A stretch of 64,000 nucleotides of DNA from Schlesneria paludicola DSM 18645. GTDB taxonomy: Bacteria > Planctomycetota > Planctomycetia > Planctomycetales > Planctomycetaceae. This document shows positions 1 to 64,000 of the stretch, piece by piece (position 1 is the first letter of the stretch; every line of letters starts with the position of its first letter). The notes below the pieces were generated by a model. The model ran no database searches. It was not told the DNA's origin and saw only the letters and a program-made list of their open reading frames with translations. The stretch covers positions 1 to 64,000 of the forward strand of contig CAMCMU010000002.1 in NCBI GenBank assembly GCA_945876035.1, given 5' to 3'. A program made the translations under genes and the position numbers.

Positions 1-193
1 CTGGCGCTGTTGGTCCGCCGCTCCAACATTTCTGCCGTCTCGACCGCGAACAATTCATTGGACACAACCGACACCCACACTCGCCTGAGTTGCCGGTCCA
101 TCGCCGACTCGAACTCCAATAATTGCCTTTCACCACGGGCTGCTAGGGATAATTTTCCAAGACGCGATCTACCAAACGGCTTGAGGAACGAAT
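1..193. other. Left-edge stretch, no assigned gene
   Basis: No recognisable gene was found. A minus-strand frame stays open from about 190 to the window edge, with an ATG at 101, so the end of a gene extending to the left is possible. The visible part is too short to assign. A 61-codon plus-strand frame overlaps it and looks like chance. Confidence 0.3.
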
Positions 194-218
194 AAAAAAA
201 GGCCTTCGCGAGGGCCTT
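194..218 (-). terminator. Rho-independent terminator of the DGR operon
   Basis: Read on the minus strand, AAGGCC (213-218) pairs with GGCCTT (199-204) around an 8-base loop and is followed by a T run (194-200). It lies after the template repeat, where DGR transcription should end. A competing perfect 11-bp inverted repeat (203-213 with 235-245, 21-base loop) overlaps it, so the 3' end of the template RNA can fold in two ways. Confidence 0.7.
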
Positions 219-386
219 CGGCGAACCTACCAGACCTCGCGAAGGGAATCGGACATTGGGCCGGTTTCCGCCATCAAAAACCGACGCGGGGTGGCGCGGT
301 GGACTGCACTTTCGCACGCCCAGACGATCCGTGAATCGACTGGTTCTGGCAAAGGTGATCGAGAAAACTCGGCCACCCGCAAAGTA

Positions 387-507
387 CTCACGCTCTCCGA
401 AACGACCCGAAAACCGTTGTTGTTGTTCCGGTTGTCGGGCGTGTTCCTGTTGCGATTGGCCGTGCGCGTGTTCCTAGTATTGGTGTTCCAAGAGCCGCCA
501 CGAACCA
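387..507 (-). repeat. DGR template repeat (TR), non-coding template
   Basis: This 121-base segment aligns to the variable repeat at 2097-2223 with 110 identical columns, 11 substitutions and one 6-base gap. On the sense strand it contains eleven AAC/AAT codon-like triplets, including four AAC in a row. Nine of the eleven substitutions fall on template adenines. The 29 bases at its 3' end (387-415) match the VR exactly, as expected for the homing-initiation (IMH-type) segment. It lies 46 bases after the reverse transcriptase gene and about 170 bases before the terminator; in the Bordetella phage DGR the RNA flanking TR is needed for cDNA priming. A minus-strand frame through it (227-529) spells an FGE-like C-terminus and could be mis-annotated as a gene. 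I read it as template RNA. Confidence 0.92.
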
Positions 508-553
508 CACGATTCCCACGTCTCCCCAAACGACCGCCAGCGTCAGCGTCCGG

Positions 554-1624
554 TCACTCGTGGACCATCGTTCGGGAGAAGATTGTCGCGCCGAACAGAT
601 CCTTCTGCAAGCGTGTCGTGTCGGCGTGTTGGGCATGACCGAGCCAACTCACGAGTCGTTGCCGGATCGAAGCCAAACGCAAGTCACCATTTGCGAATCC
701 CTCTTGCATTCTTCGTAACCGCCGTCGCAGTCGAATGAGGTTCTCTCGCGGGAGTAGTCGATACGTTGGAAACACACGAAAGCCGAGGAATCGCACGCCG
801 TCGGCAGTACGCGAAATGACCGATTTGTGGGGATGGAGCCGCAGACGATGACGCGCGAGATCTTCGCGACAGCGTTCGCGGATTGCCGACAGGGAGCGTT
901 TGTCGTCGCCGAAGATTGCAAAGTCATCGACGTAACGCACGTATCCCCCAACCTCTCGTTGTGCCGTTACAAAGTGATCAAACGGATTGAGTAACACATT
1001 GGCGAAAAACTGGCTCGTTTGATTCCCGAGGGGAATCCCACGGCGTCGTTCCGAGGCCGTCACGAGATCGTCGCCGGGAAACCAACGGTCAACGGGTTCT
1101 TGGGTGTTTGAGGCGTCGATGATGCGATCGACGAAACCAAGAACATCGCGGTCTTTGATCTTACGGGCAATGACGTGTTTGAGGATTTCGTGATCAATCG
1201 ACGGAAAGAACTTCCGCAGGTCGCACTTCAAGACATAGCGGTATCGCCGGGCGTAATGTTGAAAGCGATCGACCGCCGCATGGGTCCCCTTGCCTTTGCG
1301 ACACGCGTAACTGTCGAACACAAACGTTCGCTCGAAGATCGGTTCCAATACGTTACACAATGCGTGATGAACCACGCGATCGCGGAACGGCGCGGCGCTG
1401 ATCATCCGCCGTTTCGGTTCGTAGATTTCAAATGTTCGATACGCGCCGGGCTGATAAGTGTTCGAGATCAATTCGTCATGTAAACGGAGTAATTGATTTT
1501 CTAGATCAAAGCCAAACTGAGCCACGTTGGCGGAGTGCCGTTTACGGCGTGCTGCTTTGTGGGCGGCTTGCAGAAGATTGCGAAAGTCCACCAGTTCCGG
1601 CCACAGGCTTCCGTGTCGCTTCAT
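554..1624 (-). CDS. DGR reverse transcriptase
   Basis: The 356-residue protein is an RNA-directed DNA polymerase of the DGR family, which copies the template repeat into adenine-mutagenised cDNA. Visible motifs are a catalytic aspartate in CDLRKFF (D135), [10 protein letters not shown] (residues 196-205; DGR enzymes carry a GxxxSQ form of this motif) and the active-site box YVDD (231-234). A basic C-terminal thumb follows. The length is normal and there is no added maturase, endonuclease or protease domain, as expected for a DGR enzyme. The start is well supported by GGGAGG five bases upstream. The reading frame overlaps the 3' end of avd by 83 bases in another frame, and the template repeat follows directly downstream. 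Confidence 0.95.
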
Positions 1625-2057
1625 GGTTCCTCCCGAGGGTTTGTTTGATCCAGCCCCCGACCGATTGACCGATCTCGTTCACGAAACGAGCGGCCGAGCC
1701 GTAACTCGCCAGCGTCAGACAGTGGATGTCTTTGACTGTCCGGAACTGGAAACGAAGTAACTCCAGTTCTAGGTTTGTTTGCAACAACAACGGAAGCCGA
1801 TCCTTGGTGAACTTCGCTCGCAACAGGAGGTCGAGAATGTCTGACAACCGTGTTTCCAACCGTAACCCGATTCCGTAGCGATGGCTGCGGGGAAACTTTG
1901 CGATGTGATTTAATGTCCAGACCAACAACGCCTGTGTTTTTTCGATCACAAGCAAATCGGCTTCCGCTTGGGCCGTGATTGCTCCTTGGCTCGGTCGTTT
2001 CGGGCTGTCAAAAAAAATCGCGCGCCTCGCTCCGCTCGACGCAACCAGACAAGGCAA
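1542..2057 (-). CDS. avd: DGR accessory protein Avd (four-helix bundle)
   Basis: The core reads as a helical protein with the Avd-typical pattern: [14 protein letters not shown] near the first helix, an [20 protein letters not shown] helix, a third leucine-rich helix and a C-terminal [11 protein letters not shown] segment. In characterised DGRs Avd forms a pentameric barrel that binds the reverse transcriptase and template RNA and is required for cDNA synthesis. The gene begins 29 bases after the stop of the target gene and ends inside the reverse transcriptase gene. The first 36 residues do not resemble the family. A GTG at 1949 would give a start at VIEKTQALL, close to the usual Avd N-terminus, and may be the true start. 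Confidence 0.85.
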
Positions 2058-2086
2058 AGAGGTAAGGCGGTAAAGCCGAGAGGTTG

Positions 2087-5000
2087 TTACGGAGTCCTCA
2101 CGCTCTCCGAAACGACCCGAAAACCAAAGAAGATGTAGTTGATCCGGTTGCCGGGCGCGTTCATGTTGCGATAGGCCGTGCGTGTGTACCTAGTATAGGT
2201 GTCCCAAGAGCCGCCACGAACCAAACAATGATACCCGGAGAACGGGCCTTGAGGATCTTCGGAAGGTGATTTGCCGTAGTAATTCGCGTCGTACCTATCG
2301 GAACACCATTCCCAAACATTTCCATGCATATCGTGCAGCCCGAAGGGATTCGCCCCGTAAGAACCGACCGTCGTTGTCCTCCCAAGATTCGGACCCTTCA
2401 CCGTCGTGCCGTAGGGATCCTCACCATTGACGTTTGACTTGGTCCCGTTATTCTGCGTCCCCCAATAAAACGGCGGCGTTGTTCCTGCCCGGCATGCGTA
2501 TTCCCATTCGGCTTCCGTTGGCAATCGGTACCGCACGCCATCCTGCTCGCTCAACGTCTTGCAAAACGCCTGCGCATCATCCCACGAAACACAATCCACT
2601 GGAAAATTGCTCGTCGTTAGACCACGCACAGCAACGCTGCCGCCACCGGTTGTTGAAAAATAACTCGGATTACGTCCCATCACGCTCTTGTATTCACCTT
2701 GCGTTACCTCGTACACGCCCATGTAAAACGGCTTCGTGATCTTGACCACGTGTTGGGTTTCGTCACCACTGCGACCGGCTTCGGACGTCGGCGAACCCAT
2801 CGTGAACGTCCCTGCGGGAATCAACGTCAATTTCATCCCCGTGGTTCTCGAGGTGATTAACTGTTGGGAGGATACGCTTGTCAATGGCGTTATCGGCGGC
2901 AGTTCCGCGATCACCATCAATTCCTTGACTGTTGGTCTCGGGCGTTTGAGGTCGGCGCGTAGGGCCCCGTCGGCGTGCGGGGTCTGTAATTCCTTAAATT
3001 TGAGGATTCGCAAACGGAGTTGCACCAGTTCGGGATTCAGTTCTGCGACACCGAGCGCGCGTTCGTCGTCATGCAGTTTTTGTACTGCGTCGATCTGCTG
3101 TTGGAGTTGGCTAAAAACCAGTTTGTCGCACTCGTCGCGTTTCTTTAAAGCGTTTTCAGCCACGTTCGCGGCATAGGAAATTTCTAAATCCTTGGCTTTG
3201 ACCTTCGGATGATTTGGCTCGAAGCCGTTCGGCTTGACCAACGCCATTCGTTCGGATTCCAACGCGCGCAATTCCGCTACGGATTTGTGGAGCGCCTCGT
3301 CGGCCGCATCCCTGTTCTTCGGATCGAGTTGCCCGAGATCCTGCTCAATCGCGATCAGTTGCTTGTTGATCGCAATGCCGGCACCGGGATTCTCCTGCAC
3401 CAACGTCTTCCACCGTGCGGCATCTTCTCGATAACGGTCGCGCGCCCGTTCCGCTATCGCTAATTTCTTCTGGTCGTTGTCGCGTTCTTGATTCAGCTTG
3501 GCGATCTGCTGTTTGTCATTGTTCACATCATCCGTTTGGATTTTGATGTTTGTCCGCAGTTTCTGGAGCTCGTTTTCTCCTGCCGTGGCTTTGGCTTCGG
3601 TCTCTTGCAGGCGTTTCTGCTCGGATGCCAACGCCGTTTTTGCCGTGTCTAATTTCTGCTGATCGTTGAGTCGTTCTTCAGTCAGCTTGGTGATCTGCTC
3701 GTTGAGATTTTTCACTTTCTCAGTTTGAAGTGTATTTTCTTTCAACAGTTTTTCACGCTCGTCGTTCAGTTCAGCGATGCGGGTTTGCCTATTCTTTTCC
3801 AACGCCTCCATTTCCTCTGGTTTGAGTTTCTCCACTAGCCACTCGTTGAGTCGCTGCCGAGATTTTTCGAACCCGTCCTTGGCATTTTTCAGTTCCTGAC
3901 CATTGTCCCACTTCTGGGCACCCCATTTCTGTTCAGCCATGTGTCCAAAAGATTCGATTGTCTTAAAACTGTCCTCGTTAAGCAGTCGTTGGGGGACCCC
4001 TGCCTTGACTTGATCGTACTCCCGTTTCGCATCGCGTGCCAAATGGGCTTCTTGGTTGGCGCTATATAGCTTCGTTAGCTCCGTCATAAACTCTGCAAGA
4101 TGTGTTTGAATGGAATCAATTTCCCCATCCTCAATCTGTTTTTTGAGATCGAGGTACTTCTTAAGGATCTCTTGCAGACGCGTGTTGATCATCGGCGCGC
4201 CAACCACCCAGAGATCCGTCGAATGTCTCTTTGCAGATTCGTCCTCCAACAACACAGCGCCGATGTATTTCCGCATTTTTTCCGCTTTAATCACTTCGTC
4301 GGAGAGTTGCAATACATTGCGAGTTTTGGCGATGCGATCGACCGTCGTCATCCGCTCGGTCTCCAGCAGTTGCAGCCGCTTAGCCACAGCCGGATGCGTA
4401 CGGTTTTCTAACTTCTCCACTTTGCTTTCTAACTCGCCTAAGATTTTGAGATTGGCTGTCGAATACTTTTGGCTATTGTTCCAGCCGATGACTCCAACGA
4501 CCAGCATTAACGCCAGTGTGACCGCCGACCACCGGAACCAGGCCTTAACGCACAACTGAGCGTTCCGCCACCCCGCCAAGTCGTTGGCCAGATGCTCAGC
4601 TGTGGCATACAGATTCGAATCGTCGGTTTTGCTGGGATCTTTCTCTCGCAGTCCCTTCAACACCACGCGGCGGACGCGCGGGGGAATGCCTTTGTCTTTC
4701 AGTTTGGCCTCCCACTGCGTCGGCAAGACATCATTCTTTTGTTGGTTTGTCAGTATCTGGAAACCGATTGCCGCTGCGACGTAGATGTCTGTCCAGAGTG
4801 CGGTGCGCGATTCACCGGTCTTCCACGCTTCGGGCATCACCCCCGGAGTGGCGAGGTTCTCGCTGGATTGAGAATTGGAATAGGCCTTCTTTAGCAACTT
4901 CGATCCCGCCAGATCGATGAATCGGATCACACCGTCTTTCTGAACGAGGACGTTTTCCGACTTGAGATCTCCGAATACGAGGTGGCACTGGTGCAGACGA

Positions 5001-5458
5001 TGGAGGGCGCGACAGAGCCGCTCCCACAGGTCGATCTTCTCAGCCAGAGACATCGTTCGGCCTGAGCCGACGTATTCGCCAATCGGTCGGCCGTCGATGT
5101 ATTCGAGGACCAAGTATCGTTGCAGATTTTCCTCGTCGACGCACTGGAAATAGCCGACGATCAGGTCTTGTGGTAGGTGGTTGGATGCCAGAACACGGCA
5201 TTCGTTGAGGAAAAGTTTCTTGGCGGCATCCGAGTTCTCATGGTAGACCTTCACGGCCAACCGACGATGAGGCGCGGCTCGCTCTTTGACGAGGAATACG
5301 ACCGCCTGACCACCCTGTCCCAGCTCCCCTTGAAACTGGTATTTTTCGTGCAGATGCTGCCAAGTCGGTTCCGTCAGTAATTCCGATCTGGTCTCCGTCC
5401 CCAGCACGGTTCCGGCCAGCAGATTGCGCGGTTCACCGGAATCGGGCAGAATTTTCAT
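2087..5458 (-). CDS. DGR-diversified Ser/Thr kinase, coiled-coil, FGE-domain receptor
   Basis: The N-terminus (about residues 40-300) is a Hanks-type kinase: glycine loop GELGQGGQAV, lysine K70, catalytic loop FGDLKSEN (D164, K166, N169) and metal-binding IDLAG (D182). The loop is FGD rather than HRD and the DFG box is DLA, so activity is likely but not certain. One membrane helix (about 309-327) follows, then a long coiled coil (about 335-880) that should lie outside the cytoplasm. It contains a 63-residue internal duplication. The C-terminus (about 890-1123) is an FGE/SUMF1-type domain with MVYEVTQ-like, RLPTEAEWEYA, HDMHGNVWEW and RGGSW motifs; this fold underlies many DGR targets. The variable repeat covers residues 1079-1121. 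An ECF-like sigma gene lies 112 bases upstream. I infer a receptor kinase whose ligand-binding face is diversified. Catalytic FGE activity is unlikely to be its role. Confidence 0.9.
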   Translation of the reverse strand: MKILPDSGEPRNLLAGTVLGTETRSELLTEPTWQHLHEKYQFQGELGQGGQAVVFLVKERAAPHRRLAVKVYHENSDAAKKLFLNECRVLASNHLPQDLIVGYFQCVDEENLQRYLVLEYIDGRPIGEYVGSGRTMSLAEKIDLWERLCRALHRLHQCHLVFGDLKSENVLVQKDGVIRFIDLAGSKLLKKAYSNSQSSENLATPGVMPEAWKTGESRTALWTDIYVAAAIGFQILTNQQKNDVLPTQWEAKLKDKGIPPRVRRVVLKGLREKDPSKTDDSNLYATAEHLANDLAGWRNAQLCVKAWFRWSAVTLALMLVVGVIGWNNSQKYSTANLKILGELESKVEKLENRTHPAVAKRLQLLETERMTTVDRIAKTRNVLQLSDEVIKAEKMRKYIGAVLLEDESAKRHSTDLWVVGAPMINTRLQEILKKYLDLKKQIEDGEIDSIQTHLAEFMTELTKLYSANQEAHLARDAKREYDQVKAGVPQRLLNEDSFKTIESFGHMAEQKWGAQKWDNGQELKNAKDGFEKSRQRLNEWLVEKLKPEEMEALEKNRQTRIAELNDEREKLLKENTLQTEKVKNLNEQITKLTEERLNDQQKLDTAKTALASEQKRLQETEAKATAGENELQKLRTNIKIQTDDVNNDKQQIAKLNQERDNDQKKLAIAERARDRYREDAARWKTLVQENPGAGIAINKQLIAIEQDLGQLDPKNRDAADEALHKSVAELRALESERMALVKPNGFEPNHPKVKAKDLEISYAANVAENALKKRDECDKLVFSQLQQQIDAVQKLHDDERALGVAELNPELVQLRLRILKFKELQTPHADGALRADLKRPRPTVKELMVIAELPPITPLTSVSSQQLITSRTTGMKLTLIPAGTFTMGSPTSEAGRSGDETQHVVKITKPFYMGVYEVTQGEYKSVMGRNPSYFSTTGGGSVAVRGLTTSNFPVDCVSWDDAQAFCKTLSEQDGVRYRLPTEAEWEYACRAGTTPPFYWGTQNNGTKSNVNGEDPYGTTVKGPNLGRTTTVGSYGANPFGLHDMHGNVWEWCSDRYDANYYGKSPSEDPQGPFSGYHCLVRGGSWDTYTRYTRTAYRNMNAPGNRINYIFFGFRVVSESVRTP
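2097..2223 (-). repeat. DGR variable repeat (VR)
   Basis: This 127-base segment encodes residues 1079-1121 of the 1123-residue target protein. It pairs with the template repeat at 387-507. At the eleven template asparagine codons it now encodes D, Y, Y, Y, N, N, N, I, N, Y and I in order. The terminal 29 bases (2097-2125) are identical to the template and unmutated. Two extra codons (ttc ttt) just before GFRVV have no counterpart in the template. The position next to the stop codon, in the last part of an FGE/C-type-lectin-fold domain, is standard for DGR targets. Confidence 0.92.
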
Positions 5459-5570
5459 GATCGCTCTAACCGATGTCTAATTCGAAGGAATCGTTCGGTC
5501 GTGCAGCGCGAGCGGCGGTTCGCGATCGGGGCACGGTGAAGGACCTCACTTGGTCGTCAACACAAATGAT

Positions 5571-6305
5571 TTAGCGTACCAGTTTCATTTTCAAGTCAGT
5601 TGAGGCTTGTTGGCGAAGTTTCGTTAAGCGTTCGTCGGTGATCGCGAGATCCAAGGCAATCTGTTGCCACGTCAGACCATCGACGTAGCGCAGTCGCAGT
5701 ACGGCGGCCCTCTGGTGAAGCGTTTCGTCATCACTCGCCTGGCCATCAGCCAGAAGATTCAGAAAATCTTCGAACGTCGTCGCATAGCGGTCTTCAAAGT
5801 ATTTCTGTTTCTCGGCAATGAGCGGTGCAATGTCCGCCAGAATTTTCTGTCCCCGTTTCTTTCTTTTCAAATAGTCCCGCATCATGTTTGCGATGACGAC
5901 CGACGACCAAATACGGAGATTCTTCGCCGTTTGCGCTTTCCAGAACGCATCGGGACGCTTGTCGAGCATCTTGACGAAGAAGTTTTGGATCCACTCTGTA
6001 TACCGCAGACTCTGGTCGCCACGGCGCTGCTCGGGCAGTTGTTTGCCAATCACGCCGCTGCCAAAAACGTGGGTCAGAACCGGCAACAGTTCCCGCCGAA
6101 AGTACTTGTCAACGAGTTCAAAAATGGCGTCATTGATCGGTGTCAATTCGCGACGCAAAACCGCTCGCTGTTCGATCTCAATCGAAACCGTCGACGCGTT
6201 TAACTGCTGCAGGGTTTTCGTCAGATCACAATGCTTCTGCAGCAGTTCAATCAGACGGTCTTCGTCGGTCACGGTGTGTCTCTTTCTGTTATCAACATTC
6301 ACCAA
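5571..6305 (-). CDS. ECF-like RNA polymerase sigma factor
   Basis: The 244-residue protein has a sigma region 2-like part (about residues 85-150, including YTEWIQNFFVKML and a basic MMRDYLKRKKRG stretch) and a C-terminal region 4 helix-turn-helix (AAVLRLRYVDGLTWQQIALDLAI). Planctomycetes commonly encode such sigma factors next to membrane Ser/Thr kinases, and this one sits directly upstream of the DGR target kinase on the same strand. I infer that the kinase may modulate it. No anti-sigma gene is present. The first codon is TTG at 6305 or GTG at 6302; neither has a strong ribosome-binding site. Confidence 0.8.
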   Translation of the reverse strand: MVNVDNRKRHTVTDEDRLIELLQKHCDLTKTLQQLNASTVSIEIEQRAVLRRELTPINDAIFELVDKYFRRELLPVLTHVFGSGVIGKQLPEQRRGDQSLRYTEWIQNFFVKMLDKRPDAFWKAQTAKNLRIWSSVVIANMMRDYLKRKKRGQKILADIAPLIAEKQKYFEDRYATTFEDFLNLLADGQASDDETLHQRAAVLRLRYVDGLTWQQIALDLAITDERLTKLRQQASTDLKMKLVR

Positions 6306-6454
6306 ACCACCGATCTCGTGTTGATGCCCACGAAGTAGTGCGTCTGATACTCCGAATCAACAGCATACTTCGTCGAGGGCTCCACTTCGATGGAAATCGA
6401 TCAGATTCGGAGGTCACGATCGTCGTTGTGTGGCGCGGCGTTACTGACAGAGCG

Positions 6455-7327
6455 TCAGTCTTGGGGCCTGTCAGGGGTCTCCGCCGACTGTCTATCAGCG
6501 TCGGGGAGTGCTTCGTCGTGAATCATCTTGAGAGACTCCAATCGGTCCCACTGGCGACTGACAGCGTTCGATGACGGACGCTGATCGAGGGACATCCGGC
6601 CGCGACGAGTTTCGTTACGGGCTTCGAGTTGGTTGACGTTCCCTTTCAGTCGGGTAATGCCATCGTTCATCACCGCACCAACAGTCTCGCGTTTGGCGGT
6701 GGAGGACGAGATTAAGTCGAGTGTTTGTGATTCAACATCCGCATGCTCGCGTCGATAGCGCAGAACAGCGACTTCCTGTTCCGTTTGATCGACTGCCCGC
6801 TTCATTTCACTCACGGAAATTTCGCTCTGTTCGACGCTGTTCTGCAATCGAACCAGGGCGACTCGCTTGATTTCGACCTGCCGGGTTTCGTGATTCTGTA
6901 CGGACAACAACTCGTCAACCTCCTTCTGGAAGTCGGACAGTGAATATTCCTGATTGGCGAATGTCACCGTCTTCTGCTGGTGATCGGTGGCCGTCTTGAG
7001 AATCGGATAGGCCTCGATCAGCAATCGCTTCCGCCGTTCGACACGTTCTTGCAGATGGTCGACATCCGTCCGTAACTGGTCGACTTGCCGCTGGGAGAGG
7101 TTCATCTGTATCTGTATGTCGGTGATCTCCTGCCGGACTGTGCTCACTTCATTGTCGAGTTTGCGGTCATGGATTTCATCCGGAATCGCATTGACTACGC
7201 GATTCGCGGCCGTCTCGGCGGAGGCTCTGGCAAAGCCTTCGAGTTGCCGGGGGACATGGCTCGCCCAGCCACAAAATCCAGCAAGAACAGTGATAACAAC
7301 ACCCACCGCCACCACATACGTTTTCAT
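6455..7327 (-). CDS. Membrane-anchored coiled-coil protein, unknown function
   Basis: A hydrophobic segment at about residues 4-22 (signal anchor) is followed by about 220 residues of predicted coiled coil rich in E, Q, R and V (for example VRQEITDIQIQMNLSQRQVD) and a polar, disordered-looking tail. No enzymatic motif is visible. The start is supported by a GGGGGG tract just upstream. It lies about 150 bases upstream of the sigma/kinase/DGR run on the same strand and could be co-transcribed with it, but nothing shows a functional link. I do not recognise the family. Confidence 0.65.
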   Translation of the reverse strand: MKTYVVAVGVVITVLAGFCGWASHVPRQLEGFARASAETAANRVVNAIPDEIHDRKLDNEVSTVRQEITDIQIQMNLSQRQVDQLRTDVDHLQERVERRKRLLIEAYPILKTATDHQQKTVTFANQEYSLSDFQKEVDELLSVQNHETRQVEIKRVALVRLQNSVEQSEISVSEMKRAVDQTEQEVAVLRYRREHADVESQTLDLISSSTAKRETVGAVMNDGITRLKGNVNQLEARNETRRGRMSLDQRPSSNAVSRQWDRLESLKMIHDEALPDADRQSAETPDRPQD

Positions 7328-7570
7328 GAATTACCCCCCCGGTTGCCGATTTCGTGAACAGACACCAACGGCCTGCCTGAGACAAGGACGATTGGCGAGA
7401 GGGACACTTCCGCAGAAATCTGGGAATATTGTGAAATTTTTTCCAGAAGTTCTGTAGGCGACTAACTCAGTTCTGGCGACTCTTTTCGGCGATTGGAGAC
7501 TGGAAAGACGGAAGATGTTCGAGCCAAACAATTTGGGGTTTCGGAGAATAGACGTCGAATCAGCGCGCGG

Positions 7571-7591
7571 GCCGAGTGGAATCCACTCGGC
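7571..7591. repeat. 10-bp near-perfect palindrome
   Basis: GCCGAGTGGA (7571-7580) and its complement TCCACTCGGC (7582-7591) flank a single central base. It lies about 25 bases beyond the stop of the esterase/SMP-30 gene. There is no T run on either side, so it is a protein-binding site, a cruciform or a weak terminator; I cannot tell which. Confidence 0.4.
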
Positions 7592-7616
7592 GCGGCGTCC
7601 GACCGTCAGGCACCAA

Positions 7617-9332
7617 CTACAGTCGAGCCGTCGTTGGCTTGAGCGGAGCTTCCCATCCATTGGCTCCTCGAACGTTGACCTTACGGCGGTAGACTCGATC
7701 ACCGCAGGTGGCGAAGATCGTATCGAAGTTGACGCCACCAAATGTCAGGTTCGAGATCCGGCCATTCGGTGTGGGGATGATACAGTTGACTCGGCCTGCC
7801 TGATCGCAGACTTGCAAACCCAGTCGTGTCGCTACCCATAACCGCCCATCACGGTCGGTGCGTAGTCCATCCGCTCCACTGTCCTCAGCCGTATCGGGAA
7901 CGTGGAGATGAAAGTACTTTTGTTTGTGAGTCAGTGATCCGTCCGCTTGAATCTGATAACTGTAGATCCAATGGCCGCGACTCTCGGCGACGTAGAGTAA
8001 GGATTGATCGGGCGAGCAGCAAATGCCGTTGGCGAATGGCAGACCTGTGTCCACAATTCGCTTTTCACCCTTCGGCGAGACGTACCAGATCTTGCTGTCG
8101 TGGGGCGTCGTAAACGGAGCGGTGGCGTACACGCTGCCGTCATGCCGAACCACGAGATCGTTTCCGTTCAATCCTTCTGCGAAAACAGAGGAATTCCCAG
8201 CCGTATCCCAAGCGAGGATTTGCTCGGTCGCTCGAGCATTCGCGTACAGTTTTCCGTCAGGGCCGAACGCCTGCCCGTCGGCTCGTTTGGAGTCGCTGAG
8301 GAATACCGTTACGTGGCCGTCGCGGTCGACTTGGAACGTTTGACCGTTGGGGACATCGTTGTAGAACACCACCCCTTGGGGATTCACGGCCGGACCTTCC
8401 GTGAAGCCGTAGCCGTCCCCCACGAGGGTCCAATCTTCCGTGGGAATGAGGATCTCCTGAAGTTGCGGCGATCCCTTGCCAGCCTGCACCGGACGGGGCC
8501 AGTCCTTCCAAAGCCAGCGCATCGCATCCGGAAAAATCTCGGTCGCCTGCGTGTTATTGTGTGCCCCAACGCCCCAGTGATGTGCTACCTCGTAGCCGGC
8601 GAAGACGAGCGATCGCTGCATCGCCTGATTCGCCATCCACCAGTCGCCGGCGTAAATATTGAGGTCGTTGCTGCCGTCTTCCAGATAGATCCGGATCGGC
8701 TTCGGTTCGTACTTGCGGATCAGTGGAGAATAGTTGTGGCCGCCTCGCAATCCGACATAGGTTCCGACAGCGCTGAAGACTCGCTGAAAGGCATCCGGCC
8801 GTTCCCACGCCGCAGTAAAGGCGCAGATCGCCCCACTGCTGGAACCAGCGATCGCACGATCATTACCGGCCTTCGACAGTTTGATGACGTGCCCCTCGGT
8901 TGTCCGTTTCGTTTCGACGTCGGGAAGCAATTCTTCCAACAAAAAACGGGCGTAGGAATCGCCCAGCCCGTCGTACTCAAAACTGCGATTGAAGCGAGGT
9001 TGCGTCTGATCTGATGTCGCCTTCACAACGCCAGGCGTCACAAAAACTCCAATCGTGATCGGCATCTCTTTGCTGTGAATTAATGCGTCAAAGACCTCGG
9101 GAGCCTTGTACTGCACGCCGTCCTGATTGACGTAGAGGCAGGCCGGAACGCGGGGGTCATACTGCTTCGGCACGTAAACGAAGTACTTCCGCACGGTCCC
9201 TGGAAAAATTTTCGACGCCTCAAATGAGTATTCTGTGACCTCGCCCTTCGGAGCATCGTCGGCGCGCATGCTCGACTCCGTCGTCAGTAAAATGAGCAGC
9301 AAGCTCACGAACGTCCCCACAGAGCAATACAT
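7617..9332 (-). CDS. Secreted esterase fused to SMP-30/gluconolactonase-like domain
   Basis: An N-terminal signal peptide (about residues 1-24) precedes an alpha/beta hydrolase of the enterochelin-esterase/feruloyl-esterase type (about 30-285). It shows the nucleophile elbow GSSSGA, an acidic residue in LEDGSNDLN and a histidine in HHWGVGAHN as the likely triad. The second half (about 295-571) is a six-bladed propeller of the SMP-30/gluconolactonase family (YGFTEGPAVNPQG, NGNDLVVRHDG, FANGICCSPDQ, SGADGLRTDRDGR). The substrate is probably a carbohydrate-linked ester, which is inference from the pairing of domains. AAAGGA lies nine bases before the ATG. The gene appears monocistronic. Confidence 0.85.
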   Translation of the reverse strand: MYCSVGTFVSLLLILLTTESSMRADDAPKGEVTEYSFEASKIFPGTVRKYFVYVPKQYDPRVPACLYVNQDGVQYKAPEVFDALIHSKEMPITIGVFVTPGVVKATSDQTQPRFNRSFEYDGLGDSYARFLLEELLPDVETKRTTEGHVIKLSKAGNDRAIAGSSSGAICAFTAAWERPDAFQRVFSAVGTYVGLRGGHNYSPLIRKYEPKPIRIYLEDGSNDLNIYAGDWWMANQAMQRSLVFAGYEVAHHWGVGAHNNTQATEIFPDAMRWLWKDWPRPVQAGKGSPQLQEILIPTEDWTLVGDGYGFTEGPAVNPQGVVFYNDVPNGQTFQVDRDGHVTVFLSDSKRADGQAFGPDGKLYANARATEQILAWDTAGNSSVFAEGLNGNDLVVRHDGSVYATAPFTTPHDSKIWYVSPKGEKRIVDTGLPFANGICCSPDQSLLYVAESRGHWIYSYQIQADGSLTHKQKYFHLHVPDTAEDSGADGLRTDRDGRLWVATRLGLQVCDQAGRVNCIIPTPNGRISNLTFGGVNFDTIFATCGDRVYRRKVNVRGANGWEAPLKPTTARL

Positions 9333-9620
9333 AGCGGTGTCCTTTTTCTGTCATGTCGTGGCCCTGGAAAATTTCAGCGAAAGAAGTCTATCCCGTCGGC
9401 TTCAGAAAATGGACATAAGCCCGCAAAATCCTCCGGAGTCCAAGGTCTAAAGTCGCGTGATGCAGATGATGGATCCGCTTGGCGCAGGTATTCACGTCGA
9501 TCAAAAAAATTCGACACATCACAAACACCCGACATTGGAAATAGAAAAATTTCAGCGGGAGAGAAAACTCCGAGAGCCCAATCCAGAAACGGTCATCGGC
9601 ACCCATCGTGCCATGGAAAC

Positions 9621-9640
9621 CCGCACGGAATCGCGTGCGG
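9621..9640 (-). terminator. Possible weak hairpin terminator
   Basis: CCGCACG (9621-9627) and CGTGCGG (9634-9640) form a perfect 7-bp stem with a 6-base loop about 30 bases beyond the stop of the gene ending at 9669. On the minus strand only a short GTTTCC follows, so termination would be inefficient. Confidence 0.4.
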
Positions 9641-9668
9641 ACTGATCGATAGGCCGGTTCCGCGGCGA

Positions 9669-10169
9669 TTAAGTGGCCGATTCGGCAAAAGCGATTCGCA
9701 ACTGTCGCAAACAGAGTTTCGCGAGTTGACCACTTGAGACCAACGCTCCCTGAAATGCGATCACGCCCGTCTCGCGGATGATCCATTCGAGGTCGTCCAA
9801 TTCCGTCGATGCACAGACGATGACCGGATGTCGATTGGCTTTTCTGCACCAATGGGAAAGCCATGCTAAACATGAGATTGGCGACGAATCCATGTCCAAT
9901 AGAATGATTGCTGATGCGCAGTCGCTCACGGCAGAATTAAGATCTTCGACGTTTCGACATTCCCGCACAACGATGTCCCGCACACGAAAGCCTTGAACAT
10001 CGCCGTCTTGAACCGTCATCTGTCGTTGGAGTTCCGGTCCCCAATACGGTCGCTGCTCAAAAACAGCAATGCACGCACACTGGCCTGAATTGAGGGCTGT
10101 TAAAAAGGATTGGCGATGTTGAATGGCGGCTTTCATCAGTAGGCCCTTTGACAAATCCCGCAACCACAA
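9669..10169 (-). CDS. Hypothetical protein, receiver-like fold possible
   Basis: The open frame encodes up to 166 residues; a start at the internal ATG (MKAAIQHRQS, about 10136) is also possible. The order of hydrophobic strands (IAVFEQRP, IILLDMDSS, PVIVCAS, VIAFQGALVS) resembles a response-regulator receiver or a related Rossmann-like fold. Strand 3 ends in LLDMD where a phospho-acceptor aspartate would sit. No DNA-binding domain is attached. The family is not recognised and the assignment is tentative. Hairpins lie on both sides of the gene. Confidence 0.5.
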   Translation of the reverse strand: MWLRDLSKGLLMKAAIQHRQSFLTALNSGQCACIAVFEQRPYWGPELQRQMTVQDGDVQGFRVRDIVVRECRNVEDLNSAVSDCASAIILLDMDSSPISCLAWLSHWCRKANRHPVIVCASTELDDLEWIIRETGVIAFQGALVSSGQLAKLCLRQLRIAFAESAT

Positions 10170-10581
10170 AAACCGGGCTATGTTTTTTCAGGTGACGTAA
10201 TGGCCTGTGAGAACACAGAAAGGAACGTGATGCTTTTTCTGCTTCCACAACAGAAGTTGTGTTCGGTGTCCTGCTCTCCTCCCACGATAGCACGTTTGAC
10301 GTCAGAAACATCAGGGATCTGGTGCCATTCCTTGTTCAGTAGTAGTTGTTTTTTGAGCGACGATTTCCGGTGACCAACGGTTTTGACAGGATCCTCTTCA
10401 CAGCGGAACGTCAGAAGACATTCGGCAGCCAAACCGTAAATCCGGATCGACGGAAAGTCGGTTGACAAAAAAACGGCAGCAATTTTTTGACATTGGAATT
10501 GGGTCTCTCCGTCGCCGATGTTGAGCCACAGCGCAACAGTCGACGTTTGATGTCACGATCGACCGCAGCACAGAAGGCGAA
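10170..10581. other. Non-coding gap
   Basis: No convincing gene was found. Short frames on the minus strand have no family resemblance or ribosome-binding site. The stretch presumably holds the promoter of the gene ending at 9669. Confidence 0.4.
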
Positions 10582-10612
10582 AAGCCCGGCATTCCAAACG
10601 AATGCCGGGCTT
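10582..10612 (-). terminator. Rho-independent terminator
   Basis: A perfect 13-bp stem (10582-10594 with 10600-10612) closes a 5-base loop. On the minus strand it runs into GGGCTTTTCG, giving a short T run. It sits about 40 bases after the stop of the gene ending at 10655, so it most likely ends that transcript. Confidence 0.75.
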
Positions 10613-10654
10613 CTGAAATCATGAACGAGGCCTACCAACAACACGCATCAAACA

Positions 10655-12289
10655 CTATTGAGCGATCATCGTTCTCAGTTCAACGAGAGCCGGAGTTAAA
10701 CGCGATGAAAGACGTCCGAGTGTCGGTCGATCCTCAGTCTGGCATTTCACCAAATATCCATAAATGGTTCGCCAGCTGTCGTAGATTTCATCAATTTCCT
10801 TGCGAAGCTGAGCTGAAGGAACACCACTCACCAAATCTTGGTGAATGCGACTTGCCGACTCGCCCAAGGCGGATGTCTCGTTCAAGCATTCTCTCGCGAA
10901 GGCCTGTCGATCTTCGCTTAGCCAACGTTTGCTGGCAAAGTCAATTTGTGCGCTCAAATTTTCAATGGATGCGGCTAGGTCGTTGGCGGCGGAACGATTG
11001 AAATCCTCCCTCTGCAATTGCAGCGAGGTCCGAATCGTACTTACCGTCTGGTCGATTCGTTGCAGTACCGCAACGGCGCGATCGCTGTCGATTGGACTGT
11101 AAACATCATTGAAGCTCTTCTCTGCATCTTCGATATATCGGAATGAGTCCAAAACTTCATTGGCCGCAGCGGCCTCTTTGCCATGGCTGACAACATCCAT
11201 AAAGTGTTCGCAAACTCCGTAGAATTGGTCGGCGGTCGATAAGGCGTTTTTGGCCTTAGGTAGATGCATCACGAGTATCAACGGCGTCCGCTCGAAAAAC
11301 TCGTCGATGTCCTTTTTCAGAGCAGCGGTCAGATACATCAGTTGCTGTTTGTTGACTTTCTGTGGCAACAGAAGAAGTTGATGAATCTCACCCGACGTTT
11401 GGGTAATCCGTCGCAAACTTCGTTCAAGATATCGATTATCTTCCGCTTGCAACTTGACGGCCAGAGGGAGCCACATGGATTCGACCCGTTTGTATTCGTC
11501 AACGATCAGATCTGTTTCTGTTTGACTGTCGCGTGCCAGATCGGCCAAACCTAAAACTTCCTGCCGAACTCGACTTCCTGAAATCGTGTACTGTTGTGCG
11601 ACCTTGGAACGCCCTAGTTCGGCATTGATATCATCGAGCAGATTTTGGAGATCTCCGGCCAAGCTGGCCGTTTTGAGATACAATTCTTGACGGTTGAGCT
11701 GCGGTTGCATCGCCAGTAACCTCCGAATTTGTTCGCCCTCATCGTTTAAATTGGCGATCAGGTCGCGAGTATCGGCGGGCAAACCACGAACGCCGTCGAT
11801 GCGGTATGCCAGTTCACGCCAACTGGCATCCAGTAACCGGAAATCGTCAGACAACTGTCGATGATCTCCCACTTGAGCAGAGTGCTTGTCGATACTCACC
11901 GCTTCGGCACTGACTCGCAACGCGTCTGTATAGAGTGTTCTTAAGGCTGGCGTCTGTCGGATTTGTTCATTCAAAGCGTAGGCCAACTGTGACACGTCGT
12001 TCGAAAAGCTGCGGAGTAATGGGCGTAATTGTTTCAGTTCAGCCGTGATCTCACCGTTGGGAGGATGCGGAAACGAACGATCGTTGATCACTCGTCGCCG
12101 TATCGTGGCGGGATCCTGTAGCGACTTATCGAGGTCGTCGATCATGCTGCGAGTTTGATCTCGCGTATAAGTCGTCCGCCGCACAGGGGGGCCCTCAGCG
12201 AAAGAGTCGCTGGAAATCGAAACAAGACTGCCGCTGAAAACGGCGAATATCACGAGTCTCATTCTGCTTCGACTACTGCCATCGATCAT
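10655..12289 (-). CDS. Secreted helical protein of unknown function
   Basis: The chosen ATG at 12289 gives about 544 residues with a signal peptide (MRLVIFAVFSGSLVSISSDS region, cleavage near SFA-EG); the frame also extends to 12376. The mature protein is almost entirely helical. It seems to contain several divergent copies of a helical-bundle unit of about 120 residues, seen as recurrent stretches such as LRPLLRSFSNDVSQLAYALNE, LPADTRDLIANLNDEGEQI, ISGSRVRQEVLGLADLARD and LAASIENLSAQIDFASKRW. No catalytic motif, Cys pairs or membrane helix beyond the leader are visible. I do not recognise the family. It is followed by a strong terminator. Confidence 0.65.
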   Translation of the reverse strand: MIDGSSRSRMRLVIFAVFSGSLVSISSDSFAEGPPVRRTTYTRDQTRSMIDDLDKSLQDPATIRRRVINDRSFPHPPNGEITAELKQLRPLLRSFSNDVSQLAYALNEQIRQTPALRTLYTDALRVSAEAVSIDKHSAQVGDHRQLSDDFRLLDASWRELAYRIDGVRGLPADTRDLIANLNDEGEQIRRLLAMQPQLNRQELYLKTASLAGDLQNLLDDINAELGRSKVAQQYTISGSRVRQEVLGLADLARDSQTETDLIVDEYKRVESMWLPLAVKLQAEDNRYLERSLRRITQTSGEIHQLLLLPQKVNKQQLMYLTAALKKDIDEFFERTPLILVMHLPKAKNALSTADQFYGVCEHFMDVVSHGKEAAAANEVLDSFRYIEDAEKSFNDVYSPIDSDRAVAVLQRIDQTVSTIRTSLQLQREDFNRSAANDLAASIENLSAQIDFASKRWLSEDRQAFARECLNETSALGESASRIHQDLVSGVPSAQLRKEIDEIYDSWRTIYGYLVKCQTEDRPTLGRLSSRLTPALVELRTMIAQ

Positions 12290-12710
12290 GATGCGAGACG
12301 ATCTACTATACATTGTGCAGAATCCTTGCCGAGTGATTGCGAATATCCGTTTCACGACCCGCACCGATGATGCCAAGCCGACCCGTCTCGAAAAACTAGC
12401 GGAATCTGCCGATCGTTCCTAGATGAAAAAAGCACATCCGAAGAATTCGAACTTGGAAGCCGCATCAAGTCGCGGAATCGGAATGGTTTTCAAACGGAGT
12501 AGATCGCGAATCATCACACGGTCTTACTGCCGCAAGAATTAAATCTACGACGATAAGCAATCGTCGTTAAGATCGTTGGCGAGGGCAAATCCGGTCTACT
12601 CCGATCCACAAATCATCTTCGCTGTAGAAATCATCTGAATACTGTCGATGACATTAAAGGTTTACACATCGAAGTTTCATTTGTCCTCAGTGATCCAAGG
12701 GGCGAGAGTC

Positions 12711-13571
12711 ATGCCACGAATTTATTGGGGATGCATCCTCTTTGTCAGTCTTGCCTTGGGGGTGTCTGAGACGGCGGTTGCCCAACGATTTCGCCGACCT
12801 TTTGACCGTTGCTGCGAAACTTGTACATTTCCGGAAGCTTCCTGTTGTTGCACGCAAACAAACACCGTCTTACAGACTCAACTACGCTCTCAACAAGTAG
12901 TGACCTACAGTGAGCAAACGGAAACGCATCTTCGGAATGAATCCGTCGTGGAAAACGTTCCTCGCACAATTTATCAAAGTGTGACAGTGGATCAGGGAAG
13001 CTATCAAATGGTTTGGGTTCCAAAACCCGTCACTAAGACGATTGCCAAAACCGTCGTTCAACAACAGGTCAGAACGCGCGCCGTGCCCTATCAGCTCACG
13101 CGTCGAGTCCCACAGATTTCCACACAACTCGTGCCGGTTCAATCGCTGGAAAACATCACAGAAACCATTCCGCTTTCGATGCCCCTGCGAGCCGCGGCTC
13201 CGAATTCGCAATCATGGGCGACCGGTCCTCAAGTTATGTCCAACCCGTTAAATTATCCGGCTTCGTCGTTTCAATCTGCGCCAATTGAATCGAGTGTCCA
13301 GACAATGCCCGCGATTATCGTACCGATGCCTGGAGCGACAATTTCGTCTCCATCCATGACGGAACATCCAAACGCAGACCAATGGCAAACAGTGACCGCG
13401 AGGCCGACCTCGGGATCTCGTCACCAAAACAATGAAAAGCGTTCGTTTCAAACCGTTCCCCAATCAGCGGATGACCTGAACTCAAGGAACTCGCTGCGTA
13501 CCTCAACGTTTGCGACAGCACCCTCGGCAGCTAGAGTCTGGATCGGAAAACGGGATCTCCCGCTGCCTTGA
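12711..13571 (+). CDS. Secreted Cys-rich, Val/Gln-rich protein, unknown function
   Basis: The start at 12711 has GGGGCGAG eight bases upstream and yields a clean signal peptide (MPRIYWGCILFVSLALG, cleavage after AVA). The mature N-terminus has a cysteine cluster (CCETCTFPEASCCC). A region of threonine/valine/glutamine-rich strands follows, including MVWVPKPVTKTIAKTVVQQQ and TRRVPQISTQLVPVQ. Similar valine-proline-threonine repeats occur in planctomycete cell-surface proteins, so a role in the envelope or proteinaceous wall is plausible but unproven. The C-terminal third is low-complexity Ser/Pro-rich. The frame is also open upstream to 12648. Confidence 0.65.
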   Translation: MPRIYWGCILFVSLALGVSETAVAQRFRRPFDRCCETCTFPEASCCCTQTNTVLQTQLRSQQVVTYSEQTETHLRNESVVENVPRTIYQSVTVDQGSYQMVWVPKPVTKTIAKTVVQQQVRTRAVPYQLTRRVPQISTQLVPVQSLENITETIPLSMPLRAAAPNSQSWATGPQVMSNPLNYPASSFQSAPIESSVQTMPAIIVPMPGATISSPSMTEHPNADQWQTVTARPTSGSRHQNNEKRSFQTVPQSADDLNSRNSLRTSTFATAPSAARVWIGKRDLPLP

Positions 13572-14405
13572 AGTTTCTTCGGACGCCAAATCTGTCTCAC
13601 AGGGGGCGGTTGGAATTTTTTTTTATTGATCCGCCTTTTAAAACAGGAACCCACGGCATTGGCCCAAGCGATGACGAGAGATACTTTGGATGTTGATTGC
13701 GGTTCAGAGAGAGATGTTCCGCAACCCTCTCAACAGGAATTTGAGCAGGCCGTTAGGCTTTTCAGTGAAGTGGTCCACGACCGGAATCGACGGGTGTTGC
13801 GGATCTCCCCATCGGCCCGGATCAGTCGTTCCGTGGATCGCGGGCGTGATTTTGGGCGATCTGTCGCCATCAAGACCGAACATGCTGGGCCACTTATTGA
13901 GCGGAGTCATGCCCAAAGTCCAAGTGGATTCCGCCTAAGTTTTGGCCGATATTGTCGGCTGATTGCGAAAATCGGCTTGCCGGACTTGCTGTGGGGACAG
14001 TTGTGAAGGCGAACCTGTTCCGGTGAGTTTAAGGATTACGAGTTCGATCAGAGTCACTCAGTCTTTCAGGTATTCGAGATCCGTGGTGGATCGCGAATCG
14101 ACGCACCGGTTAACATTTTTCTCGTCGTTGCATCAGCCGCAGTTTCAGTGATGAACGTCTGACGAGAATGACCTTGCACGAAGCCAAGGTCAGGTCAGAG
14201 ACTTTTGGAGCCGCGGTGACTGTCATGGCCGGCATTAGCGGTCATCGAGTTTTGGTGGCAAAGTCCGCAGTTCGCGTCGAATCGGACGGACCACCGATGA
14301 GCCTGCCAACGTAGATCGTGGTTGTGTTTCTTCACGGAACTAACGTTCAATGTTTTTAGGTTTGTTTGTCGCGGCCGAGTCAGTTCCAGCCAACGCGTTC
14401 ACCAG
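13572..14405. other. Intergenic region of about 830 bases
   Basis: No supported gene was found. A 126-codon plus-strand frame (13626-14006) is arginine-rich, lacks a ribosome-binding site and resembles nothing known. An 82-codon frame overlaps it. A run of T (13617-13624) follows the gene ending at 13571, but no clear stem precedes it. Confidence 0.4.
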
Positions 14406-15356
14406 TCAATTAGCAGTTATCGGTGTAGTGATCTGCGAAAAAAAATCGGTCAGTCTGCGATCGTACTCGGCAGCACCGGCGGTTATTCGTGCTTGATTAT
14501 GCTTGGCTCGAGGAACGTGCCAGATGTTGGCGGTTGGCGATTTAATTCTTCCATGAATTCCTCGCGCCACATCAGGGTGGACGTAACTGTCTCGCTCACC
14601 GGCCACCAGTAGGACGGGACAGTTTTTGAGCTTTGGTAACCATCTTTCCAAGACAGCGTATTTTCGCTGACGGATAATGCTACTGGTCCATCTCACCAAG
14701 ACGGACGTGACTTGATAGTGCCATTTGGGAACCAGATTCAACGCCCATTTCGGCACATAAAGAGTCGCCCATCGAAGCATGAAATGCAGCATGAGAGAGT
14801 CCGTGGAATAGGCACCCTCGCAGCAGACCGCTCCGACGTTTGAAAATTCCGCAGCACCAATCAGCGCAGGGGTCGATCCGCGACTCACGCCCATCACTCC
14901 GAGCGGCAAATTCCGCAAATCGTCACGGGTTTCTATGAAATCGAAAGCCGATCGTACGTCTTCCACTTCATACATCGTTGGCCAATGATTCGGGCTGTAA
15001 TGTGGCTGAAAATCACTCTCGCCTTGGCCGCGAAAATCGAATGACAGAACATTAAAGCCACTTTCGATCAGCCCCCCGCAATAGATCTTCGCGGACCAAT
15101 GATTGCCCTCCATTTCAGGGCAAAACAAGATCAAGCCTCGAGCATTTTCGGCTGTTGTGCGGTAGAGGCTTCCCCGCAACAAAATTCCATCACGAGTCGG
15201 AAACTGAATTTTCTCCGCCATCGGATCTGGCGGCAATGTGGGGGCAGAGAATGGCGGTTTCAACTCAAACAGGCGTAGAATCAGGCGCACATAAATGACT
15301 CGCAATAGTAAATCGATAACCAGTAGAACAAGGACTAAACCCAAAAAAAAATGCAA
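14406..15356 (-). CDS. Membrane-anchored alpha/beta hydrolase
   Basis: The 316-residue protein starts with a long hydrophobic anchor (residues 2-20). The hydrolase fold follows, with a nucleophile elbow GVSRGS (S158), an acid in AGERDSYV (D256) and a histidine in RAKHNQAR (H286). The FDFRGQGES segment is the usual strand before the oxyanion region. The substrate is unknown; family members act on acyl esters and amides. Initiation appears to be at TTG, since no ATG precedes the anchor. The gene lies 263 bases downstream of the fatty-acid-type cluster on the same strand and may act with it, for example as an acyl hydrolase, but this is only positional inference. Confidence 0.8.
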   Translation of the reverse strand: MHFFLGLVLVLLVIDLLLRVIYVRLILRLFELKPPFSAPTLPPDPMAEKIQFPTRDGILLRGSLYRTTAENARGLILFCPEMEGNHWSAKIYCGGLIESGFNVLSFDFRGQGESDFQPHYSPNHWPTMYEVEDVRSAFDFIETRDDLRNLPLGVMGVSRGSTPALIGAAEFSNVGAVCCEGAYSTDSLMLHFMLRWATLYVPKWALNLVPKWHYQVTSVLVRWTSSIIRQRKYAVLERWLPKLKNCPVLLVAGERDSYVHPDVARGIHGRIKSPTANIWHVPRAKHNQARITAGAAEYDRRLTDFFSQITTPITAN

Positions 15357-15619
15357 TTGATTGTCCTCACCCTCGAAAAGGTCAAGTCGTCAGAAATTTA
15401 ACCAAATGCCGCGAACGGCAATGCCTTGAAGCGATCGCCGGATCGGTGTGCTCATTGTGCGCAGAGTCCGATTTGACGGCGTCGAATTTTAAGGAGATCG
15501 GTCCCTGAAAAGCAGGGATGAAATAAAGCGAAATCGGGTAGCAACCAGACTTGTGGGAGTGCGGATCAATTCGACCGCGAAGCTCAATGTTGGATAGCCA
15601 TCGCCACCGAGCAGATCTG

Positions 15620-16903
15620 TCATCCCAAGAACTCAGCAAAAATTAAGGAGACATTCTGTCCGCCGAAACCAAAGCTGTTGGAAAGCGCTCGATGGACTCG
15701 CGCCTGTCGGGCTTCATTCGGGACGTAGTCCAAGTCGCATTCAGGATCGGGGGTACAATAGTTGATTGTGGGGGGCAACACCCCGTCACGAATGGTCAGC
15801 AGGCAGGTGATCGCCTCAACGCTTCCAGCGGCTGCGATCAGATGCCCCATCATACTTTTTATGCTGGACACGGGTGTCTTGTAAGCGACGTCACCGAAGG
15901 TCTGGCGGATGGCTGATGTTTCAACCTTGTCGTTAACCTCAGTGCTTGTCCCATGGGCATTGATGTACTGAATGTCTGATGGATTGAGGCTGGCATCCCG
16001 CAGCGCCATGCGAATACAGGCAACAGCTCCTCGCCCTTCTGGGTGAATATCCGTGATTCGATACGCATCGGCGGTTGATCCATAGCCAACAACTTCGGCA
16101 TAGATCCGGGCACCGCGTTGCATCGCATGATCCAACTCTTCGAGCACGACCATTCCTGCACCTTCACCGAGCACAAAACCATCGCGATTACGATCAAACG
16201 GTCGAGACGCTCCCTGAGGATCTTCATTGTGTGTTGAAAGTGCGGTCAGCAGATTAAAGCCTGTGACACCGAATGGATGAATCATGCTGTGAGCGCCACC
16301 CGAAAGCATCGCATCAGCATCACCACGGCGAATCAGTTCGGTGGCTTCACCGATCGCCTGACTGGATGCCGCACACGCGGTCAAGCAGTTCAGGTTCGGT
16401 CCCTGAGCGTCAAACAGCCCCGCTAAGTGTCCGGCGGGCATGTTTGGCTCCTGCTCGAGTTCGGTTTGGGCGTGTAGCCGCTGCATACCAATACGAGTAA
16501 AAACCTCAAGATCCACTTCGCCGTTTCGCTGCGACTCGGCCACCAGACTCATCACGAGTTGAAAATCTTGTTGCCCTTCACCGGCTCCCAAATAAACACC
16601 AAATCTTGCCGGATCGAGAGGCCCTTGCAGCAGGCCAGAATCATCAATAGCTTGCTTCGCCGCACCGACGGCAAATCGAATGTTTCGGCCGGAGAATTCA
16701 AAACGCTTTGAATCACTCACGTATTGATCAAGATTGAATCCCTTGACTTCCGCGGCAAATTTTGTCGGAAAATGTGACGCGTCAAAATGAGTGATCGCTC
16801 CGATGCCGCTTTTTGCCTCCTGCAACGACTTCCACATTTCTTCCACGGAATTGCCGATGGGAGTTATGGCACCAATTCCCGTGACAACCACTCGCCGCCT
16901 CAT
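15620..16903 (-). CDS. fabF: Beta-ketoacyl-ACP synthase II-type ketosynthase
   Basis: The 427-residue enzyme condenses malonyl-ACP with acyl-ACP. Catalytic residues are visible: C177 in CLTACAASS, H317 in NAHGTST, K349 in SSIKSMMGH and H354. The N-terminal RRRVVVTGIGAITPIG and GLF/GFGG-type end are typical. The ATG at 16903 has GGGAGG ten bases upstream; the frame continues 72 codons further, but that part has no family similarity. It is the last of five cluster genes (dehydratase, ketoreductase, ACP, dehydratase, ketosynthase). No fabD, fabH or enoyl reductase is nearby, so the cluster either borrows those activities or makes a specialised acyl product. Confidence 0.93.
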   Translation of the reverse strand: MRRRVVVTGIGAITPIGNSVEEMWKSLQEAKSGIGAITHFDASHFPTKFAAEVKGFNLDQYVSDSKRFEFSGRNIRFAVGAAKQAIDDSGLLQGPLDPARFGVYLGAGEGQQDFQLVMSLVAESQRNGEVDLEVFTRIGMQRLHAQTELEQEPNMPAGHLAGLFDAQGPNLNCLTACAASSQAIGEATELIRRGDADAMLSGGAHSMIHPFGVTGFNLLTALSTHNEDPQGASRPFDRNRDGFVLGEGAGMVVLEELDHAMQRGARIYAEVVGYGSTADAYRITDIHPEGRGAVACIRMALRDASLNPSDIQYINAHGTSTEVNDKVETSAIRQTFGDVAYKTPVSSIKSMMGHLIAAAGSVEAITCLLTIRDGVLPPTINYCTPDPECDLDYVPNEARQARVHRALSNSFGFGGQNVSLIFAEFLG

Positions 16904-17061
16904 GACAATTCCTCCCAACGACGTCGGTGTACCAAATAAATTCGAATTTGCTGCTTCCACGGAAGGCGATTCGAAAACCAACGAAGAAACATAATCGACA
17001 TGGTAACAGATCTCAATTGAGCGTTGAGACTGCATGGACACGCTGCTCGGTTTGTATCGAT

Positions 17062-17535
17062 TTATCTGTTCTCGGCTTTGCCGACATCCAAAATCCCACG
17101 CAACAGCGTGAATACGCAACTCATCTGTTCTGCCCGTTCAGCTCCCGCATCCTCCTTGGAGAGATGCGCGAAGACAATCTCTCCTTCCGCGACGAGGCGA
17201 TCGCCGATGTGGGCGGTCACATCAACCATTCCACCCTCGTCACGCGAATCCGTCAGCTTGGCCGCATAGGTCAACGTATCACCTGGACAGGCCCAACTGT
17301 GAAACGTCATCCGAGGCACTTTGGCCAAGACGACTAAAAGGGAGAATTGTCGCTGTTCTCCAAGTAAAATACCACCCGTCTGGGCCAATCCTTCCAAAAT
17401 TAACGAGGCTGGCATCACCGGAAATCCGGGCTGATGATCGTGCAAATGATCTTCGGCGAAGGTCACATTTTTAATCGACTTCGCATGCGATCCACTTTTG
17501 AACTCAACAAATCGATCAATCCAAAACCAACGCAT
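17062..17535 (-). CDS. FabZ-like 3-hydroxyacyl-ACP dehydratase (copy 1)
   Basis: The 157-residue protein is a single hot-dog domain. It has HQPGFPVMPASLILEGLAQ, where H34 and E48 correspond to the FabZ catalytic pair. The usual HFPG is HQPG here and the glycine after MP is alanine, so the active site is slightly divergent. GGAG precedes the ATG by eight bases. It lies between the ACP and ketosynthase genes. A second, more canonical dehydratase is at 19179-19655. The two could form a heteromer or act on different chain lengths. Confidence 0.85.
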   Translation of the reverse strand: MRWFWIDRFVEFKSGSHAKSIKNVTFAEDHLHDHQPGFPVMPASLILEGLAQTGGILLGEQRQFSLLVVLAKVPRMTFHSWACPGDTLTYAAKLTDSRDEGGMVDVTAHIGDRLVAEGEIVFAHLSKEDAGAERAEQMSCVFTLLRGILDVGKAENR

Positions 17536-17602
17536 TCCAGTACTCCAGAGCTTGGCCGGCAGCGAGAAGCTCCGCGACGCTATTCAGGTTCAGATCCTGC
17601 CG

Positions 17603-18001
17603 TCACGCCTCAAGTTTCCTATGCAGAAAGTTCACCACCATATTTACCGTGAACAAGTCTTCGACATTCTCAACACGCGGATCTTCAGCAAGTTTTTCGA
17701 GGGCTGCTTTATCCGCGTGTGGTAAACGAGATCTCAACTCGACCAATCCATTTTCGGTGACTTTTCCATTTTCTGCGAAGCCCGCTTCGGAGGAGAATAA
17801 GCTTTCTGGAAACAGCTCGTTCCGCGGAATTTTCGTATTGAATTTCTTTTCAAGTCGAAAAACGATGTCCAGAAAGTCAATGGATTCAGCACCGAGATCG
17901 GCTTTGAGTCGCGCAGTGGGGGTGATCTCGTCATCATCAAGCCCCAAGGCATCGACTAATGTCTCTTTGACTTTTGCAAAGATTTCGTCGTGTGTTGGCA
18001 T
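17603..18001 (-). CDS. Acyl carrier protein
   Basis: The 132-residue protein has the phosphopantetheine attachment serine S40 in LGAESIDFLDIVF and the acidic helix II of ACPs. It is longer than a housekeeping ACP (about 80 residues) because of an insert of about 45 residues (about 70-115) before the last helix VNMVVNFLHRKLEA. AGGAGA lies nine bases before the ATG. The position inside the dehydratase/ketoreductase/ketosynthase cluster indicates a dedicated carrier for that pathway. Confidence 0.9.
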   Translation of the reverse strand: MPTHDEIFAKVKETLVDALGLDDDEITPTARLKADLGAESIDFLDIVFRLEKKFNTKIPRNELFPESLFSSEAGFAENGKVTENGLVELRSRLPHADKAALEKLAEDPRVENVEDLFTVNMVVNFLHRKLEA

Positions 18002-18293
18002 CCAAAGTTTCTCCTAGGAAGGCAAATCGTCAAGCACTGGAGGATGAAGAACAGCTCTTCCATACCGTGCAACCCCTAAACGCCGATTGGCCACCGGGGT
18101 GAAGGACCGGCCAACCATAACAACTTTTTCTACGCTGCCCATCGACTTGTCAACGCTCAAACAAAATTTGTCCATGTCTTTGGCTTTAACCGAAACCAAG
18201 GATTCCACGAAACACGACAGCGTCAGAACTGTTTTCGTTCATCACAAATACGATCAAAGTCCCAATGTTCGCGTCAACCCATGAAAAATTTGT

Positions 18294-19085
18294 TCAACCC
18301 ATTCCGCCAAGTGTGAGGCCGCCATCGACCTTGAGGACTTGGCCTGTTACGTAACTCGCTTCTTCACCGACAAAAAACATCACAGCGTTTGAAACGTCCT
18401 CAGGTTTTCCGAGTCGCTTGACCGGTATGGCCGCCTTGATCTTTTCTCCCGCAAGATTAACAACTGCCATTGTCATGTCGGTCTCAATAAATCCCGGAGC
18501 AACGCAATTAACAGTGATTCCTCGTTTGGCGTACTCAACCGCCATGCAACGTGAAAAACCTTCAATGCCGGCCTTGCTGGCCGCATAATTTGCCTGTCCG
18601 GGATTGGAGAAGTCAGCGGAGACACTCGACATATTCACAATGCGCCCATAACGGGCCGACATCATCGGTCGTACAACCGCTTGGCAAAAGTTGAACACAC
18701 TCGTGAGGTTGGTATCAATCACCTGCTGCCATTCCTCGACGGACATCGTGAGGATTGGCTTGTCGCGAATGATGCCAGCATTGTTTACGAGGATATCAAT
18801 TTTCGACCATTTTTCCAAAATTTGCTCAACAACCGAGTCCGCTTCGTTTTTTTTGCTGACATCGGCTTTCATGGCCCATGCGACTTGGCCGAGTGCGGTG
18901 ATGTCGCAGGCAATCTTTGATGCCGCTTCTTGATTGGATTGATAAACAAAGGCCACGTTCGCACCGGCTTCAGCCAAACGACAAACGATGGCCTTGCCGA
19001 TGCCCCGACTTCCGCCCGTCACCAACGCAACCCGTCCCGAAAGATTATTCAAATGAGTTGCCCTTTTACTCGTTACATCTCTCAA
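18294..19085 (-). CDS. fabG: 3-oxoacyl-ACP reductase
   Basis: This is a classical short-chain dehydrogenase: the NADP-binding GGSRGIG, NNAG in VNNAGIIRD, the catalytic serine in MSSVSAD, and Y-x-x-x-K in NYAASKAG. The C-terminal GGLTLGG is typical of FabG. It reduces the ketosynthase product. The first codon of the longest frame is TTG at 19085. A TTG at 19052 after an AAAAGGG tract, just before NNLSGRVALVTGG, fits the family better. About 290 non-coding bases separate it from the ACP gene. Confidence 0.9.
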   Translation of the reverse strand: MRDVTSKRATHLNNLSGRVALVTGGSRGIGKAIVCRLAEAGANVAFVYQSNQEAASKIACDITALGQVAWAMKADVSKKNEADSVVEQILEKWSKIDILVNNAGIIRDKPILTMSVEEWQQVIDTNLTSVFNFCQAVVRPMMSARYGRIVNMSSVSADFSNPGQANYAASKAGIEGFSRCMAVEYAKRGITVNCVAPGFIETDMTMAVVNLAGEKIKAAIPVKRLGKPEDVSNAVMFFVGEEASYVTGQVLKVDGGLTLGGMG

Positions 19086-19178
19086 AAATCGTTATGCATT
19101 CAGACTCCGACGCGATTCGCCAAAGACACGTGAATGAACAGCGAACAACCTCCACAGGCAAGGCCTTTCAACGCCGAT

Positions 19179-19655
19179 CTAATCGGCCGTCTTCCAAATT
19201 TGTTGGAAAAGTTCCCGATACACTTGGCGACGTTGAGCATCCGACTCCGATAATTCGGGATTCCGATCCGCCAGATTAAATGCTTCCAACAGCAATCGGG
19301 CAGATACAGCAGAATTATCATTGACGGTACCGCAACCGGTAAAATCCCAAATTCCGTCCGTTCTTTTTCTGACGGTCATTTTTACTTGGAGGGTGTTCCC
19401 AGGGGAAACAAAACTGTTGTACCGAATCGCTCGAACTTCCTTCAGCAAAATTGTACTGTGAGCGAAGTCCTCTGAATGTCGAATCAGCCAACCGCCGGCT
19501 TGGACCATCGTTTCTAGCATCAGCACTCCCGGCATCACCGGAAAACCGGGGAAATGATCCGCTAGATATTCTTCGGAAAGGGTGAGGTTCTTCAGTGCAG
19601 ATATCGATTGATGGGGAACAATCTCTGTAATCCGATCAATTAGCAGGAAACGCAT
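19179..19655 (-). CDS. FabZ-like 3-hydroxyacyl-ACP dehydratase (copy 2)
   Basis: The 158-residue hot-dog protein carries the canonical HFPGFPVMPGVLMLETMVQ with H34 and E48. The N-terminus RFLLIDRITEI is typical of FabZ. The C-terminal 25 residues are polar and longer than usual. It is the first gene of the cluster in transcription order and has a normal ATG. It differs from copy 1 by an intact HFPG and glycine after MP, so it is the better candidate for the main dehydratase. Confidence 0.88.
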   Translation of the reverse strand: MRFLLIDRITEIVPHQSISALKNLTLSEEYLADHFPGFPVMPGVLMLETMVQAGGWLIRHSEDFAHSTILLKEVRAIRYNSFVSPGNTLQVKMTVRKRTDGIWDFTGCGTVNDNSAVSARLLLEAFNLADRNPELSESDAQRRQVYRELFQQIWKTAD

Positions 19656-19911
19656 TCTGTTGATCCAAGTTCGATTTTTGAGTCAAGACGTCCCGTGTTT
19701 AAGTCATTATCGTAAGAAGCATTCTAGGACCCGCAATATTGTCGTACAACCGTCAACGTGAGTCCTAATGGCACATTACGGAAAACTATGGGATCCACTG
19801 CTTCCGATGTCAGAATCGGTTTCGAGCTACGAACGGATCAGAGGGCCTTCCCTTCCGATCCGCTCGGGTGCTCTTGACGCTTTCTCGCTTTTGAATTCTC
19901 CTTAATTTCGA

Positions 19912-21177
19912 TTATTCCCCTTTAGAAGGAAGCGGTACCAAGCGGCGTTCGAGGGATCGATCGTTCAACGGTGGATTGATCGGCAGAGACTCGGGGTCAT
20001 GGATTGTTTTGGATATTCGCGTTGCCGTCCGACATTCGAGAATTGATCGAGTTGCATGACGCAGTTCGTCGTCACCTAAACGCCCAAGGTAACCGAGCTC
20101 AATTAGTGGTTTCAGCATCCGCGAAACTCTCGAGACTGTCGTTTCCATCAGGCTGATTTCCAACAGATTGCGCCGCATTTCACCCAACAGCTGAACTTGC
20201 GAGACAAACTCTTCGTGAAAGCCACCAAGGATTTCTAGGGTTTCCACGGCCTCATTCAATGATTTCGACTGTCCGGAAATATTTTTCTGCAATTCCAGCA
20301 ACTTGTCCAGATTATTGTGCGATACGGAGAGATTGAGATCACCTTTGCTGAGTTGAGTTTGCAGAGCGATCAGTTGAGTTGCACTTTCCATGGCCGCTTC
20401 GGTGTGGCCACCGCGGTCTTTCAGACGCTCTTGCAAGGCCAGCATTTGCTCCGAGACGGACTGCGCCTCCTCCAAATCCAAGGAGCCCTCGGCCAGTCCT
20501 GTTTTGAGACCCACTAATCCCTTAAGGCCCTCCGAAGCTCGTGCGATTCCGTCGTTCTGTTGGCTCAACACTTGGCCGAATCCGACAAATTTAGACAGCG
20601 TGGATTGAGCGATTTCAACATCTTTTGAAGCACCGAGAATCGTATTTTTGATGCCGATCAAATCATGGAGCGACTGTGTCGCCAATACCGACTCGTTGCC
20701 GTGCGCAATCAGTTTTTCCTGCTGGATTTGTATTTGACTTAGAATTTCATTCGCGGCCTCATTGTGGGGGCGTTGTTTGATTAGCCGCGAATGAATTGTC
20801 GTGACCGAGTTTAAGGCTTCGTTGGCCGCCTCGTTGCGTGAGGCTTCCGCCACCAAATCGCCCTGTAGTTTACCGATAGACTGCAACGCAACTCGAGCCT
20901 CATCGAGTTGTTCCTTTTGAGATTTGAGACCGGCAAGCAGGCTGTTTGTGTCCCAGACGTCATCGCGAAGGCCAACCAAATCCTGCATCCGTTGTTCCAC
21001 AATCGCTAAATCGCGTTGCAGCCCTTCCATCTGCCGTCCCATCGGCCTGGCCATCAAATAATGCAATCCAACAAACCCCAGAGAGATTCCAACGGCCAAC
21101 ATTGTCCATGATTGCCGTTGATGCTCTGCAAGTTGCGTTTCGATCAACTTCAGTTTGTTTTGCTCGGTCGTATGCAT
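19912..21177 (-). CDS. Membrane-anchored protein with ten 24-residue repeats
   Basis: A short cytoplasmic N-terminus and one membrane helix (about residues 25-42) precede a helical region. Residues 84-323 divide into ten consecutive units of exactly 24 residues with no gaps. The consensus has a hydrophobic residue (mostly L) at 1, small/A at 11, L at 15, and aliphatic residues at 18 and 21; two units share the segment NEAANE. After the repeats comes a helical C-terminus (ELGYLGRLGDDELRHATRSIL). AAAGGA lies seven bases before the ATG. I do not recognise the family. A 24-residue period suggests a regular non-heptad coiled coil or helical-hairpin rod in the periplasm. Confidence 0.75.
   Translation of the reverse strand: MHTTEQNKLKLIETQLAEHQRQSWTMLAVGISLGFVGLHYLMARPMGRQMEGLQRDLAIVEQRMQDLVGLRDDVWDTNSLLAGLKSQKEQLDEARVALQSIGKLQGDLVAEASRNEAANEALNSVTTIHSRLIKQRPHNEAANEILSQIQIQQEKLIAHGNESVLATQSLHDLIGIKNTILGASKDVEIAQSTLSKFVGFGQVLSQQNDGIARASEGLKGLVGLKTGLAEGSLDLEEAQSVSEQMLALQERLKDRGGHTEAAMESATQLIALQTQLSKGDLNLSVSHNNLDKLLELQKNISGQSKSLNEAVETLEILGGFHEEFVSQVQLLGEMRRNLLEISLMETTVSRVSRMLKPLIELGYLGRLGDDELRHATRSILECRTATRISKTIHDPESLPINPPLNDRSLERRLVPLPSKGE
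20209..20928 (-). repeat. Ten tandem 72-base coding repeats
   Basis: This is the DNA encoding residues 84-323 of the protein at 19912-21177. Units are in register with no insertions or deletions. DNA identity between units is low, so the repeat is an old, structurally constrained array rather than a recent expansion. Confidence 0.7.
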
Positions 21178-21513
21178 ATCGGTTCCTTTCAGTTCCCCTC
21201 AGGGAATGTGATGAAAAATGTTCGGGGACTCAATGAAAACGTGCGTTAACAAACCATAAATCTGCCCGATACTTGCCACGCTCATCCTGTTTGAAAAACC
21301 GTTTTTGTGGTAACGAACGAAGAGATAACTTTCCAAACAAGGTGATAGAGTCTTCCTACACGAAACATTATCGCCAGTCTGACTCGGCAAGCTTTGCCGA
21401 TTGAAGCATCTTCGGAGTATTCGGCGCCTGGTACCGGTGAGATCGCTCCTTGCGTAGGGGCTATAACGCTTCGGACGAGGTGCGCCATCAAAGGGAACTT
21501 CAGTAGGAACGAA

Positions 21514-22011
21514 ATGATGGTGACAGAAAGAAGCATACCCAGTGGCCATGGCGTCACTATTCGCGCCGCAACATTTCAGGATTGGCCGATCATTGTCCAA
21601 TTCAATACCCTTTTGGCCGAAGAAACGGAGCAGAAGCGATTGCATCCAGAAACCATCGCGGCGGGTGTTCAAACGCTTCTGCTGAATCCGCAACACGGAC
21701 GATACTTCGTCGCCTGTCTGGAAAGCCAAGTGGTTGGCCAGATCATGCACACTCGTGAGTGGAGTGACTGGCGCAATGGAGAAATTTGGTGGCTGCAAAG
21801 CGTGTATGTGCTCTCGGAATTCCGTCGGCGTGGCGTCTTTCGAGAATTGCTCGCTTACATGGAAACGTCTGCGAGATCATCGGCAATCGTGGTTGGTATC
21901 AGACTCTATGTGGAATTACACAATGCTCGCGCTCAAGACGCCTATTTGAGACTCGGTTTTAAACAGGCGGATTACCGAGTCATGCAGCAACTATTCGGAA
22001 ACGAGACCTAA
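21514..22011 (+). CDS. GNAT-family N-acetyltransferase
   Basis: The 165-residue protein has the GNAT fold: VTIRAATFQDWPIIVQFN at the N-terminus, WWLQSVYVLSEFRRRGVF (motif A, with R-R-x-G for acetyl-CoA) and YVELHNARAQDAYLRLGFKQ (motif B). Conserved aromatic residues end the domain. The substrate cannot be read from sequence. The ATG at 21514 with AGGAACGA upstream fits the family better than the longer frame from 21394. It stands alone on the plus strand. Confidence 0.85.
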   Translation: MMVTERSIPSGHGVTIRAATFQDWPIIVQFNTLLAEETEQKRLHPETIAAGVQTLLLNPQHGRYFVACLESQVVGQIMHTREWSDWRNGEIWWLQSVYVLSEFRRRGVFRELLAYMETSARSSAIVVGIRLYVELHNARAQDAYLRLGFKQADYRVMQQLFGNET

Positions 22012-23018
22012 CACGCCGTCGCGCACGGGATGGGTTGGGATGTTTCCAGAGTTTGTGCGAAATGCGATCTCCCTTCGGAAGACAACTTGTATCGTTTGTG
22101 TTCTTCGTGAAGAGCGGATGAATTAGGCCTTCTGTTCTGTCGAGCATCGCGTCAGTAGTTCCACACGGGACTGGAGGACGGTGCTTCACCCCTGGAAAAT
22201 CGCGTGGACAACGATTCGTGAAGGACGGGGATAGGCCCTCCGCGAAGGATTCTTGGTTTGAATCGTGTGGAATCGATTCTTCGAGTGGTGATAGGGAAGC
22301 GAATGGTCGTGACGAATTCTGAATAGAACTCCGGCCTGAGAGAGGCGCGTCGGCGTGGCATTTCTGTCGATCGGCTCGGGCCCCTCTTCGAACAACGGCA
22401 ATCACGGAGGCCGACTCCGGAATCGTGCTGATCTTTGGGTCGTGTGGCAGTCACTGTCTCCGATTGAGTTATTGAAGAACACCGAACAGATGTGAAGATT
22501 GGCGTCGACATCCAGACCCTGCACACGTTGCCGCGGAGTGGAATGTCAAGTGCAGCGAGTTGTGGTCGTGGTCGTGTTTTTGATCGATCTGTCTGGGATT
22601 ATGGGACTTATGTCATATCAGGAATGGACTTGCGGGTCCTCGTAGTTTTTCTTGTGTGAAGTCGCCAACACGATGACGCGGCCGTCTTTTCAGGAACTCG
22701 CGGGACTGTTCTTGCCGCAGCACGAGCATCAACGAATCGCCAGCCTACTCGGCGGCTCACAAGAGATCGCCAGAGGGCGACTTCGTCGAACTGGTCTGCA
22801 AGAAATTTGCGTCGCAGACCATGGACCACAAAAGTTCGGCGAATGGAGCGAAAGATGGGCGCAACCATAGCGGCACATCCGGCATCATCTGGCTCGACGG
22901 ATCACTGCAGGAAGATCGCGCAACCGCTGCGGCCGACGAACCAACCGCTAAAAAATATTTCCGCTCACAAACGGGCGCAGCGGATCGGTCAACACGGCAA
23001 TCCGTCATTGTTCGGCCA
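22012..23018. other. Intergenic region of about 1 kb
   Basis: Several overlapping short frames exist on both strands, but none has a ribosome-binding site, family motif or consistent composition. It may hold degraded sequence. No repeat, tRNA or clear terminator was seen. Confidence 0.4.
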
Positions 23019-26000
23019 TTACGCTTGGGCGACGATCGTTTTTTCGGCGATCCAGTCCTGAATGGCCTTTACTTCCGGTGTTGGATGATCACGTAACGCA
23101 TCGAGAGCCTGAACAACGGCAATGCAGCCTGGTAAGGTGGTGACGCAGGGGATTCTATTCATGACAGCCGTTGCACGAATTCGCCCCTCATCGGTTCGAG
23201 CACCCTTACCGCTGGGGGTGTTGAAAATAAAGGCGATTTGCTTGTTGGCCATGTAATCCAGCAGATTTGGCCGTCCTTCTTGGAGCTTTTTAACGGATTC
23301 GACGTCAAGACCATGGTCGCGAAGGACTCGAGCCGTTCCGCTCGTGCAAATGATTTGGAATCCGAGTTCCAACAATCGACGTGCTGAGGGGATGATTGCG
23401 TGTTTGTGACGGCCAGCGAGGCTCATGAAAACCATACCGGATTGCGGGAGTTTGTTTCCGGCGGCGATCTGACTCTTGGCAAATGCGATCGGAAAATCGT
23501 TTGCAATACCCATGACTTCCCCAGTCGATTTCATTTCAGGACCGAGAATGATATCGACGCCGAGAAAACGATTGAACGGGAAAACGCTTTCTTTGACCGA
23601 TGTATAGTGGGGTACGACTTCTCGGGTCACGCCTTGCTCGGCAAGAGACACCCCCGCCATAATTTTCGCCGCAATCTTCGCGAGGGAGACGTTGGTTGCC
23701 TTCGACACGAAGGGTGACGTCCGGCTAGCCCTTGGATTCACTTCAAGAATGTAGACAATGTGTTTTTCTTGGTCGTGTTTGACGGCGAATTGAATGTTCA
23801 TCAGGCCGCGAACTTGCAATGCGTTCGAAAGGGCATAGGTCGCTTGCTTGATATTTTCGACAACATCAGGCGGAAGAGAATAAGGGGGCAGCACTGACGC
23901 AGAATCGCCGGAATGAACGCCCGCCTCTTCGATGTGTTCCATCACACCACACACCAAGGTCAACGTCCCGTCGGCGAGCGCATCCACATCGACTTCAATC
24001 GCGTCTTCAAGGAACTTGTCGATCAAAATCGGCCGGTCCGGGGAAACGTGTATCGCTTCGTTCATGTATCGAGTTACGGTTTCTTCGTCGTAGCAAATCT
24101 CCATGGCTCGACCACCGAGCACAAAGCTGGGTCGAATCAGCACAGGATAGCCAATTTCATTGGCAATCAGGCGTGCGCCATTCGCGTCGGAGGCTGTTCC
24201 ATTTGGAGGCTGACGCAGTCCAATCCGGTCAAGAATCACCTTGAAGCGTTCCCGGTCCTCGGCGGCATCGATCATGTCAGGACTTGTCCCGATAATTTTG
24301 ACGCCGGCTGCTTCGAGTCCACGAGCTAAGTTGAGGGGTGTCTGCCCGCCAAATTGAACGATGACACCGTCAGGTTGCATCCGATCGCAGATGTTCAATA
24401 CGTCTTCAGTGGTCAGCGGTTCGAAAAAGAGGATGTCCGAGGTGTCGTAGTCGGTGGAAACGGTTTCTGGATTCGAATTTACCATAATGCTCTCGATACC
24501 CAGTTCGCGTAACGCGAATGAGGCTTGGCAACAACAGTAGTCGAATTCAATTCCTTGCCCAATTCGGTTGGGGCCCCCACCAAGAATAATGATTCGCTTT
24601 TTCTTCCCCTTAGCGGGTGTTTCGTCCTCCGTCTCGTAAGTGGAATAGTAATAGGGCGTGTAGGCTTCAAATTCGGCAGCACAGGTGTCAACCTGTTTGA
24701 ATGTTGCCTCAATCCCGAGACGTTTTCGGTAGGCGCGGACATCCATTTCCGACGAATTCCACCACCAAGCAAGCTGCTGATCGGAATAACCGTGACGCTT
24801 TGCATTTCGAATCTGCGAAGCGGTTGCGAGTTCCAGAGTCTCAGTCTGACGCAGATCGTCTTCAACGACAACGAGTTGCCGGATTTGTTCAAGAAACCAA
24901 GGATCGATGTTTGTCAGATCGTAGATTTGTTCGACGGTCATTCCCGCCTTCAACGCAAAACGGATGTAAAAAATCCGATTTTCGTTTGGTTTTGCTAGCT
25001 TGCTCGTCATCTCATCGAGGTCTGGTTGTTTGGCCGTTCCCCATAAGTCGTTCTTTCCGCCGCCGAGTCCGAAGTGTCCGATTTCCAGTCCACGAAGGGC
25101 TTTTTGAAGAGATTCCTTGAACGTTCGGCCAATGGCCATCGTCTCACCGACGGACTTCATCTGTACGGTCAATTCCGGATCGGCTTCAGGAAACTTTTCA
25201 AACGTCCATCGGGGAATTTTTGTGACGACATAATCAATCGTCGGCTCAAAACATGCGAGCGTTTCGCGAGTGATATCGTTGGTAATTTCATCCAATCGGT
25301 ATCCGACGGCAAGCTTTGCTGCGATCTTGGCGATAGGAAAACCCGTCGCTTTGGAGGCGAGGGCGCTCGAGCGACTGACACGGGGGTTCATTTCGATGAC
25401 AACCATGCGGCCCGTTTTTGGGTGAATGGCGAATTGGACGTTGGAGCCGCCGGTTTCAACGCCGATCTCTCGCATCACGGCAATCGTCGCGTCACGCATC
25501 CGCTGATATTCTTTATCGGTCAGCGTTTGAGCCGGAGCGACGGTGATCGAGTCACCGGTATGGACACCCATCGGATCGAAGTTTTCAATGGAACAAATAA
25601 TGACGACGTTGTCCGCGACGTCGCGCATGACCTCCATCTCATATTCTTTCCATCCAATAATGCTTTCGTCGAGAATGACCTCGCTAACAGGCGACAGTTC
25701 CAACCCCTTACGAACTTTGTCTTCGAATTCGTCGCGATTGTATGCGATTCCTCCGCCCACCCCACCGAGTGTGAAACTAGCTCGAATCACCATCGGGAGT
25801 CCGATATCGCCGAGGGCGAGCCGGGCCTCCTCCATTGTGTGAATCACGCGACTATTGCAAACCTCTAGGCCGATCTTAATCATCGCCTGTTTAAATGAAT
25901 CGCGACCTTCAGCCTTCTGGATCACATCGACTCGCGCGCCGATCATTTCGACGCCAAATTTCTGGAGAATGCCATGGCGGGCGAGATCCATTCCAACGTT

Positions 26001-26288
26001 CAATCCGGTTTGTCCGCCAAGCGTTGGCAAGACCGCGTCAGGTCTTTCAATTTCGATGATCTTTGCCACATACTCCCAAGTGATCGGCTCAATATACGTC
26101 CGATCCGCCATCGCTGGATCCGTCATGATCGTCGCGGGGTTTGAGTTGACCAGAACGACTTGGTAGCCCTCTTCCCGCAGAGCCTTGCAGGCTTGCGTAC
26201 CGGAATAGTCGAATTCACAAGCCTGGCCGATCACGATCGGGCCAGAGCCAATGATTAATATTTTACGGATGTCGTCGCGGCGAGGCAC
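23019..26288 (-). CDS. carB: Carbamoyl-phosphate synthase large chain
   Basis: The 1089-residue protein (Escherichia coli CarB has 1073) contains both homologous synthetase halves, each beginning with a [18 protein letters not shown]-type motif and carrying an ATP-grasp domain (FTLGGVGGG in the first half, [10 protein letters not shown] in the second). The C-terminal MGS-like allosteric domain contains [10 protein letters not shown] and [16 protein letters not shown]. It makes carbamoyl phosphate for pyrimidine and arginine synthesis with a glutaminase subunit (carA) that is not in this window. Initiation is at GTG (26288). The arginine genes argB, argD and argF lie about 31 kb away. Confidence 0.97.
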
Positions 26289-26589
26289 GGCGGCGGCCCT
26301 TGTAAGGAATTCAGGGGGCGGATCAGCAACCTAAGCACCTTGCCCAAGAGCGATCCATGCGAAACCTCCCAAGGCTAACAACCGCCGCGAGAGATTCAAG
26401 GAAGCGTCCCTCGTTTGTGTTGAGGAAACATCTGTCGTTGGTTCTTCGATCAACCACGTGGAACCTCCGAAACGGCCTCCAGCAGTCGGTTTCTGGTTGA
26501 CTGTTGCTTTTATGTCACATTTTGCCGAGAGTTGGCTGCTGACGAGTGTCATGGTGCTCGCGATTGGTGATTGGTGTTTTTTTGGGAGA

Positions 26590-27120
26590 ATGGCAGTGAA
26601 TTTGACTGAGTTTATCCGCGACGTCCCTGATTTTCCGAAGCCTGGGATTTTGTTTCGTGACATGACGCCTTTGCTGTCCGCTCCGAAAGCGTTTCAGTAC
26701 GTGATTCAACAGTTTGCAGACAGATTTCGCGGTGCCCGTCCCACAGCCATTATGGCGACCGAATCCCGCGGATTCATTTTTGGAGCGCCACTCGCATTGG
26801 AACTCGGCGCGGCATTTGTTCCCGTACGAAAGCCCGGCAAGCTTCCGCGGCAAACGTTTAAGTTTGAATACGACCTCGAATATGGCAGTGACGCATTGGA
26901 AGTTCACCGCGATGCGGTATCGTCAGAAAGTCGTGTGCTGTTAATTGATGACCTTCTTGCAACGGGTGGTACCATTGAAGCCTGTATGAAATTGGCAGAG
27001 CAATGTCAGGCGACCATTGTTGGATGTGGCTTCGTCGTCGAGTTGGCATTCCTGCAAGGTCGCAATCGACTCAAGGACTATGACATCTTCAGTCTGATTC
27101 AGTACGAAGGCGAAACGTGA
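26590..27120 (+). CDS. apt: Adenine phosphoribosyltransferase
   Basis: The enzyme makes AMP from adenine and PRPP. Diagnostic segments are DFPKPGILFRDMTPLL, ATESRGFIFGAPLA, VPVRKPGKLP and the PRPP-binding VLLIDDLLATGGTIEA. The length (about 176 residues) is normal. The ATG at 26590 directly abuts GGGAGA, which is too close. A GTG at 26596 (giving NLTEFIRDVPDFPKPG) has better spacing and may be the real start. It is divergent from carB with about 300 bases between them, where both promoters must lie. Confidence 0.95.
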   Translation: MAVNLTEFIRDVPDFPKPGILFRDMTPLLSAPKAFQYVIQQFADRFRGARPTAIMATESRGFIFGAPLALELGAAFVPVRKPGKLPRQTFKFEYDLEYGSDALEVHRDAVSSESRVLLIDDLLATGGTIEACMKLAEQCQATIVGCGFVVELAFLQGRNRLKDYDIFSLIQYEGET

Positions 27121-27467
27121 TTTCGTCAGAGATCGCTGTTTCGTCGATGGCATTAGAATGCGAAGTGCTTGATCACCTTCGAGGAATGCAGAGGATCGCG
27201 TTTGCAGATGTTTTTTTGTGAACGGATTGGAGGAGATTCGAAAACGCCCCTGTGAAGTTCACTTCGCTCATTGCCTTCGGCGTCGAAAAAAAGGCGGGCA
27301 AATCGTTTTTTCGACGCGATAAAGAGACCCGAGAGGAGCGTTTCACCAGAAGGTGAGTTTCACAATTACGTCATCGCATGCGTTTTTTGCCATGTCAATG
27401 AGCGAACGTCGATTGTACGATTTGGTAAAGAGGCAAATACGGACACCGGATCGGGGCTTCTGGACTC

Positions 27468-29237
27468 ATGAACATCATTTGCTCAAAATTACTTGGTTTG
27501 CCCCCGCGGAGTGCGCGAACACTCTGCGGACGATTCGTGATTTTATTCGCGGCCTTCTTGATTGCGGCGTGGTGGCCTCAGAAACACGTATTTGGTCAGA
27601 GTCGCCCGCGCCGTCCGGTTGCCAATGACCCGCATTTTGCAGGGCCGATGCCGCTGGGATCAGGTGTGGGGCCGTCTTGGCGAACCGTTCCACCAAAGTT
27701 CCGACAACAGGCCCCAAATTTCTATCCGCAGCCGATTTACTATTCTTCGCGGTTCGTTCCGCCTCCTGCTCCGTTTGAATCTGAACCGGGCTATTGGAGG
27801 GATTCTGAATTGGGAATGTTTGCTCCTCCGCCGGGCGGGACTGAACCTCTTAATCAGATGCAAACAGGCTTGTTACCCAATGATCAACCCATTCCACCTC
27901 AGCCCGGTGGGGCTGTGCAACGCTTCGGTGAATTTGTCGCGCCCTCTGTGTTGCCATCAGACTTCCGCGTTGTGATCAGCGAGACATTTTTTAATCGCCT
28001 TGTTCAGCGTGACGAAATTCAACCGGGAGACGTTCGTGACCACATCCTTGGAGCGCAGGTCACGGGGAGGCAGACAACTCGATCGCAACTCAAACTGGAT
28101 CTGCAGTCGGCAGCGGAACAAGCAAAAGCGGCCTTTGTGCTGACTGGCGATGTACAAACATTGACGACCGGCGTGACATCACAGGCACTCATCAACACTG
28201 CCGGCCAGCAACATTTTGTCGCGGTTAAGGACGTCTTCTTTGATGGCCAACAGTTTTTGACGACTCATGCCGTGGTGTTTGTTCGAGCACACAATCAAAC
28301 GATTGGTGCAATGACTCCCCTCAGTGGATCACTGTTTGGGGGACTCGCCGATCGAATCGCATTTCGGGCCGCGGAACGACTCAAGCCGGAATCGGAGGCA
28401 ATCGCGCGAGACCGTGTGGCAGAAAAGGTCTATCCAGCATTCGACGGTGAAATTGATTCACAATTGACGACCGCCAATGCGTTTCTGCGAAACGACTTCC
28501 GGAAACGGCTTCAGTCCAGCGGATTAATTCCCGCCTCAGAAACCGTTTCGACAACTGAGGACCGATTTTACTACAGCGCATTGGTCGGAAAGACATCCGG
28601 CCTGAAATTGAATTCGCGAGTCGACCATCAGGGGTGGGGTGACGCTGAACTGAATCTCTCCGTTCACGAAAGCTTGCTGAACGAGTTGATCGGACGTGGG
28701 GATCTACGAGGATTCAAAACAACGGACAAGGAGTTGCAGCAGCAAATGGTTGCGGCGGCGGCGATCCTCGACGGATTGAAAAGTACATTGCCGGTCGATT
28801 CCGCAGGAGCGGGGCGACCTGATCCGCTGTTTTCTGCCATGAAGATCGTCACCGACATCGAGTTTGATGTTACCGACCCGGTGAACGTCCGCTTCGACCG
28901 AGATTGTTTGCTGGCTACGATCAAAGCTCAGTTTAAACCGGCGGGTCAAGCACTGCTTCCTCCGTTGCAAGTTCGCATCGAATACCGTGCGGTGTTGACC
29001 GGCACGACGATGCGACTTGAGCCAAGTCGCCCCAAGGTTAAGGGAATCGGTCGTGCTGATGATTCGAGTGAATCGACCGTAGCGGAAGTTGCCATCGAAA
29101 ACCTCATTGCTCTAACTCTGCCCACGTTTGAGCTGAGTCGCGTGCTACCGGCTAGGTTGTGGCAGAAAAACGGCCCAGTACCGGCAATCTCGGGCATGAC
29201 AGCACGAAATGGCTGGTTGTCGATCAATATCGAATAG
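27468..29237 (+). CDS. Large secreted protein of unknown function
   Basis: The 589-residue protein begins with a signal peptide (about residues 1-43, hydrophobic FVILFAAFLIAAWW, cleavage near FGQ-S). A Pro/Gly-rich segment (about 44-150) precedes a mixed alpha/beta region that starts at FRVVISETFFNRLVQ and contains two similar stretches (ISETFFNRLVQRDEI and VHESLLNELIGRGDL), suggesting an internal duplication. No catalytic motif is visible and the family is not recognised. It is monocistronic on the plus strand. Confidence 0.65.
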   Translation: MNIICSKLLGLPPRSARTLCGRFVILFAAFLIAAWWPQKHVFGQSRPRRPVANDPHFAGPMPLGSGVGPSWRTVPPKFRQQAPNFYPQPIYYSSRFVPPPAPFESEPGYWRDSELGMFAPPPGGTEPLNQMQTGLLPNDQPIPPQPGGAVQRFGEFVAPSVLPSDFRVVISETFFNRLVQRDEIQPGDVRDHILGAQVTGRQTTRSQLKLDLQSAAEQAKAAFVLTGDVQTLTTGVTSQALINTAGQQHFVAVKDVFFDGQQFLTTHAVVFVRAHNQTIGAMTPLSGSLFGGLADRIAFRAAERLKPESEAIARDRVAEKVYPAFDGEIDSQLTTANAFLRNDFRKRLQSSGLIPASETVSTTEDRFYYSALVGKTSGLKLNSRVDHQGWGDAELNLSVHESLLNELIGRGDLRGFKTTDKELQQQMVAAAAILDGLKSTLPVDSAGAGRPDPLFSAMKIVTDIEFDVTDPVNVRFDRDCLLATIKAQFKPAGQALLPPLQVRIEYRAVLTGTTMRLEPSRPKVKGIGRADDSSESTVAEVAIENLIALTLPTFELSRVLPARLWQKNGPVPAISGMTARNGWLSINIE

Positions 29238-29931
29238 ATGATCCTGACGTTTGTCGGCAGCGAGCAGTCTGGACACCATGGTTTGCCGCGGTCGATGTTT
29301 CGAGGTCGAATTCTGGATCGACTCTATCAGACGAAACGGGACGCAAATCGTGTTGCAGCCGATGAACTCGTTGGTGACGCTGCCTCACCTTCTCGGAATC
29401 TTGGACATATTTGGCGTTTCGCCCTGATGGCTCCACAGACGTGGATTGTAGTGGCTCGTGCCGCGTTGTGGCTGGGTCCGTTTCCATTGGATCGGATTGC
29501 GAGTTGTCGGGTACGCAGGACCTCTGTTTGGTATGCGTCCTACGGTCTTCTACTGTGGAATGTTTCATCTGATGTGACACACCATAACTAAGCTCATTGG
29601 TTTCATGGCGTGTGAGATGATTGCACGGGGGATCGTCATTGTTGGGATTGATCTCGACGAAGGAATGCCCGGTTGGTGGATCGCCGTGGAGAGTCCGTGC
29701 GGCTCAGGATTCGGGGGCGAACTTACTGGAATTGTTGCGAACAAAAGCAAAAAAACGCCCGAAAATTCCTGCTTTGACTTTTGACGTCCGGATGTCGTAG
29801 TACGGGAATTCCCTCTGCCCCACCAGGATAGACAAGTCGCGATTTGCCGTATCGTCCGATACGGCATCAACGAGTGTTCGTCAGGTGAAAATTGAGGGGG
29901 GATGACACGGGATCGTTGATTGCGATATCTG
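29238..29931. other. Intergenic region of about 700 bases
   Basis: A 117-codon plus-strand frame begins directly at the stop of the preceding gene (29238-29591), but it lacks a ribosome-binding site and family features. No other gene candidate was found. Two converging genes end here, so terminators are expected, but none stands out. Confidence 0.35.
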
Positions 29932-31176
29932 TCACTTGAACTGTTGCGGAGTATGTTTTGGATCGATGATCAGTGTGGCGTCGCACCAATTCGCATAGTC
30001 CGAGACATCCGCCATCTGGCCAAAGTCGACGAATAATGTCAGGCTCTTTGCTCCGCGGAGCGGAACGGGTGGAATTTCAATCGGAGCGATTTGTCCCGTA
30101 ATCTCGTCACTTGTCCACGCACGACGATCATCAACGATGACCACAAAACGAACGCTGCCCAAACCATTCGAGCAATCATCGACACCGACGGTCGCTCGAA
30201 ATTCCAGTTCGTCACCCGACAAGTGATATGTCACTGACGTTCGACTGTGCATCCCCAGACCGGCGGGATATTCTTTTCCTCGAAGAGCTAACGGTCCGTA
30301 GTTCACGTTGGCGTTCCTCACGAGCGGCCAAGGAGTACTTAGATACGACTCGTGAGTGACATCCGTCGGTTCTCGATCCGTCAATGGAATCGCGTTCTGA
30401 CCATAAACTTGGCATGCGGCAACAAACGAGGCTTGCACGATGATTTGTTGCCCCAGAGGAAAGGAGATTTCCATTTCTCGGTCGTGTAACTCGATGTTTG
30501 TTGCGATGACGTGTGAGCCATCAACAAGTGTCACCAATATTCGACGACCTTCCATCTTGAAACGATTCGTCAAATCGGGATTTAAGCGAAGCGCACGAAC
30601 TTGGCTTCGATCAATTTTTAGTAACGCAGATCCACGTACCAACTCAATGAACGCCTGGTCCATGTGTTTAAAGTCACCCATTATCTTGTCACCGTTGGCT
30701 AGAAATAGGATGTCGCTTCCGTGTGGTAGTGTTTGGAAGTCGGCGAATAATCTCTGACGATCAATCATGGCAGCAGGAAGATCGAAAATTAATGCGGCGA
30801 CGGATTCGAGAGGTAGTTTCAACTCGGGCTGTGCAGTATTTCGTTTCCACGCGGCAGTCAACACGTCGTTGGAGACCGTGATTGGGCTGATGACGTAACG
30901 ATCTCCGGAAGCCATGAGTACCAGTGAATCCCCTCCGGAAAGTGCGTCAGGTTTGCGGTCGAACTGGATCGCGAGAATCTCATCGAGGTTTCGTGTACGT
31001 AGTGTCTTTCCTCGCAGTGTTATCTTCCCGTCCGCCCAGCCCTTCAGTTGCTGGCCCGAGGAATGCTCTCCGAAGATATCCGCAGCAGTAACGATTTCCT
31101 CGGCCACCGCGGGAGTGATGGTCAATCCGCCGACCCACAAAGCAGCCAACGCAATCACGACTCGCATTTCAGCCAT
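29932..31176 (-). CDS. Secreted NPCBM-domain protein
   Basis: The ATG at 31176 gives a signal peptide (MAEMRVVIALAALWVGGLTIT, cleavage after VAE or PAVA). Residues about 30-260 are beta-rich with an LRGKTLRTRNLDEILAIQFD-type start. Residues about 280-410 form an NPCBM/NEW2 carbohydrate-binding domain: KEYPAGLGMHSRTSVTYHL, ATVGVDDCSNGLGSVRFVV and VDFGQMADVSDYANWCDATL. NPCBM domains bind sugars at the N-terminus of glycosidases; here no glycosidase is attached. The longest frame starts at TTG (31188). Confidence 0.8.
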   Translation of the reverse strand: MAEMRVVIALAALWVGGLTITPAVAEEIVTAADIFGEHSSGQQLKGWADGKITLRGKTLRTRNLDEILAIQFDRKPDALSGGDSLVLMASGDRYVISPITVSNDVLTAAWKRNTAQPELKLPLESVAALIFDLPAAMIDRQRLFADFQTLPHGSDILFLANGDKIMGDFKHMDQAFIELVRGSALLKIDRSQVRALRLNPDLTNRFKMEGRRILVTLVDGSHVIATNIELHDREMEISFPLGQQIIVQASFVAACQVYGQNAIPLTDREPTDVTHESYLSTPWPLVRNANVNYGPLALRGKEYPAGLGMHSRTSVTYHLSGDELEFRATVGVDDCSNGLGSVRFVVIVDDRRAWTSDEITGQIAPIEIPPVPLRGAKSLTLFVDFGQMADVSDYANWCDATLIIDPKHTPQQFK

Positions 31177-31263
31177 TCTGATAATCAAGGAAAGTGGGCG
31201 GGGTTGGTGCAGTCAATACGCAGGCCATTTCACAGGGTCCCAGAGTTTATGTTTTGAGACTCA

Positions 31264-32427
31264 TCAACGCTGAAAAATCGGGAGGTAGTTGTTCGGCATT
31301 TGCAGTACGAGGCATGCCATTGCTGTGGCGTATTCACTATTGATGAGCGAATCTTTCCAGCTTCCGTCCGGTAATTGGTCGGCCACCAACTCCGCTCGTA
31401 TCGCCGCATACCACTGCTTCCAATGGTCATCGCCGGCATGCCACATCGCTTGTATTGCGTAATAATGACCATAGAAATAATGCGTTTCGGACCGTCTTAA
31501 GTTTCCACCGGGAGCAAAACGCAGTAAGAAGGAGAGACCTCGTTCGAGTTCACGTCCTTCCGTCAAGCCGGCAGAATACAATGTCACAACACCAGCTGCC
31601 GAACGAGCAAATTCGCTTTGAGGCTGCATGTGGAGTTGATATCGGAAGCCGCCATCCGAATTTTGGCACTTTTTCACGTACTCAACACATTGGTCGACCG
31701 TCGTTTTGGGGACGGCAATTCCGCCGTTGCGCGCTGCACGCAGGGCCATCATTTGGCAAACCGTAACCGAAACGTCCGCATCCCTGCCATCGGGTTCATA
31801 ACGCCAGCCTCCTTCACGGTTCTGCGAGTTGACGATGAGTTGAACTGCCCCCTTGAGGGCATTTCGCACTTCTTTTTGAGGCGTCATTCCATGGACTTCT
31901 GCGAGAAACAGCGTGGCAAAACCGTGACCATACATGGGGCCATGTTCCGTGCTGTCCTCACGCACGATGTAGCCTGAGGGCTTGACACAGACCAACAGAA
32001 ATTCGATCGCTCGTTCGACGTTCGGACCGTATTGTCCGCGTCCTGGAGAGTGGCCGGCAGATAGGAAAGCCAGCCCCGCCAAAGCTGTGACAGCAACGTT
32101 TCTCTTATAGGTTTTATCGGATCCAAATGAGCCGTCGCCATTTTGGCGGTTGGCAAGATTTGCGAGGCCACGGTCAATCGTGTTCTGTGTCTCCGCCGTC
32201 ACATATTCGCCGGCCAGAGATTCAAAATTGCGTTTGTGAGACGCCGGTTCTCCCCTCACAAAGGACGTCGTTAAGAAGAATGCGGCGGCGACCATCGCCA
32301 AGGGGATCGCAAAGGGGTGGCACCGAGATGCTACGGGGGCAGGCCCACTCGGTGTGCCAATACACTTTTGCACATACCGAAGATCGGCAAATTCACTTTC
32401 AACGGGGAGATTGAGGTCTGACGACAT
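31264..32427 (-). CDS. Squalene-cyclase/prenyltransferase-repeat protein
   Basis: From the ATG at 32427 the protein has about 387 residues. It has an N-terminal membrane segment (IPLAMVAAAFFLTTSFVRG) and then an alpha/alpha-barrel of repeats marked by QNGDGSFG, NREGGWRYEP, NSDGGFRYQ and LPDGSWKD. These QW-like motifs are shared by squalene cyclases and prenyltransferases. The protein is about half the length of a cyclase and shows no DxDD catalytic motif, so a binding or structural role is more likely. Related repeat proteins are common in planctomycetes. The start overlaps the upstream lipoprotein gene by 29 bases, so the two are probably co-translated. Confidence 0.8.
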   Translation of the reverse strand: MSSDLNLPVESEFADLRYVQKCIGTPSGPAPVASRCHPFAIPLAMVAAAFFLTTSFVRGEPASHKRNFESLAGEYVTAETQNTIDRGLANLANRQNGDGSFGSDKTYKRNVAVTALAGLAFLSAGHSPGRGQYGPNVERAIEFLLVCVKPSGYIVREDSTEHGPMYGHGFATLFLAEVHGMTPQKEVRNALKGAVQLIVNSQNREGGWRYEPDGRDADVSVTVCQMMALRAARNGGIAVPKTTVDQCVEYVKKCQNSDGGFRYQLHMQPQSEFARSAAGVVTLYSAGLTEGRELERGLSFLLRFAPGGNLRRSETHYFYGHYYAIQAMWHAGDDHWKQWYAAIRAELVADQLPDGSWKDSLINSEYATAMACLVLQMPNNYLPIFQR

Positions 32428-32836
32428 CGTATCGAGTCGCACTGGCTTCCCAAGACTTTGGAATGATGGAGATCGGTGTTGGCTGCGACTCGATTTTCCA
32501 GAACGGCTGGCCCGCAGAGGAAACCGTTTCAACGGGATTGACGGGATCCCCCAAAGATGTTCCCCGCGGCGAAAAATCTCGCATGGCTTGGAGAAAACGA
32601 AGATCATTCGTCTTGCGAGTATCACTGCGAGGTTCCTGAAAGGCCCGTGGCCGCGTGAACGTCTCTGGTCCTGCAGACTCATCAGCAAAAGGATCGTGTG
32701 AATCGAAGGAACGTGCTTCGACCCGTGCCGGTCGTGGAGTGCATGTCAGATGCCTCATCTCGTAGGGCTGCCGACACCCAATGAGGCAAATTTCCAAAAC
32801 GGCTAACCAGCATCCGCGTTCCATCGCGTATTTCAT
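32399..32836 (-). CDS. Putative lipoprotein, unknown function
   Basis: The 145-residue protein has a short basic start, a hydrophobic stretch and a lipobox-like LIGC (about residues 18-21), so lipidation and membrane anchoring are likely. The rest is polar, Pro/Ser/Arg-rich and probably disordered. AGGAA precedes the ATG by six bases. Its 3' end overlaps the start of the squalene-cyclase-repeat gene, which suggests a shared function or translational coupling. Confidence 0.6.
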   Translation of the reverse strand: MKYAMERGCWLAVLEICLIGCRQPYEMRHLTCTPRPARVEARSFDSHDPFADESAGPETFTRPRAFQEPRSDTRKTNDLRFLQAMRDFSPRGTSLGDPVNPVETVSSAGQPFWKIESQPTPISIIPKSWEASATRYDVVRPQSPR

Positions 32837-33148
32837 TTTCGTTCCTGCTTTGCTCGTGCGATCCGGAAAACAACCGAATCGGCAATATTCGCCGATAGAG
32901 ATTTTAGCCGAAGGTGATCGTTTGGGATAGGTGGGAATGACGACTACCTCTCCGGAAACGTCAGAACGGATGTTTTGTTATCTCGAGGAAGTCATTGATC
33001 CAATCCACGATGAAAATCAACTTTCTCGAGCAGCACCCACTGGTGATCTCCCGGAATAACAAACTTGACAAAGCGGAAGGAACGTAACGATTCCACCAAA
33101 GATCCCGCCTTTAATAGCCGATTGGTTTTGATAAGAGGGTTCATAGGT

Positions 33149-33174
33149 CCTGTCTCAAGGCTTTGCCAGACAGG
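33149..33174. repeat. Short inverted repeat in a leader region
   Basis: CCTGTCT (33149-33155) pairs with AGACAGG (33168-33174) around 12 bases, about 100 bases upstream of the small lipoprotein gene at 33274. It could be a leader hairpin or an operator. The remaining bases of the gap between 32837 and 33273 show nothing else. Confidence 0.3.
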
Positions 33175-33273
33175 TCTCCTGTCACACGTGGCGGGTCTGC
33201 AGTACGATGATTTGGCTGAAAGGAATTCGGCTTGGACCGGCAAGTTCGCCGAGTTTCTCGAAAGGAGTCTGTC

Positions 33274-33522
33274 ATGAAGCGAAGTCAGAATTGGTGGTCA
33301 AGAGAGTTAATCCTCGGAGGCTGCTTAGTATTGTCCGCCGTTTCGTCCGGTTGTTTTCAGACGACCGTTGGTGGACAGACGTTGCCGTCCGCCTATTACC
33401 TCGATGACGACGTCCAATATTTCCCGATGGGGTCAGAGCAGAGACTTTCCAATCAGATTCGCGCGGTGGAGCGTTACAGAGCGGAACAAGAAGTTTCGGA
33501 GCCGCAGGAAGGCACTCGATAA
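33274..33522 (+). CDS. Small lipoprotein, unknown function
   Basis: The 82-residue protein has a signal sequence (LILGGCLVLSAVSSGC) with a lipobox ending in SSGC. A short mature part follows, with TLPSAYYLDDDVQYFPMGSE. AAAGGAG lies eight bases before the ATG. Short lipoproteins with a similar YYLxDDVQYFP stretch seem typical of planctomycetes, but this is an impression and no function is known. Confidence 0.7.
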   Translation: MKRSQNWWSRELILGGCLVLSAVSSGCFQTTVGGQTLPSAYYLDDDVQYFPMGSEQRLSNQIRAVERYRAEQEVSEPQEGTR

Positions 33523-34004
33523 GAGAATCGTCCCGCAGTTCGTCTGTGTCATCGTCTGGCGGGGCGGAGCGGTGATTGTCGCCTAGAGAATCTGCCGTCT
33601 GCGGAACGGCGCGGCGTGACGCAAACCAATGCCCCGAATGCGAATGCTTCCTTTTGAGACTGACCGCCGGCCAATCTTGGCGCCGTGAAATCTGCTGGTG
33701 TCAGTAGCAACTCGCCAATTTTTCGCGACGATTTCCGTGGTAGCTACATTCGATGGCTCCGGGACGTTTCTGAGATCTTCAGCGATCGTCTCGGCGAATG
33801 ACCCTGTGGCGTCATTCGCCGAGAATGCATTCGGGGCACCATTCTTCCAATTGTTTTTGGAAGACTCGATAAACGCATATGACCGGTCGAAGGTATTCGA
33901 TAGACTTTAGCTTCTACCGAATCAATAGTTACTAATGTACAGTGCTTAGAATTGTACCCAGCTTGTCCGGATGGTGTTGTTGTTTAGGTCAGAAAGGCTC
34001 GGTT
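33523..34004. other. Non-coding gap of about 480 bases
   Basis: No gene candidate, repeat or structured RNA could be supported. The stretch presumably carries the promoter of the DUF1501 gene at 34005. Confidence 0.4.
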
Positions 34005-35357
34005 ATGCTCTCGATTCTCGGAAGCCCTCCGGCATCTGCGTGTGATGGTCAGACTCGTCGCCAATTTCTGAGACTCGGTGGCTTGGCGTTGGGTGGTTTA
34101 ACGTTTCCACAGATTCTTCGGGCCGAGTCGATGTCGGGGCGTGCCAAGCCGCTGTCTCACAAAGCCGTCATTATGATTTACCTGTCCGGTGGGCCTTCGC
34201 ACCAGGACATGTATGACCTCAAGATGGATGCCCCCGCGGAGATTCGTGGATCATTTCGGCCGATTAGCACAAACGTACCGGGAATTGACATTTGCGAGCA
34301 TATGCCTCGTCTCGCATCCATGATGGATAAGTTTGCAATCATTCGCTCGTTGTACGGCGGACCGGATCAACATGCTTCAGACATGTGCATGAGTGGTTAC
34401 GGCATAGGCCCGAGGGGGCGGCAAAACTATCGCCCATCACTGGGATCAGCTGTTTCAAAAATTCAAGGGACGATTGATCCGGCTGTCCCTGCATTTGTGG
34501 GACTGACCACCAAGTGTCGACATACCGAATATGCAAATCCAGGCATGCCAGGATTTCTTGGCCCAGCCTATGCGGCATTCCAGCCGGATGGCGAAGGGAT
34601 GGCGAACATGCATCTCAACGGGATTTCTCTGGAAGAACTTCGAAATCGCCAAGCCTTGTTGAACAGCTTCGACAAATTTCGTCGCCAAGTGGACGCGAAT
34701 CCGAGCTTACAAGGCGTGGACACTTTCACTCAGAAAGCGTTCAACGTTCTGATGTCGACGAAACTCGTCGAAGCGATGGACTTGAGCCGCGAACCCGCGA
34801 CACTGCGGGACCGATATGGTCGAGGAAGTTCCGATCCGGCATTTGGAGAAGATGCGGGTCCACACTGGATGGATCAATTTTTAATGGCAAGGCGTTTGGT
34901 GGAGGCTGGTGTTCGTTGTGTGACGCTGTCATTTGGTAGTTGGGATCGGCATGGTCAAAATTTCGTTCGATTGCCAGACCAACTCAAAAAATTGGATATG
35001 GGAGTCACGGCGCTTGTCGAGGACCTACATGCCCGAGGTTTGGATCAGGACGTCAGCGTGATTGCGTGGGGCGAATTTGGCAGGACACCCCGTATTAATT
35101 CGGGTGGCGGTCGAGATCACTGGCCTCAAGCGTCCTGTGCCCTTCTCGCGGGAGGAGGCATGCGAATGGGACAGGTGATTGGTTCGACCAATCGACTTGG
35201 CGAAGTGCCACAAGATCGTCCTGTGCATTATCAAGACGTTTTTGCGACGTTGTATCACAAGCTGGGAATTGATGTCGGATCGGTGACGATCCCTGATCAT
35301 AGTGGTCGGCCGCAGTTTCTACTCGACCGGACGCTTCCGATTCGCGAGTTGGTATGA
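34005..35357 (+). CDS. DUF1501 protein with twin-arginine leader (copy 1)
   Basis: From the ATG at 34005 the protein has 450 residues. The leader TRRQFLRLGGLALGG is a twin-arginine export signal. The body has the DUF1501 hallmarks: MIYLSGGPSHQDMYD near the N-terminus, EHMPRLASMMDKFAIIRSL, WDRHGQNF, and WGEFGRTPRINSGGGRDHWP, which resembles the metal-binding part of alkaline-phosphatase/sulfatase-like folds. In planctomycetes such genes usually pair with a DUF1549/DUF1553 cytochrome-like gene; none is adjacent here. The biochemical role is not established. Confidence 0.9.
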   Translation: MLSILGSPPASACDGQTRRQFLRLGGLALGGLTFPQILRAESMSGRAKPLSHKAVIMIYLSGGPSHQDMYDLKMDAPAEIRGSFRPISTNVPGIDICEHMPRLASMMDKFAIIRSLYGGPDQHASDMCMSGYGIGPRGRQNYRPSLGSAVSKIQGTIDPAVPAFVGLTTKCRHTEYANPGMPGFLGPAYAAFQPDGEGMANMHLNGISLEELRNRQALLNSFDKFRRQVDANPSLQGVDTFTQKAFNVLMSTKLVEAMDLSREPATLRDRYGRGSSDPAFGEDAGPHWMDQFLMARRLVEAGVRCVTLSFGSWDRHGQNFVRLPDQLKKLDMGVTALVEDLHARGLDQDVSVIAWGEFGRTPRINSGGGRDHWPQASCALLAGGGMRMGQVIGSTNRLGEVPQDRPVHYQDVFATLYHKLGIDVGSVTIPDHSGRPQFLLDRTLPIRELV

Positions 35358-35379
35358 CCGATGGGATTGACTTCGACAT

Positions 35380-36366
35380 TCAAGCCGCGCGACGCACGGA
35401 CTCGGTCAGTGGAATTGCGGGTTGATCGAAATTCCAAACTTTGCGAATCGTATAGTTCGTTTGGTGCTGTGCGGCGAAGTAAATTCGTGAGCACAATTCG
35501 CCGAGCATGCCGAAAAACAGAAACTGTACGCCCATCATGATCGATATCGCGGTGAGCAACAGTAGTGGATTTCCCGTCATATCGACGCCACCAGTTAGTT
35601 TCATCCAAGAGGTCGCCGCCCCTGACAAAAATCCGACGAAAAAACAGATCAAACCAATCGTTCCGAACAGCTTCATTGGACTCACAACATACTGAATGAA
35701 GTACTTGACGGTCATCAAATCAAGCAGCACTCGTGTCGTTCGAGAAATACCATATTTCGAGGTACCGAATCGGCGGGGATGATGATTGGTAACGACTTCC
35801 ACGCACCGCGCCCCTCGCCAGTGAGCAAGAATCGGAATAAACCGGTGCATCTCTCCAAACAGCTGTAATTCTTGGGCAATCTCTGTGCGAATGGCCTTCA
35901 GTGTGCAACCGAGATCATGCACCGGGAAACCTGTCACGCGTGAGATCAGCCAGTTAGCTATTTTGGAGGGTAATTTGCGGTTGATAAATGCGTCTTGTCG
36001 TTTCTTCCTCCATCCGTGGACGAGGTCGTATCCCTCAGCAAGTTTGTCCAGCATCATCGGAATGTCATCTGGATCGTTTTGCAAATCGCCGTCAAGTAAG
36101 ATGATTGTCTCCATCTGGGCGGCCTGCATTCCCGCCTGCATTGCTGCTGTTTGACCGTAATTCTTACGGAATTCGATCACTTTCACACACACGTCTTTTT
36201 GCGACAGTCGCTCCAATGTGGGTGACGATCCGTCTGTGGAACCGTCATTGACAAAAATCAATTCATAGGACTCGCCAATCTGTTGCAGGACCTTTGTCAC
36301 GGCCTCGTGCAGCAGTGGAATATTTTGAACTTCATTGTAGATCGGAACAACGACAGAAACACTCAT
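35380..36366 (-). CDS. Family 2 glycosyltransferase, polyprenyl-phosphate type
   Basis: The 328-residue protein has a GT-A catalytic domain ([23 protein letters not shown], metal-binding [22 protein letters not shown]) and two C-terminal membrane helices (about residues 235-290). This resembles ArnC/DPM1-like enzymes that transfer a sugar to a polyprenyl phosphate. The sugar cannot be deduced. It converges with the DUF1501 gene, 22 bases from its stop. Confidence 0.9.
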
Positions 36367-37378
36367 TATGGCGACCTAATCAGGAGGCAAACCGAAGGCC
36401 CGATGACACGACTTGGGAACCGAAGGGCGGCAGTGTGTCAGAAAAAAAAAAAAGCGTCCAGACAGATTCTAAATTGTGTCGAAGTCGAAATCTTGGTGGG
36501 GAGTAAAAAACTGAAAATCCTCTGTGTCGAGTGCGATTGAACACGGTCGCTCACCATCACAAATAAGGCGTTCAATCAGGGGGAGCCATGTTTCAGGGCT
36601 GGCGGACATCGTTAATGTAGTGAACGGGTAATCGGCTGGATCAACTCCCCCCACCGTCCTCCCCAAAAAACGTGGAAGCATTTTCCGAAATTGCACTTTT
36701 AAAAAGAGCGTACGTCCCGTGTGTTCCTGTCGCACGACTCACACTCGGTTTCTTGAAGGCTCTCAGGGCCGTTTCTTAAAGCCTCCCGGATTCGCGGTTG
36801 CACTCGTGGAGAAAACCGGACAACTGCCCAGAGTCGATGCCGTCGCGGTTTTCGACGAAGAGGCTTGTCGAAACACGCGAAGTTTTACCAAAGGTTTCTG
36901 AGTATCGCCTCGGCGAGCAGACCGCCGCCAAGATGTCGGCCATTGCCAGAAGTGGCGACATGTTTGTCATGGGGCGTTGTCATAGACGAACAATGACCCA
37001 ATGGGAGTATCGGTCCGTCGAACCAGTGCTCCAAAATATTCGGCGAGGTCGGTACTCTGAGGTCTTTCTCGATGCCTATCAAAATACTGAATCGGAACGG
37101 CATGTTTCCGAAATTTCGCAGAATGTTACGGTTCTGTGGTGCGTGGGCGTCCTCGTGTCGTGGTCTTCGATTTCACAAAATTAAGACGTTTCTTTTCGAA
37201 GTGGTAGGAATGAAACGGGCACTTTCGTTCCCGCCGTAGAGGCTTAATCGGAATGTTTGGTCCCGACTTAATCTTGAAATTTGAAGACTTTGGTGACGCT
37301 GCCAATAGCGACCGCGATGGGTACCGCCTATACTCCGGTGCGTCATGAAAACTGGTCCTTTGACGATACTACGAGAGA
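36367..37378. other. Intergenic region of about 1 kb
   Basis: Contains a run of 13-14 A (about 36440-36453) just upstream of the glycosyltransferase. One weak gene candidate (listed separately at 36469-36681) lies here. Other short frames are unconvincing. The 3' part must hold the promoter of the DAHP synthase gene. Confidence 0.35.
36469..36681 (-). CDS. Possible small protein
   Basis: A 70-codon frame (MLPRFLGRTVGGVDPADYPF, then an acidic end rich in D and F) has protein-like composition, but GGAAA is only two bases from the ATG. No family resemblance was found. A longer frame starts at GTG 36735. Low confidence; it may be chance. Confidence 0.25.
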   Translation of the reverse strand: MLPRFLGRTVGGVDPADYPFTTLTMSASPETWLPLIERLICDGERPCSIALDTEDFQFFTPHQDFDFDTI

Positions 37379-38452
37379 GTGACGACTGTGAGTCAGGAAA
37401 CGCAACCGCTTCAGGATGTACATGTTCGCGAGACAGTCCCATTGGTGTCGCCCTGCTATCTGAAGCAGGAAGAAAATGTGACGGACAACGCCGTTCGAAC
37501 GGTGATTGACGGTCGAGAAACGGTCAAGCGCATTATTTCCGGTTCCGAATCACGATTGATCGTGGTACTTGGGCCCTGCTCGATTCACGATCAGGTCGCC
37601 GGCTTGGAATATGCGCGCCGGTTAAAATCGTTGTCCGATCAAGTGGCAGGCACGATGATGCTTATCATGCGTGTTTATTTCGAAAAACCTCGGACAACAG
37701 TTGGTTGGAAGGGGCTGATCAATGACCCTCATCTGAATGATACTTTTGATATTCAGACGGGGATCCGAATTGCCCGGCGGATTCTGCTCGAAGTTGCTAA
37801 TATGGAACTTCCCGCAGCGACGGAATTGCTCGAACCGATTACACCACAATACATCGCAGATCTGATTTCGCTGACCGCAATCGGAGCTCGGACGACCGAA
37901 TCCCCGACTCATCGTCAGATGTCAAGCGGTCTTTCCATGCCGGTCGGATTCAAGAACGGCACCGATGGCAGTTTACAGGTCGCTCTCGATGCGATGCTTT
38001 CTGCCAGATCGGCTCACAGTTTTCTGGGGATCGACAATGACGGCAAGACATGCATTGTCAACACGAAGGGAAATCCGTGGGGTTTTCTCGTATTGCGTGG
38101 AGGACGTTCCGGATCGAATTATGAAATGGCGATCCTTGCGGATGCTGTCGACAGACTGACAGAGGCAAAACTGCCAACGGGATTAATGGTTGATTGCAGT
38201 CACGCCAATTCGAATAAGGACTACCGACTCCAGCACGTTGCTTGGAACGACTGCATTGCACAGCGTGTTGCCGGAAATCGCAATATTGTCGGACTGATGT
38301 TGGAAAGCAATTTGAACCCGGGCAGTCAGTCACTTCCCAAAGATCTCACGCAGCTTCGATATGGTGTCTCGATCACGGATGGCTGTATCGGATGGGAAGA
38401 AACCGAACGCTTGATCCTGTCTGCGAATGACAAACTCAGTGGCTTGAAATAG
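37379..38452 (+). CDS. aroF: 3-deoxy-D-arabino-heptulosonate-7-phosphate synthase
   Basis: This is a class I DAHP synthase of the AroFGH (alpha) type, which condenses PEP and erythrose-4-phosphate as the first shikimate-pathway step. Diagnostic motifs are VLGPCSIHD, EKPRTTVGWKGLINDP, PVGFKNGTDG and MVDCSHANSNKD. The length (357 residues) is normal. The first codon is GTG with a weak GAGAG upstream. It is a single gene, so regulation by feedback through the N-terminal region, as in this family, is likely. I cannot tell which aromatic amino acid it responds to. Confidence 0.95.
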   Translation: MTTVSQETQPLQDVHVRETVPLVSPCYLKQEENVTDNAVRTVIDGRETVKRIISGSESRLIVVLGPCSIHDQVAGLEYARRLKSLSDQVAGTMMLIMRVYFEKPRTTVGWKGLINDPHLNDTFDIQTGIRIARRILLEVANMELPAATELLEPITPQYIADLISLTAIGARTTESPTHRQMSSGLSMPVGFKNGTDGSLQVALDAMLSARSAHSFLGIDNDGKTCIVNTKGNPWGFLVLRGGRSGSNYEMAILADAVDRLTEAKLPTGLMVDCSHANSNKDYRLQHVAWNDCIAQRVAGNRNIVGLMLESNLNPGSQSLPKDLTQLRYGVSITDGCIGWEETERLILSANDKLSGLK

Positions 38453-38580
38453 CTTTTCAGAGGTTGGAATACTTCCCAGCAGCTTTGTGCGCAGGGACAT
38501 CAGACCTCGCCTGTGCCAGCTAAATGCTCCAAAGGACAATGCACTTAAAAAAACGATTTGGGAGCAGGTCATTCCGGCGT

Positions 38581-39522
38581 TTATCGTCGGAGCAAGATCG
38601 ACAGATGTTTCTTCAGGCGATCGTCGTCCTCCATATTGCCTGTGACGCCGACGTAAGGATTTTTATCCTCGGAGTTTAGTAGTTTCAGGACCCTCAGGTA
38701 GGCTTCCCGCTCTGACTTCGTATCGCCGCGTGAATCGGCAAGACTGGCGTCACGAAGCAACTGCTGGTACGGCTTAATTGTGCCCTTTTCATTGCCGACG
38801 AAGTCTCGCATTACAACAGATCTGGCAAACATTTTTGACTCGTCTCGTTCATTCGTCATCACCGGGCCCATGACGACGATCGCCAATGATGCGAGCAAAC
38901 TAAAGCCGAATGCCGCGTATATCAGTACGGTGTTTTCCGCTGCGGCTATTGGATGTTTCGCAGGTTTCTGAACGGTTACTTCTGACAACGACAATTCCGG
39001 CAGGTGCCCATCTTCACCGAGTCGAACTAGGATCTGGCCGCTGCGGTCTGTAATGAATTTGGCTTCAGTGCGTTTGGTTACGTCACTCTTTTTGGAACCG
39101 GATTGGCGCGTGTTTAATTTCACGAGTGATGAGATGACGGGTGCAGGTAGAACTTTTGGTCCATTCACAAGGACCTGTTCCTCTTCAGCGGAGGTCGAAG
39201 ACAATCCATAGGAAAACAAGAGGGTTGTCTCTTTCGAAACCGTGATCGTCGCCCGCCCTGGAAGCCAAGTCCACTGCTTGGACGGAAGTTGCACACCATT
39301 GATGGCGACCTTGCCTTTGAGGGCGGTCATGATTGCGAAACGTCCGTTTCTGTTGGCCAGAGACGCGTGAACATCCTCAATCAGGGGATCGGATAATACG
39401 ACCTGACATTCCGAGATACGGCCAATCTTCGTCAAATCCTCCTGCAATGTATAAGTCTTTCCTCGGTCCCGTCCGGCAATCACAGTCAGGCTAGCAAGAG
39501 TGGTGTCGTTGATGTTGAGCAT
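38581..39522 (-). CDS. FHA-domain membrane protein
   Basis: Residues about 10-110 are a forkhead-associated domain with IGRISECQVVLSDPLIEDVHASL; R34-type and S/H phosphothreonine-binding positions are in place. A linker is followed by one membrane helix (YAAFGFSLLASLAIVVMG region, about 205-225) and a helical tail. FHA proteins read Ser/Thr kinase output, and this genome has such kinases. It lies 80 bases downstream of the TadC-like gene on the same strand, and FHA proteins are frequent partners of Tad pilus loci. Confidence 0.85.
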   Translation of the reverse strand: MLNINDTTLASLTVIAGRDRGKTYTLQEDLTKIGRISECQVVLSDPLIEDVHASLANRNGRFAIMTALKGKVAINGVQLPSKQWTWLPGRATITVSKETTLLFSYGLSSTSAEEEQVLVNGPKVLPAPVISSLVKLNTRQSGSKKSDVTKRTEAKFITDRSGQILVRLGEDGHLPELSLSEVTVQKPAKHPIAAAENTVLIYAAFGFSLLASLAIVVMGPVMTNERDESKMFARSVVMRDFVGNEKGTIKPYQQLLRDASLADSRGDTKSEREAYLRVLKLLNSEDKNPYVGVTGNMEDDDRLKKHLSILLRR

Positions 39523-39602
39523 GAAAAATCAAGACCCCAAAGGAACGGGACAACCGGAATGACACCTTCAACTTGTACTCAGACGGATCCCCTCACGTCT
39601 CT

Positions 39603-40541
39603 TCAATTCAGGATATCCGAGGCAATCATTCCGAGCAGGAATGGTCCCAAAATTACCAAAACCGTTGAAGCCATAATCAAAATTCCCGGCAGCAACATTT
39701 TAACGGCGGCCTCGCCAGCGAGTGTTTCTGCACGTTGACTGCGTTTGAGGCGAAGGACATCGGCTTGAGTCCGGAAAATTCCCACCAAGGGCGTGCCCAG
39801 TTGCTCACCTTGAATGATCGAGCCAATAATGCCGGTGATTTCAGCATCGTGAAGCCGATCTCGCATGGATTCCAAAGCGGCGGTGCGGCCCTTGCCCATA
39901 TTCAGTTCGCCGAGAACCCGACCGAATTCCACTCCGACGGGATGGTCACGAAATTCATCGACGCCTTCTTTCAGTGCCGCCAAAAATGTCGAACCAGCCT
40001 CCATGAGCAGGGTGATCAGATCTAAGACAAACGGCATTCGACGTTTGATGAGAATCAATCGGTATCGTGCTGCGTGATGAAGGCGACGACGCAGAATGTA
40101 TCCGCAGAGGACGGTGATCATGATGGCCAAGAGAATTCCAGGCATTCCGAGAAATTGAGTGCATGTATAGACAAACACCGGCAGTAGCAGAATCGCTTGA
40201 ATTTCGATTCGAGCCAGGAACTCTTCCGGTGTCCAGAACCGAGACAGGCCCGCCGCTTGGATCTCTCGACTAATCGCCGGCAGTTGTTCGGGAAAAGCAC
40301 CGCGGTTGAATTTTGCGAAAGCCTGTACCAACGGCTGAAAAGTTCGAAAGAAGGCACTGACTCGACGCAATTCGTTGAGGCGATTGACGTCATAACGCCA
40401 GTCGCCTTCTTGGATCGCATCTTTGGAGGCGAGGCTGCAAAAAATTGTCCAAGCCAGCACAAAGACGGACAGTCCGACCACCAATGAAATGACGACGGGT
40501 GGTAGTGGATCGATCAGGAGCGGAGCAGTGGTAATGGACAT
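39603..40541 (-). CDS. TadC-like type II secretion F-domain protein
   Basis: The 312-residue integral membrane protein has an N-terminal helix, a pair of helices (about residues 115-150) and C-terminal helices around a T2SSF domain (MPFVLDLITLLMEAGSTFLAAL, GTPLVGIFRTQADVLRLKRSQRAE, MLLPGILIMASTVLVILGPF). This is the inner-membrane platform of Tad/Flp pili or type II secretion. TadA, TadB and the secretin are not in this run; upstream is an oxidoreductase. It is therefore an isolated part of a scattered Tad system. Confidence 0.88.
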   Translation of the reverse strand: MSITTAPLLIDPLPPVVISLVVGLSVFVLAWTIFCSLASKDAIQEGDWRYDVNRLNELRRVSAFFRTFQPLVQAFAKFNRGAFPEQLPAISREIQAAGLSRFWTPEEFLARIEIQAILLLPVFVYTCTQFLGMPGILLAIMITVLCGYILRRRLHHAARYRLILIKRRMPFVLDLITLLMEAGSTFLAALKEGVDEFRDHPVGVEFGRVLGELNMGKGRTAALESMRDRLHDAEITGIIGSIIQGEQLGTPLVGIFRTQADVLRLKRSQRAETLAGEAAVKMLLPGILIMASTVLVILGPFLLGMIASDILN

Positions 40542-40652
40542 GGTAAGCTTCTTCGGCGTTCTCGGAAGATTTTATCTGCTGTCGCAGGGCGAATGAACAT
40601 CGCGTGAATCACGCCTTGACGTTGACGGTTGTTTATTCGTGCCGCAAGGATT

Positions 40653-41666
40653 TTACGCCAATGAAATGATAATTTTGCCGAAATGTTTTTGAGTTTTCAA
40701 ATAGTCGTATGCAGCGCGCGCTTCCAAAAGAGGGAAAACCTGGTCAATGATCGGTTTCAGTCGATGTTGAATTGCCGCACGATTCAAACGTTCGAACATC
40801 TCGCGGCTTCCAACATAAATTCCATTGATCCGCAGGCTGTTCATGAGAATATCGGTCACACGCAACTCACTGGCGGTACCACCCAGGATCCCAATCATGG
40901 CGATGTGACCTCCGACTCGAGCGGCTCGTAATGATTGGGCGAGTGTCCCTGCTCCACCGACCTCTAAAATGTGGTCCGCACCAAGTCCGCCAGTCAGCTC
41001 AACAACTTTCCGTTCCCACTGCGGATGTTGGCTGTAATTGATTCCCGCGTCAGCTCCAAGGGCAATGGCGAGATCAATTTTTTTGTCACTGCTCGACAAA
41101 ACAATAATTTTGGCTCCGTACCATTTGGCGATTTGCAGTCCGAACAGTGACACGCCGCCGGTTCCGATAATCACCACCGTCTCGCCCGCCTTCAGGTTTC
41201 CTTGCTCAATGAGGGCATTCCACGCAGTGAGCGCGGCGCACGGCATCGTGGCCGCCTCTTCGAAGGTCTGGTGCGGAGGAATCCGAACGGCGGCCTCTTC
41301 GTCGAGCAAGACATATTCGGCGAGCATTCCGTTTGTTGATCCTCCACCGAGCGATATTTTTATTTTTTCTGCGGAGGAGGGTCCTGTCAGCCAGTGAGGA
41401 AAAAATGTTCCCGCGACGCCGTCACCTAATTTCCATTGAGTCACACCTTCGCCAATCGCTGCGATTTCACCGGCACCATCAGACAGGGGAACGAGCGGCA
41501 GCGAGACCCTGCCATAGGCACCCTGCATAACGATCAGATCGCGAAAGTTGAGTGAAGCCGCGCGAACTCTGACGAGGATCTGGCCAAACGATGGTTGTGG
41601 CTCCGGTCGATCCACGAGTTTCAATTCCTCCGACCCGCCAACTCCTTGTAATTCCCAAGCTCTCAT
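40653..41666 (-). CDS. Zinc-independent MDR alcohol dehydrogenase/quinone reductase-like
   Basis: The 337-residue protein has the medium-chain dehydrogenase layout: a GroES-like N-terminal domain and a Rossmann domain with GTGGVSLFGLQIAKWYGAKI. The catalytic-zinc cysteine of true alcohol dehydrogenases is replaced (ASLNFRDLIV), and no structural-zinc cysteine cluster is seen, so quinone-oxidoreductase-like activity is more likely. It follows the Pls/PosA-type synthetase by 78 bases on the same strand and may be co-transcribed; whether it acts on that product is unknown. Confidence 0.88.
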   Translation of the reverse strand: MRAWELQGVGGSEELKLVDRPEPQPSFGQILVRVRAASLNFRDLIVMQGAYGRVSLPLVPLSDGAGEIAAIGEGVTQWKLGDGVAGTFFPHWLTGPSSAEKIKISLGGGSTNGMLAEYVLLDEEAAVRIPPHQTFEEAATMPCAALTAWNALIEQGNLKAGETVVIIGTGGVSLFGLQIAKWYGAKIIVLSSSDKKIDLAIALGADAGINYSQHPQWERKVVELTGGLGADHILEVGGAGTLAQSLRAARVGGHIAMIGILGGTASELRVTDILMNSLRINGIYVGSREMFERLNRAAIQHRLKPIIDQVFPLLEARAAYDYLKTQKHFGKIIISLA

Positions 41667-41744
41667 TGGAATCCTTTCGCTCGATAATTATCGAGAGGTC
41701 TGTTTTGAGGCAAAAGCCATCGAGGACGATGCTCAACCACGTTC

Positions 41745-44700
41745 TCACTTCGTGGTATCAAGGTTTTGAGAGGGAATTCCGGACCAGTGAGTATTGGCCG
41801 GTAGCGACTCCCCTTTCATGACCAGAGACAGTTCACCGATGGATGAGCCTCGATCCATCTCTGTGTCATACAAGACGACCGACATCGAACCAAGAGAGCA
41901 ACCCGCGCCAATGTCGATGGTCGACATTTTCATGACGCGATCCTCGAACAGATGTGTCTGCAGCGTGCAATCCAGATTGATGGCCACATCGTCTCCAATC
42001 TTAATCAGATCGAACTCGGTCAACTCGGTCGTGTCGAGATAAACTCGCCGTCCAATCTTCGCTCCCAACAAGCGGAAGAACCAGCAAATGAATGGCGTTC
42101 CCGCCATCAGATCCAAAAAAAACGGCGACGCAAAATTGTCGAGTAATGCTGTCAGGACCTCTGTTCTCCAAACAAACGGGCTCCAAAGTGGCCGTTCGCA
42201 GGGGTGATAACGGCCCATCATCAACCACTTGAACGCAATCAGAAGCAGGGCAGCCGCCAGTCCTGCTGTCGCGTAGATTAATGGGAAAAGCAAGATCATC
42301 TGCCAAACGTGGACTTCTTCTCGAATCAACAGGAAGACAGACAGGAGCACGTTTGTCAAAACGATAAAACAGGTTGAAGGGAGCGTCACACGGAAGAATT
42401 CAATGAACAGTCGCAGTGCAATCAACCTTCGTGTCGGTCGAAAAGTCAGTTCCGGAGGGAAGCCTGTGGTCAGTTGCCGCTGGGGCAAAAAGAAAGGTGG
42501 CGATCCAAGCCACGATGAACCGTCACTTATTGCCGCTGACGGCGGCATCGACAGGCAGCCGATCAGACAATTGTCGGGAATCGTTGCACCAATCGGAATA
42601 AGAGCACTGTTACCGATAAACGTCCGAGTGCCGATTGTGATCTGATCAATTGTCAGAAAGCCGTTACGAATGCGCGCTGCCCCCAAGGATACCGCATCGG
42701 CCACGAAGCTCTCATCCCCAATATTGAGGCAGTCGGGTGAAACAAATGATGCCGTTGAAATTTCGGCTCGTCGACCGAGGTTTGCGCCGAGCAGTCGATA
42801 CCACGGTGCCAAATAAAGGGTGGAATACAGCGGTCCAATCACATCAAGACTCAGGGTCATCGTCCGGTCAAAAAACCATTTGCGGAAGCAAAATGAGTCG
42901 TGTAGAGGATAGGCACCGGGTTTGATTCGCCCCAACAATAGCCACTTCAATGCGGCAATTTCGAGACTGATGAAAAGCACAAATGAAACGGCAACGAGGG
43001 GTGCAAGGACCAGATAATAATAGTAATCGTCCAGCTTGTTGAGATGCGTCATCACGACCATACCCGGAAAGAAAGCTACCATCGGTAGCAGAGGGAACGT
43101 GAACAATCCCAACGTGCAGAGAAGTCCGAAGGCAAGTCTCCTTGGCAAACTCGGGCGTGGAATTGGCGGAGCGAGGGGGATGTCCGTTTGACACTCCGCG
43201 GAACGCGACGGCGAGCCATGCCAACGTTCCCCAGTTGGAATCCGTCCCCCGATGGGCAGCATTGACAGATCTTCAAGCGAGGAGTCATCGTCCATTCGAG
43301 TTGAGGGCCCAAGCAGAGATCTCGTACCGACAAAACATCGTCGGCCGATTTCGACGTGGCCGAGGATCAACCAGCCATCATTGATTGTGAAGCCGGTAAA
43401 ATGAGAGTCGGCGCCAAGGCAGCTGTCGTCTCCGATCGACAGCAGATCGAACATCGCACCGCCGTCGTTGCCGAGATGGACATTGGCTCCGATGCGCGCC
43501 CCCATCATACGGTAGTAGAGGCTGAGCAGCGGTGTCCCGGTGAGATAGTTTGTCGGGACGATCCCCCGAATGGATTCCACGAACCACCATCGCAGAAAAT
43601 AGCTACCCCACATCGGATACCGGCCCGGCTGCGCTCTTCCCAACACTAGCCACTTCACAGCGATCGACAAGGCAATCATGGCAGGATATAGCAGTAGCAA
43701 CGTTGCTACTGAAAAGACCACCGCTTCGGTGTTCGAGTACTCGTCGTCGATCGCATAGGCAAAGGTCAAGTACGGTGCCAGCCAATGCAGCGAGAACAAG
43801 CCGATCACAAAGTACAATCCGATGGCTTGGATCGTTCCGCCGACAAAATATTGCCATGAGGACACGCGATAAATGTCACGCACTTCAGGGGGATCCACGG
43901 CTGCGTTAGTCAGCGGAGTGGTCGATTTGAGATGTCTTAACCTCAAGGCGCTCGCGAGTGTCTCGATGGTCGGATGGTTGTAGATATCGAGCATCGAAAC
44001 GTCTTCGAACTCAGGATATTTTCGCAGCAGTGAAATCATCCGCGCCGCGAGGAGCGAGTGCCCGCCGAGGTCCATAAAGAAGTCGGCAGTGGGCCCGACA
44101 ACCACCGGGAAAAAGAGATGATTCCATACGGCTGCCAGTTGAATTTCGATGTCGTCTGTCGGGCTCCACATCTTTTTCGATTCATCGACCTCTGCCGGCA
44201 TTCGGCTTCGTGGCGCCGGCAAATTTTTGCGGTCCACCTTGCCGCTCGTGAGTGTCGGAAAGGATTCCACCGTTTCGAAGACGGTGGGAATCATGTAGGC
44301 CGGCAGCTTACTGCGTAAGTTCGCTCGCAACTGCTCATGATCGCTGGCGAAACCGTTCCGCGGAACGATGTAGCCGACGAGCTGTTGAACACCAGGTATG
44401 TCTTCACGTAGGGCGGCGGCGGCAGCCAACACCCCCGGACACCGCAACATTTCCGATTCAATTTCGGAGAGCTCGACCCGAAACCCTCTCAACTTGACCT
44501 GTCCGTCGGCGCGGCCAACAAATTCCAACTGTCCATCGGTCGTCCAGCGTGCCATGTCTCCTGTGCGATAGAGTCGAATTTGGTTTTCATCCGACTCGGC
44601 AATCGTGATGCTCACAAAACGCTCTTGCGTCAAATCCTCTCGACCGACGTAACCGCGCGCGAGACCGGCGCCGCCGAGATACAGCTCACCGATTTCACCG

Positions 44701-45818
44701 CAGAGTACACGACGACCGTCTGAATTCATCACAAACGCGTTATAACCCGGAAGTGGTTCGCCGATCGTGACATCGCGTGCGGGATCGCATTCAGTCCATG
44801 TGGCAATCACGGTGGCTTCCGTGGGGCCATAGGTATTGAACATCCGTCGTCCAGGTCGATGCCAGCGGCGTACCAGATCCGGCGAACATGCTTCGCCGCC
44901 GACAATGATAATCCGGACATTCGGCAGGTCGCCCTCCATCATTGACAGGAGTGTCGGGACGCAGGAAAGGATTGTCACACCAGCCGCGGTAAGGAGACGC
45001 GGCAGATCTGGTCCTGCGCGTACCATGTGTGGTGTTGCAGCCACCAATGTGGCACCGGCGTTCCATGCCAGCCATAATTCTTCGACCGATGCATCGAACG
45101 CGACCGAAAAGCCCTGATAAACGCGGTCTTCCGAACGGACGGCGAATCGAGTCGCTTCGGTACGGACTAAATGAACGACGCTTCGGTGCTCGATCTGAAC
45201 ACCCTTCGGCTTGCCCGTTGATCCCGAGGTGTAGATGACATAACACAGGTTATTGGGCCGCGTCTGAATGCTTACTTCCGACAAGCGAACCGCCGGCCGC
45301 GTTGAAATTGCCAGCCAATGTTCATCGATCAGGACGACCGTTCCGGAAAATGTGACGAGCTGGTTTGCAAAGGCTGCTGTGGTAATCACGATCTGAATCT
45401 TGCAGTCGGCTAAGATGTAGTGCACTCGTTCAGCCGGGTATTCGGCATCGAGCGGCACATACGCGCCGCCCGATTTGAGAATTCCAAGGAGTACGGAGTA
45501 AACATCCATCGAACGGGGCAACCAGAACGCAACGCAGGTCTCTGGGCCGACTCCAAACTCCCTCAGATAATGAGCAAGCTGATTGGATGTGTCGTCAAGA
45601 TCACGGTAAGTCAGACGCGTTAAGCCGATCTCAATTGCCGTACGGCCCGGATGTTGATCGACTTGAGCTTCAAACAACTGATGCAACAGCGAGGCTGACG
45701 AGGTTGGGGTTTGAGACAATGAAAATCCTGAACAATTGATAAATAGGGGGGCTGGGGCGTGAAGTTTTGGGGACGGATTCGAGCGGCAGACGTTAAATTC
45801 GGTGACAGCCGTTGCCAA
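41745..45818 (-). CDS. Pls/PosA-type single-module peptide synthetase
   Basis: The 1357-residue protein has an adenylation domain (about residues 45-540: YTSGSTGKPKG, NTYGPTEAT, YRTGDMARW, GRADGQVKLRGFRVE, catalytic K527), a carrier domain (S588 in DLGGHSLL) and a membrane-embedded C-terminal half with several helices and three hexapeptide-repeat (left-handed beta-helix) domains (about 770-870, 1000-1110, 1250-1350), each ending in a W-x-G-x-P-like turn. There is no condensation or thioesterase domain. This is the Pls/PosA layout; the best-known member makes epsilon-poly-L-lysine. Hand alignment to GrsA gives specificity residues D A E S I G T V I K, close to the lysine code I recall for bacitracin synthetase (DAESIGSVCK). 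I infer a cationic homopolymer, probably of lysine or a similar diamino acid. Confidence 0.88.
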   Translation of the reverse strand: MATAVTEFNVCRSNPSPKLHAPAPLFINCSGFSLSQTPTSSASLLHQLFEAQVDQHPGRTAIEIGLTRLTYRDLDDTSNQLAHYLREFGVGPETCVAFWLPRSMDVYSVLLGILKSGGAYVPLDAEYPAERVHYILADCKIQIVITTAAFANQLVTFSGTVVLIDEHWLAISTRPAVRLSEVSIQTRPNNLCYVIYTSGSTGKPKGVQIEHRSVVHLVRTEATRFAVRSEDRVYQGFSVAFDASVEELWLAWNAGATLVAATPHMVRAGPDLPRLLTAAGVTILSCVPTLLSMMEGDLPNVRIIIVGGEACSPDLVRRWHRPGRRMFNTYGPTEATVIATWTECDPARDVTIGEPLPGYNAFVMNSDGRRVLCGEIGELYLGGAGLARGYVGREDLTQERFVSITIAESDENQIRLYRTGDMARWTTDGQLEFVGRADGQVKLRGFRVELSEIESEMLRCPGVLAAAAALREDIPGVQQLVGYIVPRNGFASDHEQLRANLRSKLPAYMIPTVFETVESFPTLTSGKVDRKNLPAPRSRMPAEVDESKKMWSPTDDIEIQLAAVWNHLFFPVVVGPTADFFMDLGGHSLLAARMISLLRKYPEFEDVSMLDIYNHPTIETLASALRLRHLKSTTPLTNAAVDPPEVRDIYRVSSWQYFVGGTIQAIGLYFVIGLFSLHWLAPYLTFAYAIDDEYSNTEAVVFSVATLLLLYPAMIALSIAVKWLVLGRAQPGRYPMWGSYFLRWWFVESIRGIVPTNYLTGTPLLSLYYRMMGARIGANVHLGNDGGAMFDLLSIGDDSCLGADSHFTGFTINDGWLILGHVEIGRRCFVGTRSLLGPSTRMDDDSSLEDLSMLPIGGRIPTGERWHGSPSRSAECQTDIPLAPPIPRPSLPRRLAFGLLCTLGLFTFPLLPMVAFFPGMVVMTHLNKLDDYYYYLVLAPLVAVSFVLFISLEIAALKWLLLGRIKPGAYPLHDSFCFRKWFFDRTMTLSLDVIGPLYSTLYLAPWYRLLGANLGRRAEISTASFVSPDCLNIGDESFVADAVSLGAARIRNGFLTIDQITIGTRTFIGNSALIPIGATIPDNCLIGCLSMPPSAAISDGSSWLGSPPFFLPQRQLTTGFPPELTFRPTRRLIALRLFIEFFRVTLPSTCFIVLTNVLLSVFLLIREEVHVWQMILLFPLIYATAGLAAALLLIAFKWLMMGRYHPCERPLWSPFVWRTEVLTALLDNFASPFFLDLMAGTPFICWFFRLLGAKIGRRVYLDTTELTEFDLIKIGDDVAINLDCTLQTHLFEDRVMKMSTIDIGAGCSLGSMSVVLYDTEMDRGSSIGELSLVMKGESLPANTHWSGIPSQNLDTTK

Positions 45819-45984
45819 TGTGACACGTACTATTCGTCGTCACGGGTGAGCCATGTGTGCATCGATCCTAGAGCAGAGGGATTGTTTTCAGCGTGTCCGA
45901 AAACAACTCTGGACTGGCATTTCTCTGATTGGTTTTGCAGAAGGTCTAATCCTTGTCCAATAGAACTGCAATCATCCATCCCCG

Positions 45985-46902
45985 TCAGCGGCAACAAAAG
46001 AGGAGTCTGCGCCACAGGGAACCGCACAATAAGCGGAAGATATCGACCTTCGTCACTTGAGGGCGAGTTTCCCAAACTCGATATCCGAGGAATTCAATTT
46101 TTTCCAGAATGTGAAGCCCGCCACGCGCGAAAAGATCAATATCGACTTGCAATCGGCCGGGCAGGTTCTCGACGAGTGGTAGGCCTCTTATCAGAAACTC
46201 GCGGGATCTTTTGGTCTCGAACTGCATGAGATCGAGGAAGGCCTGATTCGTAATTTGTGAGTTAAAATCTTCTCGCCGGTATCCGAACCGCTCATAGTCC
46301 TCACGCGGTAAATAGATTCTTCCAATCATGAAGTCACGCGAAACATCCTGCCAAAAGTTGGCAAGCTGTAGACCCGTACAAATGGAATCCGACCAAACGA
46401 TGTTTTGTTCAGTCTGTGCGTGGCAAAGGTGAAGTACCAGTCGGCCGACTGGATCGGCACTACGACGGCAATAGTGTTGAAGTTGCTCGAACGTCTGGTA
46501 TTCGTGAACCGACTGGTCTTGCTCGAAGGCGGAGATCAGATCCAGAAACGGTTCACGCGGGATCGAAAACTGCTCGATCGTGGGCCGCAACGCGACGAAC
46601 ACAGGATGTCGAGTCTGCCCGAAGTAACATGCGTTCAACTCGTCTCGCCACCACCCCAACAACGTCAGCGACTTTTCAGACTCGGGAATTTCGTCACCCA
46701 GGTTGTCCGCCCATCGGCAAAAAGAATAAACATTGTAAAAATGCTGCCGCAGATCTTTCGGCAGTAGCCAGGAAACCACCGGAAAGTTCTCATAATGTGA
46801 CGTTGCCAGCCTCCGGCAATACGCTTCGGCAGCTCGCAAATCCAGCGATGGTCTGGCGAGAATTGCCTCAGGGCCAAACAGATCAAGGTCGGTAGCAAAC
46901 AA
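45985..46902 (-). CDS. hpnC: Hydroxysqualene synthase-type protein HpnC
   Basis: The 305-residue protein belongs to the squalene/phytoene synthase family. The motifs SFCRWADNLGDE (first aspartate-rich box) and LQLANFWQDVSRDFMIGRIYLP (second box) are characteristic of HpnC, which with HpnD and HpnE forms squalene in many bacteria. No hpnD or hpnE is adjacent. It lies 166 bases upstream of the Pls/PosA-type synthetase on the same strand, and the reason for that neighbourhood is not apparent. Confidence 0.9.
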   Translation of the reverse strand: MFATDLDLFGPEAILARPSLDLRAAEAYCRRLATSHYENFPVVSWLLPKDLRQHFYNVYSFCRWADNLGDEIPESEKSLTLLGWWRDELNACYFGQTRHPVFVALRPTIEQFSIPREPFLDLISAFEQDQSVHEYQTFEQLQHYCRRSADPVGRLVLHLCHAQTEQNIVWSDSICTGLQLANFWQDVSRDFMIGRIYLPREDYERFGYRREDFNSQITNQAFLDLMQFETKRSREFLIRGLPLVENLPGRLQVDIDLFARGGLHILEKIEFLGYRVWETRPQVTKVDIFRLLCGSLWRRLLFCCR

Positions 46903-47116
46903 TCTTGGCTCCGTGACTGCAGTGTTTGATCAAACGTCGTTACTATATCCGAACCGGAGGCTTAATGCTTTTCGATAAAAGCATTTTGAAGTCATCTGTT
47001 GACCGTCGGGCCGTGGTCGTGAATTACGAGCCAAAGAATAATGAGCTGAAGCCCGGCAAACCAAGATCAGCCAGGCTTTTGCGTTTGCTTGCAACTTGGT
47101 TTTTAAGAATCCCGTT

Positions 47117-48574
47117 ATGCCCATTCCAAAAGTGGCGATTGTTGGCCGGCCCAATGTGGGCAAGAGTTCGATCATGAATTGGTTGGCTCACAAGCGAATT
47201 TCGGTTGTTGATCCGATGGCCGGGGTGACCCGTGATCGGGTGACGTACTTGATGCACGTTTCGGACCGATACTTCGAGTTGATCGATACGGGAGGCGTTG
47301 GAATCGTCGATGTCGGTGAGCTTTCGGATGAAGTCGATACTCAAATTCGGATTGCCATGGAGCAAGCCGATTTGATTCTTTTCGTCGTGGAGGGAGCCTC
47401 TGGAGTCACAGCCTTAGATCAGGAAGTTTCGCGTCGGCTGCGACGCATTGACACGCCGAAAATCATCGTCGTTAATAAATGTGATTCACCAAAGCTCGAT
47501 CGTGAGGCGCCGGCCTATCACGCGCTAGGCGACTCCCATACCGAGTTGATGGCCGTCAGTGTGAAGGGGAATCGAAATCAAGAGGAATTGCTGCAGTTGG
47601 TCCTCCGACATCTTCCTCCCCCCGATGATTTGGAAGCGGAGCAGGGAGAAGATCTGGACGAGATTCCTGAGTTGAAACTGGCAATCGTCGGCAGGCGAAA
47701 TGTTGGTAAAAGTACATTCATCAACCAGCTCGCCGAGACAGACCGAGTCATCGTGAGCGAGATCCCCGGCACCACGCGTGATAGTATCGATGTTCGGTTT
47801 CAGATGGATGGTAAGTCGTTCATCGCGATCGACACCCCAGGTGTGCGAAAAAGAAAAAGTCTTGCCAATGATGTCGAATGGTATGGCTTGGCGCGTGCAA
47901 AACGGAGTATTCGACGGGCGAACGTGGTTCTGATGTTCCTCGACTGTATGGAGACGATTTCTCGCGTTGACAAGCAACTTGTGTCAGAAATTCATCAAGA
48001 GTGCAAACCGTGCATTTTTGTGACAAACAAATGGGACCTTTCCACCAATCGGTCTACCGAAGACTGGTCAGATTACGTCTTCAAACACTTTGCACACATG
48101 CGACACGTTCCCATCGCAATCATCACGGCGCAGACCGGAAAGAACGTGAAGAAGCTGATCAACCTCGCTCAATCGATATACAAGCAGTCTCTCTTACGAG
48201 TCTCGACTGGTCTGTTGAATCGTGTTGTACGCGCGGCCGTGAAGAATTGGTCGCCACCTCTGCGAATGAATCGTATTCCACGCATTCTGTTTGCGGTGCA
48301 AGTTGCGTCGGAACCGCCGACGATCGTGCTCAAGTGCAACGCCAAGGAGCTTTTCGATGAAGATTACAAACGCTATTTGCTAGGTGTCTTGCGTGAACAG
48401 TTGCCGTTTAAAGAAGTTCCAATAAAGCTCTATTTCCGGTCGAAAGACTCTGATCCCGATCAGGCGGCACGGGAAGAAGCCAAAAGCCAGCGAATGGACG
48501 TGGGCGATTTTGATGACGACGACTTTGATCCTGATGAGGAGACCATGACCGAAGCAGACTTTGATACCGAATGA
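47117..48574 (+). CDS. der: Ribosome-assembly GTPase Der (EngA)
   Basis: Two tandem GTPase domains are visible: the first with GRPNVGKSS, DTGGVG and NKCD, the second with GRRNVGKST, DTPGV and NKWD. A C-terminal KH-like domain follows (LNRVVRAAVKNWSPP, FVATQVASEPPTIVL-like). Der acts in 50S subunit assembly. It also has an acidic C-terminal extension (about 35 residues ending in DDDDFDPDEETMTEADF). The ATG at 47117 (MPIPKVAIVG) is the expected start; an upstream in-frame ATG at 47096 adds seven residues. No strong Shine-Dalgarno is visible. Confidence 0.97.
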   Translation: MPIPKVAIVGRPNVGKSSIMNWLAHKRISVVDPMAGVTRDRVTYLMHVSDRYFELIDTGGVGIVDVGELSDEVDTQIRIAMEQADLILFVVEGASGVTALDQEVSRRLRRIDTPKIIVVNKCDSPKLDREAPAYHALGDSHTELMAVSVKGNRNQEELLQLVLRHLPPPDDLEAEQGEDLDEIPELKLAIVGRRNVGKSTFINQLAETDRVIVSEIPGTTRDSIDVRFQMDGKSFIAIDTPGVRKRKSLANDVEWYGLARAKRSIRRANVVLMFLDCMETISRVDKQLVSEIHQECKPCIFVTNKWDLSTNRSTEDWSDYVFKHFAHMRHVPIAIITAQTGKNVKKLINLAQSIYKQSLLRVSTGLLNRVVRAAVKNWSPPLRMNRIPRILFAVQVASEPPTIVLKCNAKELFDEDYKRYLLGVLREQLPFKEVPIKLYFRSKDSDPDQAAREEAKSQRMDVGDFDDDDFDPDEETMTEADFDTE

Positions 48575-48675
48575 TACTCCGGTCAGCCGATCACCTCAGA
48601 TGCACGACAAGGGCGACGAATGGCCTTCGACTTGACACTCCAACGGGAATCTATCCCCACGTCTGAGGATCAACG

Positions 48676-49941
48676 ATGTCGACAACACTTTTTACGGGCG
48701 TTCAGATACTCGATTGCACAGGAGCCGAACCGTTTGCTGGTGAAGTGCTGATCGATGGGTCACGTATTGCTGCCATCGCTCGCGATGCTCACCGCTTGTC
48801 GCGTGAGAACGTCGATGTCATTGACGGCGACGGGGCCACGTTAATGCCCGGGTTGATCGAATCGCATGCGCACCTGAGCATTGATAACGCAGCGGATCTT
48901 GTTTCGGTGGGGATGATTCCACCGGAAGAAACGCTACTGATTGCCTTGCGGAATGCGAAATTGTATCTGGATTGCGGCATCACCAGTTGCCTTAGCGCGG
49001 CTGCGGCAAAGCCGCGGACGGATGTGGTCATTCGCAATGCCATCAATAAGGGGGAGATTCCTGGTCCTCGGTTGCTGGCCGCTAGTCCTTGGTTGACGGT
49101 GACCGGTGGACTCGGTGACATGCGGACGCTGCACATGCCGAGTATGTCGTCCATGGCGATCACGCTGGATGGTCCCGAAAATTTTCGCCGCACGACCCGA
49201 GAACTGATTCGTGAGGGTGTAGACATCATCAAACTTGTGATCTCGGGCGACACGTTTGTCCCTCACGCACCGTCGCAGTCAACGGTCATGAGCGAAGCGG
49301 AGATTGCCGCTGCCGCAGAGGTTGTCAAAGCTCATGGCAAGCGAATGAGTGCTCATTGTCGCAGCGCCAATTCAGTAAAACTGGCCGTGAAGCATGGAGT
49401 CAATGTGATCTACCATGCTAATTTTGCTGACGAAGAGGCGTTTGATTTGTTGGAAGCCAACAAGGATTGGGTTTTTGTGAGTCCGAATATCGGCTTCACA
49501 GCCATCGCAGCCTACGAAGGAGAAAAGTGGTTCACAGAACAACAAGTTCAGGAATTCGGTTTCCGCCACGAACTCGCTGGTGCATCAACGGGGCTCAAAG
49601 AGTTGAAACGGCGAGGAATTCGTATTTTAGGTGGCGGTGACTACGGTTTTTTTGTGACTCCGCATGGTGAAAACGCACGCGATCTCGACCACTTGATCCG
49701 CTACTGCGACTTCACGCCGATGGAGGCATTTCTCACGATGACCAAACATGGTGGCGCGGCGATGGGACTTCCCAACGATTTGGGGCAAATTCGCCCAGGT
49801 TTTCTCGCGGACCTGCTACTGGTTGCCGGAAATCCGTTGGCCAACTCGAAGCTTCTTCTGGATCGAAAAAATCTGCGAGTGGTCATGAAGAACGGTGAAT
49901 TCCATATTCGACAACAAGAACCCATGCGCGTTTCAATGTGA
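48676..49941 (+). CDS. Metal-dependent amidohydrolase
   Basis: The 421-residue protein has the amidohydrolase TIM-barrel layout: LMPGLIESHAHLSID (H-x-H metal ligands), IIKLVISGD (a lysine that may be carbamylated), SAHCRSANS and NVIYHANF (histidine ligands), and LGGGDYGF (catalytic aspartate). The C-terminal beta domain is GFLADLLLVAGNPL. It resembles imidazolonepropionase-like/Xaa-Pro dipeptidase-type amidohydrolases; the substrate is not deducible. No signal peptide is seen. GAGGATC precedes the ATG. It is 100 bases downstream of der. Confidence 0.88.
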   Translation: MSTTLFTGVQILDCTGAEPFAGEVLIDGSRIAAIARDAHRLSRENVDVIDGDGATLMPGLIESHAHLSIDNAADLVSVGMIPPEETLLIALRNAKLYLDCGITSCLSAAAAKPRTDVVIRNAINKGEIPGPRLLAASPWLTVTGGLGDMRTLHMPSMSSMAITLDGPENFRRTTRELIREGVDIIKLVISGDTFVPHAPSQSTVMSEAEIAAAAEVVKAHGKRMSAHCRSANSVKLAVKHGVNVIYHANFADEEAFDLLEANKDWVFVSPNIGFTAIAAYEGEKWFTEQQVQEFGFRHELAGASTGLKELKRRGIRILGGGDYGFFVTPHGENARDLDHLIRYCDFTPMEAFLTMTKHGGAAMGLPNDLGQIRPGFLADLLLVAGNPLANSKLLLDRKNLRVVMKNGEFHIRQQEPMRVSM

Positions 49942-50108
49942 CGTCCGAGTTGTTCCTAATTTCGAATAGCCGAGCTTTAGCAAAACATTTGGAAACAGTT
50001 TTTTATGGCCATCAGTTTCAAGGTGTTCCCGACCGAGGGGAATTTGTGGGCCGGCGATGCGGAACACCGATTGGTATCGATCTACCCTGAAACACCGACT
50101 GGTTGTGA

Positions 50109-51566
50109 TCAGGACAACAGTTTATGGACCACGTTCCCATGTACGTCCGTTAGCCGAAAATTTCGTCCCTGAGACTTATACGTCAGCTTGAGGTGGTTGA
50201 TACCGAGAAGATGCAGCAGGGTCGCCTGGAGGTCGTGCACGTGAACCTTGTCTTCGGTGATGTAATATCCGATCTCGTCGGTCGCTCCAATCGTTTGCCC
50301 AGGCTTGAATCCGCCGCCGGCGAGCCACATGGTGAAAGCATCAATGTGGTGATCCCGCCCCAAGAACTTCTCGCGATCTTCACCTTGTGGGGTTCTGCCA
50401 AACTCACCGCCCCAAACGACAATCGTCTGGTTCAACAATCCGCGTTGTTTGAGATCCGCGACCAACGCCGCACAACTTCGATCCGTCTCGTGGCAACGTT
50501 CCTCTAGTGACTTTCCCAACTCGGTCCCGGCATTGCCGTGATGATCCCAATCGGTGTGATACAGTTGCACGAACCGCACTCCACGTTCGACCAAGCGTCG
50601 AGCGAGCAGACAATTGTTGGCGAAGGAATGTTTCCCAGGTTCGGCGCCGTAACGTTCGAGCGTGTCTTTTGTTTCTCCGTGAAGATCCATCAATTCTGGC
50701 GCGCTGGATTGCATTCGATAGGCCATTTCGTACGAAGCGATGCGTGTTCCGATCTCGGGGTCAGAGGTCACTTCGTGTCTCAAGGCATTCAAGTCATTGA
50801 CCGTGCCAACAAACTCACGTTGTCGATCAGAATTGATCCCCGCTGGGTTCGACAAATTTAAGATCGGCTCACGGCCTGATCGCAGCGGCACTCCCTGAAA
50901 GTTTGTCGGCAGAAAGCCGCTTGACCAGAGTGGTGCGCCGCCACGCGGACCTCGTGGTCCCGATTGCAGTACGACAAATCCTGGCAGATTTTGAGATTCC
51001 GTACCGAGACCATACGTGATCCAAGCACCCATGCCGGGCCGGCCGCTGAACTGCGGCGAACCCGTGTTGACGAAGAGCTTGGCCGGTCCATGATTGAATA
51101 CGTCCGTGGCCATCGATTTGACGATGCAAAGGTCATCAGCCACGTTGGCTAAGTGCGGAAGAAGCTCGCTCAGTTCCGCGCCGGACGTGCCATGTTTTGC
51201 AAACCTACGCCCTGAACCGAGTAACTTGGCGTCGGGTTTGATGAAGGCGAACCGTTTGCCCTTGACGTAAGATTCTGGAATCATCTGCCCACTCAGTTCG
51301 CGAAGTTTGGGTTTCTCATCGAACAAGTCGAGTTGGCTTGGTCCACCTGCCATGAACAAGTAAATCACGGATTTTGCTTTGGCTTCGTGATGTAGCCCAC
51401 GGCTGCCCGGCGTGAAGCCGTAGGGCGGAATCTCGGCAGAGAGGGTCTGCGGTCCAGTCAACAACGAGCCGAGAGCCATGGCGCCAAGACCAACTCGACA
51501 GTCCTGAAAGAAATGGCGACGAGTCAAGTCGAGCAGAGGTTGGTTTTTAGGATGGATGTTGGGCAT
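50109..51566 (-). CDS. DUF1501 protein with twin-arginine leader (copy 2)
   Basis: The 485-residue protein has a twin-arginine leader (TRRHFFQDCRVGLGAMALGS) and DUF1501 hallmarks: YLFMAGGPSQLDLFD, LLPHLANVADDLCIVKSM, YHTDWDHHGNAGTE and VWGGEFGRTPQG, with HHIDAF near the C-terminus. It differs from copy 1 in the substrate-side loops. No DUF1549/DUF1553 partner lies next to it, although such pairs are usual in planctomycetes. Confidence 0.9.
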   Translation of the reverse strand: MPNIHPKNQPLLDLTRRHFFQDCRVGLGAMALGSLLTGPQTLSAEIPPYGFTPGSRGLHHEAKAKSVIYLFMAGGPSQLDLFDEKPKLRELSGQMIPESYVKGKRFAFIKPDAKLLGSGRRFAKHGTSGAELSELLPHLANVADDLCIVKSMATDVFNHGPAKLFVNTGSPQFSGRPGMGAWITYGLGTESQNLPGFVVLQSGPRGPRGGAPLWSSGFLPTNFQGVPLRSGREPILNLSNPAGINSDRQREFVGTVNDLNALRHEVTSDPEIGTRIASYEMAYRMQSSAPELMDLHGETKDTLERYGAEPGKHSFANNCLLARRLVERGVRFVQLYHTDWDHHGNAGTELGKSLEERCHETDRSCAALVADLKQRGLLNQTIVVWGGEFGRTPQGEDREKFLGRDHHIDAFTMWLAGGGFKPGQTIGATDEIGYYITEDKVHVHDLQATLLHLLGINHLKLTYKSQGRNFRLTDVHGNVVHKLLS

Positions 51567-51751
51567 GGAGGGATCCCTTCCGAGGCGTCGTCACAAGGAC
51601 AGGCAATTTCGTTGTGTGATTCATCACAAGGCGGAGGGAGTTTCGAGTCCTCAGCAAACGATCGTAGCGGTGCCTGATGGTTTACCAACAGCAGAAGAAT
51701 TATCACGGCTCACGACACGGCTTTCAAGGACTGCTCGTGAAGATAATCTGT

Positions 51752-52462
51752 TTATGGCTGAAGCAGTCCTTCGAATAGGCAGCTGCCGAGGCGAATCAGA
51801 GTGGCTCCCTCTTCAATTGCAACTTCAAAGTCGCCGCTCATTCCCATCGACAGCTCTTTGAGTGCACCTCGGCTTGGATCGCTCGCTCTCAAGTGGTCTC
51901 GCAACTCGCGAAGATCCCGAAACACGCTTCGTGCCGATTCAGGATCTTGATTGAGCGGCGCCATCGTCATTAATCCTTCGACGGCAATCGAGGGCTGTGA
52001 GACAATGGAAGGCCACGCCAAAGTGAGCTCGTCGGCGGAAAATCCGTCTTTCGTCGCCTCGCCCAAGAGATTGACTTCAAGTAGGACCCGCGGACGCAGG
52101 CCACGTTTGCCGGCGCAGCTTGCCAAATGCTGGGCCAGACGTAGCGAATCCACAGAATGAATCAGATCAACAAACGGAAGCAACGTGTCGGCTTTATTGG
52201 TTTGTAAGTGGCCGATTTGATGCCAGCGAACAGCAGGCGACATCTGCCCGGCTCTGGCCACGAGCTGCTGAGGACGATTTTCGCCGAGGTTGGTGACTCC
52301 GAGTTCCATCAAACTCCGCACCCAATCCAATTCCGCATACTTTGTGACGGCAACCAAGGTCACATCATTCACCGAACGATTGGCTCGCATACACGCCGCG
52401 GCAATCCGATCTTGAACGCGGCGAAGGTTATGCTTTAACAGGACGGTTTGAGATAAACTCAT
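51752..52462 (-). CDS. YggS/PLPBP family PLP-binding protein
   Basis: The 236-residue protein has a single alanine-racemase-like barrel with the PLP lysine K41 in LVAVTKYA, GENRPQQL, HQIGHLQTNK, VDSLRLA and SMGMSGDFEVAIEEG. Family members maintain PLP homeostasis and have no known enzymatic activity. The ATG at 52462 fits the family; the frame extends to 52516. A GGGAGG tract is 13 bases upstream. Confidence 0.94.
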   Translation of the reverse strand: MSLSQTVLLKHNLRRVQDRIAAACMRANRSVNDVTLVAVTKYAELDWVRSLMELGVTNLGENRPQQLVARAGQMSPAVRWHQIGHLQTNKADTLLPFVDLIHSVDSLRLAQHLASCAGKRGLRPRVLLEVNLLGEATKDGFSADELTLAWPSIVSQPSIAVEGLMTMAPLNQDPESARSVFRDLRELRDHLRASDPSRGALKELSMGMSGDFEVAIEEGATLIRLGSCLFEGLLQP

Positions 52463-52573
52463 GCGAACACACACACCTCCCGTTGGATGGATGGTGACCG
52501 AAACGACTACGATCACGAGTGACCTGTTGACCCACCCCTCAGACGCGATTCTTAATTAAGTGCGGGGGAGAGG

Positions 52574-55500
52574 TCACGGCCCCTCGCTTCGGCCACCTCG
52601 TCGACCGGAATTGCCCTCCCTCGACACGCCACCGGGAAAATTCTGGTCGTCGAATTGTGAACCGCGGCCCCCAGATCGGCCCCGAGACCGTTGTTCCATC
52701 GTACTGCGAAGAATCTCAGCATCGCGAGTGGCGGCTGGCGGTTGAGCGGCTCCCGAAGGCGTGGATGCCGCGGACTGATTCGGATCTTGCTTCTTCCGAA
52801 CGCCACTCCCCGTAGAACTGATCTTCGAATTTAGTGATTTGAGCGTCTCGCGGATCATCACGGGATCGGCGGTCTCCAGTCTCAGGATCTTGACGGTGTG
52901 TCGTGCGTCCTTGGCGTGCTGATCGAGTGACTTGACCAATTCCTCCACCTGCCGGTACAGACTTTCTTTACAGGAAACGATCAGATGGCTTGTGCGACGA
53001 TCAATACCGATGGTTAATTCTGCAGAAGGATTGCTACGACTTGGGTTGGCACCACCGCCCATCAACATCGCAAGCGGATTAAATCGTTGATTGGTGCCTG
53101 CGGGACCACCCGGCGGACTCTCCGAAGTGGTTGATTGCTTAAAGACGCTGTTGACGATTTCATACACATCGTCGATCGCGGCAAACTCGACCGGAATCGA
53201 ACGCGGCTGCCGATCTCGCAATGATTCCGGCAGTTCAGACGCATCAAGGAGCTCCAGCAGGGATTCCACGTCAAGAATCATTTCTTGGCTGCCAGTCACG
53301 AACAACGCATTGGATCGAACGTCGGTAATAATTCGTAGGTTTCCTGTTCCGCCAAGAGTTTGATCAAGCCCGTTGGTCGCCGTCATCCCGCGTACAACGC
53401 TGGAGGTGGCGTTTGACAACACGCCTGCTTCACCGCTTCTTCGCGATGAGGATGCCGACACACTGTTCGGGGATAAAAGCCGCTCCAAGAGAAACGCTGT
53501 GTCCGTTGCATCGGCCGAACGCAGATAGAAAATGGTCCAGCGTGTGCGCACCGACATGGCGGACGCGAGTGTCTGAATCATGTTTTCTAGCTCATCGAGA
53601 GCTCTATTGTTAGTCGAACTCAACACCAGATCGTTTCCGAGGATCGTGATTTCAATCGGAGTTTCCTCCGCATCAGACTTGCCATTGTCCGTCTGTTCCT
53701 TTGCAGGATCATTGGTGGTACTCGTTGTCACAAGACTTGTGAATGGATGATCATCGGGGCCAGTCTCGCCCGCCCGGCTGACTTGCAAAATGGAATGTCG
53801 TGGCCGCTTCAAGGTTCGCAGCGCAGTCTCCTGAAAAATATTTGGAGAGCTGTTCAACCGTGATTCGCGTTCATCCCCCGGTCGATCCGTTTTGGGTCTG
53901 TTCGGATCACGCGGAGGATCGATACGCTCCGCGTTTTTTTCACTGGGGATCCGACGCTCTCGGATGGGATTGGTTCGTGACGGCACAACCACGCGGATGG
54001 GATTGCGTTTTTCCGCCTCCCAGATCTGCCGAATCAGTGGCAGGACATCCGCCGGGTCGCGGCCACCGAGATTGATGACCCGCGAGGATTTACGCTCCGC
54101 AGCCTCCGTCTCGGGGTTGCCGGTGGGATTGGGAAATTCGCCGCCTAGTTGGCTGCGTGGCGCGTTCTCCACTTCACCGAGGTCCGTCAAAAGTTTTTTG
54201 ACCTGAGCTAACTGCTCTGCAGAGCCTCGAACCAGCAGACGCCGGCCAAACATATCCGGCTCGATCATCGGGGCGCGAGTGTCATTTGTAAACAAATTTC
54301 GCAGCGTGTTGGTCGCCTGAATCGGATCCAGCCGATGCAGGGCGATAACCGCCACCGAACCACTCGTTTCACCGGCCAGTGCTTGGATCAGATTTTGAAT
54401 CTCCGCGTGTTCCTCACGCGTGGCATGAACATGAAGTTTTCCGGACTTGGGGTCTTCCCCAACGACCAGTCCAGGCATCAACGAATTCAACGTGCGACTG
54501 ATCTGTATCGGATCTCCACCGAGCACTGAATAGGCTTTCAAAAATGCCGGGCTATCGTTGGTCACAACCGTCTTGCCTGAGGCATCTTTGTCGATATCAA
54601 TAGATCTGACGATATCTTCAATCACCTTCACCAAGGCACTGGAAGCGGTCACCAACAGGTGATTTGTGCGTGGATCCGCTGTGACTTGAATTTTGCCGAC
54701 GTAAGGTGATTGCGGAGGTGTGATGGTCATCACCGGAGCGACTCCTTGGGCACGCGGATTACCACCGTCAACTTGCCCGTTCGGGTCTCCCCCTCGGAAT
54801 CCTCGTCCACCTCGTCCGCTGCCATCCACGCCAGATTGTGGTCCACCGGGCTGCTGGATGTTGTTGGTGGAGGCCGCCATCGGATTGAGATTGAACAGTC
54901 GACGAATCGTCCGCTCGGCTTCTGCAGCACTAATGTGCTTCAGCGGAAGGGCCCGGAATGCCGTTTCCTTGTTCTCCATCGGCGTGCCGGGTTTGAGCAG
55001 TCGAGAGATGCGGTTGATGTTGCTTCCTGTGTCCATGAGCACCAGAGAATTCGTATTTTTGAGCGAGGCAACTTTTCCCTGTGGCCCCAATAATTCCTTG
55101 ACCTCATCCACGATCTTGTCCGCCTCCAGTTCCTGTAATGGCAGGACAAGGCTGATTAACTCATTCGCTCCACGCTGCGGCAAGTCCTCGATCGACACAT
55201 TCGGAATGAGATTTGGCGGAATGCCGTTTTCCATGTTTAAGGAGACGAGAAACCTGTCGCGGCGAATCAGTACGTATCCCTTGGGCAGCAGATATCCGTT
55301 CAAGACATCCAGAGCTTCGGTGACCGTATACGCCTTATCGTCGTAGTAGTTGAACGTACCCGGAGGGACGTCATTGAGATCCAGAGTCAGATTGGACGCT
55401 TCCGCAAAAAGCTTCAGAACATCGTCCCAAGGTGCGTAGCGAAAGTTGAACTCTAGTCGCGGTCCTGCAGAGGATGGACCCTCGCTGTTTGATCCGTTTC

Positions 55501-56113
55501 GGCCTTTGGCCGTCGTGTCATCGGGTCTGGATTGAAATGAGGCCGTTGCCTTGACACCATCGGGCGGCGGGACATCCGCAAAATTTGTGTGACGAGTCGC
55601 GGTTTTGGCAGAATCGTCAGCCGTCGAGCGTGTGACAGTGGTTCCCGTGCTTTCAGCACTTTTCTGCTGGGCAGATTGTCCCTTTTGTTCGGCATCGCTC
55701 CCCGCCGGATTGGACTTCAGTTCTTCCTTGATTCTCGCCCAAATTGGCAACTGATCGGGGGTCAAAATATCAACAGCTTGCTGCTCGAACTCATTCAAAA
55801 TGTCTGGTATCTCTTGTCCGGATTCGGCGCTGCGAATCGCGGTAAACAGTTGCATTCGCAAATCTTCCAGCTTCTTCAGTTGCTCATCAGTCAACTTAAC
55901 TTTTGCGGCAAGTATCGGATCCCTTGCGGCATTGACCAGATTGTCGCGGCTGCCTAATCGTCCGCGACGACTGCCTCGTTGTGCTTGTTTCTGTGGCGGT
56001 TCCAGAGGCTGTGCGAAGGATGCGATCGTCTCAAAACAAAGAAGTCCAGCGGATGACAATAGCAGCATGCGGGCCAAAACAATGCTACACAACGAATGAG
56101 TCACAAATCGCAT
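52574..56113 (-). CDS. Large secretin-N-domain protein, no visible secretin barrel
   Basis: From the ATG at 56113 (GGAGG five bases upstream) the protein has 1179 residues and a signal peptide (SIVLARMLLLSSAGLLCF, cleavage near FAQ). A Q-rich segment is followed by an N0/STN-like module (FNFRYAPWDDVLKLFAEASNLTLDLND) and repeated secretin_N modules, for example VTADPRTNHLLVTASS, LHVHATREEHAEIQNLIQAL, LVRGSAEQLAQVKKLLTDLG, IITDVRSNALFVTGSQ and IGIDRRTSHLIVSCKE. The C-terminus is disordered and rich in G, R and P. The secretin barrel signature (V-P-x-L...I-P-x-x-G-x-L-F) is not seen, so it is probably a periplasmic ring or partner rather than a pore. Related planctomycete proteins are usually annotated as secretin N-terminal-domain proteins. 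Confidence 0.82.
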   Translation of the reverse strand: MRFVTHSLCSIVLARMLLLSSAGLLCFETIASFAQPLEPPQKQAQRGSRRGRLGSRDNLVNAARDPILAAKVKLTDEQLKKLEDLRMQLFTAIRSAESGQEIPDILNEFEQQAVDILTPDQLPIWARIKEELKSNPAGSDAEQKGQSAQQKSAESTGTTVTRSTADDSAKTATRHTNFADVPPPDGVKATASFQSRPDDTTAKGRNGSNSEGPSSAGPRLEFNFRYAPWDDVLKLFAEASNLTLDLNDVPPGTFNYYDDKAYTVTEALDVLNGYLLPKGYVLIRRDRFLVSLNMENGIPPNLIPNVSIEDLPQRGANELISLVLPLQELEADKIVDEVKELLGPQGKVASLKNTNSLVLMDTGSNINRISRLLKPGTPMENKETAFRALPLKHISAAEAERTIRRLFNLNPMAASTNNIQQPGGPQSGVDGSGRGGRGFRGGDPNGQVDGGNPRAQGVAPVMTITPPQSPYVGKIQVTADPRTNHLLVTASSALVKVIEDIVRSIDIDKDASGKTVVTNDSPAFLKAYSVLGGDPIQISRTLNSLMPGLVVGEDPKSGKLHVHATREEHAEIQNLIQALAGETSGSVAVIALHRLDPIQATNTLRNLFTNDTRAPMIEPDMFGRRLLVRGSAEQLAQVKKLLTDLGEVENAPRSQLGGEFPNPTGNPETEAAERKSSRVINLGGRDPADVLPLIRQIWEAEKRNPIRVVVPSRTNPIRERRIPSEKNAERIDPPRDPNRPKTDRPGDERESRLNSSPNIFQETALRTLKRPRHSILQVSRAGETGPDDHPFTSLVTTSTTNDPAKEQTDNGKSDAEETPIEITILGNDLVLSSTNNRALDELENMIQTLASAMSVRTRWTIFYLRSADATDTAFLLERLLSPNSVSASSSRRSGEAGVLSNATSSVVRGMTATNGLDQTLGGTGNLRIITDVRSNALFVTGSQEMILDVESLLELLDASELPESLRDRQPRSIPVEFAAIDDVYEIVNSVFKQSTTSESPPGGPAGTNQRFNPLAMLMGGGANPSRSNPSAELTIGIDRRTSHLIVSCKESLYRQVEELVKSLDQHAKDARHTVKILRLETADPVMIRETLKSLNSKISSTGSGVRKKQDPNQSAASTPSGAAQPPAATRDAEILRSTMEQRSRGRSGGRGSQFDDQNFPGGVSREGNSGRRGGRSEGP

Positions 56114-57186
56114 CAGGACCTCCGAGAAACCAATTGGGCTGCTTGGAATGATGGCCACGCAGTCTCTCTGAAATGCATCTTCCGCGTTACCATCCCCCAA
56201 GCCTGTCCGACAAATGGGATTTTCACAAAATATCCCAACGTCTTAACCCGCAAATGTTTGAATAACGCGTCCGTGCTGTAGCAACGATTCGAGCACGTGA
56301 TTTTATCGTCTGACGCGTGCTCCTCAGGTCCAGCGAGGTCTTTTCCAGACGGTCTGATCGATCGGAATGGGGGACGGATGAAAACGATCGGTAGCGTATC
56401 ACTCCTTCGGCCGATGACAATGATCCTGAAAACCACGACATTCGTGGCATTCCATGCGCATCTGCTTCTGAAGTATACGGCTGAATTGCTGAGAAACATT
56501 GGTTTCATCACACTTGGCTCTAAAGTTTGTGCGATCGATCATCTCACCGAGGAACAAGATTATCGGCTATAACAGTCCAAACGGGCATTCAAAAACTCCT
56601 GAAAGTTCTTGCCGAATGCGTCGAATTGCAATCAAGATTTCGCCCCCTTGAACGAAACTACGCAGCGAGCATCGGCCAAAGGTTGGCCTTAGAGAATACA
56701 AGGTTGGTCTATGACTCGTCCAACGTTTTGGATTGGACACGATGCCGCAGATTTCCCAACCTCAGTTGCTGAGAACTCGCCATCGTGTCGCGAATCGCGT
56801 CAAGTCATGAGATCTTCTCCGGGGAGGGCGGGGCCAGTCGTCTTCAGGCCGATTTGGCAGCCGTCACAATAGTTACGAAAAACAAATTGCTAACAATGAG
56901 TGGACGCAGAGTCGGAACTCTGGTGAGATATTTGAAACAGCAAAGTTTAGTGTATCCCTTTCGACGCAGGGGGGCTTGGCGCTTACCGACAGTTTTCGAA
57001 TGGCGAACTTTCACCTCGTCTGCGTCAAAAGTGATGGTCTCGCAAGGAGTGATCGTGGCCTGTTGAAGTCTGCCGAAGACTCAGCATGAATCACTCCCCA
57101 TGAACCCCATTCGACAGAATTGACACTCGGAGAAATCTGGGCTTAGAATCATGCTTCTTTCAGGTGGTCTGTTGTCGGAAAACGAA
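56114..57186. other. Intergenic region of about 1.1 kb
   Basis: No supported gene was found. The divergent secretin-N gene and argB must have promoters here. Several frames of 80-130 codons are unconvincing (no ribosome-binding site, high arginine and serine). No repeat or RNA structure was recognised. Confidence 0.4.
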
Positions 57187-58074
57187 ATGTCGCAAAACGT
57201 TGAAGAAGCCGTGCGCAAGGCGGACGTGTTGGTCGAGGCGTTGAGTTGGATTCGCCAGTTTCGGGACCGGCACGTCGTGATCAAACTTGGCGGCAGTGCC
57301 ATGGAAGCGACCGAAGCGGTGCGGTCGTTTCTGACCGATGTGATTTTTATGTCGTCCGTTGGTATGCGGCCAATCCTTGTTCACGGAGGTGGAAAGGCGA
57401 TTAACGCCGCGATGACCACGGCGGGCATTGCACCACGTTTTGTCCAAGGTCGCCGCTACACCGATGACGCGACGCTCGAAATTGTCGCCCAAATCTTGTG
57501 TGGCGAAATTTGCCAAGGGTTGGTGGATGAGATCCTGCGTCAGGGAGGGGAGGCACGCGGATTAAATTACCAAACAGTCAATTGCTTGTTCGGTCGAAGG
57601 CTGACGTTACCGGGAGAGAACGGCGAACAGATTGATTTAGGCCGTGTCGGGGAGGTGACAAAAATTGATCGGGACGTGTTGCTGATGACTTGTCGTGCTG
57701 CCTCCATACCTGTGCTCCCTTCTGTTGCTCTTGATGAAGAGGGTGGGAAACTGAATGTCAACGCGGATACCGCGGCTGCCGCTGTCGCCGGATTGATTCA
57801 AGCCGAAAAGTTGGTTTTTCTGAGTGATGTGCCCGGAATTTTTCTTGATCGCAAGGACCCTCGAACCCTGCAGTCTCATCTGAATGCCGCGCGTTGCCAA
57901 GAACTGATTCGTGAGGGCATTGTCGATGCGGGAATGGTCCCCAAGATTCAAGCCGCATTGGAGGCATTGAAATCGGGAGTGAAGAAGGTTCACATTATTG
58001 ACGCACGGATTCCCCATTCGGTTTTGCTCGAAGTCTATTCGAATCAAGGAATCGGCACAGAAATTGTCCTCTGA
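57187..58074 (+). CDS. argB: Acetylglutamate kinase
   Basis: The 295-residue enzyme phosphorylates N-acetylglutamate, the second step of arginine synthesis. Diagnostic parts are [34 protein letters not shown] and FLSDVPGI. The chosen ATG at 57187 gives the family N-terminus ([18 protein letters not shown]); an earlier ATG at 57151 adds 12 residues. The gene is followed by argD (96 bases) and argF (about 300 bases) on the same strand, forming an arginine cluster. Confidence 0.96.
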
Positions 58075-58170
58075 ATAACGAGTGTCTCAATCGGCGAACA
58101 GCCAATCACTCTGCAACTGATGATGACTCACATCCCTTTTCACACGGTCCCTGATCGTTAGGCAATTTTT

Positions 58171-59391
58171 ATGCATCCCGCGGCAACTCGCACTAGTCAG
58201 CAAACGATTGAGAAGTTTGGTAAGTTTGTTATCCCGAACTACAATCGCTATCCCGTGAGTATCGTGCATGGGGAAGGGACCGTGGTTTGGGACGCAGAAG
58301 GCAAACGCTATTTAGATCTTTTCCCCGGCTGGGGCTGCAACATCTTGGGACATTGTCCCCCCCAAGTGGTCCAAGCGGTGCAGGAGCAGGTCGCCCATCT
58401 GATTCATGTTCCCAACACATGGTACACCGAGGCCCAAGGCGATTTTGCGGAGGCAATCTGTACACGTTCATTCGGAAAGGCCTTTTTTGCAAACAGCGGG
58501 ACAGAGGCAAACGAAGGAGCAATCAAGCTGGCTCGATTGCACGCTAGCGGAGTTGGGAAATCCACTTCTAAGTATCGAATCATATCCTTTACGAACGGCT
58601 TTCATGGACGAACGTATGGAACGGTTACAGCTACGGGGCAACCGAAATATCACGAGGGAATTGGTCCGCTTCTGCCGGGCTTTCGGTACGCTCCGTACAA
58701 CGATCTTGAGGCCGTGCGTCAGCTGGTTGATGACGAAACGTGCGCGATCCTGCTCGAACCAGTTCAGGGCGAGGGAGGCATTAATATTGCCGAGGACTCG
58801 TTTCTAAAAGGCCTGCGTCAACTGTGTGACGAACGTGGCCTGCTGCTGATTTTTGACGAGGTTCAAACCGGCCTCGGTCGCACGGGGCACTGGTTCGGCT
58901 ACCAGCATTCGGATGTCCAGCCCGACATCATGACGCTGGCAAAGGGTCTCGCCGCCGGTGTTGCATGCGGCGCGTTTGTGTGCCGCGATCACGTCGCTCC
59001 CAGCCTGCGACCGGGAATGCACGGGAGCACTTTCGGCGGAAATCCTCTGGCGATGGTTGCGGGGCTTGCCACAATTCGGACCATCGAAGAGGACGGGTTA
59101 CTCGGCCACTGTCAGAACATGGCACAACGATTCCGAGATCATTTGACAACGCTCAAAAAAGAGTTGCCGATCATTAAGGACTTGCGAGTACGTGGTATGA
59201 TGATCGGCCTCGAACTCTCGATCTCGGCAACACCCGCTGTCGCTAAGTGCATGGAACGAGGAGTCCTCGTCAATGCCACACACGACACCGTACTCAGACT
59301 TCTTCCCCCGCTGAATATCACCGCCGAACACGTTGACGAAGGCTGTGCGGTCATCAGTAACGTGCTACGCGAGATGGCCGGCGAATCGTAA
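58171..59391 (+). CDS. argD: Acetylornithine aminotransferase
   Basis: The 406-residue class III PLP-dependent transaminase has [42 protein letters not shown] and a PLP lysine in LAKGLAAG. It converts N-acetylglutamate semialdehyde to N-acetylornithine and may also act on succinyl-diaminopimelate, as in the family. It lies between argB and argF. Confidence 0.96.
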
Positions 59392-59697
59392 CAAACCAAA
59401 CAGCGATGAGGCAGACAGATCCGTTGCACCACTTGTAGACACCGGGTTCTTTCGGGTGTGTAACAAACAGCCGAGGCCCAAGTCCCCCTAACGACCACAG
59501 CGACCACAATGATTACGAAACTTGCCAAGATATCGCGTCAAGACCTCCGGCCACCGTCTAGCAGGGCTCTCCCGTCACGAGGTGATTTCAGGCCTTCGTG
59601 CGGTGAGAGCCGTTGACGCGACTCGCAAGTCTGGCCGCGAATGTCGCTGTGTTCGTTTTGTGACTTCATCGTGGTTTGTTCTTCGGACATCCTTTTC

Positions 59698-60642
59698 ATG
59701 CGACATTTGAACTCATTACTTGAAATTCAGCCGGTGGATATTGAGGCCATGTTTTCGCTGGCTCGTGAACTCAAAGCCCTCTTGGCCAAGGGAGTCCGAC
59801 CACAACCGCTTGCGGGACGAGTGCTCACCGCCGTCTTTGAGAAGCCGTCGCTGCGGACCCGGCTCAGTTTTGATGCGGCCATGATGCAGCTTGGCGGTAG
59901 CAGTATTTTCCTCGAAGCCCGAGAGGCCGGGATCGGGGGGCGTGAAGCCGTCAAGGACGTGGCACGTGTGATCGGCGGCTATAGCGATGTGATCGCGCTG
60001 CGCACGTTTTCCCAAAAGTTGATCGATAACTTCATCGAGTTTTCTGGGAAGCCCGTGATCAACGGATTGTCAGACGAACGTCATCCGTGCCAAGCGTTGA
60101 CCGACCTGTTCACGATGCAGGAAGTCTTCGGTGATGTCCGTGGCAGAAAGATTGCCTTCATCGGCGACGGCAACAACGTGGCCAATTCACTCGCCATCGC
60201 CGCCGCGCAGTGCGGTGCGTCATTCGTTGTGTGCGCGCCTCAGGGCTACAGGCTCGATGATACGTTCATGCGAATTTTGAAGAAACGGATCCCCACGGCG
60301 GATGTGACTCAAACAGACGATTTCAAGACCGCTCTCAAAGATGCCTCCATTGTTTATACCGACGTCTGGACCAGCATGGGGCAGGAGGCCGAGGACTCCG
60401 AACGTCGTGCCGTCTTCGGTCCGTTCCAAGTCAATTCAAAGCTGATGAAGCTGGCCCCAAAGTCTGCTCGCTTCATGCATTGCCTTCCCGCCAAGCGTGG
60501 ATTGGAAGTCACCGACGAAATCATGGATGGCCCACAATGCCTCGCCTTCCAGCAGGCAGATAATCGGATGCACCTCGCTAAAGGGGTGATCTTGTGGGTC
60601 TTGAATGTGACCATCGGCGGGGAGCAGTTGGCAACCCGTTGA
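59698..60642 (+). CDS. argF: Ornithine carbamoyltransferase
   Basis: The 314-residue enzyme transfers carbamoyl phosphate to ornithine. The carbamoyl-phosphate loop is FEKPSLRTRLSF (residues 48-58), with SLRTR instead of the common STRTR. HPCQALTDLF and MHCLPAKRG are as expected. In some relatives a changed loop goes with N-acetyl- or N-succinylornithine as substrate, but the neighbouring argB and argD fit either route. The ATG at 59698 (MRHLNSLLEI) is the family start. Confidence 0.93.
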   Translation: MRHLNSLLEIQPVDIEAMFSLARELKALLAKGVRPQPLAGRVLTAVFEKPSLRTRLSFDAAMMQLGGSSIFLEAREAGIGGREAVKDVARVIGGYSDVIALRTFSQKLIDNFIEFSGKPVINGLSDERHPCQALTDLFTMQEVFGDVRGRKIAFIGDGNNVANSLAIAAAQCGASFVVCAPQGYRLDDTFMRILKKRIPTADVTQTDDFKTALKDASIVYTDVWTSMGQEAEDSERRAVFGPFQVNSKLMKLAPKSARFMHCLPAKRGLEVTDEIMDGPQCLAFQQADNRMHLAKGVILWVLNVTIGGEQLATR

Positions 60643-60855
60643 ATAGCCGATCGAAAGAGGCCGACACGGCGGCCGTTGCTTAAAGACGATCTGGAAAGGC
60701 AGTCTTTGAGGAAGCGGGCTAGCCGGCGTATGGCTCGATCGCTTGAAGCGACTGTTTGCCCTGTCGCCCACTCCACGAACGACAAACTGCAGTCGTTCTG
60801 AGCCACGTCTGTCAGTTCGCGTCAGCGAATTTGGATTGCAAGTCTTCAGAAGTGG

Positions 60856-60934
60856 AGAAAGCCAGTCTTTCCAGAGAAGACGTGCGAGGCAACTGCCTCG
60901 CTGAAGGTTGCCTCTCATCCTACAATCCCGTAGG
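60856..60934 (+). promoter_or_regulatory. Structured leader upstream of ahcY, candidate switch
   Basis: Within about 80 bases there are several hairpins. CGAGGC (60885-60890) pairs with GCCTCG (60895-60900), while the overlapping GAGGCAAC (60886-60893) pairs equally with GTTGCCTC (60907-60914), so two exclusive folds are possible. A third stem, CCTAC/GTAGG, follows at 60919-60934. The ahcY start is 121 bases further on. The arms do not fit the SAH riboswitch layout I know, so the ligand, if any, is open. Confidence 0.35.
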
Positions 60935-61055
60935 TTACATTCGGACGTCGAGCTTGGACTCTTTCTCCGAAAGGCAAGTTCGATGACATAGCAAATGTTC
61001 TCTGCCGAAGCGGATCGAACGCAAACGATAGTTTCATTAGTTAAGGATATTCCTG

Positions 61056-62423
61056 ATGGTGACGGCCACTCTTTCTGAAAGTTCCTCTTCAAAAACAGCG
61101 AAGAAAATTCCCTACAAAATTAAGGATATGTCGCTTGCCGAGTGGGGCAGAAAAGAAATCGAGATTGCAGAAAATGAAATGCCCGGATTGATGGCATTAC
61201 GAGCGAAGTACGGCGAGACAAAACCGCTCCGGGGGGCACGCATTGCAGGCTGTCTGCACATGACGATTCAGACCGCGGTATTGATTGAAACTCTGACCGC
61301 CCTGGGTGCCGATGTCACATGGAGCAGTTGCAATATCTTTTCCACTCAGGACCATGCGGCCGCGGCGATTGCGGCCACAGGCGTCCCCGTTTATGCCTGG
61401 AAGGGAATGACGAACGAAGAGTTTGATTGGTGTATTGCACAGACGATTTATTTCCCTGATGGACAGCCGCTGAATATGATTCTTGACGATGGAGGTGATC
61501 TGACTTCCATGGTGCACAACAAGTTTCCAGAACTGCTCAGCGGAATCAAAGGGATCAGCGAAGAAACCACTACAGGTGTTCATCGCTTGGTTCAAATGCA
61601 TGAGCGTGGTGAGTTGAAGATTCCGTCAATCAATGTCAACGATTCGGTGACCAAAAGTAAATTTGACAACCTTTATGGTTGCCGCGAATCCTTAGCGGAC
61701 GGCATCAAACGAGCCACGGACGTGATGCTCGCCGGTAAAGTCTGTGTCGTGGCTGGTTACGGAGACGTTGGCAAGGGCTGCGCAATCTCGTTACAGAGAT
61801 ACGGTGCCCGAGTCATCGTGACCGAAATTGACCCCATCTGTGCGCTGCAGGCAGCGATGGAGGGGTTTGAGGTGACAACGATGGAAGATGCCGTCGCCGA
61901 AGGGAACATCTTCGTCACAACGACCGGTTGCTGTGATATCATCCGGGGCGAACACATTTCGCGTATGAAGAACGATGCAATCATCTGCAACATCGGGCAC
62001 TTTGATGTGGAGATTGACGTGGCTTGGCTAGAGGCTCAGGTCGCTTCCGGTAACGCCAAGAAAGTGAACATCAAGCCTGCGGAGGTTGGTGCGGTCGATC
62101 GCTATACCATGACCGAGACGGGTCGCAGTGTCATGCTTCTGGCCGAAGGTCGACTCGTCAATCTCGGTTGTGCCACAGGTCATCCGTCATTTGTGATGTC
62201 CAACAGTTTTACAAATCAGACACTGGCGCAACTGGCGTTGTGGATGGAACCGGAGAAGTATCCCCTCGGTGTTCATCGCTTGCCGAAGGAATTGGACGAG
62301 GAGGTGGCGCGCCTCCATCTTGCCACCATTGGCGTGAAACTTTCGAAGCTGACTTCCAAGCAGGCTAGTTACCTTGGGCTACCCGCCGAGGGGCCATTCA
62401 AGCCGGATCATTACCGCTATTAA
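61056..62423 (+). CDS. ahcY: S-adenosylhomocysteine hydrolase
   Basis: The 455-residue enzyme splits S-adenosylhomocysteine to adenosine and homocysteine in the methyl cycle. Family markers are [39 protein letters not shown], the NAD-binding [12 protein letters not shown], and the C-terminal KPDHYRY. The length is normal for the bacterial form. AAGGA lies nine bases before the ATG. The structured leader at 60856-60934 may regulate it. Confidence 0.97.
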
Positions 62424-63361
62424 ATCGCGATGTTTCAGGGGTGATCCGCATCGAGAGACGTTGTGTCTTAGATGCGGGTCTCTCGATGTGACTCGGCCAT
62501 GGCAAAACATGGTGTTCTGACGCCTGCGGTCACTGGTCCGCTCTTTGGATTGGCTCGGACCCTTTGTTGTGTAACGCGGGAGTGTTGCGGATTGGTTCTG
62601 AAGTCGCGATCGTTGCGGCTCAGTGAAATAAGACGATCTTGGCCTTGCGCCGCGAGAGTTCTGTCGCGGCGAGACGACAATGAAATTTCGAATCGATTCA
62701 AAGCCCTGTTGATCTGTTCGGCGTGAGTCGTGGCTGGACGATGGAATACGGCTTGGAAGGTGTTTTCGAACGTGAACGCCATGTTTCTGCTCTGGGAAAA
62801 CCGCCGGTCGTCCGCAGGAAGCATGAACGCCGGTGACTTCCGCTCCGACTTGAGAGGACCGAAACCAAAAACGACAGATGTTGGACACGCTCGGCGAGCA
62901 TCAGTCGGTTGGAGCGCAGCCACGGCGGAATTCGCGGCACGAGTTCCGCCGATGTCGCCCTCCTCAACTCAGATCGACGGAGCCAACACCGTCTGCTAAA
63001 TGAATCGCTTCGTTGGCCTACGGCGGATAAGATCACGGCGGCTCGGTCCGTCGTTGTCAGCCCGTGGTGAATCCTCAGTAATTCCTGAACTGTCATGACA
63101 CCCAAACCCGCGATGGCCAATTCTGAAGCGGTCAAGTCTTGGCCGACTTTGATTTTGGGTGCCGTCTTCCCATTGGGCATCGGTCATGCTCAGCAATAAA
63201 ACAGGACCGAGACAGCCCCCCCTCTGGAAGCGTGTCACGGCAGGAATCGACAGCCGAAGAAAGTTTTGTTCGCTTTTCAATCTGTCCGTGTCTGTTGGAG
63301 CGCATTTCGGACGACTGGCCATTGTGTTTTATCTCCCCAGATCGATGGAGCCTCAACGACG
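62424..63361. other. Intergenic region of about 940 bases
   Basis: No supported gene was found. The best frame is on the minus strand at 62698-63180 (160 codons); its N-terminal 60 residues look protein-like, but the remainder is arginine-rich and there is no ribosome-binding site. Overlapping frames at 62468-62923 and 62730-62999 are similarly weak. A degraded gene is possible. Confidence 0.35.
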
Positions 63362-64000
63362 ATGCCGCGAATTGCAATCGAGTCACTTGACGATCCACGC
63401 GTCGCGATTTACCGCGAATTGAAGATGAAACGCCGCACCGGAGATGGTGAGTTGTTTATCGCGGAGGGAACCAAACTTGTAGATCGTCTTCTGGCGAGCG
63501 ATTTTTCGACTCATTCTGTTCTGATCTCCGAGCGTCGTGAGGCGGAATGGGGAGGGAAAATACCGAGCGACATTCCGTTGTATGTTGTCAGTCAACAGGT
63601 TGGAGATGAACTGGTCGGCTTCAAATTTCATGTCGGCGTGCTTGGTTGTGGGCGACGAAAACCGCAACTGTCATTGGTTGAGGTCCTGACGAATGTGGCT
63701 TCACTGAGGGATGGTTCGGCGAAAGAGATTCAACATCCGATTTTCGGAAAGGATCCGCATTCCTGGACGCAATCGTTGCCTCAGGCGACTTCCGATTGGC
63801 GTGCGGTTCAGGAGTCGAATGCAGACAGGACGCGAAACCGTTCGACGATCGTCATTTGTCCGAATTGCGATAACCCCGAGAATCTTGGTGCGATCATTCG
63901 AATTGGAGCGGCCTTCGGCATCGATGCCCTGCTTCTTGGTCGAGGCGGCTGCGATCCGTTTTCGCGGCGCGTGCTGAGGGTTTCCATGGGGGCCGCATTA
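63362..64000 (+). CDS. SpoU/TrmH-family RNA 2'-O-methyltransferase (truncated by window)
   Basis: An open frame from the ATG at 63362 runs to the window edge (213 codons, no stop). Residues about 10-90 resemble the substrate-binding domain of TrmH-like enzymes (FIAEGTKLVDRLL, then a beta-rich part). Residues about 165-213 are the start of the SpoU knot domain with NPENLGAIIRIGAAFGIDALLLG and SRRVLRVSMGA, which includes the first SpoU motif (N-x-G-x-I-x-R). It is most likely a 23S rRNA or tRNA methyltransferase. The C-terminal knot containing the other motifs lies outside the window. Confidence 0.88.
   Translation, partial: MPRIAIESLDDPRVAIYRELKMKRRTGDGELFIAEGTKLVDRLLASDFSTHSVLISERREAEWGGKIPSDIPLYVVSQQVGDELVGFKFHVGVLGCGRRKPQLSLVEVLTNVASLRDGSAKEIQHPIFGKDPHSWTQSLPQATSDWRAVQESNADRTRNRSTIVICPNCDNPENLGAIIRIGAAFGIDALLLGRGGCDPFSRRVLRVSMGAAL

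Follow-up and report, generated by a model that had tools for sequence, protein, structure and literature searches.

A DGR with a receptor Ser/Thr kinase as its target in a conserved sigma factor operon of Schlesneria paludicola DSM 18645

Gene organization of the locus

The window (the whole 64,000-nt stretch of Schlesneria paludicola DSM 18645 that was analysed) carried a compact gene series on the minus strand, running from 7327 down to 383 in the order P6455, ECF sigma factor gene, DGR target gene, Avd gene, reverse transcriptase (RT) gene, and template repeat (TR). P6455 (6455..7327), the first gene of the module, encoded a 290-aa protein composed of an N-terminal membrane helix (hydrophobic segment from residue 5) and a heptad-like stalk, and matched no Pfam family above cut-off. 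It was followed by the gene of a 244-aa ECF-type sigma factor (5571..6305), assigned through TIGR02937 and, for region 4, by fold. The target gene (2087..5458) encoded a receptor Ser/Thr kinase of 1123 aa with a C-terminal FGE domain, as judged from the open reading frame list and Pfam. The Avd gene (1542..2057) overlapped the RT gene (554..1624), and both were placed between the variable repeat (VR, 2093..2229) at the end of the target gene and the TR (383..513). A putative esterase fused to an SMP-30/gluconolactonase domain (7617-9332) lay on the same strand just upstream and was not tied to the module in relatives.

Components of the DGR

The Avd accessory protein matched NF033474 (E 8.5e-25; 87.1 bits against a cut-off of 80) and PF22296, both above cut-offs. 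The 356-aa RT matched RVT_1 and phrog_1423 (E 3.8e-124), displayed the motifs YVDD and LGNQTSQ, and shared up to 69% identity with relatives in DGR loci. The TR, located 40 nt past the RT stop codon, and the VR, covering codons about 1077-1122 (the last ~46 of the target), were delimited by alignment with each other. This alignment of 131 columns contained 12 substitutions, of which nine were at TR adenines, and the two repeats differed in length by 6 nt. Within the ungapped core of 90 nt, A was the TR base at 8 of the 10 mismatches and made up 29 of the 90 bases (hypergeometric P 0.0015). The adenine bias of this pair was modest on its own, and the element could be identified securely as a DGR because the bias came together with an Avd scoring above the curated cut-off and an RT of the DGR type bearing the usual motifs. 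The DGR was cellular and chromosomal rather than phage-borne: a phage origin was ruled out by the chromosomal neighbours sampled in the window, e.g., genes for carbamoyl-phosphate synthase, EngA, and ketoacyl synthase. An Rfam search returned nothing.

The length difference sat inside an (AAC)n run, with four AAC codons in the TR (418-430) facing six varied codons in the VR (2134-2150), a difference possibly due to template slippage in the run or to a later change of the TR. Cleaner adenine-specific TR/VR pairs were presented in three related loci (17 of 17 changes at A in L112, 16 of 17 in L120, and 20 of 20 in L092), so that the copy in the window may have been silent for a while. In the same-genus locus L093, 10 of the 25 TR/VR changes were at bases other than A and Avd was present only as a fragment; together with the non-A changes and the length difference in the window, this suggests that decay may be under way in part of these DGRs. 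A relic DGR, which wrote the VR in the past and left a receptor kinase that now works in the ordinary way with an unchanging FGE tip, would account for the three non-A substitutions and the 6-nt difference of the window, compared with none or one non-A change in L112 and L120; but the RT and Avd frames were intact with their motifs present, the changes were still at A in 9 of 12 cases, and the length change occurred in an (AAC)n run, a plausible site of template slippage. A relic was considered unlikely, and the receptor tip may still be diversified today.

Architecture of the target protein

Pfam, hydropathy, and the TR/VR alignment together gave the domain order kinase, one membrane helix, stalk, and FGE domain ending in the DGR variable repeat for the protein encoded at 2087-5458, in agreement with the original prediction. 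The kinase domain (residues 40-238; 4745..5341, minus strand) matched PF00069 (Pkinase; E 4.7e-20), and the nearest kinase found was 62-63% identical, one genome per species being considered. By alignment, it kept the catalytic Lys, Asp, and Asn, was of the non-RD type (FGDLKSEN), and had DLA in place of DFG; the DxK lysine was not conserved among relatives. Directly behind the kinase domain, hydropathy revealed a single membrane helix (residues 306-324; 4487..4543, minus strand), and all module members scanned in full had one helix in this same position.

Residues 325-860 overall formed a charged stalk without domains. For this part, a coiled coil more than 500 residues long had been proposed; a home-made heptad shuffle test gave a significant signal for residues about 548-722 (3293..3817, minus strand) and none over the rest, so that a shorter heptad-repeat segment was retained, and a cruder Fourier test on 100-residue blocks of the stalk detected no coiled-coil signal.

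The FGE/lectin-fold domain (residues 878-1116; 2111..2827, minus strand) matched PF03781 (FGE-sulfatase; E 5.4e-52) and was modelled by AlphaFold with confidence (pLDDT 92.1). The closest PDB structures to this model were PvdO and TvpA (2y3c, TM 0.80), the latter being itself a DGR variable protein; this confident, TvpA-like model counts in favour of a DGR-varied tip. No cysteine was found within residues 1079-1123, Cys1078 alone bordering on the variable segment, and thus the usual FGE active site was absent; a working formylglycine-generating enzyme was ruled out, as the variable segment was without the active-site cysteine pair.

Within the genome, the nearest FGE paralogue (L126:2947-3837, contig C9 of G000) was a 65% identical protein with an apparent N-terminal signal peptide. 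Of the final 38 nt of the VR region, almost all were also present in its gene, whose preceding segment had diverged, and the paralogue was probably an old remote target of the window DGR. Its signal peptide was taken as a sign of extracytoplasmic work of this FGE lineage. For planctomycete kinases with a single membrane span, the available part of a survey gives mostly periplasmic predictions for the FGE domains (PMC11032199). The charge flanking the helix of the window target favoured neither topology; the lone helix after the kinase, the signal peptide of the paralogue, and that survey, as far as its available part goes, supported the cytoplasmic kinase and external FGE domain that had been proposed, and the FGE ectodomain is predicted to lie beyond the cytoplasmic membrane.

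Comparison of the module among relatives

The sequence comparison was then extended to related loci. The target gene came third in a conserved operon (P6455, ECF sigma factor, kinase with membrane helix) whose order was kept in about 15 genomes, the P6455 gene preceding the sigma gene in about 15 relatives. The sigma family was rare in the order (13 of 170 genomes), the three-gene series recurred where contigs permitted, and one module example (L181) came from another family of the phylum, so that the adjacency of sigma and kinase genes was kept across genera plus one other family. Most complete module kinases ended in an FGE domain. In one locus (L159:11009-13792, genome G145), the same sigma-kinase chassis was found without a recognisable FGE domain and with a C-terminal domain lacking a Pfam match, which indicates that the receptor chassis accepts different tips.

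FGE-tipped modules without a nearby DGR were found at L161, L166, L167, and L181, which argues that a DGR is not needed for the module, although many related loci lay at contig ends, where the absence of a DGR beside a module was uncertain. It was also considered whether DGRs elsewhere in the genomes of G133, G139, and G181 diversify the sigma-linked kinases there from a distance; this was set aside, no TR matching these kinases being found in the stretches examined. In G108, the joining of contigs C11 (P6455-sigma) and C185 (kinase-FGE-RT) was abandoned: the two sequences had no overlap, and their adjacency was a guess.

A gapped-dyad scan for a shared promoter motif upstream of the module performed no better than shuffles. 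Only one 19-nt motif, TTCCCAGATTTCTGCGGAA upstream of the module in the window (7408-7426), was shared with L166, where a near-repeat, TTCCAGAATTCTGCGGAA, lay upstream of the related module; motifs of the TTCCCAGATTTCTGCGGAA type had nine weak genome matches versus one for the reversed control. It is a possible candidate for the sigma promoter.

Four modules carried a DGR: that of the window, L093 (same genus), L112, and L120 (genomes G000, G006, G159, and G108). Their RTs fell into three well-separated clades of the RT tree, from which it follows that the pairing of DGR and module arose repeatedly. The two trees disagreed: (i) the window grouped with L120 in the kinase tree (100/98), these two sharing 63% identity in the kinase, 39% in the FGE core, and 39% in the RT; and (ii) the window RT grouped with those of L091-L094 in the RT tree (99/97), the identities between the window and L093 being 33% in the kinase, 56% in the FGE core, and 65% in the RT. 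As read from these trees and identities, the sigma-kinase chassis and the DGR cassette with its FGE tip were recombined on more than one occasion. That the same chassis was repeatedly joined to different DGRs speaks for a function and against an accident.

Sigma factor and its predicted phospho-site

TIGR02937 was matched in all 15 relatives scanned; for the window sigma factor, its E value was 9.5e-9, below the curated cut-off. The whole-sigma structure match was based on a low-confidence model, in which mainly region 4 was recognised, and named homologues came from Planctomycetota MAGs. In sigma2.2, the motif RYTE (residues 101-104; 5994..6005, minus strand) took the place of DAED, with Thr103 as the predicted phospho-site. 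This Thr was invariant in 16 of 16 aligned sigma factors, within the pattern [RQ][YF]T[ES] at the site of DAED in ordinary ECF factors, and hhalign to Escherichia coli RpoE paired Thr103 with P47, the third residue of DVPD; this placement was by sequence alignment, the sigma2 part of the model being of low confidence.

EcfP (STTA) and EcfK (QATE) offer the closest analogy: in both, the motif Thr is phosphorylated by the adjacent kinase, which drives activation (PMC8999054, PMC13147305). Like EcfP-PknT and EcfK-PknS (ECF43), the window sigma factor had an adjacent Ser/Thr kinase and, by alignment, a putative phospho-Thr at the third DAED position (QATE in EcfK, RYTE in the window); unlike in the window, the sensor in those systems is not DGR-diversified (PMC8999054, PMC13147305). 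By this analogy, we infer with good reason that Thr103 would be phosphorylated by its cognate kinase. The conserved operon and the invariant Thr in sigma2.2 likewise lend support to the neighbouring sigma factor as the output of the kinase, which the original prediction had put forward. Two points count against such a scheme: (i) the kinase is atypical by its motifs (non-RD, DLA); and (ii) EcfK with T51A is still functional because a second site in its linker can substitute (PMC13147305).

Discussion

Taken as a whole, the locus would encode a DGR-diversified extracytoplasmic sensor, a receptor Ser/Thr kinase, and a kinase-activated ECF sigma factor acting in series, a reading held here to be fairly probable. 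In the mechanism proposed, the cellular DGR would rewrite that end of the FGE/lectin domain which faces the ligand at the receptor tip; ligand binding would be relayed via the stalk, perhaps together with the membrane stalk protein P6455 from the same operon, and alter the activity of the kinase. The sigma factor encoded alongside would then be phosphorylated by the kinase at Thr103, and phospho-Thr103 would give the negative charge missing from the sigma2.2 contact with RNA polymerase, turning a regulon on. The sensor tip would be rewritten, with the circuit behind it fixed.

An adhesive role was weighed against this scheme: the varied FGE tip would bind particles or other cells, the kinase would report attachment, and the sigma factor would answer another kinase. 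For most cellular DGR targets with a membrane helix, binding to substrates outside the cell is indeed assumed (Roux 2021, PMC8144416), but sigma and kinase genes remain adjacent across genera and in one other family, and an adhesin of this kind appears improbable.

The purpose of cellular DGRs is an open question (PMC10907252). At other DGR loci of the order, the FGE tip was joined to caspase, TIR-nSTAND1, Pkinase-nSTAND1, SIR2-NACHT, NACHT, or trypsin domains. L094, L095, L097, L098, and L101, from other planctomycetes of the order, had FGE targets with Pkinase-nSTAND1, TIR-nSTAND1, or SIR2-NACHT; L116, L117, and L123 had targets with two FGE domains each, and in L123 two VRs matched one TR. 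This range agrees with the antigen-sensor conflict systems of Dore 2024 (PMC10907252) and points to the FGE tip as a variable recognition module of general use, with the sigma-kinase branch among its outputs. A threat-sensing conflict receptor would share the whole mechanism set out above and fix its purpose in addition: the tip would recognise phage, predator, or competitor surfaces, and kinase and sigma factor would be one of many interchangeable outputs. The effector-like domains on targets of related RTs point that way, as do L091 and L092, two of the closest RTs, which belong to caspase-FGE loci; moreover, antigen sensors have been proposed for such DGRs (Dore 2024, PMC10907252), and EcfK governs resistance to amoeba predation (PMC13147305). 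Against a defensive purpose, the operon had no NTPase, peptidase, or nuclease effector (NTPases of the STAND, NACHT, and MoxR kinds and effectors were sought in the target, the sigma factor, and P6455, and were found in sister DGR loci), a sigma output fits any environmental cue, and PADLOC matches to the kinase, as to the RT, were generic. Defence is quite possible, short of probable.

The reading as sensor, kinase, and sigma factor in series can be set beside four known groups. (i) Ser/Thr kinase is the commonest domain fused in cyanobacterial DGR targets, for which ligand-gated kinase activation was proposed, as stated in the available part of that report (Vallota-Eastman 2020, PMC7517822). 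Those targets likewise combine an N-terminal Ser/Thr kinase and a C-terminal DGR-varied lectin-fold domain in one protein, but as described in that part they are mostly predicted to be cytosolic and come with no mention of a linked sigma factor, whereas the window target had a predicted membrane helix and long stalk and stood inside a sigma operon. (ii) The putative antigen sensors diversified by DGRs in multicellular bacteria (Dore 2024, PMC10907252) share the FGE/lectin tip as variable sensor, and the sister targets in the order of the window (STAND, NACHT) are of the same kinds; unlike those systems, the window target had no NTPase or death effector and a predicted transcriptional output. 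(iii) TvpA of Treponema denticola (PDB 2y3c) resembles the modelled window domain in its FGE/lectin fold with C-terminal VR (TM 0.80) but has no kinase or signalling part. (iv) Planctomycete single-span kinases with sulfatase-modifying-factor domains have the same order of kinase, single helix, and periplasmic FGE-type domain, an architecture common in the phylum according to the available part of the survey, which does not treat DGR diversification (PMC11032199).

The original prediction had also held that a DGR with a kinase output was undescribed; at the level of the concept this falls, because kinase-lectin DGR targets with proposed ligand gating were described in cyanobacteria in 2020, as the available part of that report states (PMC7517822). 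A DGR combined with a receptor kinase and a sigma circuit was not found in the literature joining DGR, kinase, and sigma factor, in a search of partly available sources with most subscription papers outside it. Kinase DGR targets as such are already known; a transmembrane receptor with a sigma factor circuit as DGR target appears to be new.

The locus couples a diversified sensor to an output that is likely readable by transcription, namely a sigma factor with a predicted phospho-site, and a reporter can thus directly test whether VR changes alter the kinase response. A wider view is offered tentatively, as possible but short of probable: retroelement hypermutation would supply new extracytoplasmic specificities to one hard-wired kinase-to-sigma circuit, the combination would have been assembled independently several times, and cells of one population would carry different sensors for the same regulon, giving an anticipatory, immune-like transcriptional response. 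If true, new sensors would be pluggable into a fixed gene-control circuit.
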